The translations under genes were made by a program, and so were the position numbers. Below the pieces are notes generated by a model, which was given only the letters and a program-made list of their open reading frames with translations, was not told the DNA's origin and searched no databases. This document shows positions 1 to 64,000 of a stretch of 64,000 bases of DNA, piece by piece (position 1 is the stretch's first letter; each line of letters starts with the position of its first letter). The stretch is from Microbacterium algeriense (GTDB taxonomy: Bacteria > Actinomycetota > Actinomycetes > Actinomycetales > Microbacteriaceae): NCBI RefSeq assembly GCF_008868005.1, contig NZ_WAAO01000001.1, positions 1,240,001 through 1,304,000 of the forward strand, in the 5' to 3' direction.

Positions 1-774
1 CGCTTCGTCCTCCAGCACGCCGAGGAAGTGGTCGCCGAGTGCGGGCGTCGGTCGCTGCAGACCAATGAACCGCTCCGTCTCGCTCCACTGCTTCCCGTCC
101 TGTCCGAGATCGACGGGCCGATCGCGCTGCTCGAGATCGGGGCGGCGGCGGGGCTCTGCCTGTACCCCGACCGGTACTCGTACCTGTTCCGCGGTGAGGA
201 CGACACGGTCCTCGGCACCCTGGATCCCGTGCACGGCAGGTCCGAGGTGGTGCTCGAGAGCCGGGTGAGCGGGCCGCTCCCTGCGCTGCGCCTCCCGGAC
301 GTGGTGTGGCGGGCCGGAATCGATCTCGCACCCCTCGACGCGGGCTCCGAGCACGACCGGCGCTGGCTGCGTGCGCTGGTGTGGCCGGGGGAGGCCGGAC
401 GCGCCGAGCGCATCGAGGCCGCGCTCCGGATCGCGGCCGCCGATCCGCCGCTGCTGGTCGAGGGAGACGCCGGCGATCGGCTCGAGGCGGTCGCCGCGCT
501 CGCCCCCGCCGACGCCACGCTCGTCGTGACGACGCCGGGAGTGCTCGTGCACATCCCTCGCGCGGCGCGGAAGGTGCTCGTGGAGCGGATCTCCGCGCTC
601 GACGCCCGGTGGATCACGATCGATCCGCCAGGGCTGCTCGACGTGTGGGAGCCCGCCGTCGACGACTCGTGGCCCGGTTTCGTCGTGGCGCTCGACGGAC
701 GCGTGCGCGCCGCAGCGGATCCGCTCGGGCGATGGTGGGAGTGGCGCGCGGTTCCCGCGGCGGATGCGTCCTAG
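1..774 (+). CDS. DUF2332 family protein, 5' end missing
   Basis: The frame is open from the first base of the window, so the start codon lies upstream; only the C-terminal 257 residues are present. The visible part matches the actinobacterial DUF2332 family: a PLLPVLSEIDGPIALLEIGAAAG-type stretch (given here only in outline) near residues 30-50 of the fragment resembles the glycine-rich first loop of a methyltransferase-like fold, followed by a Trp-rich C-terminus. The biochemical role of DUF2332 is not established. The next gene starts 9 bp downstream but has its own -10 box inside the stop region, so co-transcription is not needed. Confidence is good for the family and low for any function. 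Confidence 0.75.
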   Translation, partial: RFVLQHAEEVVAECGRRSLQTNEPLRLAPLLPVLSEIDGPIALLEIGAAAGLCLYPDRYSYLFRGEDDTVLGTLDPVHGRSEVVLESRVSGPLPALRLPDVVWRAGIDLAPLDAGSEHDRRWLRALVWPGEAGRAERIEAALRIAAADPPLLVEGDAGDRLEAVAALAPADATLVVTTPGVLVHIPRAARKVLVERISALDARWITIDPPGLLDVWEPAVDDSWPGFVVALDGRVRAAADPLGRWWEWRAVPAADAS

Positions 775-777
775 CCT
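772..777 (+). promoter_or_regulatory. -10 box for leaderless DUF3263 gene
   Basis: TAGCCT lies exactly 6 nt before the ATG at 784 and overlaps the TAG stop of the preceding gene. No ribosome binding site fits between, so the transcript probably begins at the start codon. Confidence 0.45.
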
Positions 778-783
778 GGATCC

Positions 784-1041
784 ATGCTCGGAGACCTGAC
801 GGAGCGCGATCGTGCGATCCTCGCCCTGGAGACGGCGTGGCCACGACACGGCGGCGCCAAGGAAGAGGTCATCCGTGCGCAGCTCGGGATGAGCGCCGCG
901 CGCTACTACCAGCTCCTGGCGCGGCTCATCGACTCGGACGCCGCCCTCGAATACGACCCCATGCTCGTGCGTCGCCTCCGCCGGATCCGCGATTCGCGGG
1001 CGCTGCGCCGCTCGGCACGCACTCCCGGATTCGTCGGCTGA
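784..1041 (+). CDS. DUF3263 domain protein (small HTH-like protein)
   Basis: This 85-residue protein has the DUF3263 signature: a TERDRAILALE opening, then GAKEEVIR..LGMSAARYYQLL, which reads like a helix-turn-helix, then an Arg-rich tail. The family is restricted to Actinobacteria and commonly sits just before a LytR C-terminal-domain gene, as it does here. It is presumed to bind nucleic acid, but no regulon is known to me. The ATG at 784 is preceded by a TANNNT box at 6 nt and no Shine-Dalgarno, consistent with leaderless translation. Length is normal for the family. Confidence 0.8.
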   Translation: MLGDLTERDRAILALETAWPRHGGAKEEVIRAQLGMSAARYYQLLARLIDSDAALEYDPMLVRRLRRIRDSRALRRSARTPGFVG

Positions 1042-1108
1042 CGGCGGTCGGCCGGGGCTCGCCGCGGCACGCTCACCCCGGCGGAACGGATTGCCAGGAA
1101 CATGCCGC

Positions 1109-1114
1109 TAGCAT
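1109..1114 (+). promoter_or_regulatory. -10 box for leaderless LytR_C gene
   Basis: TAGCAT ends 6 nt before the GTG at 1121, the spacing expected when transcription starts at the first base of the start codon. Confidence 0.45.
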
Positions 1115-1120
1115 CGAGGG

Positions 1121-1699
1121 GTGTCCAAGCCCTCCCGCGATCGCTTCGATGACGTTCCCCGTTCCTCCGGACGGGTGGGGGCGCACCGCGCAGAAGCACC
1201 GGGGATGAACGGCTGGGTCGTGCTGCTGTGGTCGTTCGTCGCCGCGCTGGTGCTCATCATCGCCGGCATCTTCGGCTCCCTCGTCGTCATGGGGCGCATC
1301 TCGCTGTTCCCCGATGCGGGACAGAGTGCGGCCCCGACCCCGGTCGAGACCGGCGTCGTCGACACGAGCATCACGGTGATGATCCTCAACGGGACGCCGG
1401 ACGAGGGGCTGGCCACCCAGATGCGCGACACCCTCGTGACCGAGGGCTGGTCGGCGGATGACGTGTTCGCTGGCGACAGCTCGAGCCAGGATTTCGCCAC
1501 CACGACCGTCTTCTACGTCGACGCCGGTGACGAGCTCGCCGCGAGGGGACTGGCCGACGTGCTCGGAGGAGCGGCCGTGCAGCAGAGCGACTACTACCCG
1601 GGCGAGACCGAGGACGGGCGCAAGCAGTTCACGGTCGTGATCGGTCTGGATCGATCCTCCTCCGCGCCCGAGACGCCCGAGGACGCGCCCGCCTCCTGA
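1121..1699 (+). CDS. LytR C-terminal domain membrane protein
   Basis: The 192-residue protein has a short cytoplasmic N-terminus, one membrane segment at about residues 30-53 (WVVLLWSFVAALVLIIAGIF), and an extracellular LytR_C domain (about 80-175) beginning TSITVMILNGTP, the usual first strand and NG turn of this domain. It lacks the LytR-CpsA-Psr catalytic domain, so it is not a cell-wall ligase itself; a cell-envelope role is inference from the domain. The GTG start at 1121 is chosen because a TANNNT box sits 6 nt upstream and the next in-frame start (1205) would remove the cytoplasmic tail. It pairs with the DUF3263 gene as in many actinobacteria. Confidence 0.8.
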   Translation: MSKPSRDRFDDVPRSSGRVGAHRAEAPGMNGWVVLLWSFVAALVLIIAGIFGSLVVMGRISLFPDAGQSAAPTPVETGVVDTSITVMILNGTPDEGLATQMRDTLVTEGWSADDVFAGDSSSQDFATTTVFYVDAGDELAARGLADVLGGAAVQQSDYYPGETEDGRKQFTVVIGLDRSSSAPETPEDAPAS

Positions 1700-1725
1700 G
1701 GCCCGGATCGACCCCGCGTCGGCGG

Positions 1726-1752
1726 CTTGCACTCGAAGGTGTCGAGTGCCAG
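1726..1752 (+). promoter_or_regulatory. CIRCE operator, upstream degenerate copy
   Basis: CTTGCACTC-N9-GAGTGCCAG keeps the exact 9-bp spacing of the HrcA operator TTAGCACTC-N9-GAGTGCTAA. The inner seven positions of each arm match; the outer positions differ. It overlaps the -35 and -10 hexamers. Confidence 0.7.
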
Positions 1753-1755
1753 AAT
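1727..1755 (+). promoter_or_regulatory. groEL promoter (TTGCAC-17-CAGAAT)
   Basis: TTGCAC at 1727-1732 and CAGAAT at 1750-1755 are separated by 17 bp, placing the transcription start near 1762, inside the downstream CIRCE element. The upstream CIRCE overlaps both hexamers, so repressor binding would occlude RNA polymerase. Confidence 0.6.
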
Positions 1756-1759
1756 GGCG

Positions 1760-1786
1760 TTAGCACTCTCTTACTCTGAGTGCTAA
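1760..1786 (+). promoter_or_regulatory. CIRCE operator, perfect copy
   Basis: TTAGCACTC-N9-GAGTGCTAA is a perfect match to the HrcA-binding CIRCE element. It lies at the expected transcription start, 37 bp before the groEL ATG, and indicates heat-shock control by HrcA. Its start is 34 bp from the start of the upstream copy. Confidence 0.95.
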
Positions 1787-3442
<1,656 letters not shown>

Positions 3443-3480
3443 CCCTTCCACAGGATCGGAGACCCACGTCTCACACACAG

Positions 3481-3510
3481 AACGCCCCCGGCTTCGGCCG
3501 GGGGCGTTCT
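3481..3510 (+). terminator. Intrinsic terminator after groEL (bidirectional)
   Basis: A perfect 12-bp stem (arms 3481-3492 and 3497-3508) closes a TTCG loop and is followed by TTCT. It sits between the convergent groEL and WXG100 genes and can serve both strands. Confidence 0.9.
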
Positions 3511-3517
3511 GCGTCGG

Positions 3518-3805
3518 TCAGCGGAACAGGCTGGCGGAGTACTGATCGGCCTCCGCGTACTGCGACGCCGCGGCCCCGAGGGAGGAGCCGATCGCATCGA
3601 GCACCTGCTCGACATGCAGCTGGGCGCCCTGCCACTGCTCGGCGCAGCCCTGGAACGCGTGGGACGCGGTGCCCATCCACGACGACTGCAGCTCGCGCAG
3701 CTGGGCCATGAGCGTGGCCGACTCGCTCTGCAGGCGCGCGATCGTGGCGCGTGTCGCGCTGTGCGCGGCGTGGACGGCTTCGGTGTCGACGGTGAAGACG
3801 GTCAT
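3518..3805 (-). CDS. WXG100 family (EsxA-like) protein, orphan
   Basis: This 95-residue, mostly helical protein has the WXG100 hallmarks: a central W-M-G turn (LQSSWMGTASHAF) between two helices and a YAEAD motif near the C-terminus resembling the YxxxD/E secretion signal. Such proteins are exported as helical-hairpin dimers by type VII secretion. The ATG at 3805 is chosen because AAGGAG lies just upstream; an in-frame extension further upstream lacks a ribosome site. No EccC, EccB or partner Esx gene is nearby, so the secretion machinery and partner must be encoded elsewhere. The gene stands alone between groEL and a histidine kinase gene. Confidence 0.85.
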   Translation of the reverse strand: MTVFTVDTEAVHAAHSATRATIARLQSESATLMAQLRELQSSWMGTASHAFQGCAEQWQGAQLHVEQVLDAIGSSLGAAASQYAEADQYSASLFR

Positions 3806-3925
3806 GGGAACTCCTTCTGTTCGGGGTTCCGACGTTAGGCGGGCCGCGGGGGCGGGAGCGCTCATCCCCGGCCGGACCGCGGCCGCTGTGAGCAACCGCG
3901 GCGGACGGGAAGCCGTGCAGGAGCG

Positions 3926-5617
3926 TCAGCTCAGGTCGAGGCGGTCCAGCGGCTGCGTGTCCTCGAGCAGATGCGCCGGGGTGGCGCGGGCGGGTGCCAG
4001 CGGCAGGGTGACCGTGAAGGTCGCGCCGCCGCCCGGTGTCTCCGAGACGTCGACCCCGCCGTGCAGGGCCTTCATGATCGACGCCACGATCGCCAGGCCC
4101 AGCCCGGAACCGCCGGTCTCCCGGGCGCGCGAGGTGTCGGCGCGCCAGAACCGCTCGAAGATCTGCTCGCGGATCTGCGGGGGGATGCCCTCACCGTGGT
4201 CGACGATCGAGATGCTCCCGGTGCCGCGGACACGATCGGAGTCCACGACGATCTCGATCGGGCCGTCCTCGGGAGAGAAGCGGCGGGCGTTGCCCAGCAG
4301 GTTGGTGACGACCTGGCGCACCTTGTTCTCCTCGCCGAGCACGATCGGCGGCGTGCGCACCGGGATGTCCGGCACCTCGCTGAAGTCGATGGCGGGGGGC
4401 TGCTCCGGCTGCCGCGGCCGCCGCCGGAGTCGCGACAGCGCGGTGCGCGACAGGCCGCGCGGGGGCGGTGGCTGCTGCGGGTGCGCTTGCGGCTCTTCGC
4501 GCAGCGGGATCGGGGCCATGGCCTCGACGGTGCGATCGATCACGGTCACGGTCCGGCCGGGCGCCGCGGCGCGCAGGTCGAGGGCGGCATCGCGCGCGAT
4601 GGGACGCAGGTCGAGCGGCTCGATCTCCGGTTCGCGCTCCTCGTCCAGGCGAGCGAGGGCGAGCAGGTCCTCGACGAGGACGCCCATGCGGATGGCCTCC
4701 TTCTCGATGCGCTCCATCGCCCTGGCGGTGTCCTCCTCGCCCTTGATGGCTCCCATCCGGTACAGCTCGGCGTATCCCCGTACGCTCACCAGGGGGGTGC
4801 GCAGCTCGTGGCTCGCATCGCCGATGAAGCGGCGCATGTGCTGCACGGTGCGATCGCGCTGAGCCAGCGAGCGGTCGACGCGGTCGAGCATCGTGTTGAT
4901 GGCGGTGTTGAGGCGCCCGACCTCGGTCGTGGGCTCGAGGTCGGTCATGCGCTGCCGGAAGTCGCCGGCCGCGATCGACATGGCCGTCGCCTCCACCTGG
5001 CCGAGGCGCCGGAATGTGAGGGTGACGAGCCCGCGGGTGAGCAGCGCCGCGACGAGGATGGTGATGAGCGCGATCGTGATGTAGATGCCGAAGTACTGGC
5101 TGATGATGCGGTCGACGCCGGTCAGGGGCAGCGCGACCATCTGGATGCGCAGTCCTCCGCCGGGGGAGGCGAGGGTCGCGACGGCCGCGCGGTACGCGGA
5201 GCCGTCCGGACCGGTCAGGTCGAACGGGGTCTCCGCCGCGGACTGGGCCTTCTGCAGCGAGTAGGTGGGCGGGAACTCCGGACCCGACTCGGGAGAGACG
5301 CCGGTCGAGGCCTGCAGCTCCCCTTCCGCGTCGTAGATCGCGAAGGCGAAGTCGCGCGGCTGCTCATCGCGCGCCATGTAGATGGTGTCGCCCTCGACGT
5401 CCATGGTCTCGAAGTACCGGTCGACGAGGTCGGTGGAGACCAGGGCCGGCAGCTGCGAGTCGATGTTCCCCACCAGGGCGGAGCGCAGGATCGGCACCGT
5501 CCCGATCCCCGCGACCAGGAGGCCGAGGGCGAGCACGGCGACCGTGACGCCGGTGACCTTCGCGCGCAGGCTGATCCGTCGCCACCAGGTGGTGACCGCA
5601 TCGGGCTTGTGCGCCAT
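3926..5617 (-). CDS. Two-component sensor histidine kinase
   Basis: A 563-residue membrane kinase. TM1 lies at about 20-43, an extracytoplasmic sensor region at 44-170, TM2 at about 174-197, HAMP at 197-250, HisKA with phosphorylated His270 in DASHELRTPL, and an ATP-binding domain with N439/N443 (N box), DHGEGIP (G1) and GGSGLGLAI (G2). An unusual Pro- and Arg-rich insertion (about 371-418) splits the region between HisKA and the N box. It lies 62 bp downstream of the response regulator and forms an operon with it. The architecture resembles actinobacterial TrcS/MprB-type kinases; the signal is unknown. Confidence 0.92.
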   Translation of the reverse strand: MAHKPDAVTTWWRRISLRAKVTGVTVAVLALGLLVAGIGTVPILRSALVGNIDSQLPALVSTDLVDRYFETMDVEGDTIYMARDEQPRDFAFAIYDAEGELQASTGVSPESGPEFPPTYSLQKAQSAAETPFDLTGPDGSAYRAAVATLASPGGGLRIQMVALPLTGVDRIISQYFGIYITIALITILVAALLTRGLVTLTFRRLGQVEATAMSIAAGDFRQRMTDLEPTTEVGRLNTAINTMLDRVDRSLAQRDRTVQHMRRFIGDASHELRTPLVSVRGYAELYRMGAIKGEEDTARAMERIEKEAIRMGVLVEDLLALARLDEEREPEIEPLDLRPIARDAALDLRAAAPGRTVTVIDRTVEAMAPIPLREEPQAHPQQPPPPRGLSRTALSRLRRRPRQPEQPPAIDFSEVPDIPVRTPPIVLGEENKVRQVVTNLLGNARRFSPEDGPIEIVVDSDRVRGTGSISIVDHGEGIPPQIREQIFERFWRADTSRARETGGSGLGLAIVASIMKALHGGVDVSETPGGGATFTVTLPLAPARATPAHLLEDTQPLDRLDLS

Positions 5618-5679
5618 GCGTGTCCTCCCTGCCGCGGCGGTCGCGCCGCGGGGCGGCGCCGACGATGATCAGCCGGTCG

Positions 5680-6372
5680 TCAGACCGACTTGCCGACCTT
5701 GAGCATGTAGCCGAAGCCGCGCTTGGTCTGGATCAGCGATTCGTCCGTGTGCGGATCGATCTTGCGTCGGAGGTACGAGATGTAGCTCTCCACGATGCCC
5801 GCGTCGCCGTTGAAGTCGTATTCCCAGACGTGGTCGAGGATCTGCGCCTTCGACAGCACGCGGTTCGGGTTGAGCATCAGGTAGCGCAGCAACTTGAACT
5901 CGGTCGGGCTGAGCTCGATCGGCTCCTTGCCGACGTACACGTCGTGCGTGTCCTGATCCATCGACAGCTCGCCGGCACGGATGATCGACTCCTCGTCGGC
6001 CTGCATCGTCCGACGCAGGATCGCCTGGGCGCGCGCGACGATCTCGTCGAGGCTGAAGGGCTTCGTGACGTAGTCGTCGCCGCCGGCGTTCAGGCCCTCG
6101 ATCTTGTCCTCGGTGCCGTCCTTGGCGGTCAGGAACAGGATGGGGGCGGTGAACCCGGCGCCGCGGAGGCGCTTGGTCACGCTGAACCCGTTCATGTCGG
6201 GCAGCATGACGTCGAGGATGATCAGGTCGGGCTCCTCCTCGAGGACGGCCGAGATCGTCGCGGCGCCGTTGGCGACAGTCTTCACCTGGAATCCGGCGAA
6301 GCTGAGACCCGTGGAGAGCAGGTCGCGGATGTTGGGTTCGTCGTCGACGACCAGGATGCGCGGAGCAGTCAT
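5680..6372 (-). CDS. OmpR/PhoB-family response regulator
   Basis: A 230-residue regulator: receiver domain (about 1-120) with the acidic pair D10/D11, phosphoacceptor D54 in LIILDVMLP and the TAKDG lysine, then a winged-helix DNA-binding domain (about 135-228) with the ELSPTEFKLLRYLMLNPNRVL motif. It is the cognate partner of the kinase downstream. The ATG at 6372 has no Shine-Dalgarno, but CATAAT lies 6 nt upstream, suggesting a leaderless transcript. It resembles TrcR/MprA-type regulators; which one cannot be decided from sequence alone. Confidence 0.92.
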   Translation of the reverse strand: MTAPRILVVDDEPNIRDLLSTGLSFAGFQVKTVANGAATISAVLEEEPDLIILDVMLPDMNGFSVTKRLRGAGFTAPILFLTAKDGTEDKIEGLNAGGDDYVTKPFSLDEIVARAQAILRRTMQADEESIIRAGELSMDQDTHDVYVGKEPIELSPTEFKLLRYLMLNPNRVLSKAQILDHVWEYDFNGDAGIVESYISYLRRKIDPHTDESLIQTKRGFGYMLKVGKSV

Positions 6373-6378
6373 GTCCCC

Positions 6379-6384
6379 ATTATG
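6379..6384 (-). promoter_or_regulatory. -10 box of the response regulator-kinase operon
   Basis: On the minus strand this reads CATAAT, 6 nt before the ATG at 6372. The spacing implies transcription from the start codon. Confidence 0.5.
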
Positions 6385-6489
6385 GTGACTCCGGCCATGG
6401 GGATGCTGACTATTGTGCGGAACGGCGTCGACTCGAGGATCCGCCCGCGGTCGGATGCGACACACAGGCGGACCCGGAAGGATCGAGGT

Positions 6490-7521
6490 ATGAGCTTGCA
6501 CGAGGACGCCGCCGCCGCCCCCGGGATCGCCGCCACTCGGGACGACGTGCCCGAGGTCGAGCGGATCGCCTACCACCGGCTGGCGCACCTGCGGCCGCGA
6601 TATCGCTGGTGGCGCATGCTGCTGACCGGGCTCGTCGGCATCGCTCTCTATGTCGCGATCCTGCTGATCGTGATCGTGCCGCTGGTGATCGTTTCGATGG
6701 TCGTCCCCGGCTGGGCCGTCGAGTCGCAGGTCCTCCTCACGACCACGCAGTTCTTCGATCTCGACCGGCCCTGGCTGCTGGTCGCGCTCGTGCTGCCGCT
6801 GATCCTGATGATCCCGGCCCTGCTGCTGGCCTCGCGCATCGTCGAGGGGCGCGGGGTCGGGCTGCTGTCGTCGGTGACCGGACGCCTGCGCAGGGGATGG
6901 CTCGGGAAGAGCCTGATGCTGGCGGTCGCGGTGTTCGTCGTGTACTTCGCCGTGGTGCTGGGCTGGTCGGCGCTGAGCGGCGATGCCGTGGTGGCGGACT
7001 TCTCCCATCCAGGGCTGTGGACCATGGTGCTTCTCGTGCTGCTGCTGATCCCGTTCCAGGCCGCAGCGGAAGAGTACGTGTTCCGCGGGTACCTGATGCA
7101 GCTGGTCGGCAGCTGGCTGCGTCATCCCGCCTTCGCCATCCTCCTGCCCGTCCCGATCTTCGTGCTCGGTCACGGCTACGACGTCTGGGGTGCGGCGAGC
7201 GTCGGCATGTTCGCGATCGTCGCCGCCTGGCTGACCTGGCGCACGGGCGGCCTCGAGGCGGCGATCTCGCTGCACATCGTCAACAACGTGCTGATCTTCC
7301 TGCTCGGCTCCGTCGCCCTGGTCGACGCGAATGCGAGCTCCGGAACGGCGGTCGATCTGGTGGCATCGGCACTGGCCATGGTCGTCTACGCGCTCCTCGC
7401 CGACCGCTGGGCGGCGAGACTCGGGATCGCACGGACGGCGCAGGTCACGGCACCCACGGCCGCAGCGGACGGGACCCATCACCTGGGGCCCGTCCTGCAC
7501 GGCAGCGCCGCGCGAGCGTGA
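6490..7521 (+). CDS. CPBP-family intramembrane metalloprotease (CAAX protease-like)
   Basis: A 343-residue polytopic membrane protein with about seven hydrophobic segments and the three conserved motifs of the CPBP (Rce1/ABI) family: EExxxR at E194-E195-R199 (AAEEYVFRGYL), the LGHG histidine H228, and HxxxN at H262-N266 (LHIVNN). These residues form the zinc-type catalytic site in the membrane. In bacteria such enzymes act in protein maturation or bacteriocin self-protection; the substrate here is unknown. The ATG at 6490 follows GATCGAGG. It is convergent with the XPB helicase gene, 9 bp apart, and lies next to the two-component system. Confidence 0.88.
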   Translation: MSLHEDAAAAPGIAATRDDVPEVERIAYHRLAHLRPRYRWWRMLLTGLVGIALYVAILLIVIVPLVIVSMVVPGWAVESQVLLTTTQFFDLDRPWLLVALVLPLILMIPALLLASRIVEGRGVGLLSSVTGRLRRGWLGKSLMLAVAVFVVYFAVVLGWSALSGDAVVADFSHPGLWTMVLLVLLLIPFQAAAEEYVFRGYLMQLVGSWLRHPAFAILLPVPIFVLGHGYDVWGAASVGMFAIVAAWLTWRTGGLEAAISLHIVNNVLIFLLGSVALVDANASSGTAVDLVASALAMVVYALLADRWAARLGIARTAQVTAPTAAADGTHHLGPVLHGSAARA

Positions 7522-7530
7522 TCCTGCGGT

Positions 7531-9171
7531 TCAGGCGGCGATCGCGTCCGAGTCCATGATCGTGTAGCTGTATCCCTGCTCGGCGAGGAAGCGCTGGCGG
7601 TTCTGGGCGTAATCCTGATCGATCGTGTCGCGGGCGACGAGGGTGTAGAAGCTCGCGGTGTGCCCGGACTGCTTGGGGCGCAGCAGGCGACCGAGGCGCT
7701 GGGCCTCCTCCTGGCGCGAGCCGAACGATCCCGACACCTGGATCGCGACCGACGCCTCCGGCAGGTCGATCGAGAAGTTCGCGACCTTGGACACCACGAG
7801 CAGCGAGATGTCGCCCTCCCGGAACGCGCGGTACAGCTCCTCGCGCTCGTCGACCGGGGTCGCACCGGTGATCTGCGGGGCGTTCAGCGCCTCGGACAGC
7901 GATTCGAGCTGGTCGAGGTACTGTCCGATCACCAGGATGCGCTCACCCTCGTGCTTCGCGATCAGCTCCCGCACGGCGTCGACCTTCGCCGGTGCGGAGG
8001 CGGCGAGCCGATAGCGCTCGTCGTCGGTCGCGGCGGCGTACTCCAGGCGGTCGCTCGGCGGCAGGTCGACCCGTACCTCGTAGCAGGCGGCGGGGGAGAT
8101 GAAGCCCTGCGCCTCGATCTGCTTCCAGGGGGCGTCGAAGCGCTTGGGGCCGATCAGGCTGAACACGTCGCCCTCGCGTCCGTCCTCGCGCACCAGGGTC
8201 GCGGTGAGCCCGATGCGACGCCGCGCCTGCAGGTCGGCGGTGAGCTTGAACACGGGGGCGGGGAGCAGGTGGACCTCGTCGTACACGATGAGGCCCCAGT
8301 CGAGGGCGTCCAGCAGCGCGAGGTGCGCGTACTCGCCCTTCCGCTTGGCGGTCAGGATCTGGTAGGTGGCGATGGTGACCGGCTTGACCTCCTTGGCCTG
8401 CCCGGAGTACTCGCCGATCTCCTCGGGGGTCAGGCTGGTGCGCTTGAGCAGCTCGTCGCGCCACTGCCGTGCGGACACCGTGTTCGTCACGAGGATCAGG
8501 GTCGTGGTCTTGGTCGCGGCCATCGCACCGGCGCCGACGATCGTCTTGCCGGCGCCGCACGGGAGCACCACGACGCCGGAGCCGTCCTTCGCGAAGGCGT
8601 CGACGGCGTCCTGCTGGTACGGGCGGATGTGCCAGCCGTCCTCGGCGAGCTCGATCTCGTGCGGCGTGCCCGGCGTGTAGCCGGCGAGGTCCTCGGCGGG
8701 CCAGCCGATCTTCAGCAGCTCCTGCTTGATCTGCCCCCGCGCCCAGGCGTCGACGACGAACGCGTCAGGGCTGGGGTGACCGATCAGCAGGGGCTGGATG
8801 CGCTTGTTGTTCGCCACCTGTGCCAGCACGGCGGGATCGGAGGAGCGCAGGATCAGGGTGCCCTCGTCGTCGCGCTCGATCACCAGGCGCCCGTAGCGGT
8901 TGACGGTCTCACGAAGATCCACGGCCACCGACGGCGGGACCGGGAACCGCGACCACCGGTCGAGGGTCTCGAGCATGTCCTCGGCCGTGTGCCCGGCAGC
9001 GCGGGCGTTCCACAGTCCGAGGCGGGTGATCCGGTACGTGTGGATGTGCTCGGGCGCGCGCTCCAGCTCGGCGAAGATCGCGAGCTCGTGACGGGCGCTC
9101 TCCGCGTCGGCGTGGGCGACTTCGAGCAGCACGGTGCGATCGCTCTGGACGATCAAGGGGCCATCAGACAT
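7531..9171 (-). CDS. XPB-type DNA repair helicase
   Basis: A 546-residue SF2 helicase of the bacterial XPB family. It has an N-terminal damage-recognition-like region (1-180), Walker A PCGAGKT (204-210), Walker B DEVH (298-301), motif III LTATL followed by the RED motif of XPB at REDG (328-331), and motif VI QRLGRLLRPK. It unwinds DNA 3'-5' and is assumed to act in repair. The ATG at 9171 is chosen over one 10 codons upstream because TAAACT lies 8 nt before it and no ribosome site supports the longer form. The upstream neighbour is the helicase-associated gene, a pairing common in actinobacteria. Confidence 0.93.
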   Translation of the reverse strand: MSDGPLIVQSDRTVLLEVAHADAESARHELAIFAELERAPEHIHTYRITRLGLWNARAAGHTAEDMLETLDRWSRFPVPPSVAVDLRETVNRYGRLVIERDDEGTLILRSSDPAVLAQVANNKRIQPLLIGHPSPDAFVVDAWARGQIKQELLKIGWPAEDLAGYTPGTPHEIELAEDGWHIRPYQQDAVDAFAKDGSGVVVLPCGAGKTIVGAGAMAATKTTTLILVTNTVSARQWRDELLKRTSLTPEEIGEYSGQAKEVKPVTIATYQILTAKRKGEYAHLALLDALDWGLIVYDEVHLLPAPVFKLTADLQARRRIGLTATLVREDGREGDVFSLIGPKRFDAPWKQIEAQGFISPAACYEVRVDLPPSDRLEYAAATDDERYRLAASAPAKVDAVRELIAKHEGERILVIGQYLDQLESLSEALNAPQITGATPVDEREELYRAFREGDISLLVVSKVANFSIDLPEASVAIQVSGSFGSRQEEAQRLGRLLRPKQSGHTASFYTLVARDTIDQDYAQNRQRFLAEQGYSYTIMDSDAIAA

Positions 9172-9179
9172 AGCTGACC

Positions 9180-9185
9180 AGTTTA
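9180..9185 (-). promoter_or_regulatory. Possible -10 box for XPB helicase gene
   Basis: The minus strand reads TAAACT, 8 nt before the ATG at 9171. It would allow independent transcription of XPB from within the 36-bp gap after the upstream gene. Confidence 0.35.
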
Positions 9186-9207
9186 CCGGTCGTGCGGGCA
9201 CGCGGCC

Positions 9208-10914
9208 CTACGGCGCGACGATCGTGGCTGTGAGGATGCTCGACACCGGCAGCGTGCGCTCCACGTCCGCGGCGCGATCCCGCCCGCGGAGCCGTCCGCC
9301 GCCCATTCCTGTCGCCTCGAGGAGCAGCTCCCGCGTCGAGCCGTCCGGCATGCCGACGGTGACGCGGAGCACGGACTTCGCGCGGACGGCGGCCTCGAGT
9401 TCGCGGTCGAGCCAGGCGGCGTCGGCGTCCGGCCCCTGGTGCGAGCGGAGTCGCGCGATCAGGGGAGCGAGGTCGTCGGCGTGCGCATCCGGCGCTGTGG
9501 TCGGCGCGGCGTGGCGCTCGCGGACCAGGAGCTCTCCGTCCGGGCCGACGAGGGTCGCCGGGTAGCGGGCATCCGTCAGCGCCCAGTACACAGTGTCCCG
9601 TCCGACCCGCGTGGTGAGCGAGCCGACGTGCGCGGTGAGCGCGAGCGGACGCAGCGACTGGTCGACGGCCATCGCCTCGATCAGGTGCGGATCGGCGCTC
9701 TCGATGCGGGTGCGTCCCGTCTCGTCGTCGGTCGAGACGCGGACCAGCCCGTGCCGCTGCCCGGTCTGGCCGATCAGGTAGCTCAGGGGCTGGGGGATGC
9801 CGGTGAGGGAGATCCCGCCCAGGAACTCGAGGATGGACTGCTCGGTCTCGCCGCTGCCGAAGGCGCGGGCGACGGACTCGGTCGTGAAGCGGTAGGAGGA
9901 CGCCTGCGCCGCGGATTCGCGGGCCGCGATCGTGCGCAGGCGGACGTCGAGGGCCGGGGCCAGCGGCCCGGGAGCGATCGCCGTCAGGTCGTTCTGCAGG
10001 AAGATGCGGTCGACCTCGGCGGGCAGCAGCTCGGCGAGGGCTGCGGCGTCCGCGGCCCCTCCCCGGCGCAGACCGACGGCCCAGGCGGGCTCCGAACCGT
10101 CTTCGGCCATCAGACCCAGCAGTCGTGCCGACTCCTCGAGCGCGACGGCGCGCGATGCCCATGACGGATCCCACGGATGGGCGCAGGCCCAGGATCGCGG
10201 GGGGATCCAGCCGCCGTCGTCCGAGCGGACACCGCGCGGCAGGCCGTCCCGGAAGGCCGTGACCAGGACCGTCCAGCGCTCGATCGCGGACGTCCGGAGC
10301 CATTCCTCCGCGACCTGCGTGGTGCGCAGCCGCCGGTCCGTCGCCGCGGCGAGACCCGCCTGCAGCGCGATCGCGGCGAGGGGATCGACGACCTCCGCAG
10401 GGATGCCCGCCTCTGCGAGCTGCCGCTTCTCGCCGGCGCTGACCCCGCCGCCGGTGAGGAGTGCGAACGGGCTCTCGCGTGCGATGAGCAGCAGGTCGGC
10501 CAGGATCGCGACGGTGGTGAAGGCGCGCTCCGCCGCGTGCGCCGCGGCGGTCTCGCCCGAGGTCGGCTGCGGCGCGACCGCTCCGGGTTCCGGTACCTCG
10601 CGCCCCGCGACCGCCGCGGCGACCGGCGGGTAGACGGTTCCGTCGGGGCGGAGCAGGGCGAGGGCGGTCAGGGCGGCACGCTCGTCGTCGGCGGTGCCGC
10701 CGGTCGCGGCGGCGAGCAGGGCCCTCGCCTCCGCCAACGTGAGGGTGGGAAGGACGCGGCCCAGCGACACCGGATCGAGCAGCGCTTCGGCGGCGTCGAA
10801 GAAGTCCTGCCACGGCACGTCCGGTCGCACACCGCGCGCGGCGAGCAGACGACGGAGGTCGTCATCGTTCGCCTCCGCCAGCCAGTCCGCCAACGGTCGC
10901 GCGTGAGTGCTCAT
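9208..10914 (-). CDS. Helicase-associated (Helicase_C_3) domain protein
   Basis: A 568-residue protein without Walker motifs. Its central-to-C-terminal part (about 290-470) carries the XPB/Ssl2-like domain seen in actinobacterial partners of XPB: LPAEVDRIFLQNDLTAIAPGPL, SYRFTTESVARAF, and ESADPHLIEAM. The N-terminal half is Ala- and Leu-rich and resembles an HTH/WYL-like helical region (ADWLAEANDDDLRRLLAARG). Located 36 bp upstream of XPB in the same orientation, so a functional partnership in DNA repair is likely but unproven. The next gene upstream ends only 10 bp away. Confidence 0.82.
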   Translation of the reverse strand: MSTHARPLADWLAEANDDDLRRLLAARGVRPDVPWQDFFDAAEALLDPVSLGRVLPTLTLAEARALLAAATGGTADDERAALTALALLRPDGTVYPPVAAAVAGREVPEPGAVAPQPTSGETAAAHAAERAFTTVAILADLLLIARESPFALLTGGGVSAGEKRQLAEAGIPAEVVDPLAAIALQAGLAAATDRRLRTTQVAEEWLRTSAIERWTVLVTAFRDGLPRGVRSDDGGWIPPRSWACAHPWDPSWASRAVALEESARLLGLMAEDGSEPAWAVGLRRGGAADAAALAELLPAEVDRIFLQNDLTAIAPGPLAPALDVRLRTIAARESAAQASSYRFTTESVARAFGSGETEQSILEFLGGISLTGIPQPLSYLIGQTGQRHGLVRVSTDDETGRTRIESADPHLIEAMAVDQSLRPLALTAHVGSLTTRVGRDTVYWALTDARYPATLVGPDGELLVRERHAAPTTAPDAHADDLAPLIARLRSHQGPDADAAWLDRELEAAVRAKSVLRVTVGMPDGSTRELLLEATGMGGGRLRGRDRAADVERTLPVSSILTATIVAP

Positions 10915-10924
10915 GGCCGGTGCC

Positions 10925-11200
10925 TCAGGACCGCGAAGACGCGCGACCCTTCCGGATGAAGCTCATGGTCAGTAGCACGATGATCATCACGAACGCCAGG
11001 GGGAGCCCCCAGTACAGCACGGCGGAGATGAGAGGCCAGACCCCTTCGCCGAACGCGGCCTGATCCATCCCCAGTGCCGTCCCGATGATGATGGCGAAGA
11101 AGCACAGCACGGCGGCGGCGGCGATTCCGAGCGCGGTGAACGCGAGGATACGATCCAGCCGGCGGATGGGAACCTCCGGTTCCGAATTCTGCGTGCTCAT
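10925..11200 (-). CDS. Small two-TM membrane protein
   Basis: A 91-residue protein of unknown function. A hydrophilic N-terminus (residues 1-18) precedes two membrane spans at about 19-45 and 55-80, ending in a basic tail (RKGRASSRS), so both ends should be cytoplasmic. The ATG at 11200 has a TAGGCT box 7 nt upstream and no Shine-Dalgarno. It may be co-transcribed with the helicase-associated gene 10 bp downstream. Confidence 0.6.
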   Translation of the reverse strand: MSTQNSEPEVPIRRLDRILAFTALGIAAAAVLCFFAIIIGTALGMDQAAFGEGVWPLISAVLYWGLPLAFVMIIVLLTMSFIRKGRASSRS

Positions 11201-11207
11201 CCACGTC

Positions 11208-11213
11208 AGCCTA
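11208..11213 (-). promoter_or_regulatory. -10 box for the small membrane protein gene
   Basis: TAGGCT on the minus strand ends 7 nt before the ATG at 11200, consistent with a leaderless transcript. Confidence 0.45.
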
Positions 11214-11253
11214 CTCGTACTGCGGGCTTCGGTTCGGTGCGGCCCACGACCGG

Positions 11254-11281
11254 TAGGCTGGAGGCACGCGCACATGCGCGT
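11254..11281 (+). promoter_or_regulatory. Cold-shock gene -10 box and 5'-UTR hairpin
   Basis: TAGGCT at 11254-11259 is a probable -10 box. A 6-bp inverted repeat ACGCGC-ACAT-GCGCGT at 11266-11281 would form a hairpin at the very 5' end of a roughly 50-nt leader. Confidence 0.4.
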
Positions 11282-11317
11282 CCATCGTTCTGCATATCGA
11301 TCCAGCGAGGTTCTCCC

Positions 11318-11698
11318 ATGCCCACCGGCAAGGTCAGGTTCTACGACGAAGACAAGGGTTTCGGCTTCATCGCCAGCGATGACGGCCAGGACGTCTTCCT
11401 GCACGCCTCCGCGATGCCCGCAGGCACCGCGGTCAAGGCGGGTGCGCGCGTGGAGTTCGGCGTCGCTGACGGCAAGCGCGGCCTCCAGGCGCTGTCGGTG
11501 CGCGTGCTCGAGGCGCCGCCCAGCCTCTCCAAGGCCAAGCGCAAGTCGGCCGACGACATGGCGATCATCGTCGAGGACCTCGTGAAGCTCCTCGACGGCA
11601 TCGGCGGTGACCTCCGTCGCGGGCGCTACCCCTCCTCCGGACACGGTCGCAAGATCGCGGCCGTCCTGCGCAAGGTCGCTGATGACCTCGAAGCCTGA
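11318..11698 (+). CDS. Cold-shock-domain protein with C-terminal extension
   Basis: A 126-residue protein. Residues 1-65 form a CspA-type OB fold with the RNA-binding motifs KGFGFI and DVFLHAS (about 13-30). Unlike 67-residue CspA, it has a helical extension (70-126: KRKSADDMAIIVEDLVKLLDG), the longer form usual in actinobacteria. It should bind single-stranded RNA or DNA. GAGG at 11307-11310 is the ribosome site for the ATG at 11318. Its 3' end overlaps the DUF3027 gene by 17 bp, so the two are translationally linked. Confidence 0.9.
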   Translation: MPTGKVRFYDEDKGFGFIASDDGQDVFLHASAMPAGTAVKAGARVEFGVADGKRGLQALSVRVLEAPPSLSKAKRKSADDMAIIVEDLVKLLDGIGGDLRRGRYPSSGHGRKIAAVLRKVADDLEA

Positions 11699-12284
11699 CG
11701 CCGACCCGCGTCTCCTCGAGGCGCACGACCTCGCGCTGGAAGCCCTGCGCGAGATCACTCCCGCGTCCACGATCGGACCGGCGGCGGGCTACCTCCGGGA
11801 AGAGGACGGCTCGGTGTCGCTGCGGTTCGAGAATCGGCTCGCCGGCTACCCGGGGTGGTACTGGACCGTGACCGTGGCGCGCGTCGACGACGCGGAACCC
11901 ACCGTGCTCGAGGTGGAACTGCTCCCCGGCGACGGCGCGCTGCTCGCACCGGAGTGGGTGCCGTGGGCCGAGCGCCTCGCCGAGTACCGCGCCCACCAGG
12001 CCGAGCTGGCCGAAGCGGCAGCGGCGGCCGAGGGCGATGAGGCGAACGCGGACGACGACGACCTGGACGACGACGACGACCTCGACGACGACGACCTCGA
12101 CGATGACGAAGAGGACGGCGACGCGGACATCCTGCACGCCGGGGACCTCGACGGCGTCGACATCGATGAGCTCGACGAGGCCGACGCCGACGAACTCGAC
12201 GACGCGGACGAGAGCGAAGACGACGAGGCGGAAGACGACGACGCCGACGCCCGCGCGGCGGACGTCGGCGACGAGGAGGAGTGA
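11682..12284 (+). CDS. DUF3027 family protein with acidic tail
   Basis: A 200-residue protein. Residues 1-105 match actinobacterial DUF3027 (LEALREITPASTIG, YPGWYWTVTVARVD, LLPGDGALLAPEWVPWAERL). Residues 115-200 are an extremely acidic, low-complexity tail of Asp and Glu with few other residues, possibly mimicking nucleic acid or binding a basic partner; this is inference. The ATG at 11682 sits inside the end of the cold-shock gene. The DUF3027-csp neighbourhood is conserved in actinobacteria. The repeated GACGAC codons come from the acidic tail and are not a microsatellite. Confidence 0.8.
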   Translation: MTSKPDADPRLLEAHDLALEALREITPASTIGPAAGYLREEDGSVSLRFENRLAGYPGWYWTVTVARVDDAEPTVLEVELLPGDGALLAPEWVPWAERLAEYRAHQAELAEAAAAAEGDEANADDDDLDDDDDLDDDDLDDDEEDGDADILHAGDLDGVDIDELDEADADELDDADESEDDEAEDDDADARAADVGDEEE

Positions 12285-12294
12285 CCTCGGGGGC

Positions 12295-13419
<1,125 letters not shown>

Positions 13420-13475
13420 GGGGGCCGCCGCGAGGTCGCCGGACGGGGTGACGATCCGATGTCCGCCCGGGAATG

Positions 13476-13488
13476 TAGGCTTGCCTAA
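13476..13488 (+). promoter_or_regulatory. Candidate DtxR/IdeR operator
   Basis: TAGGCTTGCCTAA matches 11 of 13 positions of the right part of the DtxR/IdeR box (TWAGGTTAGSCTAACCTWA). The left six positions are not conserved. It coincides with the likely -10 region (TAGGCT) of the downstream regulator gene, so it could mediate autoregulation by metal. Confidence 0.4.
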
Positions 13489-13508
13489 GAACCTCGGAGG
13501 GCCTGCAC

Positions 13509-14210
13509 ATGACCGATCTGATCGACACCACGGAGATGTATCTCCGCACCATCCTCGAACTCGAGGAGGAGAACATCGTCCCGCTGCGCGCGCGCATCTC
13601 GGAGCGGCTCGGTCACTCGGGTCCGACCGTCTCGCAGACCGTCGGACGCATGGAGCGCGACGGTCTCGTCATCGTCTCGGAGGACCGCACGCTCGAGCTC
13701 ACCGACGCCGGACGCCGCAAGGCCGTCGACGTCATGCGCAAGCACCGGCTCGCCGAGCGCCTGCTCTCCGACGTGATCGGGCTGGACTGGGCGTTCGTGC
13801 ACGAGGAGGCCTGTCGTTGGGAGCACGTCATGAGCGAGCAGGTGGAGCGCCGCCTGGTCGAGCTTCTCGGACACCCCACCGAATCCCCGTACGGCAACCC
13901 GATCCCCGGTCTCGATCAGCTCGGCGACATGCCGGCGCGCACCTTCGACGAGGGTGTGATCGGTCTCGTCCAGCGGCTGAATGCGGCGGGCGAACCGGTC
14001 GAGGGAACCGTGCGCCGACTGGCGGAGCCGGCCCAGGTCGACCCCGAGCTCCTGGAGCAGCTGCGCGACGCCGGCGTCGTCCCCGGCGCCCGCGGTGACT
14101 TCCGCTTCAGCGAGGGATACGTCCTCATCCAGATGGAGGGCAAGGACGACGGACTGGAGCTCCCGGTCGAGCTCGCCTCGCACATCTTCCTGGTGGGCGA
14201 GCCGGCCTGA
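13509..14210 (+). CDS. DtxR/IdeR-family metal-dependent repressor
   Basis: A 233-residue repressor that binds Fe2+ or Mn2+ and shuts off uptake genes. It has a winged HTH (about 1-70: SGPTVSQTVGRMERDGLV), a dimerisation and metal-binding domain (70-140) and an SH3-like C-terminal domain (150-230). All main metal ligands of DtxR appear at identical numbering: M10, H79, E83, C102, E105 and H106. GGAGGG at 13496-13501 is the ribosome site. The conserved C102 and the SH3 domain favour the iron-type DtxR/IdeR over MntR. A possible operator overlaps its promoter. No iron transport gene is nearby. Confidence 0.9.
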   Translation: MTDLIDTTEMYLRTILELEEENIVPLRARISERLGHSGPTVSQTVGRMERDGLVIVSEDRTLELTDAGRRKAVDVMRKHRLAERLLSDVIGLDWAFVHEEACRWEHVMSEQVERRLVELLGHPTESPYGNPIPGLDQLGDMPARTFDEGVIGLVQRLNAAGEPVEGTVRRLAEPAQVDPELLEQLRDAGVVPGARGDFRFSEGYVLIQMEGKDDGLELPVELASHIFLVGEPA

Positions 14211-14254
14211 CGAACGCCGGCATCGGCCTCCCCGAGGATTGTCAGGTTCCCAGG

Positions 14255-14283
14255 GTGACATGATCGTTATCTTCCGGTAACCT
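14255..14283 (+). promoter_or_regulatory. Promoter of the M23 peptidase gene
   Basis: GTGACA (14255-14260) and TAACCT (14278-14283) are separated by 17 bp and predict a start near 14290. GTTA and TAAC arms (GTTATCTTCCGGTAAC) surround the -10, a possible regulator site. Confidence 0.5.
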
Positions 14284-14289
14284 CGGACA

Positions 14290-14456
14290 GGTCGTCAGCG
14301 AAGAAGCCCGTTGACGGTGAACCGCGAAGATCGCCTTTCAGGCTCGTCGTCTTCGGCAGGAACGCACGAACTACCCGAGATACACCCGTGCCCCGAGAGC
14401 AGAGTGTCGACGAGCCGGCGCTACCCGAAAGCGCAGGGGCCGAGGAGGACCACGTT
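14290..14456 (+). ncRNA. Structured 5' leader of the M23 peptidase mRNA
   Basis: The predicted leader is about 167 nt. It contains a perfect 9-bp long-range stem, GGCTCGTCG (14341-14349) with CGACGAGCC (14408-14416), enclosing 58 nt; a CGTCA/TGACG hairpin upstream (near 14313-14335); a GCCT-TTC-AGGC hairpin just before the long stem; and a GCGCT/AGCGC hairpin (14418-14434) with loop ACCCGAA just before the ribosome site GAGGAGG at 14442-14448. Peptidoglycan hydrolase genes in actinobacteria often carry c-di-AMP (ydaO) riboswitches, but I cannot align the conserved ydaO core here. Class unknown. Confidence 0.45.
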
Positions 14457-15281
14457 TTGGCCGCAGACATCGAATCGCCCGCGAAGAAGACATCTGAAGA
14501 TCGAGTGCCCGCCCGGACCAAGGGTGCGCGCGCGGGTGTTCGCAAGGCCGTCAAGCCGCTCCGCTCCATCGCCATCTTCGGTGCCGTCGGCGCCCTCGTC
14601 GCCGGCATCGCCCTTCCCGCCTTCGCCTCGTCCAAGCCGACGGAAGCCGCCACCACGACGTTGCAGCAGCTCGCGGCCGTCGATGCGCAGTCCCTCGTCG
14701 TCGCCTCCCAGGCCACGGCCGCTCCGCTGAGCCGAGGCACCTTCAGCGCCACGACGCCCGAGGAGATCGAGAAGAAGAAGGCCGAGGAGGCTGCGGCCGC
14801 CCGCGCCGCAGCGGCCGCCGCGACCGCTTCCGCATCCTCGTCCACGCAGTTCAACTCCGCCGGCTACGCCCTGACCTCTCCCGGTTCGGGCGAGGTGCGC
14901 TATCCGCTGCCGATGGGCTCCTGGAACGTCAGCCGCACGGTGGGCGGTGGCCACAACGGAGCCGACATGCTCGCTCCGGCCGGCACCCCGATCTACGCGG
15001 CCGCCGGTGGCGTGGTCCGCGCCTCGGCCGAGAGCATCGGCGGATACGGCGTCTGCGTCATGCTCGACAGCGTGGTCGGCGGTCAGCGCGTGCAGACCAC
15101 CTACGGCCACATGCTGTACGGATCGCGCCAGGTGCAGGTCGGTCAGACCGTCGCCGCCGGGCAGCTCATCGGCTACGTCGGCAGCACCGGACGTTCCACC
15201 GCGAACCACCTCCACTTCGAGGTCTGGATCAACGGCGGACTCGTCGAGCCCATGTCGTGGCTCTCGGTCAACGCCGGCTGA
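14457..15281 (+). CDS. M23-family metallo-endopeptidase (LytM-like)
   Basis: A secreted or membrane-anchored peptidoglycan endopeptidase of 274 residues from the TTG at 14457. A membrane/signal segment lies at about 36-57, an Ala/Glu-rich linker at 85-135, and the LytM domain at 145-270 with zinc ligands H166 and D170 (GGHNGAD) and H253 in HLHFEVW; H218 and H251 complete the active site. I prefer TTG 14457 because GAGGAGG stands 8 nt before it. A GTG at 14388 is in frame but has no ribosome site and lies inside predicted RNA structure. It cleaves cell-wall cross-links during growth. Confidence 0.88.
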   Translation: MAADIESPAKKTSEDRVPARTKGARAGVRKAVKPLRSIAIFGAVGALVAGIALPAFASSKPTEAATTTLQQLAAVDAQSLVVASQATAAPLSRGTFSATTPEEIEKKKAEEAAAARAAAAAATASASSSTQFNSAGYALTSPGSGEVRYPLPMGSWNVSRTVGGGHNGADMLAPAGTPIYAAAGGVVRASAESIGGYGVCVMLDSVVGGQRVQTTYGHMLYGSRQVQVGQTVAAGQLIGYVGSTGRSTANHLHFEVWINGGLVEPMSWLSVNAG

Positions 15282-15340
15282 TCCGCGGACACGCCTTCCT
15301 CCATTCACCCTCCGTTCGCCCCGCATGCAGCGGAATGGGT

Positions 15341-15503
15341 TAGCCTGAACCCGTTGTCGTACAGGCGGGAGAGGCTGATGGAGCGAATACCGAGCATCCG
15401 AACCATGGATGCCCTCGGTCGTCACGTCCTTCTGCATAGCCTGCGGGGAAGCCACGGCGCTGCCGTGCGCGAAAGGCGCTGTCTCTAGACGGCGCCTTTT
15501 TTC
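15341..15503 (+). ncRNA. Candidate small RNA or terminated leader upstream of HNH gene
   Basis: The 308-bp gap after the M23 gene holds no ORF but a series of strong RNA structures. A TAGCCT box at 15341-15346 predicts a start near 15353. A hairpin at 15389-15419 has stem ACCGAG+CATCC against GGATG-CC-CTCGGT. A second, CACGGC-GCT-GCCGTG, spans 15453-15467. The last is a perfect 12-bp terminator stem at 15472-15499 with T residues to 15502. The product would be about 150 nt. It could be a free sRNA or an attenuator for the HNH gene, which begins 87 nt later. It does not match 6C RNA, SRP RNA, RNase P or glycine riboswitch cores that I know. Confidence 0.5.
15472..15502 (+). terminator. Strong Rho-independent terminator
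   Basis: AAAGGCGCTGTC pairs with GACGGCGCCTTT (one T-G pair) around a TCTA loop and is followed by a run of T. It ends the candidate small RNA. Confidence 0.9.
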
Positions 15504-15589
15504 GTCCTCGCGATCGCTCTGCCTCCTGCACGACTTCGTGTGAGTCGAGAGTGCCGGGAAGCCGTCCCGGCGGATCGAGAGGATGACGA

Positions 15590-16087
15590 ATGCGCACACT
15601 GGTCCTGAATGCCGGATACGAGCCGCTCGCGATCGTGTCGTTCAAACGAGCCCTGGTGCTCGTCATGAACGACAAGGCGACCGTGATCGAACGCGTGGAG
15701 GACGATCCCGTCTGGGGCTCCCACGGCGTCTACGATCGTCCGGCCGTCATCATCCTCGCCCGGTACGTCCGGGTGCCGACGAGCAGACGCGTCCCGGTCA
15801 CCCGGCGTGGCGTGCTCCGGCGGGACAACCACCGCTGCGGTTACTGCGGCAAGGCGGCCTCCACGATCGACCACATCCTGCCGCGTTCGCGCGGGGGAGC
15901 CGACTCCTGGGAGAACCTCGTGGCCTGCTGCCTGCGCTGCAACAACGTCAAGAGCGACCGCACCCCGCAGGAGATGCGCTGGCAGCTTCGCATCACCCCG
16001 CGTCCGCCGCACGGCACCGCCTGGACGGTGCGCGGCACGGAGCGCAGCGATCCCCGGTGGGAGCCGTACCTCGCACTGGCCGCATGA
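15590..16087 (+). CDS. HNH endonuclease family protein
   Basis: A 165-residue protein with an actinobacterial N-terminal domain (MRTLVLNAGYEPL, 1-65) and a C-terminal HNH nuclease domain with zinc pairs C83-x2-C86 and C114-x2-C117, catalytic D94-H95 (STIDHILPRSRGG) and NNVKSDRTP. GAGAGG just upstream of the ATG is the ribosome site. Many actinobacteria carry one such chromosomal gene; it is not tied to a mobile element here and its cellular target is unknown. The 5' UTR contains CCGGGA-AGCCG-TCCCGG at 15554-15570 after the upstream terminator. Confidence 0.88.
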   Translation: MRTLVLNAGYEPLAIVSFKRALVLVMNDKATVIERVEDDPVWGSHGVYDRPAVIILARYVRVPTSRRVPVTRRGVLRRDNHRCGYCGKAASTIDHILPRSRGGADSWENLVACCLRCNNVKSDRTPQEMRWQLRITPRPPHGTAWTVRGTERSDPRWEPYLALAA

Positions 16088-16108
16088 GGCCTGTGCGCTA
16101 CGGGCTGC

Positions 16109-16137
16109 GTGCCCCCGGTCCCGTAGACTGGGGGCAC
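16109..16137 (+). promoter_or_regulatory. tRNA-Arg promoter inside an inverted repeat
   Basis: GTGCCCCC (16109-16116) and GGGGGCAC (16130-16137) are perfect 8-bp inverted arms directly abutting the tRNA. The -10 box TAGACT (16124-16129) lies in the loop. The repeat may also act as terminator for the HNH gene. Confidence 0.5.
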
Positions 16138-16211
16138 GCCCTCGTAGCTCAGCAGGATAGAGCAGCCCTCTCCTAAAGGGCAGGTCGCAGGTTCGAATCC
16201 TGTCGAGGGCA
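16138..16211 (+). tRNA. tRNA-Arg (anticodon CCT)
   Basis: A complete cloverleaf of 74 nt: acceptor GCCCTCG/CGAGGGC, D arm GCTC...GAGC, anticodon stem GCCCT/AGGGC with loop CTCCTAA giving anticodon CCT for AGG codons, and T arm with GTTCGAATC. The terminal CCA is not encoded. Confidence 0.96.
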
Positions 16212-16230
16212 CCTCGATCCGGTGCGGTGC

Positions 16231-18417
16231 TCAGTCCTCACCTTTGCGCCACAGCTTCGACGGCCACCAGATGGCCTTGCCGATGTCGTAGGTCAGCGCG
16301 GGGACGAGCAGCGAACGTACCACGAAGGTGTCGAGCAGCACGCCGAACGCGACGATGAACGCGAGCTGTACGAGGAACAGGATCGGGATCACCGAGAGCG
16401 CGGCGAAGGTCGCCGCGAGGACGAGCCCGGCCGAGGTGATCACGCCGCCCGTGATCGACAGCCCGCGGAGGATGCCCTCGCGCGTGCCGTGCGCCTTCGA
16501 CTCCTCCCGCACCCTGGTCATCAGGAAGATGTTGTAGTCGATGCCGAGCGCGACGAGGAACACGAACCCGAAGAGCGGGACGGCGGGATCGGCGCCCGGG
16601 AAGTCGAAGATCCCGTTGAACACCAGGGCCGAGACGCCCAGCGCGGTACCGAACGAGAGCACCGTCGTGAGGATCAGCAGCACCGGCGCGAGGATCGAGC
16701 GCAGCAGCAGCATCAGGATCAGCATGATGACGACGAGGATGACCGGGATGATGAGGGTGCGGTCGTGGATCGATGCATCGTTCGTGTCCACGGATGTCGC
16801 GGTCACCCCGCCCACCAGCGCGTCGATGTCGTCGAGGTCGCTGCGGAGCTCACGGACGGTCGAGGCGGCTTCCTCGGAGTCCGCCGCGTCCGTGAGCGTT
16901 CCCTGCAGCAGCACCTCGCCGTCGACCGTGGTCGGCTCGGGAGCCGGAGTGCCCGGAGCGCCGATCGGGGCGATGCCGTCCTCCGTCACCGGGGCCGTAC
17001 CGCTCGGGGAGTCGGCAGCCGTGACGGAGACGCCGTCGACGCCGTCGTTCGCGAGCAGGACGTCAGCGGCGTCCTGCAGCCGATCCTCGTCGACGACCAC
17101 GTACACGGGGCTGCCGGATCCGCCGGGGAAGTGCTCGCCGAGCGCCACCTGGCCGTCGCGGGCCTCGGACGCGCCGAGCACCAGGTCGGACTGCGGCACC
17201 CCGTCGGCCCGGAGCTGGGTGATGCCGGCGGCCCCCACGAGGAGGACGATCGTGGTCACGATCCAGATCACCCGCGGGCGTCGCTTGATGAGTCCGGCCA
17301 GTCGCGCCCAGAGGCCCGTGGTGCGCATGCCGTGCTCGGCGGCGACGACCTCGGGCTCGAACCGGGGGCGCCGCGGCCAGAACACCGCGCGCCCGAACAG
17401 CAGCAGCAGCGAGGGCAGCAGCGTCAGTGCCGACAGCATCGCGAACACGATCCCGATGGCCGCGACCGGTCCCAGCGTGCTGTTGGACTTGAGGTCGCTG
17501 AGCAGCAGGCACAGCAGACCGGCGATCACGGTTCCGCCGGAGGCGACGATGGGCTCGACGGAGCCCTTCCACGCGGCGAGGAGAGCGGTGCCCTTGTCCT
17601 GCGCGACGCGCAGCTCCTCGCGGAAGCGGGCGACGAGGAGCAGCGCGTAGTCCGTCGCCGCTCCGATCACGAGGATGAAGAGGATGCCCTGCGTCTGGCC
17701 GCTGAGCAGCAGCACCTCGAACTTCGCCAGCCACCACACCACGAGGAGCGCGACGCAGAGCGCGAACAGGCTCGTCGACAGCACCACCAGCGGCAGCAGG
17801 AGCGAGCGGTAGACCAGCACGAGGATCACGAGGACCGCCAGCAGGGCGACTCCGAGGAGGAGACCGTCGATGCCCGCGAACCCGGCCACGAGGTCGGCGC
17901 TGAGCCCGGCCGGTCCGGTGATGTAGACGGTCACGCCGTCGGGCATGCCGGAGCGCAGCTCCTCTCCGAGAGCGGAGACCGTGTCCGCGAGCTCGGCGTC
18001 GCTGTCGATCGGGATGAAGGCCTGCACGGCACGTCCGTCCTCGGAGGGGAGCGCGGGCGAGACATCGTCCGTCACCCCCTCGACGTCGGGGGCGCCGGCG
18101 ACAGCGTCGGAGATCGCATCCAGCTCGGTCGCGCTGAGCTCGTCGTCGGAGGTGAACACGGCGATCGCCGGAATCGCGTCGCTGTCGTTGAACTCGCCCA
18201 GCAGCGCCTGCACCTTCGTCGCATCCGCGGACTCGGGCAGGTACGTCGTCTGATCGTTGGAGGAGACCTCGTCCACCTTGCCGAACAGCGGTCCGCCGAA
18301 CGAGGCCCCGGCCAGCCACACGAGGATCAGCGCCACCGGGATGAGGACGCGCACCCACGAGTGGCGTCGCGAACGCTCCCTGGTCGGCGGGGTCGGCGGC
18401 AGATCGGGGCGGGACAT
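16231..18417 (-). CDS. MMPL-family RND transporter at the end of the carotenoid operon
   Basis: A 728-residue MmpL-type membrane protein. It shows the two-fold repeat of one TM, a large extracytoplasmic loop and five TM helices, twice: TM1 at about 23-43, loop 44-190, TM2-6 at 190-340; then the repeat from about 375, with loop 395-555 and final TMs to 720. The proton-relay-type motif GAATDYALLL and the second-half GIDYNIFLM are present. Start ATG 18417 follows GGAAGGAA. In Corynebacterium an MMPL gene also sits within the crt operon, so transport of a carotenoid or related isoprenoid lipid is plausible but unproven. Confidence 0.88.
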   Translation of the reverse strand: MSRPDLPPTPPTRERSRRHSWVRVLIPVALILVWLAGASFGGPLFGKVDEVSSNDQTTYLPESADATKVQALLGEFNDSDAIPAIAVFTSDDELSATELDAISDAVAGAPDVEGVTDDVSPALPSEDGRAVQAFIPIDSDAELADTVSALGEELRSGMPDGVTVYITGPAGLSADLVAGFAGIDGLLLGVALLAVLVILVLVYRSLLLPLVVLSTSLFALCVALLVVWWLAKFEVLLLSGQTQGILFILVIGAATDYALLLVARFREELRVAQDKGTALLAAWKGSVEPIVASGGTVIAGLLCLLLSDLKSNSTLGPVAAIGIVFAMLSALTLLPSLLLLFGRAVFWPRRPRFEPEVVAAEHGMRTTGLWARLAGLIKRRPRVIWIVTTIVLLVGAAGITQLRADGVPQSDLVLGASEARDGQVALGEHFPGGSGSPVYVVVDEDRLQDAADVLLANDGVDGVSVTAADSPSGTAPVTEDGIAPIGAPGTPAPEPTTVDGEVLLQGTLTDAADSEEAASTVRELRSDLDDIDALVGGVTATSVDTNDASIHDRTLIIPVILVVIMLILMLLLRSILAPVLLILTTVLSFGTALGVSALVFNGIFDFPGADPAVPLFGFVFLVALGIDYNIFLMTRVREESKAHGTREGILRGLSITGGVITSAGLVLAATFAALSVIPILFLVQLAFIVAFGVLLDTFVVRSLLVPALTYDIGKAIWWPSKLWRKGED

Positions 18418-18449
18418 CGGGGTTCCTTCCGGAAGGCGGGTGCGCGTGG

Positions 18450-19343
18450 TCAGGAGACCCACGCCAGGATGAGGATCATGGTCGCGAGGAACCCCGCGAC
18501 ATAGTTGAGGGCGATGAAGCGGCGCCACGCGCGGTTCGTCGACGCCGAGGTCGCGTCCGTCACGTTCCACCACGGGGCGGCGTTGACGAGATACGGCAGC
18601 GCGAGGACCGCGGCCAGCGGTCCCGGCCACGGCGTCAGCAGCATCGCGGCTCCCGCGACCACCCAGAGGACGAGCGCCAGGCGCACGGTCGCCCGCGCGC
18701 CGATGACCGTCGCGATCGAGGAGATCCCCGCCTCGCGGTCGGGCCCGATGTCCTGCACGGCTCCGAAGGCGTGCGCGGCCATGCCCCAGAGGAAGAACGC
18801 GCTCAGGGTGAGCACGACCGCGGGTGTGACGGGAGCGCCGGCCAGCGCGAGTCCGACGATCGCGGGGCTCACGAAGTGGGTGCTCGAGGTGAGCGAGTCG
18901 AGGAACGGCCGTTCTTTGAACCGCAGGACCGGCGCGGAGTAGGCGATGACGGCGAAGACGCTCACGGCGAGCCAGATCCATGACGCCGGGTTCCCCACCG
19001 CCACGAGGTAGACGAGGAACGGGATGTTGGTCAGCGCAGCAGCCCACAGCGTCGCACGGTGGAGGCGCGGAGACAGGAGCGCGCCTTCGATGCCGCCCTT
19101 GCGCGGGTTCGCGAGGTCGGAGGCGTAGTCGAACACGTCGTTGATCCCGTACATCGCCAGGTTGTACGGGATGAGGAAGTACACCGCTCCGATCACGAGC
19201 GTGAGGTCGACCTCGCGCGTCGTGAGGAGGTAGGCGGCGGCGAAGGGGAAGGCGGTGTTGATCCAGCTGATCGGCCGAGAGGAGAGCACGATCTGGGCGA
19301 TCGCGCCGCCCACGCCTGCGCGGCCGGAGGGGTGGGCGCTCAT
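18450..19343 (-). CDS. crtEb: Lycopene elongase / UbiA-type prenyltransferase
   Basis: A 297-residue polytopic enzyme of the UbiA family with the first Asp motif N68-D69-x2-D72-x3-D76 (GINDVFDYASD) and second motif QDIGPDREAG. In C50 carotenoid pathways CrtEb adds two dimethylallyl units to lycopene, giving flavuxanthin for CrtYe/Yf cyclisation. Its operon position after the two cyclase genes and its ATGA overlap with crtYf (19340-19343) support this role over menaquinone synthesis. Start chosen at ATG 19343 because of that overlap. Confidence 0.9.
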   Translation of the reverse strand: MSAHPSGRAGVGGAIAQIVLSSRPISWINTAFPFAAAYLLTTREVDLTLVIGAVYFLIPYNLAMYGINDVFDYASDLANPRKGGIEGALLSPRLHRATLWAAALTNIPFLVYLVAVGNPASWIWLAVSVFAVIAYSAPVLRFKERPFLDSLTSSTHFVSPAIVGLALAGAPVTPAVVLTLSAFFLWGMAAHAFGAVQDIGPDREAGISSIATVIGARATVRLALVLWVVAGAAMLLTPWPGPLAAVLALPYLVNAAPWWNVTDATSASTNRAWRRFIALNYVAGFLATMILILAWVS

Positions 19344-19681
19344 GCCCCGCCCTCCTCGCGGTCGATCGACGGCTCGCGGCGCGAGCGACGCGAGTGCAGT
19401 GCGGTCCACAGTGCGGGCAGCAGCAGCACTCCGGCGAGCGGATAGGCGAAGTCCTCGATCGGCGCGAGCCCGATGTGCGCGCCGGCGAGCTGTCCTGGCG
19501 CGTAGTGGAAGAGCCCTGCGGCGATCATGACGGTGTCGAACACCGCGGTGAGCAGCAGCAGCGTGAGCGCGGTGAGGCCCAGAGCCGCCGCATGCGGACG
19601 CCGACGCGTGATGAGCGCCGCGCCGAGACCGCCGAGAGCGGCGACGGCGAGGAACACGGCCGACAGGGAGAGGTAGCTCAT
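19340..19681 (-). CDS. crtYf: C50 carotenoid epsilon-cyclase subunit (CrtYf-type)
   Basis: A 113-residue membrane protein with three TM segments and the PIED motif (GLAPIEDFAYPLAG, about 72-85), the acidic catalytic signature of CarR/CrtYc-d type lycopene cyclases. Half-size cyclases act as heterodimers, here with CrtYe encoded immediately upstream with a 4-bp ATGA overlap. Together they close epsilon (decaprenoxanthin-type) or gamma (sarcinaxanthin-type) rings on C50 flavuxanthin; ring type cannot be read from sequence. Confidence 0.85.
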   Translation of the reverse strand: MSYLSLSAVFLAVAALGGLGAALITRRRPHAAALGLTALTLLLLTAVFDTVMIAAGLFHYAPGQLAGAHIGLAPIEDFAYPLAGVLLLPALWTALHSRRSRREPSIDREEGGA

Positions 19682-20028
19682 CGTCCGGCTCCCGTCCCGG
19701 CTGGTCGCCCGCGTCGGTGTTCGAGGATCCGGGCGGCGCCGGAGTAGATCACCATCGTGCACACGACGAGGAAGACCAGGAACACCGGCTCCTCGATCGG
19801 CAGCTCGGGCGCGAGCAGCAGACCGGTGGCGATCACGCCCTCTCCTCGGAAGAAGATCCCGTTGACGATGCCGGCGGCATCCCAGAGCAGGAAGAAGGTG
19901 AACCCGACAGCCGTCACGATCGCCGCGGATACGGCGTCGCGCCAGAAGAACAGCCGGAACCGCCAGTCGAGCAGGAGCATGCACCCGAGCGAGACGAGCA
20001 GAGCGGCGAGGTAGATCGCGCCCATCAT
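19678..20028 (-). CDS. crtYe: C50 carotenoid epsilon-cyclase subunit (CrtYe-type)
   Basis: A 116-residue three-TM protein with the cyclase motif PIEE (LPIEEPVFLVFLV, about 77-89). It is the partner subunit of CrtYf. The ATG at 20028 overlaps the crtI stop by 4 bp; a second ATG at 20025 is also possible. The tail is basic (RRGRPAGTGAGR). Confidence 0.85.
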   Translation of the reverse strand: MMGAIYLAALLVSLGCMLLLDWRFRLFFWRDAVSAAIVTAVGFTFFLLWDAAGIVNGIFFRGEGVIATGLLLAPELPIEEPVFLVFLVVCTMVIYSGAARILEHRRGRPAGTGAGR

Positions 20029-21617
20029 CGCGCCGCCTCGCCGGCGACCGGCTCGTCGAGCGGACCGGGGGAGTGGTCGCCGCGTACGCGCTTCAGCACG
20101 AGCTCGGCGCTGATCAGGCACATCGGGACCCCGACGCCCGGCGCGGTCGTGGCTCCGGCGTAGAACAGGCCCTGCACTCGGCGGGAGGCGTTCTGGGCGC
20201 GGAACATCGCGCTCTGCGACAGGATGTGCGCAGGGCCGAGCATGCCACCGCGCCAGGAGCGGTAGTCCGCGTGGAAGTCCGCTGGGCCCTTCGTCTCCCG
20301 TACGACGATCCGCTCGCGCAGGTCCGGAATCCCGGCCCATGCTGCGATCTGGTCGATCGCGGCATCGGCGGCCTCCTCCACGCGCGGAGAGCCCGAGCCG
20401 TCAGGCCCGCCGCCGCCGAGGTCGACGTCCGCGGGCACGGGGATCAGCACGAAGAGGTTCTCGTGGTCGGCCGGGGCGACGTCCGGATCGGTGGCGCTCG
20501 GTCGGCAGACGTAGATCGACGCCGGCGCGGGCACCGAGGGCGACGGACCGAAGATCGCGTCGAAGTTCGCGTCCCAATCGTCCGTGAAGAACAGCGAGTG
20601 GTGCGGAAGCTGGGGGAGGGTGCCGCGAACGCCCAGCATCACCAGGACGCCGCCGGGGCCACTGGTCCGCCGAGCCCACCACGACTCGGGGTAGGACTGC
20701 AGCGAGCGGGGCAGCAGGGCGGTCTCGGTGTGGTGCAGGTCGGCGGCGGACACCACGATGTCCGCGCTCTCGACGTGGGTGTGCCCCGCCTCGTCCCGCC
20801 AGCCGACCCCGGTCGCGTGAGGGGCGCCGCCGATGTCCTGGGTGCGGATGCCGGTGACGTCGGCGCCTGTCACGATCCGGACTCCCGCCTCGCGGGCGAG
20901 TCCTTCGATCCGCTCCACCACGCGCCAGAAGCCGCCCTGCGGGTAGCTGACGCCCTGGTCGAGGTCGAGTGCGCTCATCAGGTGGTACATCGCCGGGGCG
21001 CTGCGCGGGTCCGTGCCGAGGAAGACCGCGGGGTATCCGAGGATCTGGCGGATGGCCGGATGCCGGAAGCGCCGGGCGGCGAAGGCCTGCAGACGCGTGC
21101 CCAGCAGGGCCGCCAACCGCGGCAGCGCGCGCAGCACGTCCGGAGCGGCGAGAGAGCGCAGCCGGGTGAAGGGGTTGTAGAGGAAGTACCTCTGCGCCAT
21201 CGTCCCGGCGTGCTGCGCGGAGTCGAGGTACGCGTCGAGGGCCCCCGTCGAGCCGGGCTCCAGGGTCTCGAAGAGGCGGGTGACCGCGTCCCGACCCGCC
21301 GGCACCGTCACCGGTCCGTCCGCGGCATCCGAGGAGTCGGGGGAGCGGAAGACCCGGTACCCGGGATCGAGGCGCACCAGGTCGAGCTGCTCGGCGGTCG
21401 AGGTTCCCATCATCGCGAAGAAGTGGTCGAAGACCTCGGGCATCAGGTACCACGACGGACCAGAGTCGAACCGGAATCCGTCGCGCTCGATCGTGCCGGC
21501 GCGTCCGCCGACGCGGTCGTTCTTCTCCAGCACGACCACGTCGTGGCCCTCTTTCGCGAGCAGCCCCGCCGTCGCGAGACCGGCGACACCGGCGCCGATC
21601 ACCACCACGCGGCTCAT
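20025..21617 (-). CDS. crtI: Phytoene desaturase
   Basis: A 530-residue FAD-dependent desaturase that converts phytoene to lycopene. The N-terminal dinucleotide fold VVVIGAGVAGLATAGLLAKEG (outline) with ...VLEKNDRVGGRAG is at residues 2-40, and the C-terminal CrtI signature YAGATTAPGVGVPM near 480 is typical. It overlaps crtB upstream and crtYe downstream by 4 bp each, so translation is coupled. Length is normal for bacterial four-step CrtI. Confidence 0.95.
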   Translation of the reverse strand: MSRVVVIGAGVAGLATAGLLAKEGHDVVVLEKNDRVGGRAGTIERDGFRFDSGPSWYLMPEVFDHFFAMMGTSTAEQLDLVRLDPGYRVFRSPDSSDAADGPVTVPAGRDAVTRLFETLEPGSTGALDAYLDSAQHAGTMAQRYFLYNPFTRLRSLAAPDVLRALPRLAALLGTRLQAFAARRFRHPAIRQILGYPAVFLGTDPRSAPAMYHLMSALDLDQGVSYPQGGFWRVVERIEGLAREAGVRIVTGADVTGIRTQDIGGAPHATGVGWRDEAGHTHVESADIVVSAADLHHTETALLPRSLQSYPESWWARRTSGPGGVLVMLGVRGTLPQLPHHSLFFTDDWDANFDAIFGPSPSVPAPASIYVCRPSATDPDVAPADHENLFVLIPVPADVDLGGGGPDGSGSPRVEEAADAAIDQIAAWAGIPDLRERIVVRETKGPADFHADYRSWRGGMLGPAHILSQSAMFRAQNASRRVQGLFYAGATTAPGVGVPMCLISAELVLKRVRGDHSPGPLDEPVAGEAAR

Positions 21618-22519
21618 CGGTCCCGCTCCAGCGCGGTGACCAGGAGCGCGCGGGAGGCGAGTGCCGCCTTGACCGGATCCGGCACGCGGACGCGGCGTCG
21701 ATAGAGCTCCTCGACCGGTGTTCTCGCGACGCGTCGGGTCAGGGCGGCGAACAGGGCGAGCGCACTGCGCACCGCCGCGCGGGCATCCCTGGGCAGCAGC
21801 GGGATCGCCGCGCGGGCATCCTCGAGCTGCTGCGTGATCGTCTCGACCCACGCGTCGCGCTCGGCGTCCGTCAGCCGCTCGGCCCCGCCGAGGTATCCGC
21901 GGTGCAGGCGATCCGTGTCGTCGGCGAGGTCGCGCAGGAAGTTCACGTTCTGGAAGGCGGCGCCGAGCCGGCTGGCACCGTGCCGGAGCGTCTCGAGCTG
22001 CTCGGGCGTGCGCTCGACCCCGCGCAGGAACACCTGCAGGCACATCAGGCCGACGACCTCAGCGGAGCCGTGCACATAGGTCGCGTGCGCGTCCGCGTCG
22101 TAGGCGGCGAACCCGGAGTCCGTGGCGATGTCGGCCCGCATCGAGGCGAAGAAGGGGCCGGTGAGGTCCTCGCCGATCGCGCACTCGCGGGCCGTGCGCG
22201 CGAATGCATGCAGGATCAGGTCGCTGCTGTAGCCGGTGCGCATGGATCGATGGGTCTCGGCGATGTACGACTCGAGAGCGGCGGACTGCGCTCCGGCATC
22301 GAGCCCGGCCTCCGCGGCGACCCCGTCGACGATCTCGTCGGCGATGCGCACCATCGCGTAGATGTTGCGGACATGCTGGCGATGCCGCGCGCCGAGCAGG
22401 CGTGTGGCGAGCCCGAAGGAGGTCGAGTAGGTGCGGATCACGTCGGTCGTGGCGATCTCCGCCGTCCGGTTGAAGCGCTGGAGGGCGGCCCGGTCCGGGC
22501 CGTCGGCAGGGGTGTTCAT
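21614..22519 (-). CDS. crtB: Phytoene synthase
   Basis: A 301-residue squalene/phytoene synthase that joins two GGPP molecules head to head. The two Asp-rich motifs are DEIVD (61-65) and the DLADDTD stretch within NVNFLRDLADD. The ATG at 22519 overlaps the crtE stop (ATGA). A longer in-frame N-terminal extension exists but overlaps crtE and has no start signal. Confidence 0.95.
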   Translation of the reverse strand: MNTPADGPDRAALQRFNRTAEIATTDVIRTYSTSFGLATRLLGARHRQHVRNIYAMVRIADEIVDGVAAEAGLDAGAQSAALESYIAETHRSMRTGYSSDLILHAFARTARECAIGEDLTGPFFASMRADIATDSGFAAYDADAHATYVHGSAEVVGLMCLQVFLRGVERTPEQLETLRHGASRLGAAFQNVNFLRDLADDTDRLHRGYLGGAERLTDAERDAWVETITQQLEDARAAIPLLPRDARAAVRSALALFAALTRRVARTPVEELYRRRVRVPDPVKAALASRALLVTALERDR

Positions 22520-23598
22520 TCGCTGCGGCCCTCGATGCGCGAGGCGAGCTGGAGGATGGTGTGCGCGACGGCCGGGGGCAGGGTGCCGTCCGCCTCCGCT
22601 TCGGCGAGGACGGTCGAGGCCGCGGCGAGCTGCTCCTGCACGAGGCCGCGGACGAAGTCCTCCGCGCCGCACTCGCGCAGTCGATCCCGCATGTCAGTGG
22701 CCTCCGAGGGCGTCAGGTCGGCGGTGCCGAAGCGGAGCTCGATGCTCGGCCAGTGCCCGGTCATCCTGGCGTACGCGACGATGGCCGTCTCCTTCCCCTC
22801 GCGGAGGTCGGAGAACGGGTCCTTGCCGTGCCTGTCGGCGTCGCCGAACACCGAGAGCAGGTCGTCCTGCAACTGGTAGGCGAGGCCGAGGTGGCCGCCG
22901 ATCGCCGCGAGGTGCTCCTCCGCCGCGGGTGCGGCTCCGGCCAGCACGGCGGCGGCGCGCAGGGGGAGCACGAAGGAGTACGTCGCGGTCTTGTGGGCGC
23001 TGGTCGCGAGGATGGTCCGCAGATCGGGCGTGATCACTCCGTCGCTCAAGGCGACGTCGGCGTGCTCGCCGGCGACGGTCTCCAGGATGGTGTGCTCCAG
23101 CAGGGCGAGCAGTCGGTCGCGGGTGTCGGTGCTCGCGTCGACACGGGCGAAGCCGATGGTCGCCGAGGTCAGCAACAGGTCGCCGAGCAGGATCGCGCTG
23201 GATCGCGCCCAGTGCAGGACGGGCTCGGAGGGGTCGACCCCGTGCCGCTGCGCGAGCGTTCCGATCAGGTTCGGCCGGCGGCGGCGGAGGAGGTCGCCGT
23301 CGATCACGTCGTCGTGCAGGAGGAAGGCGAAGTGCAGCATCTCGACGTCGACGGCGATGCCGATCGCGCGCTGCGTCTCGTCCTTCGAGAGGCCGTGCGG
23401 AGACAGCGCGCGCAGCAGGTCGAGCAGCAGCCGCGGCCGCAGGAGCTTGCCGCCGGTGGCGTGTTCGGCCGCGGTCTGCCACAGGGCGACGAAGTCGGTC
23501 CCGTAGCGCTCGGCCGCGGCGGCGCGCTCGGCGAACCGCAGACGCAGAGCCTCCTCGATCCGCGTGCCGAGATCCTCGACCGTCGCCGTTGCGGACAT
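22516..23598 (-). CDS. crtE: Geranylgeranyl diphosphate synthase
   Basis: A 360-residue trans-prenyl synthase with first Asp-rich motif DDVID (96-100) and second motif DDLLSVFGD (about 246). These bind the Mg-diphosphate of allylic and IPP substrates. The residue before the first motif by 5 (F91/A92 region AFLLHDD) is small enough for C20 products. It supplies GGPP to crtB. It lies 3 bp after idi. Confidence 0.93.
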   Translation of the reverse strand: MSATATVEDLGTRIEEALRLRFAERAAAAERYGTDFVALWQTAAEHATGGKLLRPRLLLDLLRALSPHGLSKDETQRAIGIAVDVEMLHFAFLLHDDVIDGDLLRRRRPNLIGTLAQRHGVDPSEPVLHWARSSAILLGDLLLTSATIGFARVDASTDTRDRLLALLEHTILETVAGEHADVALSDGVITPDLRTILATSAHKTATYSFVLPLRAAAVLAGAAPAAEEHLAAIGGHLGLAYQLQDDLLSVFGDADRHGKDPFSDLREGKETAIVAYARMTGHWPSIELRFGTADLTPSEATDMRDRLRECGAEDFVRGLVQEQLAAASTVLAEAEADGTLPPAVAHTILQLASRIEGRSE

Positions 23599-23601
23599 CG
23601 G

Positions 23602-24123
23602 TCAGACCTCGCCGAGCCGATGCAGCTGGGGCAGCTGCTCCACGAGCCAGGGACTGAACGCGAACGGCGCCGAGGCGACGGCCTCGATGAAGGCCTCGAT
23701 CTCGACCCACGCCCATTCGGCCACCTCGTCGGGGTCGGCGGACGGCTCGTCATCGACCACCGCGATGTGCACGGGGCAGATCTCGTTCTCCACGATGCCG
23801 CTCGCATCGACGGCGCGGTACCGGTAGTCGGGGAGCACGAGGCGGACGGCGCTCAGGCGAAGGCCCAGCTCGTCCGCGGCGCGGCGGCGCACGGCGTCGA
23901 GCATCTCCTCGTCGGGTCGGGGGTGGCCGCAGAAGCTGTTGGTCCACACCCCCGGCCACGTGCGCTTGGAGAGGGCGCGGCGCGTGACGAGCAGTCGTCC
24001 GTTCCGGTCGAGCACGTAGCACGAGAAGGCGAGGTGCAGGGGGGTGTCGGTGGTGTGGACCTCGCTCTTCGGCAGGACGCCGACAGCGGTCCCGTCTTCG
24101 GCGAGGAGCGTCACGTCGTCCAT
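23602..24123 (-). CDS. idi: Isopentenyl-diphosphate delta-isomerase, type 1
   Basis: A 173-residue Nudix-fold enzyme that interconverts IPP and DMAPP. Catalytic C65 lies in TNSFCGHP and the glutamate in GIVENEICPV (E112/E114 region), as in E. coli Idi. It is the first gene of the carotenoid operon and supplies DMAPP both for chain initiation and for the two C5 units added by CrtEb. Transcribed divergently from the MarR regulator across a 77-bp AT-rich spacer. Confidence 0.93.
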   Translation of the reverse strand: MDDVTLLAEDGTAVGVLPKSEVHTTDTPLHLAFSCYVLDRNGRLLVTRRALSKRTWPGVWTNSFCGHPRPDEEMLDAVRRRAADELGLRLSAVRLVLPDYRYRAVDASGIVENEICPVHIAVVDDEPSADPDEVAEWAWVEIEAFIEAVASAPFAFSPWLVEQLPQLHRLGEV

Positions 24124-24141
24124 GGCGTCCTCTCGACCTCT

Positions 24142-24172
24142 TTAGCTAACCAAGTGAATAATCAACTTAGCA
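24142..24172. promoter_or_regulatory. Carotenoid operon control region
   Basis: This AT-rich stretch between idi and the regulator contains the palindrome TTAGCTAA (24142-24149), an imperfect inverted repeat CAAGT...ACTTaG (24151-24170) and a direct repeat of TTAGC (24142 and 24167). It is the only low-GC block nearby and overlaps the -35 (TTAGCA, 24167-24172) of the regulator promoter, so it is the likely MarR binding site. Confidence 0.45.
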
Positions 24173-24188
24173 TGAAACTGTTCGTGTG

Positions 24189-24194
24189 TAACAT
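24189..24194 (+). promoter_or_regulatory. -10 box for the leaderless marR gene
   Basis: TAACAT lies 6 nt before the ATG at 24201 and 16 bp after TTAGCA. No Shine-Dalgarno is present. Confidence 0.5.
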
Positions 24195-24200
24195 GATCGC

Positions 24201-24806
24201 ATGGACAGCGCGCGCGGCACCACCCCGGTCCCCGGTGCGCCTGCACACGACGGCCTCAGCCACGCCGCGATCTACGACGTCGAGGCCAGCGATCCGCGCA
24301 GTACCCTCGTCGATCGCACCGGCGTCCCTCCGGAGGACCTGCGTCAGATCGCCCTGCTGATGGAGGCGCTCGGCAATCTGCGCGATGCCGAGCAGCGCCT
24401 CTCCCAGGCCTCGCGCCGCTACATGCAGCTGAACGAGACGGACATGCGGGCGCTGCACTACCTGATCGTCTGCGCGAACCGCGAGCTGGTCGCGACGCCG
24501 AGCGGCATCGCCGGACACCTCGGGGTGTCGACGGCGGCGACCACGAAGCTCCTCGACCGGCTGGAGCGCGGCGGGCACATCCAGCGCTCGCCGCACCCCA
24601 CGGACCGGAGGGCGCTGGCGATCACGATCACGCCCGAGACCAGGCACGCGGCGATGGAGACGGTGGGGCGGCAGCAGGCCAAGCGCTTCTACGCGGCGGC
24701 GCGACTGACGCCGGCCGAACGCGACGTCGTGATCCGATTCCTCGAGGACATGACCGAGGAGATCACGCTGCGCGACGAGCCGTGGTTGCCGAAAGCGGAG
24801 GAATAG
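24201..24806 (+). CDS. MarR-family regulator of the carotenoid operon (CrtR-like)
   Basis: A 201-residue winged-helix protein: an N-terminal extension (1-45), then the MarR fold with recognition region ATPSGIAGHLGVSTAATTKLLDRLERGGHI and wing HPTDRRALAITIT (about 92-135). In Corynebacterium a divergent MarR-type repressor, CrtR, controls crt genes and senses GGPP-type isoprenoids; the same arrangement suggests the same role here. The ATG at 24201 is leaderless by spacing to TAACAT. It is convergent with lsr2. Confidence 0.85.
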   Translation: MDSARGTTPVPGAPAHDGLSHAAIYDVEASDPRSTLVDRTGVPPEDLRQIALLMEALGNLRDAEQRLSQASRRYMQLNETDMRALHYLIVCANRELVATPSGIAGHLGVSTAATTKLLDRLERGGHIQRSPHPTDRRALAITITPETRHAAMETVGRQQAKRFYAAARLTPAERDVVIRFLEDMTEEITLRDEPWLPKAEE

Positions 24807-24813
24807 GACTCCT

Positions 24814-24833
24814 CCGTCCGCCCCGTCGGACGG
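24814..24833. terminator. Bidirectional terminator between marR and lsr2
   Basis: A 7-bp stem CCGTCCG (24814-24820)/CGGACGG (24827-24833) with a CCCCGT loop fills the space between the two stop codons. Confidence 0.5.
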
Positions 24834-25196
24834 TCAGTGTGCGGCGCGGTACGCCTCGAGAACCGACGCGGGAATACGACCGCGCTCCGAGAGGCTGTAG
24901 CCGTTCTCATTCGCCCAGGTGCGGATCGCGGCGACCTCGGGATTGCGCGCCGGACGCTTGCGCGAGGAAGAAGTGCGGGAAGCGCTCGACCCCCGCGACG
25001 CGGCGGAGGACCCGGCGCGCCGACCTGCGGAGATATACGGCTCGAGCGCCTTTCGCAATTCCTCGGCGTGCTGCGCATTCAGGTCGATCTCATAAGACGC
25101 GCCGTTGAGCGAGAAATGCACCGTCTCGCCTTCGCCGACCTCCAGGACGCTGCCATCGATGTCGTCGACCAGCTGGTGCACAATTCGTCTCGCCAT
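24834..25196 (-). CDS. lsr2: Lsr2 nucleoid-associated protein
   Basis: A 120-residue H-NS-like xenogeneic silencer. Residues 1-60 form the dimerisation domain (MARRIVHQLVDDIDG, VHFSLNGASYEIDL), residues 60-83 a basic Ser/Arg linker, and residues 85-120 the DNA-binding domain with the AT-hook-like core; the usual RGR is present as ERGRIPASV (about 105-112). It binds AT-rich DNA in the minor groove. The start is ATG 25196 with a promoter 7 nt upstream and no ribosome site. Confidence 0.93.
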   Translation of the reverse strand: MARRIVHQLVDDIDGSVLEVGEGETVHFSLNGASYEIDLNAQHAEELRKALEPYISAGRRAGSSAASRGSSASRTSSSRKRPARNPEVAAIRTWANENGYSLSERGRIPASVLEAYRAAH

Positions 25197-25203
25197 GAAA
25201 GGG

Positions 25204-25232
25204 ACTTTACCCGCCGAGTGGAAAGCGGACAA
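25204..25232 (-). promoter_or_regulatory. lsr2 promoter (TTGTCC-17-TAAAGT)
   Basis: On the minus strand TTGTCC (25232-25227) and TAAAGT (25209-25204) are 17 bp apart. The -10 ends 7 nt before the ATG, so the mRNA is probably leaderless. Confidence 0.6.
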
Positions 25233-25276
25233 CCGCGCATTTCGGCGCGTGTCATCATTCGATGTCCGGTGGGCGA

Positions 25277-26131
25277 TCAGGGCAGGAGCCCGGCCCGGCG
25301 GGCGCGGGTCACGGCGGCGTGGCGCGTCGAGGCGTCGAGCTTGGACATCGCCGTCCCCAGATAGGCCTTCACGGTCCCTTCGCGGAGCCCGAGCTGAGAC
25401 GCGATCTCGGCGTTGGTCGACCCCAGGGCCGCACAGGCCAGCACGTCGGTCTCCCGCGGAGAGAGGTGCACGGTGGGGATCGCGCCCGTCGTCGCCGGCA
25501 CCGCGTCTCCCGCGAGCGTGAGCAGACGGCGCTCGACCTGCGCGATACGGGCACGGATGTCGGCGTCGTCCACGGAGGCGGCGATGCTGCGGAGCTCCGC
25601 GAAACTCTCGCGCAGCTCCTCGCGCTGCGGTGGCGCGACCGCATCGCTCGCCGGTGCGGCCTGCAGCCGACGCTGCACCTCGTCGCGGATGCGGAGCTCG
25701 TCCGCGACCGACTGGGCCACCTGCATCGCGGGCGCCGTCGTGATCCCGCCGATCTGCTCCTCGTTCCACGCCCCCGCGTAGAGCACACCGCGCGATCGGC
25801 CCTGTACGACGATCGGCAGCGCGAGCAGGGTGCGCAACCCCTCGCCGAGCACGAACACGTCGTAGTCGTGCGTGATCTGCTGCGACGACCCGTAGTCGCT
25901 GGTCATCCGCGGGCGGAGCTCGATCATCGCGCGACCGCCGAGTCCGCGCTCGGGGCGGACCCGCAGACCGTCCAGAGAGCGGGTGCGCGCGCCCACGATG
26001 CTGGTCACGCTCACGACGCCCTCTTCGATGAGACCGCCGAAGGCGACGGGGAAACGCGTACGCCTGGCCAGCTCGCGCACCGCGTTGGCGACGAGCTCGG
26101 CCTCGGATTCGAGGGTGACCGTTGCGCTCAA
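25277..26131 (-). CDS. GAF-LuxR family transcriptional regulator
   Basis: A 284-residue regulator: GAF-type sensory domain (about 15-150), a helical linker, and a C-terminal LuxR/FixJ HTH (about 215-280) with LSPRETDVLACAALGSTNAEIASQLGLREGTVKAYL. The start codon is TTG at 26131; no good ribosome site is visible and a TAGGTA box lies 6 nt upstream, so the exact start is uncertain. It is divergent from the DUF485/acetate symporter pair and is the natural candidate to control it, as similar regulators do for acetate uptake (inference). Confidence 0.82.
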   Translation of the reverse strand: MSATVTLESEAELVANAVRELARRTRFPVAFGGLIEEGVVSVTSIVGARTRSLDGLRVRPERGLGGRAMIELRPRMTSDYGSSQQITHDYDVFVLGEGLRTLLALPIVVQGRSRGVLYAGAWNEEQIGGITTAPAMQVAQSVADELRIRDEVQRRLQAAPASDAVAPPQREELRESFAELRSIAASVDDADIRARIAQVERRLLTLAGDAVPATTGAIPTVHLSPRETDVLACAALGSTNAEIASQLGLREGTVKAYLGTAMSKLDASTRHAAVTRARRAGLLP

Positions 26132-26243
26132 GACGATTACCTACTTCCGGGGGTGACGACGCCGTTCCCCGTTTCGTAGCGTCGACCCTACCACTCGCGC
26201 GATCGGCTCGTGCGAGGACCCTGACATGTGGCAAGGAGGCCCC

Positions 26244-26591
26244 ATGAGCGACCAGACGCACGCAGCACCGGACGGCGGGATCGATTACATCGCCGTCGAG
26301 CAGTCTCCGCGATTCCTCGCATTGAAACGCAAGCAGAGATCCTTCATCTTCCCTCTCGCGGCTTTCTTCCTCATCTGGTATTTCGTCTATGTGCTGCTCG
26401 CGGCCTTCGCGACCGACTTCATGGGACAGCGGGTCTGGGGCGATATCACCGTCGGTCTGCTCTTCGGGCTCGGGCAGTTCGTCACGACATTCGCGATCAC
26501 CATGGCGTACGTGTCTTTCGCGAATAGGAAACTCGACCCGCTCTCCGCCGAGATCCGCGAAGACCTCGAGAAGGCGCAGGCGCAGGCATGA
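26244..26591 (+). CDS. DUF485 membrane protein (acetate permease accessory)
   Basis: A 115-residue protein with two TM helices (about 37-58 and 70-93) of the DUF485 family. Such proteins almost always precede ActP-type sodium/solute symporters and are thought to assist them. AAGGAGG upstream is a strong ribosome site. Its stop overlaps the symporter start (ATGA). Confidence 0.88.
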   Translation: MSDQTHAAPDGGIDYIAVEQSPRFLALKRKQRSFIFPLAAFFLIWYFVYVLLAAFATDFMGQRVWGDITVGLLFGLGQFVTTFAITMAYVSFANRKLDPLSAEIREDLEKAQAQA

Positions 26592-28225
26592 GCGACATTC
26601 GCACCGCGACGGAGGCCGTCGAACTCGAGATCAATCCGGTCCTCAACATCTCCATATTCCTGGCATTTGTGGCCGTGACGCTGTTCATCGTCATCCGCGC
26701 GAGCCGCAACAACAAGACCGCCGCCGACTACTACGCGGCCGGACGCTCCTTCACCGGTCCGCAGAACGGCTTCGCCATCGCGGGCGACTACCTCTCCGCG
26801 GCCTCGTTCCTGGGCATCTGCGGCGCCATCGCGATCAACGGCTACGACGGATTCCTCTACTCGATCGGGTTCCTCGTCGCCTGGCTCGTCGCCCTGCTGC
26901 TGGTGGCCGAGCTGATGCGCAACACCGGGAAGTTCACGATGGCCGACGTGCTGTCGTTCCGGCTCAAGCAGCGTCCCGTGCGGATGGCGGCGGCCATCAC
27001 CACCCTCGCGGTGTGCTTCTTCTACCTGCTGGCGCAGATGGCGGGAGCGGGAGGGCTGGTGTCTCTGCTCCTGGGCATCGACGGTCGTCTCGGCCAGTCG
27101 ATCGTGATCGCCGTGGTGGGCGTGCTGATGATCGTGTACGTGCTGATCGGCGGCATGAAGGGCACCACCTGGGTGCAGATCGTCAAGGCGTTCCTCCTGA
27201 TCGGCGGCGCGCTGGCGATGACGATCTGGGTCCTCGCGATCAACGGCTTCAGCCTGAACACGCTTCTGGAGGCGGCGGTCGCGAACTCCGACAAGGGCGA
27301 TGCGGTGCTCAAGCCCGGTCTGCAGTACGGCGCGAACCCCTGGGACTTCCTCTCGCTCGGGATGGCGCTCGTGCTGGGCACGGCGGGACTGCCGCACGTC
27401 CTGATGCGCTTCTACACGGTGCCGACCGCCAAGGAGGCCCGTCGCTCCGTCGTGTGGGCCATCTGGCTCATCGGCGGCTTCTACCTGCTGACCCTCGTGC
27501 TCGGCTACGGGGCGGGGGCGCTCGTGGGCGCCGACGTCATCGCGGCGGCGCCCGGCGGCGTCAACTCCGCCGCGCCGCTCCTGGCGCTCGAGCTGGGCGG
27601 CCCGGTGCTCCTCGGCTTCATCTCCGCTGTCGCGTTCGCGACGATCCTGGCGGTCGTCGCCGGGCTGACCATCACGGCGGCTGCGTCGTTCGCGCATGAC
27701 ATCTACGCCAACGTGATCCAGAAGGGCAGGAAGGACGCGGCGGGCAAGCCGGTCGAGGCCGATCCGAACGGTGAGGTCCGCGTGGCGCGACGCACGGTCA
27801 TCGTGATCGGCATCCTCGCGATCATCGGCGGGATCGGCGCTCAGGGGCAGAACATCGCGTTCCTCGTCGCGCTCGCCTTCGCGGTCGCCGCGTCGGCGAA
27901 CCTCCCCACGATCCTGTACTCGCTGTTCTGGCGGCGGTTCACCACCCGCGGCGCGGTCTGGAGCATGTACGGAGGCCTGGGATCCGCCATCCTGCTGATC
28001 ATCCTGTCCCCGGTGTTCTCCGGTACGCCGACCTCGATGATCCCGGGGATCGACATCGCCGTCTGGCCGTTGAACAATCCGGGCATCGTCTCGATCCCGC
28101 TCGGCTTCCTGCTCGGCTGGCTCGGCACGATCACGAGCACGCGCAAGGAGTCGCCGCAGCTGGCCGCCGAGATGGAGGTGCGCTCGCTGACCGGTTTCGG
28201 TGCCGAGAAGGCCGTGGATCACTGA
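26588..28225 (+). CDS. actP: Cation/acetate symporter
   Basis: A 545-residue sodium:solute symporter with about 13 TM helices. Family motifs include the N-terminal ADYYAAGRSFTGPQNGFAIAGD region (residues 43-65, outline), FLGICGAIA, and GTAGLPHVLMRFYTV typical of ActP. It imports acetate and perhaps other short monocarboxylates. It is translationally coupled to the DUF485 protein. A 16-bp perfect-stem terminator follows. Confidence 0.92.
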   Translation: MSDIRTATEAVELEINPVLNISIFLAFVAVTLFIVIRASRNNKTAADYYAAGRSFTGPQNGFAIAGDYLSAASFLGICGAIAINGYDGFLYSIGFLVAWLVALLLVAELMRNTGKFTMADVLSFRLKQRPVRMAAAITTLAVCFFYLLAQMAGAGGLVSLLLGIDGRLGQSIVIAVVGVLMIVYVLIGGMKGTTWVQIVKAFLLIGGALAMTIWVLAINGFSLNTLLEAAVANSDKGDAVLKPGLQYGANPWDFLSLGMALVLGTAGLPHVLMRFYTVPTAKEARRSVVWAIWLIGGFYLLTLVLGYGAGALVGADVIAAAPGGVNSAAPLLALELGGPVLLGFISAVAFATILAVVAGLTITAAASFAHDIYANVIQKGRKDAAGKPVEADPNGEVRVARRTVIVIGILAIIGGIGAQGQNIAFLVALAFAVAASANLPTILYSLFWRRFTTRGAVWSMYGGLGSAILLIILSPVFSGTPTSMIPGIDIAVWPLNNPGIVSIPLGFLLGWLGTITSTRKESPQLAAEMEVRSLTGFGAEKAVDH

Positions 28226-28252
28226 CGGCGATCCACCGGTCCTGACGCGGAC

Positions 28253-28291
28253 CGACGGGGACCCGGCGGCCTACACGCCGGGTCCCCGTCG
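28253..28291. terminator. Bidirectional terminator between actP and the alkyltransferase-like gene
   Basis: A perfect 16-bp stem (28253-28268 with 28276-28291) around a 7-nt loop GCCTACA lies between two convergent genes. Confidence 0.85.
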
Positions 28292-28303
28292 CCTGTCGTC
28301 CGG

Positions 28304-28816
28304 TCAGCCGGCTTCGAGGTCGAGGAGGAATCGCTTGCGCTCCGGGTGCGCGCCGTACTGGCCGATGCTGCCGTCGGAGCGGACCACGCGATGCACGGGC
28401 ACGATGATCGAGAACGGGGTCAGGCGACAGGCCGTGCCGACGGCGCGCGCGGCACCGGGATGCCCCGCGAGCACAGCGACCTCGCCGTAGCTCATGGTCT
28501 CGCCCCAGTCGATCGTGCAGATCGTCTGCAGCGCGGTGAGCGCGAACCCGTCCGCCAGGCGCCAGTCGAGGCGGACGTGCTCGTCGAAGCGGACCGGCTC
28601 GCCGTCGAAATAGCGGTCGAGGAGCTCGGTGAGCTCGTCGGCGGCTCCGGGGTCGTGCTCCGGGATCGCGCGCAGCTGGCGCGACACCCCTTCGAGGAGC
28701 CAGGGCACGCTCGGATCGTCGGACTCGGAGAGATCGAAGCGGACGATGCCCTCGTGGGAGAAGACCGCGAGAGCATCGCCGAAAGGCGTCGGGGCGAAGT
28801 CGTATCGGAAGGTCAT
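28304..28816 (-). CDS. Alkyltransferase-like protein, Ogt homologue lacking catalytic Cys
   Basis: A 170-residue Ogt/Ada-C homologue with both domains: N-terminal domain (1-85) and DNA-binding domain (86-165) with SYGEVA, the Arg finger in ARAVGTA (R124) and the C-terminal GSIGQYGAHPERKRFLL. The active site PCHR is changed to PVHR: V141, codon GTG, replaces the methyl-accepting cysteine, and the hinge NP is TP. It should therefore bind alkylated guanine without repairing it, as alkyltransferase-like proteins do. Those usually have PWHR and are near 100 residues, so this full-length form is unusual. Confidence 0.85.
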   Translation of the reverse strand: MTFRYDFAPTPFGDALAVFSHEGIVRFDLSESDDPSVPWLLEGVSRQLRAIPEHDPGAADELTELLDRYFDGEPVRFDEHVRLDWRLADGFALTALQTICTIDWGETMSYGEVAVLAGHPGAARAVGTACRLTPFSIIVPVHRVVRSDGSIGQYGAHPERKRFLLDLEAG

Positions 28817-28983
28817 GCCCCCATCCTGACCGGCCCCCGCGTGTGCGCCGCACCGCGGGTCCGTCGACGGTGGAGAACGTCGGCTCAGCCGGATCGATGC
28901 AGAACGAGTGCCGATCGCCCGCGGACAGGCGGGAATTCGGCGGAAACCCGCCCGGGTTACGCGTGCGGACGCGGTCGCGCGCC

Positions 28984-28989
28984 TAGGGT
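28984..28989 (+). promoter_or_regulatory. -10 box for the helicase-like gene
   Basis: TAGGGT ends 6 nt before the GTG at 28996. The preceding 160 bp hold no ORF; I see only GC-rich sequence. Confidence 0.45.
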
Positions 28990-28995
28990 GTCAGT

Positions 28996-31900
28996 GTGTG
29001 GCGACGTGAAGAGAAGTCTGCGGGTGACACAGCGGCGGACGCTGCTGTGTCGCTCGGCGATCTGCACGATTCCACGACCGGTGTGGAGATCGCACACGCG
29101 GCGGAGGCCGAGCGCACCCGGCTGCGCGCGGAGGCGGCGGACCTGGGCGGCCCCTCGCCGCTGACCAGCTTCCGCGACCGCCCGGAATCCGGCATCGACA
29201 TCTCCAAGGCGCACCCCGGCAGCCTGCCGCAGTTCATCACGGGCAAGTCGACGCTGCTGTCGAACCTGTTCCGCGACGAGGTCGGGCTGCGCACGGCGCG
29301 GCTCGCAGCCGAGCGCATCACCGCCAAGAACACCGAGCTGCGCACGGTCCGAGGGATCGAGGCCGTCCACCTCGCCGTCGGCGTCGCCCGATGGCGGATC
29401 GGGGGAGCGGACTTCGCGGCTCCGGTGCTGCTGCGCCCGCTGGCGATCCGTCGTCATCACTCGGATTTCGAGCTCAAGCTCCAGGGGGCCTTCGAGGTCA
29501 ACCCCGAACTCGTCCGCATCGCCCGCGATCACTTCGGGCTCTCGATCGACGCCGCGGCGCTCGCCGCCCTCGCGTACGACGGCGGGATCTTCAAGCCGCA
29601 GCCGGTGATCGACAGCCTGCGCGCCATGACGCGTGCGATCGACACGTTCTCCGTCGAGCCGCGACTGGTGGTGTCGACGTTCGCCGATGTGTCCGGCGGG
29701 ATGTCCCGCGACGGCGGCAGCCTCGACCATCAGCTCTTGAACGCGCTCGGGGGACACGCCGGTGACCGCGAGCAGGTCACCGCGCCCCGGGCGACCCCGC
29801 ACCACGTCGGTCCGGATGACCGCGCACCGGCGTCGGACAACCTGCTCCTCGATGCGGACGCCGAGCAGGAGGCCGTGCTCGCCCGGATCGCCGCAGGACA
29901 CTCCCTCACCGTGGCGACGCTGCCGGGCACCGGGGGAACCCAGACCGTGATCAACGCCCTCGGGGAGCTGGTCCGCGGGGGCAAGCGCGTGCTCGTCGTC
30001 TCCGCTCGTCGCTCCACGCTGGACGGGGTGCGGCACCGCCTCGCCGGGATCGGCCTCGACAGCCTCGCGGTCTCGCCGGCGAGCGTCCGCCGCGACCTGG
30101 TCAGGGCGATCGGAAGGAACGAGAAGGCGACCGCGCCCAAGGTCAGCGAGGTCGACGATGCGCTCGTGCGACTGCGCACGGTGCTCCGCGACTACCGGCG
30201 GGCGCTGACGGCCCCGGTGGCGGGGCTCAACGCCTCCGTCCTGGATGCGACCCGTCAGCTCACGCGCCTCGCCTCGCTTCCCGTGCCGCCGTCGACCACC
30301 GCCCGCCTCGGCACGGATGCGCTGCGCCGGCTCGCAGCGGACCGCACCGAGGCCGCGGAGGCGCTCGCCCAGGCCGCGCGCCTCGGCGAGTTCCGCTTCG
30401 GCCCGAACGACTCGCCCTGGTACGGCGTGACCTTCGCCAGCACCGAGGCTGCCCGCGCCGCCCACGAGCTGGCCGGCCGTCTGCACTCCTCGAGCGTGCC
30501 GACGCTCCTCGAGCGCGGCTACGAGCTGATCGCCCAGACCCACATGCGTCCGTTCGCGACCATCGACGAGCTCGGCGAGTACCTGCGACTGCTGCAGGGG
30601 ATCCGCGACTCCCTCGACCGGTTCAGCCCGACCGTGTTCGAGCGGCCGCTCGGCGAGCTCATCCAGGCGCACGGCTCGCGTCGCGATGCGCCTGGTCTGT
30701 CCGGAGCGAACCGTCGCCGGCTGCGGCGTCTCGCGAAGGAGTACGTGCGCCCCGGCGTCCACGTCACCGAGATGCACGAGGCGCTGCTGCGCATCCAGGC
30801 CCAGCGCACGCAGTGGCAGCGCTTCGTCGAGGCCGGTGTCGCCCCGGAGATCCCGCTCGGCCTCGCCGACGTGTCGTCCGCGTGGCAGCGGGTCGAGGCC
30901 GAGCTCGCCGAGCTCGACGCCGCACTGGGACGCCGCGAGCCCCTGGCCTCGCTGCCGGTGGCCCGACTGGTGCGCACGCTCGCCGGCCTCGCCGCCAAGT
31001 CCGACGTCTTCGAGAACCTGGTCGAGCGCGCGCAGCTGCGTGACCGACTCGCTCTGCTGGGCCTGGGCCCTCTGCTGGCCGATCTGTCCGTGCGCCACGT
31101 CTCCGAGTCCCAGGTGGGGGAGGAGCTGGAGTTCGCGTGGTGGCAGTCGCTGCTGGAGCGCGCGCTGCAAGACGATCGTGCCCTCCTCGGGGCGAACACC
31201 GCCGTCGTCGACCGTCTGGAGCGCGACTTCCGGCTCGTGGACGAGGCCCACGCGGCGATGGCCGGTCCGTTGCTGGCGTGGCAGCTCGCCAACCAGTGGC
31301 GCATCGCGATCGTCGATGAACCGGAGCAGTCGCAGAACCTGCGACGGGCGCTGACGCAGCAGGCCACGAGCACCGCGCAGATCGTGAGCGCCGCGCCGAC
31401 CCTGGTAGACGCGCTCGCGCCCGTGTGGATCTCTTCGCCGTACCTGGTGCCGGAGATCCCGGACTCCGTGGAGTTCGACGCCGTGCTCCTCGTCGATGCC
31501 GCGGCGATCAACCTCGCCGAGGCGGCCCCCTCGATTCGGCGCGCGCGTCAGATCGTCGCGTTCGGCGACCCGGTCACGCAGCGCCCGACGCCCTTCCACC
31601 TCGCCGTGGATCCCGACGAGTCCTGGGAGCCGGAGGTTCCCTTCGACGACGTCTCGGCATTCGAGCGGCTGTCCGAACTGCTGCCGGTGATGACCCTGAC
31701 GCGCAGCTACCGCGCGGGAGGGGAAGACCTCGCCGAGCTGATCAACGACGCCTTCTACGGCGGGGAGATCGTCTCGCTGCCGTGGGCCGGTTCCTACCTC
31801 GGGCGCGGCAGCCTCACCGTCGACTACGTCGAGGGCGGGACGGGAACCCCCGACCCGATCTCGGGCGCGGTCGAGAGCCCGGATGCCGAGGTCGCCAGGG

Positions 31901-32709
31901 TCGTGACCCTCGTCGTCGAGCATGCCGTGCACCGGCCTGCCGAGTCCCTCATGGTCGTCACCGCGAGCGCGCGGCACGCGGAGCGCGTCCGCGCAGCGGT
32001 CACCGCGGCCTTCGCGGGACGCTCCGACGTGGCGGACTTCGTCGGACGGGACACGGCCGAGCCGTTCGCCGTCCTGACGCTCGAGGAGTCCGTGGCGGAG
32101 AGCCGCGACCGGGTGATCTTCTCGCTCGGATTCGGCCTCACCAAGCACGGGCGCGTGCTGAGCGACTTCGGCGACCTGTCCACCCCCGACGGGGAGCGGC
32201 TGCTCACGGTCGGGATGACGCGCGCGCGTCGGTCGATGGTCATCGTCTCCTCGATCCGCCCCTCCTCCTTCGACGACGGACGCCTCGAGCACGGAGCGGC
32301 GACGCTCATGTCGATCCTCGGCGGTCTCGCCGCGCGCGGCAGGGACGCCAGGCTCGAGGACCTCGCCGATCCGCTCACCCTCGCCCTGGCCCGCGAGCTG
32401 CGACGCCTCGGTGCCTCCGTCGACGTCGACTACCGTGGGCTGCTTCCCCTGGTGGCGCAGCACGGCGGCAAAGCCGTGGTCATCGAATCCGATCCGGAGA
32501 CGCGGGGCGAGTCGCTGCGCGAGACGCTGCGGCTGCGCCCGCACGTGCTCCGGCGCCTGGGCTGGCACTATGTGCGCGTGCACGCCTTCGATCTGTACAG
32601 CGACCCGGTCACGGTCGCGAGCCGCATCGCCGCTGTCCTCGGCATCTCCGACTCCGCGCCGCGCGCGGAGAACGACACGCAGCCGATCGATCTCGGCGAC
32701 GCGGGATGA
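28996..32709 (+). CDS. Degenerate SF1 helicase-like protein with REase_MTES_1575-type C-terminus
   Basis: A 1237-residue protein organised like DUF4011/Upf1-type SF1 helicases. Walker A, normally GPPGTGKSQT, reads LPGTGGTQT (309-317), so the lysine is lost. Walker B, normally FDEAS, reads LVDAAA, so the glutamate is lost. GDPVTQRP, TRSYRAGGEDLAELINDAFY and the VGMTRARRSMVIVSS motif VI are recognisable. The last about 90 residues (KAVVIESDPETRG...RLGWHYVRVHAFDLYSDP) match the PD-(D/E)XK-like REase_MTES_1575 domain named from Microbacterium testaceum. The frame is intact and normally GC-biased, so it is expressed, but ATPase activity is doubtful. GTG 28996 is leaderless. Confidence 0.8.
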   Translation: MWRREEKSAGDTAADAAVSLGDLHDSTTGVEIAHAAEAERTRLRAEAADLGGPSPLTSFRDRPESGIDISKAHPGSLPQFITGKSTLLSNLFRDEVGLRTARLAAERITAKNTELRTVRGIEAVHLAVGVARWRIGGADFAAPVLLRPLAIRRHHSDFELKLQGAFEVNPELVRIARDHFGLSIDAAALAALAYDGGIFKPQPVIDSLRAMTRAIDTFSVEPRLVVSTFADVSGGMSRDGGSLDHQLLNALGGHAGDREQVTAPRATPHHVGPDDRAPASDNLLLDADAEQEAVLARIAAGHSLTVATLPGTGGTQTVINALGELVRGGKRVLVVSARRSTLDGVRHRLAGIGLDSLAVSPASVRRDLVRAIGRNEKATAPKVSEVDDALVRLRTVLRDYRRALTAPVAGLNASVLDATRQLTRLASLPVPPSTTARLGTDALRRLAADRTEAAEALAQAARLGEFRFGPNDSPWYGVTFASTEAARAAHELAGRLHSSSVPTLLERGYELIAQTHMRPFATIDELGEYLRLLQGIRDSLDRFSPTVFERPLGELIQAHGSRRDAPGLSGANRRRLRRLAKEYVRPGVHVTEMHEALLRIQAQRTQWQRFVEAGVAPEIPLGLADVSSAWQRVEAELAELDAALGRREPLASLPVARLVRTLAGLAAKSDVFENLVERAQLRDRLALLGLGPLLADLSVRHVSESQVGEELEFAWWQSLLERALQDDRALLGANTAVVDRLERDFRLVDEAHAAMAGPLLAWQLANQWRIAIVDEPEQSQNLRRALTQQATSTAQIVSAAPTLVDALAPVWISSPYLVPEIPDSVEFDAVLLVDAAAINLAEAAPSIRRARQIVAFGDPVTQRPTPFHLAVDPDESWEPEVPFDDVSAFERLSELLPVMTLTRSYRAGGEDLAELINDAFYGGEIVSLPWAGSYLGRGSLTVDYVEGGTGTPDPISGAVESPDAEVARVVTLVVEHAVHRPAESLMVVTASARHAERVRAAVTAAFAGRSDVADFVGRDTAEPFAVLTLEESVAESRDRVIFSLGFGLTKHGRVLSDFGDLSTPDGERLLTVGMTRARRSMVIVSSIRPSSFDDGRLEHGAATLMSILGGLAARGRDARLEDLADPLTLALARELRRLGASVDVDYRGLLPLVAQHGGKAVVIESDPETRGESLRETLRLRPHVLRRLGWHYVRVHAFDLYSDPVTVASRIAAVLGISDSAPRAENDTQPIDLGDAG

Positions 32710-32909
32710 CCGACGAGCCGGACGGCTCCGCACCGCGTCAGCGCGTCGTGCGCATCGCGGGTTCGCGGCGAGCCCGGCTGACCCCGGTTCCCGGGAGCGA
32801 TCCCGCGCCCGAGGCGAAGACCGACGACGCACCGCCGCCGGCTCGTCCGAAGGGCGCGAAGGGACCGAACGACGATCAGCTCCGGCAGGACGTGCCGCCG
32901 CACTACTGA
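32706..32909 (+). CDS. Small hypothetical protein coupled to helicase-like gene
   Basis: A 67-residue, Pro-, Asp- and Arg-rich and probably disordered protein. Its ATG overlaps the helicase-like stop (ATGA, 32706-32709), so it is translationally coupled. It has no membrane segment or recognised domain and ends DQLRQDVPPHY. A hairpin terminator follows. Function unknown; an accessory role to the large protein is inference from coupling. Confidence 0.6.
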   Translation: MTDEPDGSAPRQRVVRIAGSRRARLTPVPGSDPAPEAKTDDAPPPARPKGAKGPNDDQLRQDVPPHY

Positions 32910-32942
32910 GGACGCCGTGGGCCGAGGTGCGCCCGGAAAACG

Positions 32943-32976
32943 AGACGCACGGCCCTCCGGGGAGGACCGTGCGTCT
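32943..32976. terminator. Bidirectional terminator
   Basis: AGACGCACGG (32943-32952) pairs with CCGTGCGTCT (32967-32976), with inner CCTCC/GGAGG pairing. It serves the helicase operon and the convergent mscL operon. Confidence 0.75.
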
Positions 32977-32992
32977 GGATGTGCGAGAGGCG

Positions 32993-33415
32993 TCAGGCGC
33001 CGCGCTGCACCTTGAGCAGGTCGCGGATCTCGACGAGCAGCTCGGCCTCGGTCGCCGCTGCCGGCTCCTCCTCCGGCTCCTCGGCGGGCGTGCCCTTGCG
33101 TGCCTCGACGTGCGCCTTGAACGTGTTCATCGGCAGGACGAACACGAAGTAGACGACCGCGGCGACCGCGAGGAAGCTGATGATCGCGGAGATCAGGTCG
33201 CCGATCGGGAACGTGACGGTCTCGCCGTAGATGTTCGGGACCTGGATGCCGAACTGCCCGGCGGCGTCCGCCTTCAGGAAGAGGGCGATGAGCGGGTTGA
33301 TGATGCTGTTGACGACGGCCGTGACGATGGCGGTGAACGCGGTGCCGATGACGACCGCGACGGCCAGATCGATGACGTTCCCGCGGAGCAGGAAGTCCTT
33401 GAAACCTTTGAGCAT
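32993..33415 (-). CDS. mscL: Large-conductance mechanosensitive channel
   Basis: A 140-residue MscL subunit that opens under membrane tension to release osmolytes. The N-terminal amphipathic helix and pore helix are clear (MLKGFKDFLLRGNVIDLAVAV, outline; gate residues around 14-30), TM2 lies at about 70-92, and a cytoplasmic bundle with an acidic insert (AEEPEEEPAAATEAE) follows. It is the last gene of an operon with 5-formyl-THF ligase and fmdB. Confidence 0.95.
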   Translation of the reverse strand: MLKGFKDFLLRGNVIDLAVAVVIGTAFTAIVTAVVNSIINPLIALFLKADAAGQFGIQVPNIYGETVTFPIGDLISAIISFLAVAAVVYFVFVLPMNTFKAHVEARKGTPAEEPEEEPAAATEAELLVEIRDLLKVQRGA

Positions 33416-33438
33416 GGAAACCCCCAGTCGGATGGGCC

Positions 33439-33711
33439 TCAGTTCGAGGCGGGAGTCGACGCAGCGGCCGGTTTGGCGCTCGTCGTCGATTCCGACTTCG
33501 ATGATGCCGAAGCATCCTTCGAACCCCCGGATTTGGCGCGCGAGTCCGTGCGATAGAAGCCCGAGCCGTTGAACGTCACGCCGATCGAGCCGTACTGCTT
33601 GCGCAGCGCGCCGCCGCACTCGGGGCACACCGTGAGCGCGTCATCCGAGAAGCTCTGCACGGCGTCGAACTGGTGCCCGCACGAGGTGCAGGCATAGGCG
33701 TAGGTGGGCAT
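33439..33711 (-). CDS. FmdB-family zinc ribbon protein
   Basis: A 90-residue protein with an N-terminal zinc ribbon, C8-x2-C11 and C29-x2-C32 (YAYACTSCGHQFD, CPECGG), and a Ser/Ala/Lys-rich disordered tail from about 55. The family is a putative regulatory protein family; no precise role is known. It is in an operon, 15 bp after the 5-formyl-THF ligase gene, as in mycobacteria. Confidence 0.88.
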   Translation of the reverse strand: MPTYAYACTSCGHQFDAVQSFSDDALTVCPECGGALRKQYGSIGVTFNGSGFYRTDSRAKSGGSKDASASSKSESTTSAKPAAASTPASN

Positions 33712-33726
33712 GGAGGTCCTTGCGGT

Positions 33727-34323
33727 TCAGCGTCGCCGAGGCGACAGGGTGAGCGTCTGCGACGGGGTGACGATGCCGTTCACCGGCTGGTCGTGCACCT
33801 CTCGCGGAAGTTCGTCGAGTACCTCGGAATCATAGATGACCGCGTACACGGGAGGGCACTTCTCCATCGAACCGATGGTCTTGTCGAAGTAACCGCGCCC
33901 CCAGCCCATGCGCATCCCGCTGCGGTCGACGGCCGCGGCCGGCACGATCATCAGATCCACGTCGTTGACCGCGATCGGGCCGAGCACCTCGCCCGTCGGC
34001 TCCGGCAGGCCGAACAGGCCCTCCGCCACCTCGTCGTCGTCCGTGGCCACGGCCCAGTCCAGCAGGCCGTCCGCGCGCGTGACGGGAAGGAGCACACGGA
34101 TGCCCCGGCGCACCGCCCTGGTCACGAAGTCCCGCGTCCCGGGTTCGGTGGTCGTGGACAGGAAGCAGGAGATGGACCGCGCTCCGAGTTCGTCGATCAG
34201 CGCGTCGAGGCGTTCGCCGATCGCGGCGGCCGCGGCTTCGCGCTGCGGATCGGAGAGGAGCTGGCGTCGCTCGCGCAGCTCGGCGCGCAGCGCACGCTTG
34301 GCGTGTTCGACGTCGTTCGACAT
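33727..34323 (-). CDS. 5-formyltetrahydrofolate cyclo-ligase
   Basis: A 198-residue ligase that converts 5-formyl-THF to 5,10-methenyl-THF with ATP. The ATP/folate motif MGWGRGYFDKTI lies at about 139-150, and VNDVDLMIVPAAAVDRSG precedes it. ATG 34323 has a TAGACT box 7 nt upstream. It is divergent from galU; both promoters share a 41-bp intergenic space. Confidence 0.92.
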   Translation of the reverse strand: MSNDVEHAKRALRAELRERRQLLSDPQREAAAAAIGERLDALIDELGARSISCFLSTTTEPGTRDFVTRAVRRGIRVLLPVTRADGLLDWAVATDDDEVAEGLFGLPEPTGEVLGPIAVNDVDLMIVPAAAVDRSGMRMGWGRGYFDKTIGSMEKCPPVYAVIYDSEVLDELPREVHDQPVNGIVTPSQTLTLSPRRR

Positions 34324-34330
34324 GGCTCCG

Positions 34331-34336
34331 AGTCTA
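34331..34336 (-). promoter_or_regulatory. -10 box for the 5-formyl-THF ligase operon
   Basis: TAGACT on the minus strand ends 7 nt before the ATG at 34323. Confidence 0.45.
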
Positions 34337-34352
34337 GGGCGACGGTCACCGC

Positions 34353-34358
34353 TAGGCT
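34353..34358 (+). promoter_or_regulatory. -10 box for galU
   Basis: TAGGCT ends 6 nt before the ATG at 34365. The purine run GGGAGG touches the ATG and is too close to be a ribosome site, so a leaderless start fits better. Confidence 0.45.
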
Positions 34359-34364
34359 GGGAGG

Positions 34365-35252
34365 ATGGCTGACCACAAGATCAAAGCCGTCATTCCCGCG
34401 GCAGGACTGGGGACGCGATTCCTCCCCGCGACGAAGGCGATGCCGAAAGAGATGCTCCCCGTCGTCGACAAGCCGGCGATCCAGTACGTCGTCGAAGAGG
34501 CGGCCGACGCCGGCATCGAGGACATCCTGGTCATCATCGGCCGGAACAAGAACGCGATCTCCAACCACTTCGACTCGGTGCCCGAGCTCGAGGTGAAGCT
34601 GATGGAGAAGGGCGACACCGGTCGCCTGGAGCGGGTCATGAAGTCCAGCGACCTCGCGGACATCCACTTCGTGCGTCAGGGCGAGCCGAAGGGACTCGGT
34701 CACGCGGTGCTGCGCGCACGGACCCACGTCGGCGACAGCTCCTTCGCCGTCCTCCTCGGCGATGACCTCATCGACGAGCGCGACCCGCTGCTGACCGACA
34801 TGATCGCCGAGCACGAGCGCACCGGCGCCGCCGTCGTCGCACTGATGGAGGTCGACCCCGACAGCATCCACATGTACGGCGCCGCTGCCGTCGAGCCGCT
34901 CGAGGGCTCCGACGCGGTCCGGGTCACGGGTCTCGTGGAGAAGCCCGCCAAGGAGGACGCGCCCTCCAACCTCGCGATCATCGGTCGCTACGTCCTCCCG
35001 GCATCCGTGTTCGACATCCTCGAGCGCACCGAGCCGGGCAAGGGCGGCGAGATCCAGCTGACCGATGCGCTGCAGGAGCTCGCGACCGACCCCGACGGCC
35101 CCGGTGTCGTCGGCGTCGTCTTCGGAGGCCGCCGCTACGACACGGGAGACCGGGTCGACTACATCAAGGCGATCGTGCAGCTGGCCTCGGACCGGGATGA
35201 CCTCGGCCCGGAGCTGCGGCCCTGGCTCAAGGAGTTCGCGGAACGCCTCTAG
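34365..35252 (+). CDS. galU: UTP-glucose-1-phosphate uridylyltransferase
   Basis: A 295-residue nucleotidyltransferase that makes UDP-glucose for polysaccharide and glycolipid synthesis. The nucleotide motif GLGTRFLPATKAMPKEMLPV is at about 14-33, and VEKPAKEDAPSNLAIIGRY and DTGDRVDY are conserved. The next gene (rimJ-like) follows after 25 bp. In many actinobacteria a moeA/glp gene lies between them; it is absent here. Confidence 0.96.
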   Translation: MADHKIKAVIPAAGLGTRFLPATKAMPKEMLPVVDKPAIQYVVEEAADAGIEDILVIIGRNKNAISNHFDSVPELEVKLMEKGDTGRLERVMKSSDLADIHFVRQGEPKGLGHAVLRARTHVGDSSFAVLLGDDLIDERDPLLTDMIAEHERTGAAVVALMEVDPDSIHMYGAAAVEPLEGSDAVRVTGLVEKPAKEDAPSNLAIIGRYVLPASVFDILERTEPGKGGEIQLTDALQELATDPDGPGVVGVVFGGRRYDTGDRVDYIKAIVQLASDRDDLGPELRPWLKEFAERL

Positions 35253-35277
35253 GCGACTCCGCGGGCGTCGGTGCGGC

Positions 35278-35907
35278 ATGGATTCGACGGCAGGAATGCG
35301 ACACGGACCCATCGAACTGCGGCTGGTCCGTGCGAAGGACGCCCGAGCACTGCAGCACGAGCTGCTGTCGAATCGCTCCTGGCTGCAGCCGTGGGAGGCG
35401 ACGGTCCCGTACGGGTCGGTCTCGTTCGACATGCGGCTGAGCATCCGACGTCTCCTCCAGCAGTATCGCGACGGCTCCGGTTACCCGTTCGTCATGGAGT
35501 ACGACGGCGAGATCGCCGGGCAGCTCAACGTGTGGGGTGTCTCGCGCGGTTCGCTGTGCTCGGCGACGATCGGGTACTGGGTGAGCGAGCGGTTCGCCGG
35601 CAAGGGCATCACGCCGACGGCCGTGGCGCTCGCGACCGACGCCTGCTTCACGGAGTACGGACTGCATCGGATGGAGATCTGCATCCGCCCGGAGAACGCC
35701 GCGAGCCTCCGCATCGTCCAGAAGCTCGGCTTCCGGTATGAGGGGCTGCGTCGTCGGTACATCCATATCGACGGCGACTGGCGCGACCACTACGCGTTCG
35801 CTTTGACGCGGGAGGATGTGCCGCAGGGAGTGCTCGCGCGCTGGCTGAACGGCCAGGTGCCGCCCGAGGCCGCGACCGTCCCGCCGTCGGACCGCATCTC
35901 GCACTGA
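35278..35907 (+). CDS. GNAT N-acetyltransferase (RimJ/RimL type)
   Basis: A 209-residue GNAT enzyme similar to the ribosomal-protein/N-terminal acetyltransferases RimJ/RimL. The acetyl-CoA loop is the YWVSERFAGKGITPTA stretch (about 100-115), and RPENAASLRIVQKLGF near 142-157 is the usual final motif. ATG 35278 is taken as start; ATG 35296 (MRHGPIEL) is possible, and neither has a good ribosome site, so coupling to galU is likely. Acceptor protein unknown. Confidence 0.87.
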   Translation: MDSTAGMRHGPIELRLVRAKDARALQHELLSNRSWLQPWEATVPYGSVSFDMRLSIRRLLQQYRDGSGYPFVMEYDGEIAGQLNVWGVSRGSLCSATIGYWVSERFAGKGITPTAVALATDACFTEYGLHRMEICIRPENAASLRIVQKLGFRYEGLRRRYIHIDGDWRDHYAFALTREDVPQGVLARWLNGQVPPEAATVPPSDRISH

Positions 35908-35987
35908 ACGGCGGGGTCGCCGGTCGGATCCGGAAGGACTCGCGGCGACACGCGTCGCTCTGCACGGCCGCGCACCCCTGCACCCCT

Positions 35988-35993
35988 TAGCGT
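35988..35993 (+). promoter_or_regulatory. -10 box for the SepX/GLPR-like gene
   Basis: TAGCGT ends 7 nt before the ATG at 36001, suggesting a leaderless transcript separate from the rimJ-like gene. Confidence 0.4.
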
Positions 35994-36000
35994 TGTCGAT

Positions 36001-36846
36001 ATGGACGGGCCGGTGCTGAGCGGGGGAGTGATCGTCCTCGTCGCTGTGCTCCTCTGGATGCTGTACCTGCTGCCTTCCTGGCGCGGGCGATTCCAGTACA
36101 ACGCGGCCGAGCGCAACGCCGTGCGGCTGAATCAGGCGCTGCGCGTCCTCGCCGAGACGAGCGAGACTCCGGCCGAGGTGCGCATCGAACTCAATGCCCG
36201 CACCGCTCTGGCGCAGCAGAAGCTCGCGAAGCGCGTGCAGTCCGAACGGGAGGCCGCCGAGCTCGAAGCGCTGCGTGAGGAGCTCGCTGCGACCAGGGCC
36301 GATCCGGTGATCCGTCGTGCCCGCGCCCGTCGACGTGTCCGCGCCGCGGCCACCACGACACTCGTCCTCGGGCTCGCGCTCGCCGGACTCGGTGTCTGGC
36401 AGCTGCTCGCCGCGTCGTCCTCCGTGCTGCTGTGGATCGGCGGTGCGCTGGTCGTGCTCGCCGGGGTCACCCTGCAGCGGATAGCCGCGGTCGCCCGACG
36501 TGTCGCACGAGCCACCCACACCGTCGCCGTCCCGGCGGCGCCGCGCGTCGCTCCGGAGCTGCACGATCAGGGGCCCGCGACGTGGACCCCGAGGCCGCTT
36601 CCTGAGCCGCTCGTGTCGGTGGCCGGCTCGCGCGCTCAGGCGGCGCAGGCGCAGATCGATGCCCAGGAGCAGCGTCGCAAGGCCGCACGGGTCGCCGCCC
36701 TTCGGGAGCGCGCGGAGCAGATGGCCCCGCCCGCACCGACGCAGCTTCCCGCCGCATCGTCCCCCTACGCCCGGATGGGCTTCGTCGACGACGCCGAGAT
36801 CGAGGCGCACGTGCGCGAACTCCTCTCCCGTCGCGCCGCGGGATGA
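36001..36846 (+). CDS. Coiled-coil membrane protein, SepX/GLPR-like
   Basis: A 281-residue protein: N-terminal TM (about 7-25), a charged coiled-coil (45-100, LAQQKLAKRVQSEREAAELEALREEL region), two adjacent TM helices (about 116-136 and 138-158), and a long cytoplasmic tail with a second helical stretch (205-245) and an acidic C-terminus (VDDAEIEAHVRELLS). Position right after galU and rimJ and this topology recall the actinobacterial divisome proteins SepX of Streptomyces and GLPR of Corynebacterium. That identity is inference from synteny and topology. Confidence 0.6.
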   Translation: MDGPVLSGGVIVLVAVLLWMLYLLPSWRGRFQYNAAERNAVRLNQALRVLAETSETPAEVRIELNARTALAQQKLAKRVQSEREAAELEALREELAATRADPVIRRARARRRVRAAATTTLVLGLALAGLGVWQLLAASSSVLLWIGGALVVLAGVTLQRIAAVARRVARATHTVAVPAAPRVAPELHDQGPATWTPRPLPEPLVSVAGSRAQAAQAQIDAQEQRRKAARVAALRERAEQMAPPAPTQLPAASSPYARMGFVDDAEIEAHVRELLSRRAAG

Positions 36847-36898
36847 CCCTCCGCGGCGCGAGCGGCGTTTCGATCGTGATAACGTAGAACTCGTTCAC

Positions 36899-36971
36899 GG
36901 GCCTATGGCGCAGTTGGTAGCGCGCCTCGTTCGCATCGAGGAGGTCAGGGGTTCGAATCCCCTTAGGTCCA
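36899..36971 (+). tRNA. tRNA-Ala (anticodon CGC)
   Basis: A 73-nt cloverleaf: acceptor GGGCCTA/TAGGTCC, D arm GCGC...GCGC, anticodon stem CCTCG/CGAGG with loop TTCGCAT giving CGC, and T arm GTTCGAATC. CCA is not encoded. A TAGAAC -10 box lies at 36885-36890. Confidence 0.96.
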
Positions 36972-36977
36972 CCGTGA

Positions 36978-37026
36978 AGAGGGCCGGTCGGACATGAGAG
37001 ATCATGTCCGACCGGCCCTCTCTCTT
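36978..37026. terminator. Very strong terminator after tRNA-Ala
   Basis: A perfect 20-bp stem (36978-36997 with 37002-37021) closes a GAGA loop and is followed by CTCTTT. It insulates the tRNA from the convergent ABC operon. Confidence 0.92.
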
Positions 37027-37075
37027 TCCCCTCCGGCCCGGCGAACCGGTGCAACCCGGGCCGCCCCTCCGCCGC

Positions 37076-38752
37076 TCAGAGCGTGGGAAGCGCCCGCAGC
37101 AGTTCCTGCGTGTAAGGGTGCGCGGGCGCACGGAAGATCTGCTCGGCATCTCCGTGCTCGACGACGACGCCGTCCTTCATGACGAGCACGCGGTCGCTGA
37201 GGTGATGGATCACCCCGAGATCGTGCGAGATGAACAGGTAGCTGAGCCCGTACTCGTCCTGCAGGTCCACGAGCAGATCGAGCACCTGCGCCTGCACGGA
37301 GACGTCGAGCGCTGACACCGCTTCATCGAGCACGATGATCTCGGGGGAGGTCGCCAGCGCCCTGGCGATCGCGATGCGCTGACGCTGGCCGCCGGAGAGG
37401 CGCAACGGGAAGCGCTCGCGGACGGACGCGGGCAGGGCCACCTGAGCGAGCAGATCGATGACGCGCTGCTCGCGCTGCCGTCGCGTCAGCCCGGCATCGG
37501 CGGGGATGGCGTCGAGCAGGATGCGCTCGGTGTTCCACCGCGGATCGAACGAGCTCAGCGGGTCCTGATACACGACGCCGATCCGTCGGCGCTGCGGTCG
37601 CCGGCGGGACTCCGAGACGGCGGACCACGGGGATCCGAGCAGCAGCACCTCGCCCTCGTCGGCGTGCTCGAGTGCGAGGGCGATGCGCGCCGTCGTGCTC
37701 TTTCCCGAGCCGGACTCGCCGACGATCCCGAGCGTCTCTCCGCGGCGCAGTGTGAACGACACGTCGTCGACCGCGGTGCTCAGCCTGCCGTCGGGGGAGA
37801 CGAATCGCTTCACGAGGCCTCGGGCCTCCAGCACCGGCTCCCCGTTCACTCCCGATGAGGGCCGGGCGATGTGCAGGTTCGGGACGGTCCGCTCCTGCGG
37901 GGCGAGGCGCTCGCCGCGGGTGTGTCCGCTGGGGACGGCATCGACCAGGCTCTGCGTGTACGCGTGTCGCGGGGCTCCGAGCACCTGCGCGGCTGCGCCC
38001 TGTTCGACCACTTCGCCCTCGCGCATCACGAGGATGTCGTCGGCGAGCTGCGCGACGACGGAGAGGTCGTGGCTGATGAGGATGATGGATGCGCCGCGTG
38101 CCTTCGCGTCTTCCAGCAGCGAGAGCACCTGCGCCTGCACGGTCACGTCGAGGGCGGTCGTGGGCTCATCCGCGATGATGACCTCGGGGTCGAGGGCGAT
38201 CGCGGAGGCGATCAGAGCGCGCTGCCGCAGCCCACCGGACAGCTCACCCGGTCGCTGCCGCGCGCGGAGTTCGGGCTGCGGCACGTCGACGCTCGCGAGC
38301 AGCTCGATCGCCTTCCGTCGGCGAACCGACCGATCACGCCAGCCGTGCAGGCGCAGCGCCTCCTCGATCTCCCGACCCACGGGGCGCAGCGGGTCGAGCG
38401 AGACGAGCGCGTCCTGCTGGATGAAGCCGATGCGCTTGCCGCGGATCCCTCGCCACGACCTCGCCGTCTGGGCGGTGAGGTCGGCATCGCCGAGGGAGAG
38501 CTCCTCCGCCTCGACGATCGCGCCCGCGCCGGTCAGTCCCGCCAGTGTCCGGGCGGTGACGCTCTTGCCCGAACCGGATTCGCCGACGATCGCGACGCAT
38601 CGCCCGGCGGACAGCGTGAACGACACGTCGCGCACGATGCTCCTGGTCTCCCCGTCTCGCGTGAAGCCCACGTGCAGATTCCGTACGGTGAGACGCTCCC
38701 GCGGGCTCCCGCTCGCCGGAGACGATGCCGTGGTGAGTTCGGCGACGCTCAT
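37076..38752 (-). CDS. Dipeptide/oligopeptide ABC transporter, fused double ATPase
   Basis: A 558-residue fusion of two ATPases (DppD-DppF type). Domain 1 (about 20-270) has GESGSGKS, signature LSGGLRQR and Walker B IIADEPTTALD. Domain 2 (about 305-555) has GESGSGKS, LSGGQRQR and Walker B IIVLDEAVSALD. Each domain has the peptide-transporter C-terminal extension. One polypeptide powers the permeases encoded just upstream (1-bp gap). It is the last gene of the four-gene import operon. Confidence 0.93.
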   Translation of the reverse strand: MSVAELTTASSPASGSPRERLTVRNLHVGFTRDGETRSIVRDVSFTLSAGRCVAIVGESGSGKSVTARTLAGLTGAGAIVEAEELSLGDADLTAQTARSWRGIRGKRIGFIQQDALVSLDPLRPVGREIEEALRLHGWRDRSVRRRKAIELLASVDVPQPELRARQRPGELSGGLRQRALIASAIALDPEVIIADEPTTALDVTVQAQVLSLLEDAKARGASIILISHDLSVVAQLADDILVMREGEVVEQGAAAQVLGAPRHAYTQSLVDAVPSGHTRGERLAPQERTVPNLHIARPSSGVNGEPVLEARGLVKRFVSPDGRLSTAVDDVSFTLRRGETLGIVGESGSGKSTTARIALALEHADEGEVLLLGSPWSAVSESRRRPQRRRIGVVYQDPLSSFDPRWNTERILLDAIPADAGLTRRQREQRVIDLLAQVALPASVRERFPLRLSGGQRQRIAIARALATSPEIIVLDEAVSALDVSVQAQVLDLLVDLQDEYGLSYLFISHDLGVIHHLSDRVLVMKDGVVVEHGDAEQIFRAPAHPYTQELLRALPTL

Positions 38753-38753
38753 G

Positions 38754-39620
38754 TCACCTGCCCTTCTCGAGACTGTTCTGGATATGGGTGCCGATCGTGG
38801 TCGCGGTGAGCGCGAGCACGAGGATGACCAGGCCGGGGATGAAGGTCAGCCACGGCGCCTGCAGGATGCTGGCGCGTCCGGCATCGAGTAGCGCTCCCCA
38901 CTCGGACGAGGGCGGAGCGACGCCGAGACCGAGGAACGACAGTCCGGAGGCCCACACGATCGACTGTCCGATCGCCATGGTGAACACGGCCACGAGCGGC
39001 CGGATCGCGTTCGGGAGCACATGCCGCCCGAGGATGCGCCACCAGCCGTGACCGAGCGCGCGGGCGGCCTCGACGTAGCCGGCGTTCTTCGCCGAGAGGA
39101 TCTGGCCGCGGACCATGCGGGCGTATCCGGGTGCGGTGCTGACGCCGACCGCGACGACCTGCGTCCAGGGCGACGGACCGAGGATCGACACGAGCAGGAG
39201 GGCGAGCAGCAGGCTCGGGAAGGCGAACGCGACTTCGATGATCCGGTTGACGATCGACGCCGTGACGCGATCCGCGAGCGCCGCGATGGAGCCGAGGACC
39301 AGCGCGGCCGTGAGCGCGATCCCGGCGGCTCCGATGCCGATCAGCAGCGACTCCCGCGTTCCGTGGACGATGCGGCTGTAGAGATCGCGCCCGGCCTCGT
39401 CGGTGCCGAACCAGTGCGTGAGCGAGGGCGACTGGAGCGCATCGGCGAAGTTCTGCGCGGTCGGGTCGTCCGTGGCCAGCACTCCGGGTGCGATGGCGGC
39501 GAGGGCGAACAGCGCGGCGAAGACGATCGCCGTGATCAGCGACCAGCTCACGCGACGGCGACGCCGCGTCGGGCTCGTGCGCTCGTGATGCGCGGGCTTC
39601 CGGGGGAGTGCGGTGGTCAT
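38754..39620 (-). CDS. Peptide-type ABC transporter permease (DppC-like)
   Basis: A 288-residue inner-membrane permease with an N-terminal TM (about 28-48), the OppC_N region (HWFGTDEAGRDLYSRIVHGTRESL) and five further TMs. The ATPase-coupling EAA loop reads EAARALGHGWWRILGRHVLPN. The ATG at 39620 overlaps the DppB-like gene by 4 bp. Confidence 0.92.
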   Translation of the reverse strand: MTTALPRKPAHHERTSPTRRRRRVSWSLITAIVFAALFALAAIAPGVLATDDPTAQNFADALQSPSLTHWFGTDEAGRDLYSRIVHGTRESLLIGIGAAGIALTAALVLGSIAALADRVTASIVNRIIEVAFAFPSLLLALLLVSILGPSPWTQVVAVGVSTAPGYARMVRGQILSAKNAGYVEAARALGHGWWRILGRHVLPNAIRPLVAVFTMAIGQSIVWASGLSFLGLGVAPPSSEWGALLDAGRASILQAPWLTFIPGLVILVLALTATTIGTHIQNSLEKGR

Positions 39621-40636
39621 GACGTCTTCAGCCTCGGGTCGATGAGCGTGTAAACGAGGTCGACCAGCAGGTTGGCGACGACGTAGAGGACGGCGACGAG
39701 CACCACGATGCCGGTCACGACGGGAAGATCCTGCGCCCCGACCGCGGAGACCAGGGTCTTGCCGATTCCCGGCCGGGAGTAGATCTGCTCGACGATCACG
39801 GCGCCGGAGACGGTGGCGCCGAGGGCCCACCCGGTGAGGGTGACCGCGGGGATCGATCCATGTCTCAGCACATGACGGAGCCGGATGCCGAGGTCGCCCA
39901 TGCCGCGCATGCGGGCGCTGAGCACGAACGGCTGATCGAGCGCTCGCTCGTACTCCGCCCGCACGGACTGACCCATGAACCCCGCCAGCGGGATCGCCAG
40001 TGTCAGCGCCGGAAGCACGATGCCGTTGACTCCGCTGCCGCCCATGACGGGGAACCAGCGCAGGGTCAGCCCGAAGAACAGCAGGAGCAGGATGCCCAGC
40101 CAGTACGGCGGGAGCGCAGCGGTCACGGTGTCGACGGCCGAACCCAGTGCACGCACCCGCGGTCCTCGCCCCGCCGTGAGCGTGACCCAGACGATCATCA
40201 GCACCCAGGCGAGGAGGATGCCGGTGAGGGTCAGCACCAGCGTCGAACCGAGCTGCTCGCCGATCAGGTCCCACACGGGGCGGAACTGCTGGTACGAGGT
40301 GCCGAGATCACCGCGGAGGAGTCCTCCGATGTAGTCCAGGTACTGGACGAGCACGGGATGATCGAGACCGTAGGCGTCGACGATCGGGGCGAGCTCGTCC
40401 GGTGTGCGCTCCTGCGCCTGTCCCGTGCGGATGTTCAGGATCGCGGTGGCGCGGTCGCCCGGCAGCGCCATCTGCGCGAGGAAGGCGGCGGTGGCCGCAC
40501 CCCAGAGCACGACGACCGCGCCCACGACGTTCGACGCCAGGCGACGGAACCGTCGCGGGGAGCGGCGGGGAGCGACCGGCCGAACGGAGGTGATCCGGTC
40601 GGCCTGCCGCGCCTCACTCGACGAAGTAGGCGTCAT
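39617..40636 (-). CDS. Peptide-type ABC transporter permease (DppB-like)
   Basis: A 339-residue permease with TM1 at about 36-56, a periplasmic segment (ALPGDRATAIL, LDYIGGLLRGDLGTSY) and five more TMs; the coupling loop is SARMRGMGDLGIRLRHVLRH. It overlaps the binding-protein gene by 23 bp and the next permease by 4 bp, so the operon is tightly coupled. Confidence 0.92.
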   Translation of the reverse strand: MTPTSSSEARQADRITSVRPVAPRRSPRRFRRLASNVVGAVVVLWGAATAAFLAQMALPGDRATAILNIRTGQAQERTPDELAPIVDAYGLDHPVLVQYLDYIGGLLRGDLGTSYQQFRPVWDLIGEQLGSTLVLTLTGILLAWVLMIVWVTLTAGRGPRVRALGSAVDTVTAALPPYWLGILLLLFFGLTLRWFPVMGGSGVNGIVLPALTLAIPLAGFMGQSVRAEYERALDQPFVLSARMRGMGDLGIRLRHVLRHGSIPAVTLTGWALGATVSGAVIVEQIYSRPGIGKTLVSAVGAQDLPVVTGIVVLVAVLYVVANLLVDLVYTLIDPRLKTS

Positions 40637-42260
40637 AGAACGTGGGTCCTCCCTGTGCGTGCTCCTGCCAGACTCCCCGGAGGCGCGGGTTGACGCCGAG
40701 CGTGCTCAGACGGTCGTACAGTCCGAACGAGAGCGCGTGCTCGGCGATGTACTCCTGGGCCTGGCCGTACAGGGCATTCTGCGCGTCGACATCCGACTCG
40801 GAGTTGGCGGCCAGGATCAGGGACTCGAGCTCGGGGCTGTCGTAGAAGGCGCTGTTCGCGTAGTTCGGGTCGTCCTCGGTGCTCGGACGCCAGTTGATGT
40901 ACAGGATCCCCGCATTCACCGAGGTCCAGTAGCCCGCCGAGATGTCGTACGAGTCGGGGCCGCTGTAGGTGCCCGCCCAGGTCTCGGACGGCGGCACGGG
41001 GATCAGGTCGACCTTGAACCCGGTCGCCTTCGCCTGCTCCTGCACGGCCTGGAAGATCGAGGCTCCGTCGGCGTTGATGATGGTGCCGGCGTTGTAGGGG
41101 AACACGACCTCGAGGGTCTTGCCCTCCTTCGTCCGGTAGCCGTCGCCGTCGCGGTCGGTCCAGCCGGCCTCGTCCAGGAGACGGTTCGCCTCGTCGATGT
41201 CCTCGGCGTACCAGTCGGCGGCCTTCTGGCTGTATCCGGGCGTCGCCTGGCTGACCCCGCCGTTGCCTTCGAAGGGGATCACGCCGTGGCCGATCGTGTC
41301 CACGATGCTCTCGCGATCGAGGCTGAAGATGAAGGCCTTGCGCAGATTCTCGTCGTCGAACGGCTCACGGGTCGTGTTGAACGAGATCTGCTGGGGCCGG
41401 CCCGGCGTCACGTACTTGTGCAGCTCGTACTGCTCGCCGTCCAGCCCGTCCCACTCGATCGCGGGGATGTCGTAGATCGCATCCGCCTCGCCGGAGCGCA
41501 GGGCCGACACCCGTGTGACGCCGTCGGCGACGAACCGCCAGTCGACCTTCTCGACGTACGCCGGTCCGGTGTGCTCGGCGTTCTCCGGCCACGACGTGTA
41601 CTCGTCGTTGCGGACGAGCACCACATTCTCGCCGCGGTTCCACTCCTGCACGACGAAGGCCCCCGATCCGATCGGCTGCTCGCAGTTCTCCTCGTCGGTG
41701 CGGGTCTCCAGCGCCTGCTGCGACTGGATGCCGAAGTAGCCCTGCGTCAGGTTCTCGATGAAACGCGGGTACGGGCGGGACAGATGGATGGCCACGGTGA
41801 GGTCGTCGACGGCCTCGGCGGATTCGTAGTAGCCGCCGAGCCAGACGGCCGCTGTGCTGTTGCCGCCGGCCACCCAGTAGTCGAAGTTGTACGCCACGGC
41901 CTCGGCGTCCACGGGGGTGCCGTCGGTGAACTCGACGCCGTCCTTGAGCGTGAGCGTGTACGTGAGACCGTCTTCGCTGACCGTCCAGTCCTCCGCCAGC
42001 CACGGGACGGCCTCGCCGTCTTCCGTCAGGGAGAACAGGTTGTCCAGGAACTGGTAGGAGATGTACGCCTGCTCGATCCATCCGCCGAAGAGGCACTGCG
42101 GCTCCTGCTGGTGCGCGTACACGATCGTGCCCCCGTCGACGCGCTCGGCGTCGGCGGACGGCACGGTGACCGATCCGCTGTTGCAGGCGGACAGCGCGAG
42201 GGCGAGAGCAGCCGCGGCGGCGGTCGCCGCCAGCGTGCGGCGGGTCCTGGGTGCGTTCAT
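40614..42260 (-). CDS. ABC transporter substrate-binding lipoprotein (family 5)
   Basis: A 548-residue extracytoplasmic binding protein. The signal peptide ends in a lipobox LSAC (about residues 24-27), so it is lipid-anchored. The SBP_bac_5 fold follows (GGTIVYAHQQEPQCLF, TYTLTLKDGVEFTDGTPVDAEAV split here by position 85-110). The ligand is a peptide or small organic solute. ATG 42260 is taken as start with AAAGG 13 nt upstream; ATG 42281 is a possible alternative. Divergent from the flavin monooxygenase gene, so the ligand may be that enzyme's substrate (inference). Confidence 0.9.
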   Translation of the reverse strand: MNAPRTRRTLAATAAAAALALALSACNSGSVTVPSADAERVDGGTIVYAHQQEPQCLFGGWIEQAYISYQFLDNLFSLTEDGEAVPWLAEDWTVSEDGLTYTLTLKDGVEFTDGTPVDAEAVAYNFDYWVAGGNSTAAVWLGGYYESAEAVDDLTVAIHLSRPYPRFIENLTQGYFGIQSQQALETRTDEENCEQPIGSGAFVVQEWNRGENVVLVRNDEYTSWPENAEHTGPAYVEKVDWRFVADGVTRVSALRSGEADAIYDIPAIEWDGLDGEQYELHKYVTPGRPQQISFNTTREPFDDENLRKAFIFSLDRESIVDTIGHGVIPFEGNGGVSQATPGYSQKAADWYAEDIDEANRLLDEAGWTDRDGDGYRTKEGKTLEVVFPYNAGTIINADGASIFQAVQEQAKATGFKVDLIPVPPSETWAGTYSGPDSYDISAGYWTSVNAGILYINWRPSTEDDPNYANSAFYDSPELESLILAANSESDVDAQNALYGQAQEYIAEHALSFGLYDRLSTLGVNPRLRGVWQEHAQGGPTFYDAYFVE

Positions 42261-42468
42261 GAGGCGTCGGGTGCCTTTCATCGGAGAGACGGTGCTGGAG
42301 CGATCCTCCCGAGCACGACATCCGCGCACACCCCGCCCGTCACGCGGGGCAGTCGGACGTCACATCGCGTCATCCGGCCTCATGCAGCGACATGCGATGC
42401 CCCGGTCGGCGTCGTCCGCGCCAGGATCGTCTGCGGCACGCACGTGCCGACGAAAGGAGCGCCGCCGC

Positions 42469-43878
42469 ATGACGGATCCCAAGAGACTCATCCTGAATCT
42501 GTTCGAGATGAACTGCGTCAGCCACATCACCCACGGCCTGTGGCGGCTCCCCGGCAATCGGCGCACGGAGTTCAACGACATCGAGTACTGGACCGATCTG
42601 GCACGGCAGCTCGAGGCCGGCGGCTTCGACGCGGTCTTCCTCGCGGACGTGGTCGGCGCGTACGACGTGTTCCGCGGAGGACCGGAGACCGCGATCCGCG
42701 AAGGCCTGCAGATCCCCAGCAACGACCCCCTCTTGGTGGTGCCGGCGATGGCCGCGGTCACGGAGCATCTCGGATTCGGCATCACGTTCTCGACGACGTA
42801 CGAGCCGCCGTTCTCCTTCGCTCGGCGGATGTCGACGCTCGACCATCTCACGAAGGGGCGCGTGGGATGGAACATCGTCACGTCGTACCTGCCGAACGCG
42901 GCGCGCAACTTCGGCCTCGACGGCGAGATCGACCACGACACCCGCTACGAGATCGCCGAGGAGTACCTCGACGTGCTCTACAAGCTCTGGGAGGGATCGT
43001 GGGACGATGACGCGATCGTCGAGGACCGTGAGCAGGGCGTCTACGCGGATCCGGAGAAGATCCGCTACATCAACCACCGTGGCCCGCGATACTCGGTGGC
43101 CGGCCCGCACCTCTCCTCCCCGTCGCGACAGCGCACGCCGTTCCTGATCCAGGCGACGCAGTCGTCGCGCGGCATCGAATTCGCCGGCCGCCACGCGGAG
43201 CTGATCTTCACCGGAGGGCGCTCGTTCGAGCAGGTCAGCGGCACGATCGCGAGAATCCGCGACGAGCTCGAGCGGCAGGGGCGCGCTCGGGACGACATCA
43301 AGTTCGTGGTGGGGGCCACGGTCATCGTCGCGGCGACGAGGGAGGAAGCCGAGGCGAAGCTCGCCGAGTACGACCGCTCCGCGAGCATCGACGGAGTGCT
43401 CGCGCACGCGAGTCTGCCGTTCGATCCGACAGCCCACCCGGGCGACATCACCCTGGGGGAGGCTCTGCGTCGCGAGGGGCGCGGCGACGATCTCGCCGCC
43501 GCCTTCCTCCCACAGGAGAAGACCATCGCGGAGTTCCTGTCGACGATGAGCGGCTTCCACCGGCAGCCGTTCATGGCCGTCGGCTCGCCTGCGGACGTCG
43601 CCGACGAGATCGAGAGCTGGCTGGACGAGCACGACATCGACGGCATCAACCTCGTGCAGTACCACTCACCCGACACGGCGAGCGACTTCATCGAGTTCGC
43701 CGTGCCCGAACTGCGGCGCCGCGGTCGGCTCCGCGAGGTCTACACGCCGGGGGAGACCCTGCGCGAGCGTGTGCACGGTGCGGGGCCCCGCGTGGCGGAG
43801 ACCCACCCCGCCGCGCGCTTCCGCGGCGGACGCGCGCTCGACGTGGCGGTGGAGTCGGAGCGCCTGCAGCCGGTGTGA
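42469..43878 (+). CDS. LLM-class flavin monooxygenase (NtaA/SnaA/DszA family)
   Basis: A 469-residue FMNH2-dependent monooxygenase of the nitrilotriacetate/dibenzothiophene-sulfone group. Features are an N-terminal HGLWRLPGN motif (about 22-30), GRVGWNIVTSY (about 143-153), and the TIM-barrel end FMAVGSPADVADEIESW. AAAGGAGC precedes ATG 42469. Such enzymes open C-S or C-N bonds to release sulfur or nitrogen, and need a flavin reductase that is not present here. The 187-bp divergent gap to the binding-protein gene shows no clear operator. Confidence 0.88.
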   Translation: MTDPKRLILNLFEMNCVSHITHGLWRLPGNRRTEFNDIEYWTDLARQLEAGGFDAVFLADVVGAYDVFRGGPETAIREGLQIPSNDPLLVVPAMAAVTEHLGFGITFSTTYEPPFSFARRMSTLDHLTKGRVGWNIVTSYLPNAARNFGLDGEIDHDTRYEIAEEYLDVLYKLWEGSWDDDAIVEDREQGVYADPEKIRYINHRGPRYSVAGPHLSSPSRQRTPFLIQATQSSRGIEFAGRHAELIFTGGRSFEQVSGTIARIRDELERQGRARDDIKFVVGATVIVAATREEAEAKLAEYDRSASIDGVLAHASLPFDPTAHPGDITLGEALRREGRGDDLAAAFLPQEKTIAEFLSTMSGFHRQPFMAVGSPADVADEIESWLDEHDIDGINLVQYHSPDTASDFIEFAVPELRRRGRLREVYTPGETLRERVHGAGPRVAETHPAARFRGGRALDVAVESERLQPV

Positions 43879-43924
43879 CGGCGCGGTGGCATCGGTCGAC
43901 ACGGAGCCGGGCCGACGCGGGGCC

Positions 43925-44854
43925 TCATCCGCGGGAGGCCAGTCCGGCGAGCAGTTCCAGCACGCAGAGCGCTGCGAGGCGCACCGTGCGGGCGTCAGCG
44001 GTGTCTGCGGTGGCATCGACCTCGGCCAGGTCGGCGCTCACGACGCGTCGGTCCGCAGCCACGGCGCGGGTGAGCGCGCGCAGCTCCCACGCCTGCAGGC
44101 CGCCGGGAACGCTCGCCGGGCAGCCGGGCGCGACCGACCGGTCGCAGACGTCGACGTCGATATCGAGATGGATGCGCGCGTCGGCTCCCGCGCCGGCGAC
44201 CTCCAGTGCCTCGGCGACCACGTCGTCGACACCGCGGCGGCGGAGCTCGTCGAGGGTGACCACGCGGATGCCCCACTCGTTCGCCCGTCGCGCGTAGGCG
44301 GCCGAGTTCGCGAAGTCGGCGATCCCGATCTGCACGATCCTCGTCGGATCGATCCTCGCGGTCGGCACGGACGACGCGGCAGGGGTGTCCTGCACGAGGC
44401 GACGGACGGGCGTGCCGTTGGAGATCCCGTCCCGGAGGTCGAAGTGCGCGTCGAAGGTGATCAGGCCGGTCGCCTCGGCGCCCAGAGCGACCGGGTAGGT
44501 GAGCGAGTTGTCGCCGCCGAGCGCGATCACGAGCTGTGCGGCCGCCGCGATCTCGCGGACGCGGGAGATCACCCTCGCCTCGCCCGCTGAGCCGTCCGGA
44601 TCCGCCACGTCGCCCGCGTCCGCGATGCGCAGCACGTCGTCGAGCTCGACCGCGGGCGGACCCATCACGGTGGTGCCGTAGCGGGGGAGAGCCTCGCGGA
44701 TCGCCGCGGGAGTCGCGTGCGCGCCGGTCGGCGAGAGCGAGGTGCGCCAGGTCGGGACGCCGAGCAGCACGGCATCGGCCGTTCCTGCGAACGCGGGCCA
44801 GGAGCCGGCGCGGGGCCAGAGCGGGTCGTGACTGAGGTGAGCGGCCGAGACCAT
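43925..44854 (-). CDS. Arginase/agmatinase-family hydrolase (HutG-like)
   Basis: A 309-residue ureohydrolase. Mn-ligand motifs are GGDNS (about 113-117, where many have GGDH), DAHFDLRD (about 134-141) and DIDVDVCD (about 229-236). GGDN and DVDVCD are common in formimidoylglutamase-like enzymes of actinobacteria. It would release formamide or urea from a guanidino or formimino substrate; the substrate is not certain. It begins 1 bp after the DUF445 gene. Confidence 0.8.
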   Translation of the reverse strand: MVSAAHLSHDPLWPRAGSWPAFAGTADAVLLGVPTWRTSLSPTGAHATPAAIREALPRYGTTVMGPPAVELDDVLRIADAGDVADPDGSAGEARVISRVREIAAAAQLVIALGGDNSLTYPVALGAEATGLITFDAHFDLRDGISNGTPVRRLVQDTPAASSVPTARIDPTRIVQIGIADFANSAAYARRANEWGIRVVTLDELRRRGVDDVVAEALEVAGAGADARIHLDIDVDVCDRSVAPGCPASVPGGLQAWELRALTRAVAADRRVVSADLAEVDATADTADARTVRLAALCVLELLAGLASRG

Positions 44855-44855
44855 G

Positions 44856-46133
44856 TCAGACTCCCGGGATCAGGGCGTGGGCGATCGTGAAGATGACGAG
44901 GCCGGCGAGCGCGCCGACGAAGGTGCCGTTCAGGCGGATGTACTGCAGATCGCGGCCGACCATCAGCTCGATCTTCTCCGTCGTCTCGGCCGGGTCCCAT
45001 CGCTCGACGGTGTCGGTGATGATCGAGGCGATGTCGTGACGGTAGCGGTCGACGAGGAAGACCGCCGCATCCGACACCCAGGTGTCCACGCGCTGCTGCA
45101 GCGCGGTATCCGTGGTCAGACGCTCCCCGACCTCCTGCAGCGCCTGGACGGCGCGGCGGCGCAGCCCGCTCTCCGGGTCGGCGAGAGCGGTCAGCAGTCC
45201 GTTCTTCGCCGTGTTCCACGCCTCGGCGGCGAGGGCGCCGACGCGCGGGCTGTCGAACAGCGACGCCTTGGCGCTCTCGAGCTTCGCCCTGGTCGCCGGG
45301 TCGTTCTGCAGGTTGTCGGCCAGCCGTTCGAGGTAGCCGTCGATCGCCAGCCGGGCGGGATGGCGGGGGTCCGCCTGGACGGCGTGGATGAACTTGATCG
45401 CCTCGTTGTAGACGGTGTCGTCGACCAGGCGATGCGCGAGCTTCGGCACCCAGCCGGGCAGACGCCGCGAGACGAGCCCGGTGAACGAGGCGGCGTTGGC
45501 TTCGAGCCAGCGGCCGATGCTGTCCACGGCGAGGTCGACGGCGCCGTGGTGCGCGTCGGCCTCGACGATCTTCTCGAGCCACGCTCCCGCGGGAGGGCCC
45601 CATTCCGGGGCGACCAGGTGCTCTCGCGCGAGGTCGGTGATGAGGTCGCGGACGTCGTCATCGCTCAGCGCGTTGAGCACCGCGGTCGCGATCGTCGCGC
45701 CCTCCGCCCCGACCCGTTCGGCGTGCGGGGCCTCGCGCAGCCATTCGCCTGCGCGGAGGGAGATCCGCGTGCTGGCGAGCTTGGTGCGGACGACGTCGGC
45801 GGCGAGGAAGTTCGTCTCGACGAACTCGCCGAGCGTGCGGCCGATCTCGTCCTTGCGGTTGGGGATGATCGCGGTGTGCGGGATGGGCAGCCCGAGCGGA
45901 CGGCGGAACAGGGCGGTGACCGCGAACCAGTCGGCGAGGGCACCCACCATGCCGCCCTCGGCGGCGGCTCTGACGTATCCGAGCCAGCCGATCCGCTGCT
46001 GGAACGCGAAGGCGATCACGAACACGACGGCCATGAACACCAGCGCTCCGAGCGCCACGGCCTTCATGCGTCGGAGCGCGCGCAGGCGCTCCTGGTCGGC
46101 GGGTGAGAGCTGCGTCATCGGCGTTCGCGGCAT
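44856..46133 (-). CDS. DUF445 family membrane protein
   Basis: A 425-residue protein with a TM pair near the N-terminus (about 25-45, then GGMVGALADWFAVTALFRRPLGLPIPHTAIIP, the DUF445 signature) and a final TM at about 405-423. The long middle is helical and extracytoplasmic or cytoplasmic; topology is not certain. AAGGA upstream supports ATG 46133. Function is unknown; related proteins are sometimes called YjiN. Confidence 0.85.
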   Translation of the reverse strand: MPRTPMTQLSPADQERLRALRRMKAVALGALVFMAVVFVIAFAFQQRIGWLGYVRAAAEGGMVGALADWFAVTALFRRPLGLPIPHTAIIPNRKDEIGRTLGEFVETNFLAADVVRTKLASTRISLRAGEWLREAPHAERVGAEGATIATAVLNALSDDDVRDLITDLAREHLVAPEWGPPAGAWLEKIVEADAHHGAVDLAVDSIGRWLEANAASFTGLVSRRLPGWVPKLAHRLVDDTVYNEAIKFIHAVQADPRHPARLAIDGYLERLADNLQNDPATRAKLESAKASLFDSPRVGALAAEAWNTAKNGLLTALADPESGLRRRAVQALQEVGERLTTDTALQQRVDTWVSDAAVFLVDRYRHDIASIITDTVERWDPAETTEKIELMVGRDLQYIRLNGTFVGALAGLVIFTIAHALIPGV

Positions 46134-46157
46134 GAGGTCATCCTTTCACGAGGCGAG

Positions 46158-46163
46158 TAGCCT
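46158..46163 (+). promoter_or_regulatory. -10 box for the CsoR-family gene
   Basis: TAGCCT ends 6 nt before the GTG at 46170, suggesting a leaderless mRNA. It lies only 24 bp from the divergent DUF445 start. Confidence 0.45.
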
Positions 46164-46169
46164 CAAGGG

Positions 46170-46442
46170 GTGATCGAAGACATCAAGAAGCGTGCCCTGC
46201 ACCGCACCAGCATCCTCGAGGGGCAGATGCGCGGCGTCGCGCGGATGATCGAGAACGAGGAATACTGCATGGACATCATCACGCAGTCCCGGGCGATCCA
46301 GCGGTCCCTCGAGTCGCTGAACCGGCTGCTGCTGGAGAACCACCTGCGCACGCACGTCACCCACATGTTCGACGAGGGCGGCGAGGAGCGCGACAAGGCC
46401 GTCCTGGAACTCCTCAAGGCGTTCGACTTCGACCGCAAGTAG
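46170..46442 (+). CDS. CsoR/RcnR-family metal-sensitive repressor
   Basis: A 90-residue all-helical repressor (DUF156). The metal-site residues are C33 (EEYCMDI), H58 and H62 (ENHLRTH). Copper CsoR has Cys-His-Cys, so the third ligand here is His, giving Cys-His-His as in the nickel/cobalt sensor RcnR. The N-terminal His of RcnR (H3) is missing, though H11 is near. Effector thus uncertain: Ni/Co, or another ligand. No efflux gene is adjacent. Confidence 0.85.
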   Translation: MIEDIKKRALHRTSILEGQMRGVARMIENEEYCMDIITQSRAIQRSLESLNRLLLENHLRTHVTHMFDEGGEERDKAVLELLKAFDFDRK

Positions 46443-46450
46443 AACACGAC

Positions 46451-46482
46451 GCAGCGCCCCGACGCGGACGTCGAGGCGCTGC
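46451..46482. terminator. Bidirectional terminator between csoR-like and permease genes
   Basis: GCAGCGCC (46451-46458) pairs with GGCGCTGC (46475-46482), with an inner CGACG-CGGA-CGTCG stem separated by a one-base mismatch. Confidence 0.8.
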
Positions 46483-46497
46483 CGGCGGTGGTGCGGA

Positions 46498-48045
46498 TCA
46501 CCTGCCGCCGTCGAACACCTCGTCCTCCATCGCGTCGTAGCCCTCGGCCTGCGGATCACCGTGCGAGCCACCCGAGATCGCGTACTCCTCCTCGGGCGAG
46601 AGCACCAGCCGGTGCCGGAAGAAGAGCCCGAAGCCGAGCAGGATCACCACATAGACGATCGCGATGGCGATGATCGCCGGACCGAAGGTCGGGTTCAGCA
46701 GGAAGCCGACGAAGATGAGAGCCGCGATGACCAGCGCGACGGCCGCACCAGGGATGCCCCAGGGGCTGCGGTAGGGGCGGTCGACGTCCGGGTACTTCTT
46801 CCGCAGGATCATGAACGAGATCAGCTGGAGCCCGTAGGCGAGCACCGCACCCCAGACGGCGATGTTCAGCACGATCGCGCCGGCCACCGACCCCGCGCCC
46901 TCGGCGTCGACGGCCGCCAGCACATCGAGGACGATGAGGGCGACGAAGCCGATGGCCGCGCCGATGACGAGCGCCACCCACGGCGTCTGCCGCTTGCCGG
47001 TGAGGGAGAGGAACCGCGGGTAGTAGCCGGCGCGGGAGAGCGAGTACATGTTGCGGCCGTAGGCGAACATGATGCCCTGCAGCGAGGCGAGCAGACCGAT
47101 CAGGGCGAACAGCGCCAGCACCGCGGCGAGCTGGTCGCCGACGATCGCGCGGAACCCGTCGAGCAGCGGCTCGCCGGCGGTTCCGGTCGCCTCGGCACCG
47201 ATCACGCCGGTGTTCAGGAAGAGGACGAGCAGGCCCGTGACGATCAGCGTGCCGCGAGCCCAGAAGCCCGCCTTCGGGATGTCGCGCGTCGGGTTGTGCG
47301 ACTCCTCGGCGGCCAGCGGAAGCTCCTCGATCCCCAGGAAGAACCACATCGCGAACGGCAGGGCGAACAGGATGGGCAGCACGCCGTGCGGCAGGAACTC
47401 CGTCTGACCGGGGTCGGGGGCGATGTCCCACAGCGCGTCCCAGCTGAACGCACCGGAGAAGATCGCCATGACGGAGAAGACCAGGATGATCCCGATCGAG
47501 ATGATCGACACGATGATCGCGAACCGGAAGGAGATCGCCGCGCCCGCGGAGTTCAGGGCGATGAACACGATGTAGAGGATGAGGTACCAGAGCCATCCCG
47601 GCAGCTCGAGTCCGAGCAGCTCACTGGTGATGCCGTTCGCATACGACGCCGAGAAGTAGACGATCACCGCCGTGGTCGCGACGTACTCGATCGTCTCGGC
47701 GGCTCCGGTGACCAGGCCGCCCCAGGGTCCCATGGCGGATCGGGCGAACGAGTACGCGCCGCCGGTGTGCGGCATCATGGCCGCCATCTCCCCGATCGCG
47801 AAGATCATGCCGTAGTACATGAGCACGAGGATCACGAAGGCGATGAGCATGCCGCCGAAGCCCGCGAAGTCGATGCCGAAGTTCCAGCCGGAGAAGTCGC
47901 CGGAGATGACGGCGGCGACCGCGAGACCCCACAGCCCCCAGACACCGGCCGACCGCTTCAGCGTCCGTTTCTCGAAGTACTCGCTCCCGGCACGTGTATA
48001 GGTCGCTCCAGCGACCTTGCGGGATTCACTGCTCTGCTCAGACAT
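46498..48045 (-). CDS. APC-family amino acid/ethanolamine permease
   Basis: A 515-residue transporter with 12 TM helices of the ethanolamine/amino acid (EAT-type) APC branch. The N-terminal LWGLAVAAVISGDFSGWNFG (about 39-58) marks helix 1 with its unwound substrate site; MMPHTGGAYSFAR lies at helix 3 and FFLGIEELPLAAEESHNP near 240 is characteristic of EAT permeases. It faces the gamma-glutamyl ligase operon across 156 bp and is the probable importer of its amine. Its downstream end meets a shared terminator. Confidence 0.88.
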   Translation of the reverse strand: MSEQSSESRKVAGATYTRAGSEYFEKRTLKRSAGVWGLWGLAVAAVISGDFSGWNFGIDFAGFGGMLIAFVILVLMYYGMIFAIGEMAAMMPHTGGAYSFARSAMGPWGGLVTGAAETIEYVATTAVIVYFSASYANGITSELLGLELPGWLWYLILYIVFIALNSAGAAISFRFAIIVSIISIGIILVFSVMAIFSGAFSWDALWDIAPDPGQTEFLPHGVLPILFALPFAMWFFLGIEELPLAAEESHNPTRDIPKAGFWARGTLIVTGLLVLFLNTGVIGAEATGTAGEPLLDGFRAIVGDQLAAVLALFALIGLLASLQGIMFAYGRNMYSLSRAGYYPRFLSLTGKRQTPWVALVIGAAIGFVALIVLDVLAAVDAEGAGSVAGAIVLNIAVWGAVLAYGLQLISFMILRKKYPDVDRPYRSPWGIPGAAVALVIAALIFVGFLLNPTFGPAIIAIAIVYVVILLGFGLFFRHRLVLSPEEEYAISGGSHGDPQAEGYDAMEDEVFDGGR

Positions 48046-48096
48046 CCGCTCTCCGTTCCCACGCTCGCAGGCGCCGGGTGCACCTTGGGCATGATT

Positions 48097-48126
48097 GTGA
48101 CAGCCAATGGTGGTTTCGTCTACCTT
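48097..48126 (+). promoter_or_regulatory. Candidate promoter of the gamma-glutamylation operon
   Basis: GTGACA (48097-48102) and TACCTT (48121-48126) are 18 bp apart. The transcript would have a leader of about 70 nt before the ATG at 48202. Confidence 0.4.
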
Positions 48127-48201
48127 TAAACGTCCTGGTGATCTACTCTGATGGCGAAGCCGGTCGGCCGATCGCTTCACCACGACGACGGGAGCGAGAC
48201 G

Positions 48202-49557
48202 ATGGCGGGAAACCTGAGCATCGAGCAACTGGATGCCGGCATCGCCGCCGGCGAGATCGACACGGTGATCGTGGCCTTCGCCGATGCGCAGGGACGACTG
48301 GTCGGCAAGCGCGTCTCCGCGCGGCTGTTCCAGGAGGACATCCTGCATCACGGCGCCGAGGCGTGCGACTACCTGCTGTCGGTCGATGTCGACATGAACA
48401 CGGTCGACGGCTACGCGATGTCCGGGTGGGACCGCGGGTACGGCGACATGGTGCTGCGTCCCGACGTGGCCACGCTGCGCCGGATCCCCTGGCTGGCGGG
48501 AACGGCTCTGGTCATCGCCGACCTCGTGTGGGGCAACGGCGAACCGGTCGGTCCCTCGCCCCGGGCGATCCTGGACCGCCAGCGCGACCGACTCGCCGAG
48601 CGCGGCTGGACGGCGTTCTCCGGAACCGAGCTCGAGTTCATCGTCTTCGACAACACCTACCGCGACGCCTGGGCCCGCAAGTACGAGGGGCTCACTCCGG
48701 CGACCGACTACAACGTCGACTACAACCTGCTCGCCTCCACCCGCCTCGAGCCGCTGCTGCGCGACATCCGCAACAGCATGGACGGCGCCGGGCTGTACTG
48801 CGAGGGCGTGAAGGGCGAGTGCAACCTCGGGCAGCAGGAGATCGCGTTCCGCTACGCCGAGGTCCGCGAGACCGCCGACCAGCACGCGCTGTACAAGAAC
48901 GGCGCGAAGGAGATCGCGGAGCAGCACGGTCAGGCGCTCACCTTCATGGCCAAGTTCAACGAGCGCGAGGGCAACAGCTGCCACATCCACCTCTCCCTGC
49001 GCGACGCGGACGGCACCCCGGTGATGGCCGGAGACGGCGAGCACGGATTCAGTCCCGTCATGGAGCACTGGATCGCGGGCATCCTCGCCACGCTGCGCGA
49101 GTTCACCCTCCTCTACGCGCCCAACATCAACTCGTACAAGCGCTTCGCCAAGGGCAGCTTCGCCCCGACGGGGGTGGCCTGGGGCATCGACAACCGCACC
49201 TGCGCGCTGCGGGTGATCGGATCGGGCTCGGGGCTGCGGGTCGAGAACCGGGTGCCGGGGGGAGACGTGAATCCGTACCTCGGGATCTCGGCCATCATCG
49301 CCGGCGGTCTGTACGGCATCGAGAACGAGCTCCCCCTGCCCGACCGGTTCACCGGCAACGCGTACGAGTCCGGAGTCGAGCACCTGCCGACGACCCTGCG
49401 CGAGGCCGCGCAGCTGTTCAGCGCCTCGACCATCGCGCGGGAGGCGTTCGGCGACGACGTGGTGGACCACTACCTGAACCAGGCGCGCATCGAGGTCGAG
49501 GCCTACGACGCCGCCGTCACCGACTGGGAGCGCATCCGTGGTTTCGAACGGCTCTGA
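48202..49557 (+). CDS. Glutamine synthetase-like gamma-glutamylamine ligase
   Basis: A 451-residue GS-fold enzyme. The N-terminal beta-grasp domain (1-105) has FADAQGRLVGKRV; the catalytic domain has the first Glu pair in GTELEFIVF (about 148-156), EGVKGECNLGQQEI (about 209-222), the NSCHIHLSL motif and FAPTGVAWGIDNRTCALRV. It lacks the adenylylation-site region of GlnA1, so it is a GlnA3/GlnA4/PuuA-like ligase that joins glutamate to an amine using ATP. GGGAG upstream supports ATG 48202 over ATG 48151. It is the first gene of a five-gene operon. Confidence 0.9.
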   Translation: MAGNLSIEQLDAGIAAGEIDTVIVAFADAQGRLVGKRVSARLFQEDILHHGAEACDYLLSVDVDMNTVDGYAMSGWDRGYGDMVLRPDVATLRRIPWLAGTALVIADLVWGNGEPVGPSPRAILDRQRDRLAERGWTAFSGTELEFIVFDNTYRDAWARKYEGLTPATDYNVDYNLLASTRLEPLLRDIRNSMDGAGLYCEGVKGECNLGQQEIAFRYAEVRETADQHALYKNGAKEIAEQHGQALTFMAKFNEREGNSCHIHLSLRDADGTPVMAGDGEHGFSPVMEHWIAGILATLREFTLLYAPNINSYKRFAKGSFAPTGVAWGIDNRTCALRVIGSGSGLRVENRVPGGDVNPYLGISAIIAGGLYGIENELPLPDRFTGNAYESGVEHLPTTLREAAQLFSASTIAREAFGDDVVDHYLNQARIEVEAYDAAVTDWERIRGFERL

Positions 49558-50290
49558 CCCCGCGCCGCTGATCGGCGTCACGACCTACCTCGAACGGGCG
49601 CAGCAGGGGGTGTGGGACGTGCGCGCCGCGTTCCTGCCCGAGCAGTACCTGACCGGTGTCACGGCAACCGGCGGCATCGCCCTGCTGCTGCCCCCACAGG
49701 ACCCGGAGTCGGCTGATGCAGCCATCGCCGGGCTGGACGGACTGATCCTCTCCGGGGGTGCCGACGTCGCGCCGGAGCTCTACGGCGCGCAGCGGCATCC
49801 GCTGACGGACCCCGCCCGTGCCGATCGCGATGCGTGGGAGCTCGCCCTGTTCCGGGCGGCGGAGCGGCGCCGGATGCCGGTGCTCGCGATCTGCCGTGGT
49901 CTGCAGCTGGTGAACGTGGCCCGCGGCGGGACGCTGCAGCAGCACCTGCCCGAATCGCTCGGCACCGAGCGCTACCGCCTCGGCGGCGGTGTCTTCGCCG
50001 AGAATGACATCGAGGTCGCCGAGGACACCGCGCTCGCCGCGGTGCTCGGCGCGGGGGAGGTGCGCGTGCACAGCTACCACCATCAGGGCATCGATCGGCT
50101 CGGGGAGGGGCTGGTCCCCGCCGCGCGCTCCGAGGACGGACTGGTGCAGGCGTTCGTCGACACCGCCGCCGGGCACGTGGTCGGCATCCAATGGCATCCG
50201 GAGGAGAACGCCGAGGATCGGCGCCTCTTCGCGGATCTCGTCTCACAGGCTCGTGCGTTCGCCGCACAGCGGAAGGAAGGCGCCCGATGA
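49538..50290 (+). CDS. Gamma-glutamyl-amine hydrolase (PuuD-type class I GATase)
   Basis: A 250-residue class I glutamine-amidotransferase-like hydrolase with nucleophile C119 (AICRGLQLVN) and the H220/E222 pair (GIQWHPEEN). PuuD-type enzymes cut gamma-glutamyl amides to give glutamate and the free acid, the last step of a gamma-glutamylation pathway. GTG 49538 lies within the end of the ligase gene (20-bp overlap), so the two are coupled. Confidence 0.9.
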   Translation: MVSNGSDPAPLIGVTTYLERAQQGVWDVRAAFLPEQYLTGVTATGGIALLLPPQDPESADAAIAGLDGLILSGGADVAPELYGAQRHPLTDPARADRDAWELALFRAAERRRMPVLAICRGLQLVNVARGGTLQQHLPESLGTERYRLGGGVFAENDIEVAEDTALAAVLGAGEVRVHSYHHQGIDRLGEGLVPAARSEDGLVQAFVDTAAGHVVGIQWHPEENAEDRRLFADLVSQARAFAAQRKEGAR

Positions 50291-51648
50291 GTGCGTTCAC
50301 CGTCATCAACCCGTCCACGGGAAGCGCGATCCGCGAGGTCGCCAGGGCCGGCGTCGCCGAGACCGACGCGGCGATCGCGCGTGCCGTCGCCGCCCAGCGC
50401 CGGTGGGCGGCGCTCGCCCCGGTCGCGCGGGCCGATGCGCTCCGCGCGTTCGCGCGTGCCGTCCACGACGCCACCGAGGAGCTGGCGCAGCTGGAGGTGC
50501 TCAACTCCGGGCATCCGATCGGGTCCGCCCGCTGGGAGGCCGGGCACGTGGCCCAGGTGCTGAACTACTACTCCGCCGACCCGGAACGCCTGTCCGGGCG
50601 GCAGATCCCGGTGGCCGGCGGACTCGACGTCACCTTCCACGACCCGTACGGCGTGGTCGGCGTCATCGTGCCCTGGAACTTCCCGATGACGATCGCCTCG
50701 TGGGCCTTCGCACCGGCGCTCGCCGCGGGCAACGCCGTCGTGCTGAAGCCCGCCGAGCTGACCCCGCTCACCGCCCTCCGTCTCGGGGAGCTCGCCCGCG
50801 AAGCAGGACTCCCGGAGGGGCTGTTCGAAGTCGTCACGGGCTCCGGATCCGTCGTCGGCCAGCGTCTGGTCGAGCACCCGGACGTGCGCAAGGTCGTCTT
50901 CACCGGATCGACGGAGGTCGGTGTCGAGGTCGCGGCGGGATGCGCGCGCGCCCTCAAGCCCGTCACGCTCGAACTCGGTGGCAAGAGCGCGAACATCGTC
51001 TTCGAGGACGCGGATCTCGAGCGCGCGGCGGCCGGAGTTCCCGGATCGGTGTTCGACAACGCCGGGCAGGACTGCTGCGCCCGCAGCCGTCTGCTCGTGC
51101 AGCGCTCGGTGTACGACCGGTTCCTCGAACTGCTCGAACCGGCCGTCGCCGCCTGGCGCGTCGGAGACCCCGCGGCGGACGACACCGACATGGGGCCGCT
51201 CATCTCGGCGGGCCACCGCGACACCGTCGCCTCGTTCCTCGACGGCGCCGACGTCGCGTTCCGCGGCACGGCGCCCGAGGGGGACGGATTCTGGTTCGCC
51301 CCGGCCGTGGTGCTCGCCGACCCGGCGGATCGGATCGCGCAGCAGGAGGTGTTCGGGCCCGTCGTCGCGGTGATGCCCTTCGATGACGAAGCCGATGCGA
51401 TCCGTCTGGCGAACGACACGATCTACGGCCTCGCCGGCTCCGTGTGGACGGAGAACCTGGGACGCGCCGTCCGCGTCGCGCGGGGCGTGCGCAGCGGGGT
51501 GCTCTCGGTGAACTCCCACTCCTCGGTGCGCTACGCCACGCCCTTCGGCGGCATGAAGGCGTCCGGCCTCGGGCGCGAGCTCGGCCCGGACGCCGCCGAG
51601 CACTTCACCGAGACCAAGAACGTCTTCTTCGCGACAGACGACCTCTGA
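50287..51648 (+). CDS. Aldehyde dehydrogenase (PuuC-like)
   Basis: A 453-residue NAD(P)-dependent aldehyde dehydrogenase. Catalytic C263 is in NAGQDCCARSR, general base E229 in TLELGGKS, and the PWNFP cofactor motif lies at 129-133. ATGA overlap with the hydrolase gene fixes the start. In this operon it should oxidise a gamma-glutamyl-amino-aldehyde to the acid. Confidence 0.92.
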   Translation: MSAFTVINPSTGSAIREVARAGVAETDAAIARAVAAQRRWAALAPVARADALRAFARAVHDATEELAQLEVLNSGHPIGSARWEAGHVAQVLNYYSADPERLSGRQIPVAGGLDVTFHDPYGVVGVIVPWNFPMTIASWAFAPALAAGNAVVLKPAELTPLTALRLGELAREAGLPEGLFEVVTGSGSVVGQRLVEHPDVRKVVFTGSTEVGVEVAAGCARALKPVTLELGGKSANIVFEDADLERAAAGVPGSVFDNAGQDCCARSRLLVQRSVYDRFLELLEPAVAAWRVGDPAADDTDMGPLISAGHRDTVASFLDGADVAFRGTAPEGDGFWFAPAVVLADPADRIAQQEVFGPVVAVMPFDDEADAIRLANDTIYGLAGSVWTENLGRAVRVARGVRSGVLSVNSHSSVRYATPFGGMKASGLGRELGPDAAEHFTETKNVFFATDDL

Positions 51649-51683
51649 TCGCGTCGACCCACCCATCCGGAACGGAGAACTCC

Positions 51684-52463
51684 ATGACCATCGACCTGAC
51701 CCAGCGGCTCCACGACCGCGTCGCCATCATCACCGGCGGCGCGAGCGGCATCGGTTTCGCGACCGCGAAGCGGTTCGCCGCGGAGGGTGCCTTCGTCGTG
51801 ATCGCCGACGTCGATCCCGTGACCGGCGAGGCGGCTGCCGCCGAGGTGGGCGGCGCTTTCCGTCCGGTCGACGTCGCCGACGAGGCGAGGGTGAACGCGC
51901 TGTTCGACGGTGTCGCGGAGGAGTTCGGGCGGATCGACATCGCCTTCAACAATGCGGGCATCTCGCCGGCCGACGACGACTCGATCGAGACCACGGAGCT
52001 CCCGGCCTGGGACCGGGTGCAGGACGTGAACCTCAAGAGCGTGTACCTCTGCAGCCGTGCGGCGCTGCGGCACATGGTCCCCGCCGGACGCGGCTCGATC
52101 ATCAACACCGCGTCCTTCGTCGCCCTGCTGGGTTCGGCCACCTCGCAGATCAGCTACACCGCGTCCAAGGGCGGCGTGCTGGCGATGTCGCGCGAGCTCG
52201 GGGTGCAGTTCGCCCGACAGGGGGTGCGCGTGAACGCCCTGTGCCCCGGACCGGTGAACACCCCGCTGCTGCAGGAGCTGTTCGCGAAGGACCCGGAGCG
52301 GGCGCAGCGACGCCTCGTGCACGTGCCGATGGGACGATTCGCCGAGCCGGAGGAGCTCGCGGCCGCGGTCGCCTTCCTGGCCTCCGACGACTCCTCGTTC
52401 ATCACCGCCAGCGCGTTCGTCGTCGACGGCGGCATCACCAACGCCTACGTCACGCCGCTGTGA
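51684..52463 (+). CDS. Short-chain dehydrogenase/reductase
   Basis: A 259-residue classical SDR with the NAD-binding TGGASGIG (17-24), D42-region acidic residue after strand 2 (VIADVD, favouring NAD), NNAG near 91-94, the YxxxK pair in ISYTASKGG (about 158-166), and PGPVNTPL. ACGGAG precedes ATG 51684. As the alcohol dehydrogenase of this operon, it could convert a gamma-glutamylated amino alcohol to the aldehyde used by the preceding gene product (inference). Confidence 0.9.
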   Translation: MTIDLTQRLHDRVAIITGGASGIGFATAKRFAAEGAFVVIADVDPVTGEAAAAEVGGAFRPVDVADEARVNALFDGVAEEFGRIDIAFNNAGISPADDDSIETTELPAWDRVQDVNLKSVYLCSRAALRHMVPAGRGSIINTASFVALLGSATSQISYTASKGGVLAMSRELGVQFARQGVRVNALCPGPVNTPLLQELFAKDPERAQRRLVHVPMGRFAEPEELAAAVAFLASDDSSFITASAFVVDGGITNAYVTPL

Positions 52464-52496
52464 GCGCTCCCCACCTCGCTGTGACAGGGTGAAGGC

Positions 52497-53225
52497 ATGA
52501 GCGAGCACTCCTCCGACGGCGACCTCGTCGAGGTGCGGAAGGCGGTCTATCGGCCGCTGCGGCGCGGCAACGCCCTCGAGGACGCAGTGGCCCGCCTCGT
52601 GCAGACGATCCGGCTCGGCGTGGTCGCCCCGGGGGAGTCGCTGCCTCCGGAGCGCGAGCTGGCGGCGTCGTTCGGTGTCAGCAGGGACACGGTGCGCGAG
52701 GCGATCCGCGAACTCGCCGACACCGGCTACCTGCTGCCGCGACGGGGGCGATACGGCGGGACGTTCGTGGCCGACCCGCTGCCGCATCCGTCGGTGTCCG
52801 GTACCGTCACCGCGGAAGAGCTGGACGACGTGCTCGGCCTGCGCCGCGTGCTCGAGAGCGGCTCGGCGAGGGCAGCAGCGAGCCGGACGCTCGACGCCGC
52901 CACCCGCGCCGACCTGTGGGCGCGGCACGAAGCCGCGCTGCCGGCGGGGCCCGAGGAGTACCGGCGTCTCGACACGCTGCTGCATCTGGCGATCGCGGAG
53001 GCCGCCGGCGTCCCCTCGCTCGTCGCGCTGGTCGCCGAGAACAGGGCCGACGTCAACGCCTGGCTCGACACGTTCCCGCTCATGCCCCGCAACATCCAGC
53101 ACTCGGGGGAGCAGCACGAGAGCATCGTGTCGGCGATCCTCGCCGGACGCCCCGATGCTGCCGAGGCGGCGATGCGCGACCACCTCGCCGGATCGGAGGC
53201 GCTGCTGCGCGGGTTCCTGATCTGA
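52497..53225 (+). CDS. GntR/FadR-family transcriptional regulator
   Basis: A 242-residue regulator: winged HTH (about 20-90, RELAASFGVSRDTVREAIRELADTGYL, outline) and an all-helical FCD effector domain (about 100-235). The FCD metal/ligand residues include the HEAALP and HLAIAEAAG histidines. It follows the SDR gene after 33 bp on the same strand and is convergent with the transaminase gene; the operon or the facing module is its likely target. Confidence 0.9.
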   Translation: MSEHSSDGDLVEVRKAVYRPLRRGNALEDAVARLVQTIRLGVVAPGESLPPERELAASFGVSRDTVREAIRELADTGYLLPRRGRYGGTFVADPLPHPSVSGTVTAEELDDVLGLRRVLESGSARAAASRTLDAATRADLWARHEAALPAGPEEYRRLDTLLHLAIAEAAGVPSLVALVAENRADVNAWLDTFPLMPRNIQHSGEQHESIVSAILAGRPDAAEAAMRDHLAGSEALLRGFLI

Positions 53226-53250
53226 CGCGGTCGGGTGGGCAGGCCCAGGG

Positions 53251-54639
53251 TCAGCGCGCGGCCACCTCGTCCGCCACGCTCAGCGCATCGTCGAGCACGC
53301 CGAGTCCGCGCACCAGCTCGTCCTCGCTGATCACCAGCGGCGGTGCGATGTGCGTGCGGTTGAAGTGCGTGAACGGCCAGACCCCGGCCTTCTTGGCAGC
53401 CGCCGCGAACGCACCCATCGGTGCGGCATCCGCTCCGGCGGCGTTGAACGGCACCAGGGGCTCGCGTGTCTCCTGGTCGCGCACGAGTTCGACGGCCCAG
53501 AACAGCCCGAGACCGCGCACGTCGCCGACGCTCGGGTGCTTCTCGGCCCAGGAGCGCACCGTGGGCTCGACGATGCGCGCACCGAGGTCGCGCACGCGCT
53601 CCAGGATGCCGTCGCGGCGGAACACCTCGAACGTGGCGACGCCGGCGGCGCAGGCCAGCGGGTGCCCGGAGTAGGTGAGTCCTCCCGCGAACGGCATCGT
53701 GTCGAACGCACTCGCGATGCGGTCGGAGATCACGACACCCCCGAGAGGCACGTAGCCGGAGTTCACGCCCTTCGCGAAGGTGATGAGGTCGGGGCGGGCA
53801 TCGAACGCGTCGATGCCGAACCACTCGCCGAGCCGGCCGAAGCCGACCATGACCTCGTCTGCGATGTACACGATGCCGTAGCGGTCGCACAGCTCGCGAA
53901 CGCCCTGCAGGTAGCCGGGCGGCGGAACGAGCACGCCGTTGGTGCCCACGACCGTCTCGATGATGATCGCCGCGATCGTCTGCGGGCCCTCGAGCTGGAT
54001 CGTCTGCTCCAGATGCGCCAGTGCCCGCTCCGCCTCCTGCTCCGGAGTCTCGGCATGGAACGGCGAGCGGTACAGGTACGGTCCGAAGAAGCGCACCGCG
54101 CCGGAGTCGACCGTGTCGTTCGCCCAGCGGCGCGGGTCGCCGGTCAGCGAGATCGCCGTCGAGGTGGAGCCGTGGTAGCTGCGGTACATCGACAGCACCT
54201 TGCGTCGACCGGTGAACTGACGGGCCATGCGCACGGCGTACTCGTTGGCCTCGGCGCCGCCGTTGGTGAAGAAGACCTTCTCGAGTCCCTCCGGCGCGAC
54301 CTCCGCGATCAGTCGGGCGAGCTCGCCGCGCACATCGTTCGCGATGGACGGCTGGATCGTCGCGAGGCGCCCCGCCTGCTGCTGGATCGCCGCGACCAGG
54401 TCCGGATGCTGATGCCCGAGGTTCAGGTTCACCAACTGGCTGGAGAAGTCGAGGTAGGCGTTGCCCTGGTAGTCCCAGAAGGTCGATCCCTCGCCCGCGG
54501 CGACGGGCAGCGGGTCGATCAGGGCCTGTGCGCTCCAGGAGTGGAACACGTGACTGCGGTCGTCCGCACGCACCTGCGCTTCGGCCTCCGGGGCGGGGAG
54601 CGGGTGGGAGACGCCGTGGCGGTCGGTGTAGTTCGTCAT
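53251..54639 (-). CDS. Class III omega-aminotransferase
   Basis: A 462-residue PLP enzyme of the beta-alanine/GABA/putrescine transaminase class. The PLP lysine lies in ITFAKGVNSGYVPLGG, with the Asp of YIADEVMVGFGR some 30 residues earlier. It transfers the amino group of an omega-amino acid or amine to pyruvate or 2-oxoglutarate. It starts 11 bp after the acylating dehydrogenase gene, so the two form one operon: semialdehyde from this enzyme feeds the dehydrogenase. Confidence 0.9.
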   Translation of the reverse strand: MTNYTDRHGVSHPLPAPEAEAQVRADDRSHVFHSWSAQALIDPLPVAAGEGSTFWDYQGNAYLDFSSQLVNLNLGHQHPDLVAAIQQQAGRLATIQPSIANDVRGELARLIAEVAPEGLEKVFFTNGGAEANEYAVRMARQFTGRRKVLSMYRSYHGSTSTAISLTGDPRRWANDTVDSGAVRFFGPYLYRSPFHAETPEQEAERALAHLEQTIQLEGPQTIAAIIIETVVGTNGVLVPPPGYLQGVRELCDRYGIVYIADEVMVGFGRLGEWFGIDAFDARPDLITFAKGVNSGYVPLGGVVISDRIASAFDTMPFAGGLTYSGHPLACAAGVATFEVFRRDGILERVRDLGARIVEPTVRSWAEKHPSVGDVRGLGLFWAVELVRDQETREPLVPFNAAGADAAPMGAFAAAAKKAGVWPFTHFNRTHIAPPLVISEDELVRGLGVLDDALSVADEVAAR

Positions 54640-54650
54640 GTCGTGTCCGC

Positions 54651-56135
54651 TCAGTGGTTGCTCGGGAACCCGAGGTCGATCTGGGAGGGGGTGTGGTCCG
54701 GCCACCGGGTGGTGACGACCTTGGAGCGCGTGTAGAAGTGCACCGATTCGGGACCGTAGATGTGCGAGTCGCCGAACAGCGAGTCCTTCCATCCGCCGAA
54801 CGAATAGGCACCGATCGGCACGGGGATCGGCACGTTGACGCCGACCATGCCGACCTCGATGTCGAACTCGTACTGACGGGCCGTGCCCCCGTCGCGCGTG
54901 AAGATCGCGGTGCCGTTGCCGTAGGCGTTGGCGTTCACGAGGGCGACCGCGTCGGCGTAGGTGGCGACGCGGACGACCGACAGCACCGGGCCGAAGATCT
55001 CGTCGTCGTAGACCTTCATGCCGGGGGCGACCTGGTCGATCAGGCTGACGCCCAGGAAGAAGCCCTCCGAGTCGAACTGCTTCTGCGTGCCGTCGACGAC
55101 GACCTTCGCGCCCTCGGCCTCGGCGCCCGTCACGTAGGAGGCGACTTTGTCGCGGTGCTCGCGGGTGATGAGCGGACCCATCTCGCTCGCGGCATCCGTG
55201 CCCGCGCCGATCGTGAGGCCGTCGATGCGGTCGGCGATCGCGGCGACGAGGTCGTCGGCGACGTCGCCCACCGCGACCAGCACCGAGACGGCCATGCAGC
55301 GCTCGCCCGCGGAGCCGTAGGCGGCGGAGACCGCGGCGTCGGCTGCCGCGTCGATGTCGGCGTCGGGCATCACGACCATGTGGTTCTTCGCGCCGCCGAG
55401 GGCCTGCACGCGCTTGCCGGCAGCCGAGGCGCGCTGGTAGATCGAACGGGCGATCGGCGTGGAGCCGACGAAGCTGACGGCGTCGACCCCGGAGGAGTCG
55501 AGGATCGTGTCGACGGCCTCCTTGTCGCCGTTGACGACGTTGAGGACGCCATCGGGCAGACCGGCCTCCTGGAACAGCTTCGCGAGCCAGATCGCAGCCG
55601 AAGGGTCCTTCTCGCTCGGCTTGAGCACGACCGTGTTGCCGCACGCGATCGCCGAGGCCACCATCCACAAAGGCACCATCACGGGGAAGTTGAACGGGGT
55701 GATCGCCGCGACCACGCCTACCGGCTGCTTGACGGAGTGCACGTCGACGCCGCGGGAGACCTGCTCGCTGCGCTCGCCCTTGAGCAGGTGCACGAGTCCG
55801 GCGGCGAACTCGACGTTCTCGATCCCGCGCGACACCTCGCCGGCGGCATCCGAGAGCACCTTGCCGTGCTCGGAGGTCACGATCGCGGCCAGCTCGGGCG
55901 TGCGCTCCTTGAGCAGCTGACGCAGTCGGAAGAACACGTCGGCGCGCTTGATCAGGCTCGTCTCCCGCCAGCCGGGAAGCGCGGCTGCTGCGGCGGCGAT
56001 GGCGGACTCCACCTCGGCGGCCGAGGCGAAGGCGACGTGCTTGGAGACCTGACCGGTGGCGGGGTCGAAGACCTGGCCGGTGCGGGACGCTTCGGCGGTC
56101 TCCACGCCGTTGATGATGTGCGGGACGGTGTCCAC
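54651..56135 (-). CDS. mmsA: CoA-acylating methylmalonate/malonate-semialdehyde dehydrogenase
   Basis: A 494-residue aldehyde dehydrogenase of the MmsA branch: FNFPVMVPLWM, ALGGAKNHMVVMPDADID, the catalytic cysteine in GSAGERCMAVSV, and the C-terminal GWKDSLFGDSHIYGPESVHFYT signature specific to MmsA. It turns malonic or methylmalonic semialdehyde into acetyl- or propionyl-CoA. GTG 56135 is chosen because GGAGGAGC lies just upstream. Divergent from the PucR gene. Confidence 0.92.
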   Translation of the reverse strand: MDTVPHIINGVETAEASRTGQVFDPATGQVSKHVAFASAAEVESAIAAAAAALPGWRETSLIKRADVFFRLRQLLKERTPELAAIVTSEHGKVLSDAAGEVSRGIENVEFAAGLVHLLKGERSEQVSRGVDVHSVKQPVGVVAAITPFNFPVMVPLWMVASAIACGNTVVLKPSEKDPSAAIWLAKLFQEAGLPDGVLNVVNGDKEAVDTILDSSGVDAVSFVGSTPIARSIYQRASAAGKRVQALGGAKNHMVVMPDADIDAAADAAVSAAYGSAGERCMAVSVLVAVGDVADDLVAAIADRIDGLTIGAGTDAASEMGPLITREHRDKVASYVTGAEAEGAKVVVDGTQKQFDSEGFFLGVSLIDQVAPGMKVYDDEIFGPVLSVVRVATYADAVALVNANAYGNGTAIFTRDGGTARQYEFDIEVGMVGVNVPIPVPIGAYSFGGWKDSLFGDSHIYGPESVHFYTRSKVVTTRWPDHTPSQIDLGFPSNH

Positions 56136-56238
56136 GATGCTCCTCCGACTGCTCACGTTTTTGATCATCCGAACACTCTGACCGAGTGCGGATAGGCTGA
56201 TTCTCCTCAATGCTCACAGAGATCGGGAGGGCGCGAGA

Positions 56239-57795
56239 GTGTCAGAACGTCGGGAGTTCGCTTCGTATCGGACAGATCGTCCGGAATCGCGGGACGGCTC
56301 GCTGCTGACGGTCGACGACGTGCTGGCGCTCGCCGCGCTGCAGGACGGAGCCCCGGAGGTCGTCGTCGGCGGAGAGGCACTGGCGGCCCGCGTCCGGTGG
56401 GTGCACGTCTCCGACAGCGCCGGCGTCGCGCGGCTGCTCGACGGCGGCGAGCTCCTGCTCACCACGGGAGCGGCCTGGCCCACCGACGAGACCGCGTTGC
56501 GCGCCTTCGTCGCCGACCTCGAGAGGGTGGGCGCGGCCGGCATCGTGATCGAGCTCGGCGCGCGTCATCCGCAGGTGCCCCCCGCCATCGTCGAAGGATG
56601 CGCGGATGCGGGGCTCGCGCTGATCGCCCTGGCGCGGGAGGTGAAGTTCGTCGCCGTGACCGAAGCGGTGCATCGGGCTCTCATCCGTGCGCAGACCGAG
56701 GCGCTGCACGAACGGCAGCAGCTGCACGAGCTGTTCACGGCGCTGAGCCTGCGCGGCGCGCCCGCGGACGTGATCGTCGCGGAGACCGCGCGCGCTCTCG
56801 GGTCTCCGGTCGTGCTGGAGAACCTCGCGCACGAGGTCATCGCCGTCGAGGGGCTGCGGATGCCGGTCGCCGAGGTCCTGCGCAGCGTCCGCGCGTCGGA
56901 AGCCGTCGGGGAGCGGGTTCCGGTGCAGGCGCGGGGCGTGCGCTGGGGAACGTTGGTGGCGCTGGCCGGACCGGTCCATCCGGCCGGTCGGCAGACCGTG
57001 CTGGAGCAGGGTGCCACCGCACTCGCCTTCGGACGGCTGGCCGACGGGGATGCGGCATGGTCCCTGCTGGCACAGCGCACCCTGATCGACGATCTCCTGG
57101 GAGCCCGATTCGCCCGTGCCGACGACATGGCCGCCCGCTTGCAGGGACTCGGGTTCGAGCTCGTGGGACGCCGCTGTCACGGCGTCGTGCTCCGCGCCCC
57201 CGCGACGGTCGAGGAGCTCAGGGGGCGAGCCGCCGGCGAGGGCCTCGCCGTCGTCGCGGGGCGCCGCGGCGACGAGGTGGTGCTGCTGCTCTCCCCGGCC
57301 CCTGACACTCCGCTGTCGGACGAGGCGGTGCACCGGATCCTCGGCGACGGGGGATCCGCGTTCATCGGACCGGGCGCCGACGGCGTGGTCGAGCTCCTGA
57401 CGTCGGTCCGTGCTGCCCTTGACCTCGCGGACAGCGCGCGCGGCGCCGGGGGTCCCCGGGTGCGCAGGGTGGACGACAGGCCGCTCGAGCGCCTGGTCAC
57501 CGCCTTGCGCGACGACCACCGGCTGCACGCCCACAGCGAGCGGATGCTGGCGCCGCTGGTCCGGCACGACCGCGAGCGTCGGGGCGACCTGCTGGATGTG
57601 CTCAGCGCGCTCGTGAGTCATCCGGGCAACAGGTCGGCCGCTGCGGCCTCGAGCCACCTGTCACGCTCCGTGTTCTACCAGCGGCTGACGCTGATCGGCG
57701 ACCTGCTCGACGCGGATCTCGACGACGGGGAGACCCTCGCCGCGCTGCATCTCGCCCTACTCGCCCGCAGTCGGACCGCCGCCTCCGATCGCTGA
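56239..57795 (+). CDS. PucR-family transcriptional regulator
   Basis: A 518-residue regulator: N-terminal PucR sensory domain (about 20-145), a GGDEF-like/CdaR central region (about 270-380), and a C-terminal PucR HTH_30 (about 440-510, NRSAAAASSHLSRSVFYQRLTLIGDLL). GTG 56239 is preceded by GGGAGG at 56224-56229. Divergent from mmsA-transaminase, which it probably activates in response to an amine or amino acid, as GabR/PucR relatives do (inference). Confidence 0.88.
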   Translation: MSERREFASYRTDRPESRDGSLLTVDDVLALAALQDGAPEVVVGGEALAARVRWVHVSDSAGVARLLDGGELLLTTGAAWPTDETALRAFVADLERVGAAGIVIELGARHPQVPPAIVEGCADAGLALIALAREVKFVAVTEAVHRALIRAQTEALHERQQLHELFTALSLRGAPADVIVAETARALGSPVVLENLAHEVIAVEGLRMPVAEVLRSVRASEAVGERVPVQARGVRWGTLVALAGPVHPAGRQTVLEQGATALAFGRLADGDAAWSLLAQRTLIDDLLGARFARADDMAARLQGLGFELVGRRCHGVVLRAPATVEELRGRAAGEGLAVVAGRRGDEVVLLLSPAPDTPLSDEAVHRILGDGGSAFIGPGADGVVELLTSVRAALDLADSARGAGGPRVRRVDDRPLERLVTALRDDHRLHAHSERMLAPLVRHDRERRGDLLDVLSALVSHPGNRSAAAASSHLSRSVFYQRLTLIGDLLDADLDDGETLAALHLALLARSRTAASDR

Positions 57796-57821
57796 GCGCG
57801 GAGCACGGCGGGCGCTCGGCC

Positions 57822-58979
57822 TCACGTCGCGATCGGTCCGAGCCAGGCGCTCGCCGCCGTGGAGTGCGCGGATTCGGGGTCGGACGGGTGGAACGCCCCC
57901 GCCAGGACGTCGCGGTACAGCCGGGACAGCTCGTTCGCCGAGAAGTACGAGCCGCCGCCCGCGACCAGCATCGCCTCGTCGACGACGTGCTTGGCCGTCG
58001 TGATCGCCCGGTGCTTCAGCCCGGACAGCTGCGGGAACCAGCGGGGCCCGTGGTCGACGAGGTCGTCCACGTCGCGGGCGAGCGCGGCGATCTGCGGCGG
58101 CAGGGCGTCGTAGGCGATGGCCATGTCGGCGATGCGCCAGCGGATGTCCGGGTCCTGGCTGTAGGCGAGTCCCGTCTTCTTCGAGTGCCGCTTCTGCGCG
58201 GTCGTCACGGAGAGCTCCAGAGCACGGCGCGCGATGCCGGTGTAGACGGCGGCGAGCAGGATCTCGAACACCGAGAAGATCCCGAAGACGATCGGATCGG
58301 GGCTGGGGCCGGGATCGATGCGTCGCACCACGTGGGCCGCATCGGCCACGGCGCCGTTCAGGCGCGTGGTCCGGCTCTGGGTGCCCCGCATGCCGAGGGT
58401 GTCCCAGTCGTCGGAGGTGGTGACGGCGTCGGTCCGCTCGACGAACGCGAAGACGAGCTTCGGGGCGTCGGGGCTCGTGGTGTCCAGCCCGTGCAGCCCG
58501 AGTCCGGTCCAGACCGGGGCGAGCGAGGTGAAGATCTTGGTGCCGGTGAACGCGTACCCGCCGTCGCCGTCGGGAACCGCCGCGGTATCGCTGCCGAAGA
58601 GCACGAGGTCGTTTCCGCCCTCGCTGATCCCGAAGGCGTACACCTCCCCGGCGACCGCGCCGTCCTGCACGAACTCCAGTCCGGGCACGCCGCGGTCGGA
58701 GAAGACCTTCGCCACCCCGGTCCAGACCAGGTGCATGTTGACCGCCAGGGCCGTGGCGGGAGCGGCTCCGGCGAGACGCTGCTGCAGGATCGCAGCCTCC
58801 GCGAGTCCGAGTCCCGCCCCTCCGCGCTCCTTCGGCACGAGGATCGACAGGTAGCCGGCGGCGCGCAGCTCGTCGAGGTCCTGCTGAGGGAAGGTGTTCT
58901 CCCTGTCGTGGATCGGCGCGCGCTCGCGGATCCGCTCGAGGAGGTCGTCAGGAAGGAATGCTGCGGGATCGAATGTCAT
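57822..58979 (-). CDS. Acyl-CoA dehydrogenase-fold flavoprotein
   Basis: A 385-residue flavoprotein of the acyl-CoA dehydrogenase superfamily: N-terminal helical domain (1-115), beta domain with YAFGISEGGNDL and FTGTKIFTSL, and a C-terminal helical domain. It resembles the group containing DszC-type monooxygenases and lacks an obvious catalytic Glu in the acyl-CoA position, so substrate and chemistry are unclear. The ATG overlaps the hydrolase stop by 4 bp. Confidence 0.82.
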   Translation of the reverse strand: MTFDPAAFLPDDLLERIRERAPIHDRENTFPQQDLDELRAAGYLSILVPKERGGAGLGLAEAAILQQRLAGAAPATALAVNMHLVWTGVAKVFSDRGVPGLEFVQDGAVAGEVYAFGISEGGNDLVLFGSDTAAVPDGDGGYAFTGTKIFTSLAPVWTGLGLHGLDTTSPDAPKLVFAFVERTDAVTTSDDWDTLGMRGTQSRTTRLNGAVADAAHVVRRIDPGPSPDPIVFGIFSVFEILLAAVYTGIARRALELSVTTAQKRHSKKTGLAYSQDPDIRWRIADMAIAYDALPPQIAALARDVDDLVDHGPRWFPQLSGLKHRAITTAKHVVDEAMLVAGGGSYFSANELSRLYRDVLAGAFHPSDPESAHSTAASAWLGPIAT

Positions 58980-59734
58980 GCCAGTGCCTCCAGAAGCTGA
59001 CGGATGGATTCCTCCGGGCGGTCGCGGTGCAGGGAGTGGCCCGCACCCTCGACGACCGACATGGTGATCCGCGGGTTCGCGGCGAGGACGTCATCGGCGA
59101 GGTCGCCGGTGAAGATGCTGTAGACATCGGGGTCCGCCCCGATCACGTGCGTCGGGACGGTGAGCCGTGCAGCGTCGGCGCGCACGTCCCACGGGTGGTT
59201 CTGCGCGCTGGTCTGCTCGATGGCCCAGGCGCTCGCGCGCCGGACGGCATCGACCTTGAGCTCTTGGTCCTGGGGATGCCAGTGCGGATGCTCCTGCTGC
59301 ACGGTCTCGAGACGGGGATCGGCGAAGGCGCGCTCCTGGCTGCGGCGGACGATCGCGGCATCCCTGCCGTCGACGTGGATCGCCGGGTCGAGCAGCACGA
59401 GCCGGCGCGTCCAGTCGGGGGAGGACGCGGCCGCGACCGTGCCGGCCGCGCCGCCGAGGGAGTGGCCGATCACGGCGTCCCAGACTCCGCCGCCCTCGGG
59501 GGCCGTCGTGGCGAGGTCGGATCCGTAGGCGGCGACGGTGTAATCGAGGGACCGCGGGGCGTCGCCGTGACCGCGGAGGTCGACGGCCGTCGCGTGCCAT
59601 CCCGCCGCGGCGAGGGCGTCGCCGATCCGCCACATCAGCGCGGCCGAGGAACCCAGCCCGTGCACGAGGAGTGCGCGCCGAGGTGAGGAGGCCGAACCCC
59701 AGGAGAGGCGGGGGAGGGTGAGCGGTGCCGGCAT
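58976..59734 (-). CDS. Alpha/beta hydrolase
   Basis: A 252-residue alpha/beta-hydrolase fold enzyme with the nucleophile elbow GHSLGG (Ser about 91), an oxyanion HGLGSS (about 25-30) and the late His in GAGHSLHRDRPEE. The substrate is unknown. ATG 59734 is leaderless by spacing (TAGGCT at 6 nt). Coupled to the flavoprotein gene by a 4-bp overlap. Confidence 0.88.
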   Translation of the reverse strand: MPAPLTLPRLSWGSASSPRRALLVHGLGSSAALMWRIGDALAAAGWHATAVDLRGHGDAPRSLDYTVAAYGSDLATTAPEGGGVWDAVIGHSLGGAAGTVAAASSPDWTRRLVLLDPAIHVDGRDAAIVRRSQERAFADPRLETVQQEHPHWHPQDQELKVDAVRRASAWAIEQTSAQNHPWDVRADAARLTVPTHVIGADPDVYSIFTGDLADDVLAANPRITMSVVEGAGHSLHRDRPEESIRQLLEALA

Positions 59735-59740
59735 GGCACC

Positions 59741-59746
59741 AGCCTA
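59741..59746 (-). promoter_or_regulatory. -10 box for the hydrolase-flavoprotein operon
   Basis: TAGGCT on the minus strand ends 6 nt before the ATG at 59734. Its first three bases are also the TAG stop codon of the upstream kinase gene. Confidence 0.45.
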
Positions 59747-60679
59747 CGACCGGGGTCCGCCGAGGGGGACGAGCGGGGGCAGGTCGGCGGCGATCGTCAG
59801 GACCCGCTCCGCGGCCGCATGTCCGGCGGAGAGACGGTCGCTCAGGTCGGCGCCGTCGAGGGTCGCTGCGAGGAAGCCGGAGGCGAAGGCGTCTCCCGCT
59901 CCGACCGGCTCGACGACCTCGACCACCGGAGCCGGGACGAACACCGGGTCTGCGTCGCCGTCGAAGGCGGTCGCTCCGATGTCGCCGTCCTTGACGACCA
60001 GCAGAGCGCAGTGCGGAAGGAAGGCGCGGATCTCGGCGGGGGTCGCCGTCCCCCAGATGCGCTCGGCCTCGTCGCGTCCGACGAAGGCGATGTCGGCGGC
60101 ATCCGCCAGGCGGGCGAGCGTGGCAGCGGCCTCCTCAGCACCCCAGAGCGCGCGGCGGTCGTTCACGTCGAAGGACACGGTGGCACCGGCGGCGCGGGCG
60201 TCGTCGTACAGGCGGTCGACCATCGCCAGGCACGAGGGGGAGAGCGCGGGGGTGATCCCGGTGGTGTGCACGATGCGCACCCCATCGAGCTGCTCCGGGC
60301 GGAGGAAGCCCGGCTCCATGCGGGAGGCGGCCGAGCCGCGGCGGTAGTAGAAGACGGACGAGGACTCGATGCCGGGGTCCTTGAACATGACTCCGGTGGG
60401 GGATTCGGCATCCCGCTCCACCCACAGCTCGACTCCTCGACGCTCGAGCTCGGCGGAGAGCCGCGCGCCGAGCGGATCGGCTCCGAGACGGGATGCCCAG
60501 ACGGCGCGGTGCCCAGCGGCGGCGAGGCCGACGGCGACGTTCGCCTCGGCGCCCGCGTGCGTGATGGTCGCGGTGTCGGCCTCGGCGAGGCCGGCGCCGG
60601 TCGGGGTGATCAGTGCCATCGACTCGCCGACGCACACGATCGCGGGTGCGGACGAGGAGGCGGGGACGGGGGTGCTCAT
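59744..60679 (-). CDS. PfkB-family sugar kinase (2-keto-3-deoxygluconate kinase-like)
   Basis: A 311-residue ribokinase-fold kinase with N-terminal GESMALITPTG, a GAEANVAVGLAAAGH substrate region and the catalytic GAGDAFASGF (Asp about 258). The pattern is closest to KdgK-type kinases, which phosphorylate 2-keto-3-deoxygluconate. It overlaps the MFS gene by 4 bp (ATGA), so the two form an operon. Confidence 0.85.
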   Translation of the reverse strand: MSTPVPASSSAPAIVCVGESMALITPTGAGLAEADTATITHAGAEANVAVGLAAAGHRAVWASRLGADPLGARLSAELERRGVELWVERDAESPTGVMFKDPGIESSSVFYYRRGSAASRMEPGFLRPEQLDGVRIVHTTGITPALSPSCLAMVDRLYDDARAAGATVSFDVNDRRALWGAEEAAATLARLADAADIAFVGRDEAERIWGTATPAEIRAFLPHCALLVVKDGDIGATAFDGDADPVFVPAPVVEVVEPVGAGDAFASGFLAATLDGADLSDRLSAGHAAAERVLTIAADLPPLVPLGGPRS

Positions 60680-61884
60680 GAAGGGGTGACCGCCAGGGGC
60701 TCGGTGTCGGGATGGGGACTGGCGTCGCGGTGACGCAGATCGGGGAACGAACGGACGAAGACGACAGCCACGACGAGCCCGATGCCAGCGAAGACGGTCG
60801 CCGCGAGGTACGCGCCGCGCCAGTCGCCGACGTCCACCAGGAACCCGGCCACGGCGGAGCCGGCGGCGGCGCCGATGAGCTGGCCCGTGCCCGCCCAGCC
60901 GAACGCCTCGGCGGTCTCGCTGAACTTGACGCTGGCGGTCGTGATGGCGAACAGGACGGCGAGGGCGGGGGCGACGCCGATGCCCGCGAGGATCAGCGTG
61001 CCGCCGAGCCAGTACACGTCGAGCATCACCATCGTCAGGGCCAGGCCGACCGTGACGATGAGCAGACGGCGCGCCATCGCCCAGGGGCCGATCGGGATGT
61101 GACCGAACGCGAGGCCGCCCGCCAGGCTTCCGGCGGAGAACACGGCGAGGACGAGTCCGGCGGCGAGGCTGCCGTGCTCGAACGTCGCGACGACGCCGAC
61201 CTCCACGGCGGAGCACGCGCCGATGAGGAGGAATCCGATCACGGTGGCCAGGAGCACGGGCGGCTTCAGGACGACTTTGCCCAGCGCGTTGCGACTGCGG
61301 GGGATGCGGACGCGGCCCACCTCAGGGGAGAGGATGAACCAGGCGCCGCCGCCGACGAGCACGATCGCCACGAGCAGCAGACCCTCCGTCGTGCCGATCT
61401 GCGTGGAGACGAGGGTGATGACGACGGGAGCCAGGACCCAGATGATCTCCTGCAGCGAGGCGTCGAGGGAGAACAGCGGCGTGAGCTGCCCGGAGTTCAC
61501 GAGCTTGGGGTAGATCGTGCGGACGGCGGCCTGGACGGGCGGCGTGGAGAGTCCGGCGATCATCCCCAGCGCCATGTACCCGGGGACGGACAGCGGGAGC
61601 ACGGCGAGGCCGAGCACCGCGACGGCGCACACCGAGAGCGTGAGGGTGAGGACCCGGCGCATGCCCCAGGCCCCCATCCAGCGACTCGTGATGGGGCCGG
61701 CGATCGCCTGCCCCACGCTGGTCGCGGCGAGGACGAGTCCGGCGGAGCCGTAGGAGCCGGTCTGCTGCTCGACGTGCAGCAGGATCGCCAGCGACATCAT
61801 GCCGTTGGGGAAGCGCGCGGTCAGCTGAGCTGCGATCATGCGCGCCACGCCGGGCGTGCGAAGAAGATCCCGATATCCCGCCAC
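60676..61884 (-). CDS. MFS transporter
   Basis: A 402-residue, 12-TM major facilitator transporter (LLRTPGVARMIAAQLTARFPNGMM start, GPITSRWMGAWGMRRVL loop 2-3 motif, and GRVRIPRSRNALGK central loop). It belongs to the group of actinobacterial MFS exporters and importers of unknown substrate; a sugar acid is suggested only by the neighbouring kinase. GTG 61884 is taken as start: TACCGT ends 6 nt upstream, and the long in-frame extension beyond it is intergenic DNA with DnaA-like boxes. Confidence 0.85.
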   Translation of the reverse strand: MAGYRDLLRTPGVARMIAAQLTARFPNGMMSLAILLHVEQQTGSYGSAGLVLAATSVGQAIAGPITSRWMGAWGMRRVLTLTLSVCAVAVLGLAVLPLSVPGYMALGMIAGLSTPPVQAAVRTIYPKLVNSGQLTPLFSLDASLQEIIWVLAPVVITLVSTQIGTTEGLLLVAIVLVGGGAWFILSPEVGRVRIPRSRNALGKVVLKPPVLLATVIGFLLIGACSAVEVGVVATFEHGSLAAGLVLAVFSAGSLAGGLAFGHIPIGPWAMARRLLIVTVGLALTMVMLDVYWLGGTLILAGIGVAPALAVLFAITTASVKFSETAEAFGWAGTGQLIGAAAGSAVAGFLVDVGDWRGAYLAATVFAGIGLVVAVVFVRSFPDLRHRDASPHPDTEPLAVTPS

Positions 61885-61890
61885 CAGACC

Positions 61891-61896
61891 ACGGTA
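61891..61896 (-). promoter_or_regulatory. -10 box for the MFS-kinase operon
   Basis: TACCGT on the minus strand ends 6 nt before the GTG at 61884. Confidence 0.4.
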
Positions 61897-61961
61897 CCGG
61901 GCGGCGACCCGGCGGTCGAAGCCGGGCCGGACGCGACACGCCCACGACACGCCGAAGGACG

Positions 61962-62138
61962 AATTCCACAGGAATCCGAATGTCCGACCTGCGGCGTAGC
62001 CTCCGACCTGTGGATGGATCTCTCCCAGGGGGTTCCCAGCCGCGATTTCCCGCGGTTCGCGAGGCCCCGGATCGGGGTCGGACCTGTGGAAGAAACGGTG
62101 GAGAACCTGTGTTGTATCAGTGGAGAACCGGTGGATAA
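61962..62138 (+). promoter_or_regulatory. Cluster of DnaA-box-like sites upstream of nrdH
   Basis: Five motifs related to TGTGGATAA (reverse TTATCCACA) run in one orientation: TGTGGATGG 62009, TGTGGAAGA 62085, GGTGGAGAA 62097, AGTGGAGAA 62119 and GGTGGATAA 62130; an opposite AATTCCACA lies at 61962. Four fall within 54 bp. The 391-bp gap between the MFS and nrdH genes has no ORF. Confidence 0.5.
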
Positions 62139-62152
62139 CTACACGGATGTAA

Positions 62153-62200
62153 CTACTACCCCTTGTGGTCACTCCCAATGTCGGTCCCCATATGTAGTAT
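62153..62200 (+). promoter_or_regulatory. Candidate pair of NrdR boxes
   Basis: TCCCCATATGTAGTAT (62185-62200) matches 8 of 10 core positions of the NrdR box CWATATATWG. CTACTACCCCTTGTGG (62153-62168) preserves its CTA and TTGTG ends. Their starts are 32 bp apart, three helical turns, the usual spacing of NrdR box pairs. Confidence 0.45.
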
Positions 62201-62275
62201 TGAAGTCCCGGCGGGGGGCCTGCCGGAAAACAGCCTGATGAGAAGCGGGCCAGAGATTTGAGGGGCAACGAGAAG

Positions 62276-62509
62276 ATGTCGATCACCGTCTACACCAAGC
62301 CGTCCTGCGTCCAGTGCAACGCGACCTACCGCGCCCTGGATGCCAAGGGCATCGAGTACGAGATCCACGACCTTTCGGAGGACCCGACGGCCCTCGAGCA
62401 GGTCAAGGCGCTCGGCTACATGCAGGCGCCCGTCGTCGTCACCGACGAGGACCACTGGTCGGGCTTCCGTCCCGACAAGATCGACGAGCTCGCGTCCCGC
62501 CTGGCGTAG
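62276..62509 (+). CDS. nrdH: NrdH-redoxin (glutaredoxin-like)
   Basis: A 77-residue thiol redoxin that reduces class Ib ribonucleotide reductase, with active site C11-V-Q-C14 and the NrdH C-terminal motif WSGFRPDKI. AGGGG about 11 nt upstream supports ATG 62276. It is the first gene of nrdHIE. Confidence 0.96.
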   Translation: MSITVYTKPSCVQCNATYRALDAKGIEYEIHDLSEDPTALEQVKALGYMQAPVVVTDEDHWSGFRPDKIDELASRLA

Positions 62510-62528
62510 ATCCTTCGGCGTCGCTCAG

Positions 62529-62580
62529 GCCCTTCGACAAGCTCAGGAACCCAAGCCCTTCGACAGGCTCAGGAACCCAA
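62529..62580 (+). repeat. Tandem 26-bp repeat between nrdH and nrdI
   Basis: Two adjacent 26-bp units (62529-62554 and 62555-62580) share 25 of 26 bases; the core is CCCTTCGACARGCTCAGGAA. A degenerate third copy (CCTTCGGCGTCGCTCAGG) precedes them at about 62512. The sequence looks like a dispersed REP-type element. Confidence 0.85.
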
Positions 62581-62590
62581 GGAGAGAGCT

Positions 62591-63043
62591 ATGACCGCCG
62601 TCGCGACCGCAGCGCCGCTCCTGGTCTACTTCTCGAGCGTCTCGGGGAACACCGCGCGCTTCATCGAGAAGCTCGGGCTCCCCGCCCGACGGATTCCCCT
62701 GCACCGGGGCGAAGAGGACCTCGTCGTCGATGAGCCCTTCGTCCTGGTCACTCCCACCTACGGCGGGGGTGCGGGGCGTGGTGTCGAGAAGGGCGCCGTT
62801 CCCAAACAGGTGATCCGGTTCCTCAACGACGAGCGCAACCGGCGCCACATCCGCGGAGTGATCTCCGCGGGCAACACCAACTTCGGCGATGCGTTCTGCC
62901 TCGCCGGTGACATCATCAGCCGCAAGTGCCACGTGCCTCACTTGTATCGGCTCGAGATCTTCGGCACACAGGACGATGTGGCTCGCGTGAGCGACGGATT
63001 GGAACGACGGTGGGTACCACAGTTGCAGGACAAGACGCAGTGA
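62591..63043 (+). CDS. nrdI: Ribonucleotide reductase flavodoxin NrdI
   Basis: A 150-residue flavodoxin-like protein that generates the oxidant for the Mn cofactor of NrdF. The FMN phosphate loop [10 protein letters not shown] is at about 15-24, and VTPTYGGG and [12 protein letters not shown] are conserved. AAGGAGAG precedes the ATG, formed by the end of the repeat. It overlaps nrdE by 4 bp (GTGA). Confidence 0.95.
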
Positions 63044-64000
63044 CCGAGACGGCGGCATTCAAGGCGAACCCCGCCTACGAGGGCCTCGACTATCACGCGC
63101 TCAACGCGATGCTGAACCTGTACGACGCGAACGGGAAGATCCAGTTCGACGCCGACAAGCGCGCCGCGCGGGAGTACTTCCTGCAGCACGTGAACCAGAA
63201 CACGGTGTTCTTCCACTCGCTCCAGGAGCGCCTGGACTACCTCGTGGAGAAGGAGTACTACGAGGGCGCTGTCATCGAGAAGTACTCGATGGACTTCATC
63301 CAGAAGCTCAACGACCTCGCCTACTCGAAGAAGTTCCGCTTCGAGACGTTCCTCGGCGCGTTCAAGTACTACACGAGCTACACGCTGAAGACCTTCGACG
63401 GCAAGCGCTACCTCGAGCGCTTCGAGGACCGCGTCGTGATGACGGCCCTCGGTCTCGCGGACGGCGACGAGAAGCTCGCCGTCGCCCTCGTCGAGGAGAT
63501 CATCTCCGGCCGCTTCCAGCCGGCCACCCCGACGTTCCTCAACGCCGGCAAGGCGCAGCGCGGCGAGCTCGTCAGCTGCTTCCTGCTCCGCATCGAGGAC
63601 AACATGGAGTCGATCGCCCGCGGCATCAACTCCGCCCTCCAGCTCTCCAAGCGCGGCGGCGGCGTCGCGCTGCTGCTGTCGAACATCCGCGAGTCGGGTG
63701 CGCCGATCAAGCAGATCGAGAACCAGTCCTCGGGCATCATCCCCGTGATGAAGCTCCTGGAAGACAGCTTCAGCTACGCCAACCAGCTCGGTGCCCGTCA
63801 GGGCGCTGGTGCGGTGTACCTCAACGCGCACCACCCCGACATCATGCGCTTCCTCGACACCAAGCGTGAGAACGCCGACGAGAAGATCCGCATCAAGACG
63901 CTGTCGCTCGGCGTCGTCGTCCCGGACATCACCTTCGAGCTCGCCAAGAACGACGAGGACATGTACCTGTTCTCGCCGTACGACGTCGAGAAGGTCTACG
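63040..64000 (+). CDS. nrdE: Class Ib ribonucleotide reductase alpha subunit, 3' truncated by window
   Basis: The frame opens at GTG 63040 within the nrdI stop and stays open to the window end; 320 residues are visible. The protein starts [21 protein letters not shown], has the ATP-cone-free NrdE N-terminus, [23 protein letters not shown] with the first redox cysteine, and [21 protein letters not shown]. It reduces ribonucleotides with NrdF. nrdF should lie beyond the window. Confidence 0.96.

Follow-up and report, generated by a model that had tools for sequence, protein, structure and literature searches.

A conserved upstream open reading frame ending on a terminator-like hairpin in the putative attenuating leader of an HNH-family gene of Microbacterium

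In the window, the whole 64,000-nucleotide stretch of Microbacterium algeriense DNA that was analysed, genes for an M23 peptidase (14388-15281) and for a protein of the HNH family, a DNA-cutting type (15590-16087), flank a stretch of hairpins. Part of this stretch, 15341-15503, had been set out in a preliminary description as a gap without open reading frames. The features now recognised between the two genes, together with the HNH gene itself, are as follows.

15340-15346, + strand: -10-like promoter element TTAGCCT, 38 nt 5' of the start of the upstream open reading frame (uORF); the motif is kept in relatives
15367-15374, + strand: putative Shine-Dalgarno sequence of the uORF, GGGAGAGG, identified from the sequence and purine-rich in aligned relatives
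15378-15488, + strand: uORF of 36 codons, MERIPSIRTMDALGRHVLLHSLRGSHGAAVRERRCL, with ATG at 15378 and TAG at 15486-15488 in the terminator loop
15394-15412, + strand: hairpin 1, GCAUCC-GAACCAU-GGAUGC, within the uORF, with AU/GC and UA/CG exchanges across genera
15453-15467, + strand: hairpin 2, CACGGC-GCU-GCCGUG, within the uORF, covarying in Microbacterium
15472-15502, + strand: intrinsic-terminator-like hairpin of 12-13 bp with T6, recognised by its fold, its pair exchanges and the uORF stop in its loop
15545-15578, + strand: HNH leader hairpin, with an apical stem at 15552-15572, the pentaloop AGCCG at 15560-15564 and an outer stem UCGA/UCGA
15577-15583, + strand: putative HNH Shine-Dalgarno sequence, GAGAGGA, which shares bases with the leader hairpin at the 3' edge of the latter and is alike in both alignments of that hairpin (A2 and A3, below)
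15590-16087, + strand: HNH-family gene of 165 aa, matching Pfam HNH_5 and HNH, presumed to be the regulated gene

The interval originally delimited does contain the three hairpins, but its 5' end falls within the promoter-like TTAGCCT, outside the presumed transcript. Nor is it free of open reading frames, as the 36-codon uORF, which is preceded by a Shine-Dalgarno-like sequence and carries coding signals, runs through all three hairpins and ends within the loop of the last. The nearest relatives of the HNH protein are from Microbacterium. Directly 3' of its gene lies a tRNA-Arg(CCT) (16138-16213); a role for this tRNA in the system, in conjunction with an AGG codon in the uORF, was rejected because it is found near the HNH gene in only 13 of the 42 loci scanned. 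The AGG codon itself is not kept, many of the peptides ending in the other frame or in WRCL. Elsewhere in the window, an open reading frame at 11607-12284 has an extreme abundance of Asp and Glu in its C-terminal half.

The predicted minimum free energy of 15341-15505 is -77.8 kcal/mol, compared with -62.0 ± 4.5 kcal/mol for shuffled sequences (z = -3.6), and none of 200 shuffles reached so low a value, in agreement with the three consecutive hairpins of the preliminary description. Its view of the last as terminator-like, with a T run, is likewise borne out by a predicted stem of 13 bp (12 bp by hand count, 15472-15499) and T6 at 15497-15502. A simple consensus scan of 14000-16300 reported no terminator-like site. 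Compensatory changes in relatives, whose absence would have counted as a refutation according to the same description, were found both in Microbacterium and across genera. In an alignment of 44 Microbacterium sequences (A4, the window with 43 of 79 relatives, the rows left out including ones with inserts or without the start), 9 of the 24 pairs in the three helices have changes on both sides. This amounts to 40 both-sided-change cells, compared with 8.3 ± 4.7 in shuffles, which do not preserve relatedness among the sequences, and 0-9 in slid controls. Hairpin 1 is paired in 98.1% of the cells of this alignment; for hairpin 2 the figure is 91.7%, with both-sided changes in four of six pairs. 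Across genera (A5, the window with 47 of 49 uORF starts chosen by motif and by eye, L185 and L188 being left out), hairpin 1 shows exchanges of AU with GC and of UA with CG, giving 23 cells against 7.5 ± 2.3 in shuffles and 2-14 in slid controls; two of the five measures fail to stand out, 82 and 39 of 500 shuffles reaching them. Its pairing is kept despite residue changes in the encoded peptide from I..D to V..D, A..G and T..G.

The wider family was studied through leaders cut from 104 Microbacteriaceae loci, of which 95 are distinct. A 9-bp terminator core is present in 86 of these, the type of pair varying at core positions 4, 6 and 8, and a hairpin of at least 9 bp with a T tract occurs in 93, compared with a shuffled mean of 6.3. 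On this comparative evidence, the hairpins are real and covarying. The strict pattern of the terminator hairpin is found at a single place in its own genome. Treating the terminator sequence as a unique signature was abandoned, since a looser pattern matches 80 of 99 genomes of the order and is common in GC-rich relatives.

The uORF is conserved within the genus, where its substitution pattern is that of a coding sequence. Over 27 codons of 44 sequences from Microbacterium, the uORF frame has a pN/pS of 0.57 (0.34-0.88 by codon bootstrap), compared with 1.21 and 1.01 for the two remaining forward frames. In a previous set of 44 sequences the uORF frame gave 0.61; one reverse frame of that set also has a low pN/pS (0.68), yet contains stops in 23 of the 44. 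For codons 5-20 the value is 0.27, against 1.58 and 1.27, and for codons 13-20, which lie outside hairpin 1, it is 0.30, against 1.60 and 1.25. In the later set, internal stops are absent from the frame in all 44 sequences and interrupt the other forward frames in 13 and 5 of them. The uORF is thus apparently translated. A conserved start and a coding pattern in the leader, as expected of a short-ORF attenuator, are accordingly seen across the genus, and a terminator-like hairpin, as expected of control by intrinsic termination, lies between the uORF and the HNH gene. By eye, the MDALGRHVL of the peptide is similar to the start of SpeD, but this identity was dropped for lack of a Pfam match; neither Pfam nor NCBIfam gave a match for the uORF peptide of the window or for three related peptides.

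In 77 of 80 Microbacterium sequences (the window and 79 others), the uORF both begins with ATG or GTG and ends inside the terminator loop, these related sequences not representing independent events. The three exceptions are L078, in which bases are masked, L091, which has no start codon at the aligned place and stops in the loop, and L094, whose frame reads beyond the terminator hairpin. The stop itself falls in the loop, within 1-2 nt, in 78 of the 80, and is reached through two different reading frames (57 and 21 sequences) that give distinct peptide ends, of the RRCL or KALS type. This implies that the position of the stop is maintained, whereas the end of the peptide is not.

Within the genus, a BLAST match to the leader (E ≤ 0.001, partial in some cases) is present in 136 of 149 genomes, the window's own included. 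A peptide profile finds the uORF in 4 of the 13 genomes without such a match; among the nine of these that are of good quality, five also have no peptide match. When loci were instead fetched by the HNH protein, 79 of 80 carried the stretch 5' of HNH, the remaining one (L036) having just 43 bases upstream of the gene. The HNH gene is present in 176 of the 199 Microbacteriaceae genomes searched, and many other genera of the family keep a uORF and a terminator-like hairpin 5' of it. In a family-wide search with the peptide profile, most of the hits outside the genus were weak; HNH is contained in the ten best, and in 18 of the 30 loci fetched. A motif search finds the start, the hairpin 1 motif and a uORF in 48 of the 95 distinct family leaders, to which profile hits add further uORF leaders (e.g. 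L116, L117, L119 and L120).

A stricter search called both a uORF and a downstream terminator in 40 of the 95. The stop lies -1 to +4 nt from the base of the hairpin in 21 of these, in the loop in nine (three being loci of the same genus), after the hairpin in eight and before it in one, the last uORF running into HNH. The 55 leaders left uncalled comprise 46 with no uORF, seven in which the hairpin was picked upstream and two with no terminator. The peptide changes quickly between genera, and in some genera, as well as in a His-rich group from another family, the uORF continues beyond the terminator. The His-rich candidates (L265, L278, L279, L281 and L282) extend through the terminator to the HNH start in another frame; their proposed function as His sensors is unsupported, there being no coding signal (pN/pS of 1.12 over five unaligned sequences). 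In three loci from families other than Microbacteriaceae, c-di-AMP riboswitches lie within approximately 1.5 kb 5' of HNH (L263 4-150, L265 3123-3250 on the minus strand, and L270 126-304).

The gene preceding the leader is much less constant. Among 53 family and order loci, an M23 gene lies within approximately 370 nt 5' of HNH in only four, all from the same genus, and approximately 1.4 kb upstream in another four; it was not seen in the other 45. As the upstream gene varies while the leader stays with HNH, the association is with HNH.

The distribution of promoter-like sites suggests how this gene may be transcribed. The motif YTANNNT occurs 20-60 nt 5' of the uORF start in all 79 Microbacterium leaders, in 59 of them as TTAGCCT, and BTANNNT precedes the uORF in all 49 chosen family leaders, against a shuffled expectation of 14.5. 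A sigma-70 consensus scan of 14000-16300 gave no site, including at TTAGCCT itself (15340-15346). Between the terminator and HNH, a promoter-like site is present in only 2 of 72 Microbacterium leaders and in 1 of the 41 family leaders in which both limits could be placed. This rarity implies that HNH is probably read through the terminator, which would make the leader an attenuator: the simplest arrangement is transcription from a promoter upstream of the uORF, although a promoter lacking the TANNNT motif may lie 3' of the terminator. Of the two functions originally offered for the hairpins, attenuation of the HNH gene is consequently the better supported, the uORF and terminator also remaining with HNH across genera. 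Of 43 leaders from the order's other families, 29 contain a terminator-like hairpin with 9 bp or more (shuffled mean 2.7), some of these, judging from their position, belonging to the preceding gene. In nine of the 43, just 14-34 nt separate the end of such a hairpin from the second HNH codon, the start codon being uncertain in one of the nine (L269).

A second conserved structure lies between the terminator and the HNH start. This hairpin, with an AGCC[G/A] pentaloop, adjoins the HNH Shine-Dalgarno sequence (15545-15583 in all). In 64 selected sequences, pairing holds in 94.6% of the apical-helix cells, six of the seven pairs having both-sided changes, and in 69.8% of the outer-helix cells; the two helices together have 94 both-sided-change cells, compared with 29 ± 4 in shuffles and 21-37 in slid controls. 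These 64 rows (A3) derive from an alignment of 91 of the 104 dereplicated segments (A2, in which the window is represented as L158), after omission of 12 rows with stems shorter than 4 bp, the mis-assigned L091 and 14 near-duplicates, and the pairing percentages are inflated because short-stem and similar rows were left out. The larger alignment itself omits seven Microbacterium rows and six leaders in which no hairpin is obvious (L200, L205, L213, L217, L218 and L238), of which L217 and L238 show a variant of it by eye. Free of this selection is a count of the loop alone: AGCC[GA] on at least 5 bp occurs in 68 of the 85 leaders that remain of the 104 after dereplication, not chosen for pairing, whereas permuted control loop words average 0.12 and reach 2 at most.

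The hairpin has one copy in its own genome, and under strict filters its covariance model finds one place in each of 8 of the 119 order genomes, all of them Microbacteriaceae. Extending the model beyond the family was given up, as two weak hits elsewhere in the phylum have no HNH nearby. Among 38 leaders of other families, the loop is closed by 5 bp or more in just 2 and by 4 bp or more in 4 (control maximum 1). In L272 and L273 the sole terminator called is 173-191 nt upstream, and a GAGGGC-AGCCG-GCCCUC hairpin still precedes HNH.

The HNH protein matches Pfam HNH_5 (4.4e-13; 49.4 bits against a cut-off of 27.5) and HNH (8.1e-13). The nearest NCBIfam models are Cas9d (5.8e-14) and IscB (6.5e-14), both far below their whole-protein cut-offs, and the nearest PDB chain, through the HNH part, is TbaIscB (3.4e-11). 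Only HNH models match the 165 residues, no RuvC being found. Over residues 4-35 there is a weak, ungapped match to the PLMP domain of five IscBs of the same phylum (hhalign P 3.3e-4, probability 38%, 32 columns); Pfam, NCBIfam and a profile search of the PDB showed no PLMP match. Proteins combining PLMP and HNH are termed IshB-like, and the HNH domain of such proteins is present here. The window's own genome gave no guided_IscB match at E ≤ 1e-25. An AlphaFold model had a mean pLDDT of 51 and was set aside.

According to two reports on IsrB, its PLMP domain touches the omega RNA at the terminal hairpin, the one bearing the Shine-Dalgarno sequence of the gene, and a part for this contact in regulating IsrB expression was suggested (PMC9581776, PMC9640706). 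By comparison, the HNH leader is similar in having a hairpin directly 5' of the gene that touches the Shine-Dalgarno sequence, and the protein in having an HNH domain nearest to those of Cas9d and IscB, as well as the weak N-terminal PLMP-like match. It differs in that the HNH domain is found alone, with no RuvC, in a protein of 165 aa, and in the single copy of the hairpin in its genome.

The preliminary description had been unable to match the hairpins to a known family, and this holds for Rfam 15: only tRNAs reach the cut-off in the window, no family falling on the leader. A permissive search of 15270-15620 produced three hits below the cut-off (best E 0.16, 8.6 bits against 55), and in 18 related loci only c-di-AMP riboswitches, away from the leader, were found. 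The arrangement resembles that of established attenuators. The ilvB-II motif, or Corynebacterium ilvBNC leader, is described as actinobacterial, occurring once per genome before one gene and comprising a uORF together with a terminator stem that covaries and carries a U tract (PMC10272879). The HNH leader is likewise an actinobacterial motif with a uORF and a covarying, U-tracted stem before one gene. It differs in its HNH target, in a uORF that is not rich in branched-chain residues, in the position of the stop on the terminator, in the extra hairpin before the start codon and in that no antiterminator was found. In the whiB7/wblC leader, as described (PMC11550727, PMC13236596), full translation of the uORF promotes the terminator and disturbed translation leads to an antiterminator. 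Here too an actinobacterial uORF is combined with an intrinsic-terminator-like hairpin, and control of readthrough is predicted for the HNH leader as well, the target being unrelated and the predicted direction opposite.

Taken together, 15341-15503 probably comprises the promoter and, after it, the attenuating first half of the HNH 5' leader, switched by translation of the uORF preventing termination. Transcription would start just 3' of 15346 and the short uORF would be translated; as the intrinsic terminator overlaps the uORF end, a terminating ribosome would sit on it. With no ribosome at the uORF end, the terminator would form and only a short RNA of approximately 150 nt be made, whereas a ribosome following tightly behind the RNA polymerase would occupy the uORF end, block the terminator and allow the polymerase to continue into HNH, in response to a presumed signal. 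The AGCC[G/A] hairpin by the HNH Shine-Dalgarno sequence would add translational control, possibly through binding the HNH protein itself. When a ribosome was placed on the window leader, the terminator was lost at tested codons 31, 34 and 37 only and still formed at tested codons 1 to 28, in one sequence and under one folding model. This favours a switch in which a ribosome at the uORF end prevents termination, a direction that we infer to be opposite to that of ilvB and whiB7/wblC. Folding the window sequence with the placed ribosome yielded no antiterminator, and the model hence needs tight coupling of ribosome and polymerase.

A different explanation, which seems unlikely, is that the uORF is an independent gene for a 36-aa protein with an ordinary terminator, HNH being transcribed from elsewhere. 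It is consistent with purifying selection acting on the part of the peptide that lies outside hairpin 1, with the gene having a promoter-like site and terminator of its own, and with the invariance of R8, T9, L13, V17, L18 and H20 among 42 uORF peptides (A1). However, the peptide changes fast between genera and is read to its end in two frames within the genus, hairpin pairing is maintained where amino acids change, a promoter-like site is rare 5' of HNH, and the best peptide matches lie upstream of HNH.

It is improbable that the leader works in the classical manner of ilvB or whiB7/wblC, with full translation favouring the terminator and a stalled ribosome releasing an antiterminator. The general anatomy is shared with ilvB-II, ilvB1 and whiB7/wblC as described, but the persistence of the terminator with a ribosome at tested codons 1 to 28, in the one sequence and folding model used, argues against such a mechanism. 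A free, untranslated small RNA of approximately 150 nt acting in trans, with an incidental open frame, the other function originally offered, would fit a compact, stable, terminated and covarying RNA and would equal the terminated product, yet is very improbable given that its body is apparently translated, the constraint being frame-specific, with a start codon, a Shine-Dalgarno-like sequence, a stop on the terminator and a linkage to HNH.

Beyond the preferred reading, in which translation of the uORF prevents termination, the comparison with IsrB allows a more speculative proposal, which we consider possible but doubtful. The HNH protein could be a chromosomal relative of IscB, domesticated and of PLMP-HNH type, which has retained its binding to the AGCC[G/A] hairpin by its own Shine-Dalgarno sequence, with its expression also gated by the translated attenuator. 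The leader could then be the remnant of an omega-RNA-like partnership turned to autoregulation, or the RNA part of a working ribonucleoprotein.

Attenuators based on uORFs are already known, and what is new here is that the target is HNH, that the stop stays on the terminator whichever frame is used, that no antiterminator was found and that a second hairpin is present; in the open-access PMC literature, no paper was found that joins an HNH endonuclease, transcription attenuation and a uORF. This two-stage conserved HNH leader, absent from the RNA family library searched, overlays RNA structure and coding in the same bases. It raises two questions: can intrinsic termination in actinobacteria be averted by translation, instead of being promoted by it, and is an RNA partner retained by IscB-like HNH proteins that stand alone?
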